DNA of 5,819 bases, taken from positions 1 through 5,819 of the forward strand of contig CANPYU010000079.1 of the NCBI GenBank assembly GCA_947588665.1. The letters run 5' to 3'. Both the position numbers and the translations under genes were made by a program. Origin of the DNA: an uncultured Bacilli bacterium. GTDB taxonomy: Bacteria; Bacillota_I; Bacilli_A; RF39; UBA660. The notes beneath the pieces were generated by a model. It did no database searches, had not been told where the DNA came from, and saw only the letters and a list, made by a program, of their open reading frames with translations. Shown one piece after another: positions 1-5,819 of this stretch (position 1 is its first letter; each line of letters begins with the position of its first letter).

Positions 1-2
1 CA

Positions 3-1592
3 GCTTATATAATTTCATCACCTGCTCAATATATTATTGGGGCCCAAAGAACTTACATGACAGATCCAACTAATAAAGAAGAATTAGAAGCTTTCAAATT
101 AAAGTTAGATTCTTATACAACGAGAATGCAATCATATTATGAAACTTTTTATTCTATATTAGAAGATAAAGACTTATTTAATAATTTACATTTATATCAA
201 GTAGATAAAAGATATACTAAGAATTCTGCTGGAGTATCAGTCTTTAATAATGTTTATACTACTGAAGAGTTATTCCATAAGAATTTTAATGAAGTAACAG
301 GTGTTTGGGCGGCAAGTGCAGGAGTTAATGCAGGAGCAAATGGTTCTATGATTCAGTGGCAAGTCGCGGGAGTTTTAGATAGTGATTTAGCAACTGATGG
401 CACTTTAGATAATGGACACGTTACTTATAAGACATTTACTCACGAGTCTGCTCATAATCTTGATGGTCGTCTATTCTTAATGAATAATGAGAGAAGATAT
501 GATGCTGGAGGAGAAGACTATGCTGATGCCTTCTTCATGCAGGCTTTTGAAAAATTTGGTATTGTTATGAATATGTCAATTAACTTTAAAGAAAATTTAC
601 CAATTGGTTCTAATTTAACTCCTGCCCGTATTAGTTCTGATGAAGATATTCACGATTTTTATAATAAGGCTTTCCAAACAATATATGTGCTTGATTATTT
701 AGAAGCTAAAGCCTTTTTAGCCCTAGATAAAGATAGTCAAAAAGAACTTGGAGTACAAGTGTCATACCCAAATGAAAATAAACAATTTGAAACAACGGAT
801 GGTAAATCTCATGATTATGATACTGAACGCGAAATGTTTACCGGAAAAACTTATCTTGAAGATAAATATGCCAGATATAAAGCTCGACTAGTTGCAAGAT
901 ATACTCAGTTAAATCAAATTGCGGATTTTGATAATATGGAATTAAATTCAATTGATGATTTAATTGATAATAAAATAATGCTTTATCCTGGTATTAATAA
1001 AGTAGGATCTAGAGGAGATAACTCCTATGGCGGAGAAGGGTACAATGTTGTTCATTGGTATCAAGTAAATAATCCTGATGGAAGGCCTGAATCATATGCT
1101 TTAAAATGGTTTAGTTATGAAATGCTCGGGTATGCTGGTTATAAAAAAGGATTAGTAGAATATGCAAGTAATATTCATTATGAGCCAAGACAAACTTATA
1201 AAAGTTTAGTTGCTCCATATAATGCTGATGGAACCCCTAATTTAGGCACAGTTAATTATAAATCAGATTCTATGGCTCTTAAAACTATCACGGGTAAATA
1301 TGATGATTTTGATGAATATAAAAAAGCTCGTTTTAAAGAAGTCGAAAAAAACTTAGATCACTTAAATAAAATAATTGATGTTAAAGATTATGTTCAAAAA
1401 TTCTATGATGCTTTATTAAAAGACAGTAATATTAGAAAAACAACTAATGATAGAAGTTATCCAAATAGTAGTGAGATTCGTCATGAAATATATAATAAAC
1501 TTAAAAATTATACCAATGATTTTAGAGATAATATTTATATGGATGATTGGCAACAAGATACATCTAATATTGAAATAGTTAAAAATAAATAA
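3..1592 (+). CDS. M26-family (ZmpA/B/C-like) zinc metallopeptidase, C-terminal part, 5'-truncated by the window edge
   Basis: This is probably a secreted or surface zinc endopeptidase; characterised M26 members cleave host proteins such as IgA1. The frame is open from base 3. The first ATG (57) has no ribosome binding site, and the frame upstream of it encodes plausible protein, so that ATG is internal. Numbering from it, HESAH (residues 129-133) is the HExxH zinc/catalytic motif. It is followed by NLDG, an arginine pair (146-147) and E153. E153 lies 20 residues after the second histidine, the spacing I recall for the third zinc ligand in M26 proteases. The layout H-E-x-x-H-N-x-D-G also resembles streptococcal ZmpB. 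About 355 residues follow, with no transmembrane segment and no LPXTG sorting signal before the TAA stop, so any anchor must lie in the missing N-terminal part. The substrate is unknown. A bidirectional terminator follows directly. The family call is fairly secure; the IgA specificity is not supported. Confidence 0.82.
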   Translation, partial: AYIISSPAQYIIGAQRTYMTDPTNKEELEAFKLKLDSYTTRMQSYYETFYSILEDKDLFNNLHLYQVDKRYTKNSAGVSVFNNVYTTEELFHKNFNEVTGVWAASAGVNAGANGSMIQWQVAGVLDSDLATDGTLDNGHVTYKTFTHESAHNLDGRLFLMNNERRYDAGGEDYADAFFMQAFEKFGIVMNMSINFKENLPIGSNLTPARISSDEDIHDFYNKAFQTIYVLDYLEAKAFLALDKDSQKELGVQVSYPNENKQFETTDGKSHDYDTEREMFTGKTYLEDKYARYKARLVARYTQLNQIADFDNMELNSIDDLIDNKIMLYPGINKVGSRGDNSYGGEGYNVVHWYQVNNPDGRPESYALKWFSYEMLGYAGYKKGLVEYASNIHYEPRQTYKSLVAPYNADGTPNLGTVNYKSDSMALKTITGKYDDFDEYKKARFKEVEKNLDHLNKIIDVKDYVQKFYDALLKDSNIRKTTNDRSYPNSSEIRHEIYNKLKNYTNDFRDNIYMDDWQQDTSNIEIVKNK

Positions 1593-1593
1593 T

Positions 1594-1637
1594 AAAAAAC
1601 CTCGTTTCTTAGATATAGAAATGGGGTTTTATTATAG
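1594..1637. terminator. Bidirectional rho-independent terminator between convergent genes
   Basis: Bases 1596-1609 pair with 1617-1630 to form a 14-bp stem with two G-T wobbles around a 7-base loop (1610-1616). The plus-strand side continues as TTTTATTAT. The minus-strand side continues as TTTTTTATTATT, so the hairpin can stop transcripts from both sides. It sits between the TAA of the metallopeptidase (ending 1592) and the stop of the regulator (1638-1640). Confidence 0.88.
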
Positions 1638-2090
1638 TTAATTTTCTAAAAAGTTTTTATTAGTGCGACCTAAAAGGTAGTCAGCAGAGATATGATATTT
1701 ACTACATATCGTATATAAATAATTAGTAGATAATAAATTAACACCACGCTCATATGAGGAAATAGTCGAAAAAGTAGTATTTAAAAATTCCGATAATTTA
1801 GTTTGAGTTAACTTATTTTGTTTTCTAAATTCTTTTAATCTTTTACCGGCTAATTTTTTATCTATTACTTTATTTATATTATTATATTGTCTAGCATCAG
1901 TAAATTCAAAAATATAATCTAATGAGACATCATAATAATTACATAGTGTGATTAAATGTTTAATTGGAATTGTAACATAATTATTTTCATAATGACCATA
2001 TTGACTACGATCTATACCTAAAATTTCGGCAACTTTAGTTATAGTTAAACCAATTCTTTCTCTTAACTCTTTTAATCTTTCAGGAAACAT
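1638..2090 (-). CDS. Tandem XRE/Cro-type helix-turn-helix transcriptional regulator
   Basis: A 150-residue cytoplasmic DNA-binding protein made almost entirely of two HTH domains of the lambda Cro/CI (XRE) type. Domain 1 spans about residues 5-61, starting RLKELRERIGLT and ending VSLDYIF. Domain 2 spans about 84-141, starting RLKEFRKQNKLT, with the classic ISSYERG recognition-helix end and SADYLLG at its close. The two copies are offset by 79 residues and joined by a short polar linker. There is no ligand-binding, protease-sensing or dimerisation domain, so one chain may bind like a pseudo-dimer. The ATG is well placed because the first domain begins at residue 5; the Shine-Dalgarno match is weak (GAAG). 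The gene is divergent from the surface-protein gene and convergent with the metallopeptidase. Inferred role: repressor of itself and/or the divergent gene. No target is demonstrated by the sequence. Confidence 0.88.
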   Translation of the reverse strand: MFPERLKELRERIGLTITKVAEILGIDRSQYGHYENNYVTIPIKHLITLCNYYDVSLDYIFEFTDARQYNNINKVIDKKLAGKRLKEFRKQNKLTQTKLSEFLNTTFSTISSYERGVNLLSTNYLYTICSKYHISADYLLGRTNKNFLEN

Positions 2091-2102
2091 ATTTTCTTCA
2101 CC

Positions 2103-2131
2103 ATTATAATTCTCTCACAAGTATTTAACAA
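2103..2131 (-). promoter_or_regulatory. Putative sigma-A promoter of the tandem-HTH gene
   Basis: On the minus strand, TTGTTA (2126-2131) and a perfect TATAAT (2103-2108) are separated by 17 bases. The -10 ends only 12 bases before the ATG, so the transcript would start about 5-7 bases ahead of the start codon, nearly leaderless. The AT-rich setting makes chance matches possible, but the spacing is ideal. Confidence 0.5.
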
Positions 2132-2143
2132 ATTTTAAAATAC
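2121..2143. repeat. Imperfect inverted repeat over the -35 of the HTH gene (candidate operator)
   Basis: The outer arms GTATTT and AAATAC enclose an AT-rich centre that is only partly symmetrical; the full element is 23 bp. It covers the presumed -35 box (2126-2131) of the regulator gene, a suitable place for autorepression. Its core does not match the palindrome at 2206-2219, so a common binding protein is uncertain. Confidence 0.3.
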
Positions 2144-2165
2144 GGGCTAAATAATGCAATTTATC

Positions 2166-2194
2166 TTGACTTTTATTATTTGCTAGATTATAAT
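2166..2194 (+). promoter_or_regulatory. Strong sigma-A promoter of the surface-protein gene
   Basis: TTGACT (2166-2171), a 17-base spacer and a perfect TATAAT (2189-2194) give a near-consensus housekeeping promoter. Transcription should start near 2201, giving a leader of about 47 bases. The leader begins with the palindrome at 2206-2219 and ends with a ribosome binding site, AGGAAGG (2231-2237), ten bases before the ATG. Confidence 0.82.
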
Positions 2195-2205
2195 TTTAGT
2201 ATAAG

Positions 2206-2219
2206 TTAGAAATTTCTAA
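2206..2219. promoter_or_regulatory. Perfect 14-bp palindrome at the transcription start (candidate operator)
   Basis: TTAGAAATTTCTAA is its own reverse complement. It lies about 5-19 bases downstream of the predicted start of transcription, where a bound repressor would block promoter escape. The adjacent divergent gene encodes a tandem-HTH regulator, the obvious candidate binder. Binding is inferred from position and symmetry only. Confidence 0.5.
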
Positions 2220-2247
2220 TATAGTTGAGTAGGAAGGATACTAAAAG

Positions 2248-3684
2248 ATGGAGTTTAAGAAGTTAGAGCAGAATAAAAAAAGTAAGGTAATTATATGCTT
2301 TATATTTATAGTATTGCTATTAATAACAATTTTATTAACGGTAAGTAAAGCAAAATATCAAGTAACTAAAAATGTGCAGATAGTTAATGGAAAAGTAAAT
2401 TATATGCCATATGATTTTAAGATAGTAGAGATTTATAAAGAAAAAGATCAAGGTGGGTATGATGAAGTAGATGAAATACCTACAGGGGATTATGTAATAG
2501 ATGAAAAAGAAAGTAAATGTATGATTAATGATACAGAAAAAGATGATGGAGCAATACTAAAAACAGTAAATGGCAATCATACATTTGGTAATTTAAAGAG
2601 AATGGATAAATGTACTTTGTATTTTAGAAAGATAACAACAAAAAAAGTGCAAACATCATTAGGAGAATTAGATGTACAATTAGCAGTTCCTGATTTTTCA
2701 AAAACTAGTTGTTTAAGTGGATGTGAAGAATCTACAAATGGTTTATATGAAGTTCAAGATGGAGAAAATAAATCATATTATTTTAGAGGAACAGTAGATA
2801 ATAACTGGGTATCATTTGCAGAATATTATTGGCGTATCATCCGAATAAATGGGGATGGCTCTATTAGATTAATCTACAATGGTACAACAACTAATCAAAA
2901 AGATTCAAGTACAAATGCTGTAGCAAGCCAAGTTTTTTCAGTAGACTATTATAGATTATCTAATGATGCAAAGTATGTAGGCTTCATGTATGGGCCAAAA
3001 AATAATTCTGCGGGTTCTACATTAGCATCAGAAAATTATAGTGAGGCTACAAATAATAGTGTTTCAAGTAATGCTAAAAATCAATTAGATAGTTGGTATA
3101 CTACTAATTTAATGAATAAACAAGTAGGAGAAAAAACTGCAAAAGATTATATAGACACAGAAGCAGGGTTCTGTGGGGATAGAACACCTCATACAGGAGA
3201 ATCTGCAAGTACAAGGGATGAAACGTTATCAGGATATGGAAAAAAAAAGACATATTATGGTGCTTACATAAGATTAAGAAGACGAGCAGCACCGACATTT
3301 GATTGTGAAAAAGAAAATGATTTATATACAGTAAGTAGCGCTAAAAAAGGAAACAAAGCATTAACCAATCCAATAGGCTTAATCACGGCCGATGAAGTAG
3401 TATTTGCAGGAGGACAGTTTAATACTAAGAACAATGACTACTGGTTGACGACAAACAGCTATTGGACCATGTCTCCGTCTAACTTTAGCGTTAACAGTGG
3501 TATTAGCAGTGATGGTGATGCTTTTATGTTCGAAGTGGACTCGAATGGCAAGCTCTACAGCACTTCCGTGGCCAGCATACCTGGTATTCGTCCTGTCATA
3601 AATTTAAAGGCTGATACGGTATTCAAAACATTAGAAAATGGAAAAGATCCAGGTACTGTAGATAATCCATACGTAGTTCAATAA
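2248..3684 (+). CDS. Membrane-anchored surface protein with C-terminal hypervariable domain (probable DGR target)
   Basis: Likely a cell-surface binding protein. Residues 1-13 are basic, 14-32 form one hydrophobic signal-anchor, and the rest is predicted outside. I see a first extracellular module (about 37-127, with cysteines 91 and 122), then a region from 134 opening with a CxxxC pair (155, 159) and containing YYWRIIRINGDGSIRLIYNG (193-212). A C-terminal domain (about 335-478) carries PIGLITADEV, YWTMSPSNF and GIRPVINLK. From memory this architecture recurs in gut Firmicutes, often as multicopy families with a C-type-lectin-like end diversified by DGRs. I cannot give a Pfam name with certainty. 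Residues 399-450 show the DGR-like variable block. There is no LPXTG and no GFxxxE pilin signal, so it is not a typical pilin. Start: AGGAAGG ten bases upstream. Its codon use differs from that of the pilus gene. The ligand is unknown. Confidence 0.78.
   Translation: MEFKKLEQNKKSKVIICFIFIVLLLITILLTVSKAKYQVTKNVQIVNGKVNYMPYDFKIVEIYKEKDQGGYDEVDEIPTGDYVIDEKESKCMINDTEKDDGAILKTVNGNHTFGNLKRMDKCTLYFRKITTKKVQTSLGELDVQLAVPDFSKTSCLSGCEESTNGLYEVQDGENKSYYFRGTVDNNWVSFAEYYWRIIRINGDGSIRLIYNGTTTNQKDSSTNAVASQVFSVDYYRLSNDAKYVGFMYGPKNNSAGSTLASENYSEATNNSVSSNAKNQLDSWYTTNLMNKQVGEKTAKDYIDTEAGFCGDRTPHTGESASTRDETLSGYGKKKTYYGAYIRLRRRAAPTFDCEKENDLYTVSSAKKGNKALTNPIGLITADEVVFAGGQFNTKNNDYWLTTNSYWTMSPSNFSVNSGISSDGDAFMFEVDSNGKLYSTSVASIPGIRPVINLKADTVFKTLENGKDPGTVDNPYVVQ
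3240..3248 (+). repeat. A9 homopolymer inside the surface-protein gene
   Basis: Nine adenines span codons 331-334 (GGA AAA AAA AAG). Loss of one A would give a stop at 3269-3271. Gain of one A, or a -1 ribosomal slip at the in-frame A_AAA_AAG heptamer, would give a stop at 3300-3302. Both truncate the protein before its variable region. A run of this length is not exceptional in such AT-rich DNA. Confidence 0.55.
3442..3597 (+). other. Probable DGR variable region (VR) within the surface-protein gene
   Basis: Bases 3441-3600 are about 47% G+C by hand count, against about 36% in the preceding 160 bases and about 30% near the start of the gene. Adenine falls to 22-25% in 3481-3600. Of the 52 codons for residues 399-450, 38 end in C or T, including 16 in a row (residues 411-426, bases 3478-3525). 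DGRs copy a template with mutation at adenines, turning AAY codons into NNY codons, and this is the expected footprint. The conserved GGTATTCGTCCTGTC at 3583-3597 would be the fixed 3' end (the IMH-like position). No template repeat or reverse transcriptase is in the window. Recombination between paralogues is the main alternative explanation. Confidence 0.68.
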
Positions 3685-3691
3685 CTTAATA

Positions 3692-3728
3692 CTTGCTCAT
3701 ATTGCTCTAAATTTTATGTATGAGCAGG
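3692..3728 (+). repeat. Long-loop hairpin just after the surface-protein stop codon
   Basis: Bases 3692-3701 (CTTGCTCATA) pair with 3719-3728 (TATGAGCAGG) in a 10-bp stem with one G-T wobble and a 17-base loop. It has no T-tract of its own, so it is not a simple terminator. DGR targets often carry a hairpin or cruciform a short way downstream of the VR, and this one begins about 95 bases past the VR end. It may equally be a 3'-end mRNA-stabilising structure. Confidence 0.55.
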
Positions 3729-3733
3729 GATAT

Positions 3734-3765
3734 ATGCAGGGCTCTCTCCTTGCATTTTTTATTGT
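3734..3765 (+). terminator. Rho-independent terminator of the surface-protein gene
   Basis: ATGCAGGG (3734-3741) and CCTTGCAT (3748-3755) form an 8-bp stem with one wobble and a CTCTCT loop, followed by a T-rich tail (3755-3760, then ATTGTTTT). GCAGGG also occurs at 3724-3729 in the arm of the preceding hairpin, so two pairings with the downstream CCTTGC are possible. Confidence 0.82.
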
Positions 3766-3949
3766 TTTAAAATTTTACTGTTTACTTTTAATTAATTATT
3801 TACATTATCTATACCAATAATATTTTTATCATTCATTAATATTTATAAATATAAATCTAGTTATTTAATAATTGTATTTATTATTCTTCTATCATAAATA
3901 TATTAAAAATTAAAATATATTTAAAAGTGTACCAAAATAAAAAAATATA
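3766..3949. other. AT-rich intergenic spacer, no gene seen
   Basis: Almost pure A and T between the terminator of the surface-protein gene and the pilus promoter. I find no coding frame with a ribosome binding site and no RNA-gene signature. It contains a 14-bp AT-only palindrome at 3839-3852, which is unremarkable at this composition. Curved promoter-upstream DNA is possible but not shown. Confidence 0.6.
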
Positions 3950-3958
3950 TGTTATAAT
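3950..3958 (+). promoter_or_regulatory. Extended -10 promoter of the type IV pilus operon
   Basis: TGT immediately before a perfect TATAAT (3953-3958) makes an extended -10 element. No good -35 exists at 16-18 bases upstream, which extended -10 promoters tolerate. Transcription would start near 3965, leaving a short leader with AGGA (3970-3973) ten bases before the ATG at 3984. Confidence 0.65.
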
Positions 3959-3983
3959 AAAATCAGAATAGGATAGAAGTGTT

Positions 3984-5519
3984 ATGAATAATAAGAAGAT
4001 TAGATTTCCTTTTAATATTATATTAGCACCATTAATATTTGTTATAAGCTTTATTAAACACTTTTTTTTAGGTGTTAAGTTTGTTTTTTTTGATAGTTGG
4101 TATAATAGAATTGATTATAAAATTAAAGAAAAAAAATTTAAAAATAGAGATTTGAAAGGTAGTTCTATTATTAAGACTACTAAAAAAGAAGAAGAACCGA
4201 CAGAAGTATTAACTGTAGTTGAAAGACAAAAAATTGCTTATGAAAAAAAACAATTAATCGAAGAAATGCAAAAAGAAATAAATATTCGTAAAGTAAATAA
4301 AGAATATTATGAATATTATGGCACTGATAAGGGAGGCAGAAAAGTTAAAGGAGTTATGAGTGCTACTAATAAAATAACTCTGCATAATTTTTTAGCTAAT
4401 GAAGGAATAGATGTATATTCTATTAAAAAAGCTTCTAAAGAGAATTTTCTTAAAAAAATTGGATTAGATAGTGAAAAAGAATTAAGTATCAAAAATCTAA
4501 TTTTTTGGCTAACTCAGGTATCTACTTATTTAAAGGCGGGTATTACTTTAAATGATACTATTAAATTAATGACTAAGCAAGCAATTAAAGATCCTAAAAA
4601 ATGTAAGTTATACCGTGCTATATCTTATGAACTTACATTAGGTGAAAGTTTCAGTACCGCTTTAGAAAATCAAGGAAAAGTATTTCCCCCTCTATTAATT
4701 AATATGATTAGATCGGCTGAAGCAACTGGGGAATTAATTAAAACTCTAGATGATATGGCAAATTATTATACTGAAATAGATAAAACTCGAAAAGAAATGA
4801 TTAGTGCTATTATTTATCCTACTATTTTATTAGTATTTGCTATTGCTGTTTTAACATTTATTATGGTTTATGTTATTCCTGAATTTATTAAAGTTTATGA
4901 TCAAGCTGGTATAAAAGTAAGTGGTTTTACTCTTAGTATTATTAATTTAAGTAATTATATAACTAGTCATTTAAGTATGATTACCATAATATTATTAATA
5001 ATTATTGTGTTATTATTAATTTTATATAAGAATAGTAGGGTATTTCGCAAAACTATTCAAAGCATAGGTATGCATATTCCTTTCTTTGGAAAAATTATTA
5101 TTTATCATGAATTAACTTTATTTACTAAAACTTTTGCAAGTTTACTTAAAAACAGTGTTTATATTACTAATAGTATGGAAATATTAACCAATATAACTAG
5201 TAATGAGGTATATAAAGATATTATGCTTGAAACTATAGGTAATATTGCCAGTGGTGAAAAAATTTCTGCCTCTTTTTATAATAAATGGTGCATTCCCGAT
5301 GTTGCATATTATATGATAGTAACAGGGGAGTCCACTGGTGAATTATCACTGATGATGGATAAAGTAGCCTCTTATTATAGTGATTTACATAAAAGCAAAG
5401 TAACTAATTTAAAAGCTTTTTTAGAGCCTATTATGATTGTTATTTTAGCTATTATTGTCGGAGTTATTATTTTAGCAGTTGTTATTCCAATGTTTAGTTT
5501 ATATGGACAGATTAAATAA
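3984..5519 (+). CDS. pilC: Type IV pilus/type II secretion inner-membrane platform protein (PilC/GspF/ComGB family)
   Basis: Integral membrane platform protein that connects the assembly ATPase to pilin polymerisation. It has the family's two repeated T2SF domains. The first spans about 169-301, with the helix bundle starting WLTQVSTYLKAGITL, the SAEATGEL motif at 244-251 and a membrane segment at about 274-298. The second spans about 374-503, with the matching FTKTFASLLKNSVYI, TGESTGEL at 447-454 and a terminal membrane segment at 483-505. A further membrane segment lies at about 331-348. Residues 118-150 match the short N-terminal region seen before the first T2SF domain. The protein has 511 residues where the family is usually near 400. 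The excess is an N-terminal extension with a hydrophobic stretch (8-36) and a charged, probably coiled linker (43-110). The next gene follows after 12 bases. No PilB ATPase gene precedes it in the window. Confidence 0.92.
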   Translation: MNNKKIRFPFNIILAPLIFVISFIKHFFLGVKFVFFDSWYNRIDYKIKEKKFKNRDLKGSSIIKTTKKEEEPTEVLTVVERQKIAYEKKQLIEEMQKEINIRKVNKEYYEYYGTDKGGRKVKGVMSATNKITLHNFLANEGIDVYSIKKASKENFLKKIGLDSEKELSIKNLIFWLTQVSTYLKAGITLNDTIKLMTKQAIKDPKKCKLYRAISYELTLGESFSTALENQGKVFPPLLINMIRSAEATGELIKTLDDMANYYTEIDKTRKEMISAIIYPTILLVFAIAVLTFIMVYVIPEFIKVYDQAGIKVSGFTLSIINLSNYITSHLSMITIILLIIIVLLLILYKNSRVFRKTIQSIGMHIPFFGKIIIYHELTLFTKTFASLLKNSVYITNSMEILTNITSNEVYKDIMLETIGNIASGEKISASFYNKWCIPDVAYYMIVTGESTGELSLMMDKVASYYSDLHKSKVTNLKAFLEPIMIVILAIIVGVIILAVVIPMFSLYGQIK

Positions 5520-5525
5520 GGAGGG
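5518..5525 (+). promoter_or_regulatory. Near-perfect ribosome binding site overlapping the pilC stop
   Basis: AAGGAGGG begins inside the TAA stop of pilC (5517-5519) and ends six bases before the ATG at 5532. It fixes the start of the next gene and implies tight, possibly coupled translation in one operon. Confidence 0.88.
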
Positions 5526-5531
5526 ATTAAA

Positions 5532-5819
5532 ATGATTTTTATATTATTTATAGTCGGCTTTAGTTTAGGAATTGCTTATTCAATTATAGGAGAAAATCTA
5601 CCACTTTTAATTCCCGAAGTTAAAATGGTTGAAGCTAATTCCTGGATTTTAAATTTATTTATTGGGTGTATAAATGCTGTTGTACTATTAGTAAGTTTTT
5701 ATCTATATGGCTTAAGTTACGAATTTTTTTCAAGTATTATTGTCTCCGCCCTAGTTATTATTATTTTTATTACTGATTTAAAATATATGATAATTCTTGA
5801 TAGTCCTTTACTTATTGGG
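5532..5819 (+). CDS. pilD: Prepilin peptidase (A24 family, PilD/ComC-like), 3'-truncated by the window edge
   Basis: Membrane aspartic peptidase that would remove the leader from type IV prepilins. The frame is open for 96 codons to the window end. Hydrophobic segments lie at about 1-19, 38-59 and 65-80. The key match is ITDLKYMIILD (80-90): D82 occupies the position of the first catalytic aspartate, in the family pattern DxxxxxIPD (here DLKYMIILD, with leucine for proline). The second catalytic motif (GxGD) lies beyond the window. The N-terminal part is very short: residues 1-35 resemble the GxxxG...LP end of a usual A24 N-terminal domain, but the cysteine-rich zinc/methyltransferase loop is missing, with only one cysteine (46) in the visible part. 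This suggests a peptidase-only form. Its tight linkage to pilC supports the call. Confidence 0.8.
   Translation, partial: MIFILFIVGFSLGIAYSIIGENLPLLIPEVKMVEANSWILNLFIGCINAVVLLVSFYLYGLSYEFFSSIIVSALVIIIFITDLKYMIILDSPLLIG

Follow-up and report, generated by a model that had tools for sequence, protein, structure and literature searches.

A predicted DGR variable region in a lectin-fold gene of an uncultured Bacilli bacterium, and candidate template RNA genes dispersed in the genomes of its relatives

Results and Discussion

A composition island lies at the 3' end of a predicted lectin-fold gene

The window, by which we mean the whole 5,819-nt stretch of DNA analysed here, carries the gene under study between a divergently oriented XRE-family regulator and a PilC-like gene (Table 1). 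At 3442-3597 this gene contains an island with a G+C content of 47.4% and an adenine content of 22.4%, versus 27.5% G+C for the window as a whole, and this is the G+C-richest 156-nt stretch of the window, in a tie with the one starting at 3438. Over codons 399-447, GC3 is 0.55 versus 0.20 gene-wide, and codons 411-426 (TCT to TTT) form an unbroken row of 16 codons ending in C or T (NNY); a run of at least 16 such codons was reached in 0.065% of 20,000 codon shuffles (p = 0.00065). A preliminary description made from the sequence alone had drawn attention to an island of about 47% G+C and 22-25% adenine in an AT-rich gene, to 16 successive C/T-ending codons and to an ending in GIRPVINLK, and had attributed them to adenine-directed DGR mutagenesis; all three features are confirmed, the last in the translation of the reading frame. 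The same description assigned the diversified surface to residues of about 399-447. A variable region (VR) is indeed present, while its core, as delimited by DNA common to relatives, is narrower than that description had it (Table 1). Within the 3' constant block the window reads CCTGT where many relatives' VRs read CCAGT and the templates described below read CCAATATCC, and this block may mark the position of an IMH-like initiation site.

Table 1. Coordinates of genes and sequence features in the window
Feature	Position	Strand	Basis or remarks
M26 (IgA1-type) metallo-endopeptidase C-terminal domain	57-1592		E 5e-16
Regulator of the XRE family, divergently oriented, with two HTH domains; found repeatedly beside VR genes	1638-2090	-	HTH_3, E 5e-27, two stretches
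Putative diversified target gene, 478 aa	2248-3684	+	Open reading frame; N-terminal membrane helix, beta-rich ectodomain, predicted C-terminal C-type-lectin (DUF6273-like) fold
5' constant block, encodes YWTMSPS	about 3459-3490	+	Repeated short DNA matches to VRs of other genomes, near query positions 60-91
Predicted VR core, TCTCC to CGTCC	3472-3593 (codons about 409-448)	+	Alignment with relatives' VRs and templates; 16 NNY codons
3' constant block, encodes GIRPVINLKA	about 3582-3617	+	Repeated DNA matches to relatives, near query positions 183-218
PilC-like type II/IV secretion gene and start of a further ORF	3984-5819		T2SSF, E 5e-49

The protein has 6,119 relatives at E ≤ 0.001, and the C-terminal domain of its structure model (pLDDT 73.7) matches lectin folds. 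These matches lend support to the earlier proposal of a C-terminal lectin-like fold in a surface protein, and the product is best described as a membrane-anchored protein with a predicted C-type-lectin (DUF6273-like) fold. The VR thus occupies the 3' end of a gene for a predicted C-type-lectin fold, as in DGR targets. The best structural match of the protein is a bacterial IgA peptidase, and a gene with an M26 domain also lies in the window, separated from the VR gene by one gene. A search of viral contigs with six exact peptide patterns found no relative of the window protein.

A divergent homologue of the window's XRE regulator lies upstream of 35 of 60 VR genes versus 11 of 746 other genes (p = 2e-35; counted in loci L001-L080, L133-L150, L181-L200, L305 and L306, taking VR genes for which 900 nt upstream were available and other genes longer than 200 aa), and the window has the same divergent pair. 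This pairing suggests that the receptors may be regulated individually.

The locus is shared with a sister genome

The window's PilC shares 87% identity with its G001 counterpart, 77% with that of G005 and at most 52% with those of other genomes among the matches listed (117 family genomes searched, 102 with a match), so the window comes from an organism closely related to G001 and probably of the same genus. G001 is the 1.3-Mb MAG of an uncultured Bacilli bacterium, taken from an assembly called Lapin-022, a name that suggests rabbit gut. Both have the XRE regulator, the VR gene, PilC and the gene after it in the same order, the G001 orthologue of the ORF after PilC being 218 aa long. PilC adjoins the VR gene in the window, G001 and G005, and this pilus-type neighbour may be a coincidence. 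Comparison of the orthologous VR proteins gave 62% identity for residues 1-130, 36-44% for 131-345, 51% for 346-398 and 63% for the tail, versus 31% over 32 aligned residues of the VR, which is 21 nt longer in the window. The whole ectodomain therefore diverges between the two orthologues, and the VR diverges most. In the loci examined, G001 holds 32 distinct VRs, and it also has 11 template signatures, 13 template matches by the RNA model and a DGR operon (MutS_I-like, Avd-like, RT) with an unbroken RT frame.

Template units occur in most related genomes

Dozens of paralogues of the VR gene are present per genome. A first collection comprised 89 VR sequences, and in many of these common DNA blocks flank NNY codons; some members, L016, L027 and L047 among them, are without the constant blocks and NNY pattern. 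A consensus of adenine-rich codons matched 19 of 24 related draft genomes at E ≤ 1e-20, with best matches per genome 83-97% identical, and many of the matches end at query base 105, where VRs continue and CCAGTAATAAAT changes to CCAATATCC. The signature TKYGYCCAATAYCC was found 115 times in 18 of the 24 genomes, versus once for the reversed control. An RNA model added units in G017 and G019, which are among the six signature-negative genomes, so that signature-negative does not mean template-negative; no units were found by the model in G011, G021, G023 or G024. The template repeat and DGR-type RT anticipated by the preliminary description were thus recovered in related draft genomes, 20 of the 24 having template units and 12 a full close RT, and templates nearly identical to VRs were found among these relatives. 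The model detected no template in the window itself.

With 150 candidates scored per genome, the model found up to 25 units (G265), followed by 19 in G008, 15 in G014 and 13 each in G001 and G006. Templates are single or arranged in tandem arrays with a spacing of about 250-370 nt; in G265, 12 units form one array spaced by 254-366 nt. Several successive units in G014 and G015 (L188, L186, L175, L271 and L272) lie about 1,320-1,350 nt apart, which leaves room for an intervening gene. The units are non-coding: none of 97 lies in a sense start-to-stop ORF of at least 100 aa (the longest is 77 aa), and 3 of 97 lie in one on the antisense strand.

Across the order, the signature pattern matched 37 of 385 genomes, a number that includes chance matches since the reversed control matched 9 genomes, and the RNA model, applied to only 7 candidates per genome, identified 22 of 385 genomes, 19 strongly and 3 weakly. 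Carriage of the templates on phages or plasmids was considered and rejected: there was no phage match, two 44-nt matches were found in Priestia plasmids, and a single exact pattern match in IMG/VR scored 11 bits with the RNA model and is thus attributable to chance.

Template units have the features of small RNA genes

Upstream of the template, GGTTAATCT can pair with AGATTAATC downstream, with full 9-base pairing, wobble included, in 84 of 95 units (98 units were collected, and three without both motifs were left out). In this closing helix 830 of 855 positions are paired versus 814 ± 2 over 5,000 re-pairings, none of which was as high. The 3' domain begins within the template end (ATATCC with GGATAC) and finishes in an imperfect hairpin, after which many units carry a run of T; among 50 sequences, 22 of its 29 predicted pairs show compensatory changes. 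The single-sequence fold of one unit was not clearly more stable than shuffles (z = -1.2); the RNA structure rests on covariation. In 40 of 96 units a TATAAT-like box (up to one mismatch) begins 12-16 nt upstream of the leader, versus 9.6% of random places. Each template unit is thus a candidate small RNA gene, probably transcribed from its own promoter. A known RNA family was ruled out at Rfam gathering scores, at which four template loci and the window gave no match.

VRs differ from their best templates mainly at adenines

Each VR was compared with every template core from its own genome using a base-blind alignment score, and the best alignment was kept, giving 121 pairs. Among the best 10 of these pairs 134 of 153 mismatches (88%) are at a template adenine, and among the best 20 the count is 278 of 341 (82%), with adenine making up 31% of columns (p = 4e-84). 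The share is 74% in the best 30 pairs, in which 413 mismatches have A in the template versus 53 with A in the VR. The share usual for DGRs is at least 75%, according to the accessible text of PMC8144416. Relatives' best pairs therefore have the adenine bias of a DGR, and through them the adenine-directed mutagenesis proposed at the outset is supported. Over all 121 pairs, 1,700 of 3,531 mismatches (48%) are at template A, with A in 29% of columns; many VRs may have no cognate among the templates compared or may have drifted, two effects that are not separable here. All six VR/template mismatches in the compact cassette L318 (G168) are at A.

For the window VR, the comparison was made with L007, a template picked for its species, the sister species: 14 of 30 adenines differ versus 15 of 69 other bases (one-sided Fisher p = 0.013). 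The six best foreign templates gave 12-15 of 28-30 mismatches at A, and there are many non-A sites at which the window VR departs from the best foreign templates. Local pairing of template with target was rejected: in genomes with at least three templates, 3 of 14 VRs had their best match in a template lying within 2.5 kb, versus 2.4 expected.

The reverse transcriptase operon lies away from the templates

RTs of some kind were present in all of the first ten genomes searched. One type, of about 370 aa, is encoded in an operon with a MutS_I-like protein of 135-140 aa and a bAvd-like protein of 117-119 aa. Pfam recognises these components in all four clade operons scanned (L133, L134, L138 and L140), and other operons are similar by eye. 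Including L318, MutS_I scores 26.6-31.9 bits (cut-off 20.6) and is above the cut-off in all five loci, and the bAvd-like protein scores 38.1-55.3 bits (cut-off 40), with E of 2e-9 or better in all five and a score above the cut-off in three. The L134 operon is neighboured by MYG1-family and DUF378 genes. In a tree for which the program warns of long branches, the RT clusters with four DGR RTs from phages (support 98/98) and is separated from group II and other RTs, which places relatives' enzymes in the DGR clade. It carries the motif IGNMTSQ, which we take to be of DGR type, and its best PDB match is 8ub7, presumably the Bordetella phage DGR enzyme, at 98 bits versus 56 for the next. Relatives' operons therefore encode an accessory protein of the set seen with DGRs (Avd, HRDC or MSL), of which Avd and MSL are established partners in the accessible text of PMC10053308. 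A further RT of the same family, more distantly related, is present in G006 and G009. In G002 and G003 (L097 and L101), a second RT type with the motif IGNYTSQ is likewise placed by the tree on the DGR side.

An RT match above 680 bits was found in 15 of 26 template-positive versus none of 30 template-negative genomes (p = 5e-7, for genomes that are related and not independent, and with 26 of the 30 negatives, G025-G050, resting on the stricter 7-candidate scan and including G043, which has one signature match); with G062, G168 and G331 counted as positive, p is 2e-6. Eleven template-bearing genomes (G003, G010, G012, G014, G015, G016, G017, G019, G236, G256 and G286) are without a full close RT; draft assembly, divergence, breakage and loss are the candidate causes. 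Close homologues of the RT interrupted by stops or broken frames were seen in G019, G015 and G286 (L213, L214 and L311), where template units persist; these breaks reflect assembly error or decay.

The preliminary description expected the template beside the RT, and in this clade that expectation is contradicted. None of 14 RT-bearing loci of the clade gave a template match with the RNA model, and a scan beside RTs with VR queries yielded VRs plus a single VR-like stretch close to the end of a contig. Among the 12 genomes with a full close RT, the RT contig is without a template unit in 11, and in G008 it holds a partial unit about 41 kb off, at the contig start; in G265 likewise, the units listed are all on contigs other than that of the RT. 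As contigs are short, we use 'away from the RT' for distances that in most cases are several kb or more. The classic compact cassette, in which the template adjoins the RT, was not found in these loci and genomes of the clade and is present in the distant relatives G168 and G331.

A DGR acting in trans is the favoured explanation

Taken together, these analyses make it very probable that the island is the VR of a DGR, situated at the C-type-lectin-fold tip of a surface protein and rewritten in trans by an RT using scattered template RNAs. A chromosomal DGR RT, with Avd-like and MutS_I-like partners, would copy small, structured template RNAs from genes at other chromosomal sites, misincorporating opposite template adenines, and the cDNA would then replace the matching 3' part of one among many target genes. 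In this way many templates and many targets would depend on one RT operon, or on two in some genomes. Relatives' sequences show the VRs, the templates, mismatches directed at adenines, the RT operon, its separation from the templates and the covarying RNA structure, and the lectin fold is predicted; the window's own genome probably has an RT and templates, and homing would act in trans. The window protein would bind variable ligands; a lectin anchored in the membrane and diversified by a DGR should have changing binding partners, for example glycans, host matrix, phage or neighbours. The system has the DGR features tested in relatives and lacks the template beside the RT that belongs to the classic cassette. 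What appears to be new is a DGR whose templates have been released as a dispersed set of RNA genes.

The best-surviving alternative, which we consider unlikely, is that an ancestral DGR wrote the VR, that the cognate template has since gone and that the region now changes by ordinary mutation and shuffling among paralogues. The window codons ATG, GAA and ATA, which break the NNY scheme, would fit such a relic, as would the frequent non-A mismatches to known templates (all from foreign species) and the broken, divergent or missing RTs of some related genomes. However, the constant DNA blocks are kept, the run of 16 NNY codons persists unbroken, and the sister genome retains an intact RT frame in its operon together with many templates. 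Gene conversion involving paralogues or silent cassettes, as a route to antigenic variation that needs no reverse transcription, would draw on the abundance of paralogues and agree with the ectodomain divergence between orthologues; it is rendered very improbable by templates that are non-coding, structured and different at their 3' end, by mismatches directed away from A and by the presence of an RT/Avd operon. Lectin loops generally diverge fast, but a fast-evolving loop with odd codon use, for example after horizontal transfer, is scarcely credible given that many of the 89 VRs have the DNA blocks and NNY codons in common and that templates match VRs.

Relation to known systems

The DGR of Bordetella phage BPP-1 has a lectin-fold target and adenine-directed changes. 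In its genome (NC_005357.1), RT, Avd, template and VR are annotated together, and the system described here shares these components; unlike the phage system, with one template inside its cassette, it is chromosomal, with many templates away from the RT and many targets. A DUF6273 C-type-lectin-fold target is shared with Phage nd12 (tentaclins, PMC10743442) and Faecalibacterium prophages (PMC11792537), whose DGRs, in the accessible text, are by contrast phage cassettes. The nd12 RT is the top phage match to the clade RT, at 34% identity, and the template RNA model had no match in the nd12, FP_Brigit, BPP-1 and BalMu-1 regions. Targets far from the RT are likewise described for Treponema denticola and cyanobacterial DGRs (PMC4891356 and PMC7517822, accessible text), where the template stays in the core locus, whereas here the templates are remote too. 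Some loci of Thiohalocapsa PB-PSB1 likewise have neither RT nor template, and for some of these machinery acting in trans is the best explanation, but the accessible portion of PMC10907252 presents several complete and decayed DGRs and no separate set of template RNA genes. The MetaCSST survey (PMC6642488, accessible text) lists six templates in Pseudomonas costantinii, and two templates with six VRs in Stenotrophomonas; its six-template case is atypical, with few A-to-N changes, in contrast to the up to 25 adenine-directed units away from the RT found here. In the accessible DGR literature examined, the template belongs to the RT locus, decayed loci excepted, and no dispersed template RNA genes were found.

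A template that is a separate RNA gene can be duplicated, arrayed and dispersed, and such genes suggest that template RNA may be supplied in trans by design, with one enzyme managing a receptor family. Dispersal could also explain DGR RTs from gut metagenomes that apparently have no template, and the covarying RNA domain would offer a natural small template scaffold for tests of priming and RT recognition.

Compact cassettes suggest how templates dispersed

In G168 the VR gene is followed by four templates at intervals of 166-169 nt, a single 3' RNA domain and genes for a MutS_I-like protein, a bAvd-like protein (55 bits), a 219-aa protein and the RT, in that order. G331 is arranged alike, with two templates and an RT cut by the contig end. 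In G062 one model match lies just upstream of the RT operon (53 bits), with seven weak matches (54-69 bits) on other contigs. The simplest series would be a compact cassette whose templates multiplied and then left the RT, and the steps from G168 and G331, through one adjacent and seven remote matches in G062, to full dispersal would make the evolution of the system traceable.

A more far-reaching reading, which we put forward as tentative, is that of a receptor library in which the chromosomal RT operon would draw on tens of inherited template RNA genes with transcription of their own to rewrite tens of lectin receptors, each under a divergent XRE repressor of its own; the templates would themselves be rewritten at adenines by that machinery, their arrays evolving as a memory. 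Self-rewriting is favoured by the outermost and innermost of the four tandem L318 templates, which differ at 25 positions, 19 of them A, and by 77 template cores, in which A sites vary at 0.27 versus 0.14 for other sites, an excess absent from the 3' flank (0.16 versus 0.16). It is disfavoured by the two middle L318 templates, with 2 of 10 and 3 of 8 differences at A, and selection acting through the target proteins could mimic the pattern.

Between Avd and RT, where no such protein was seen in the dispersed-template operons, the compact cassettes encode a protein of 217-219 aa (L318, 4750-5409; L317, 847-1500). The L318 copy has no Pfam match, and the protein has an N-terminal hydrophobic stretch.
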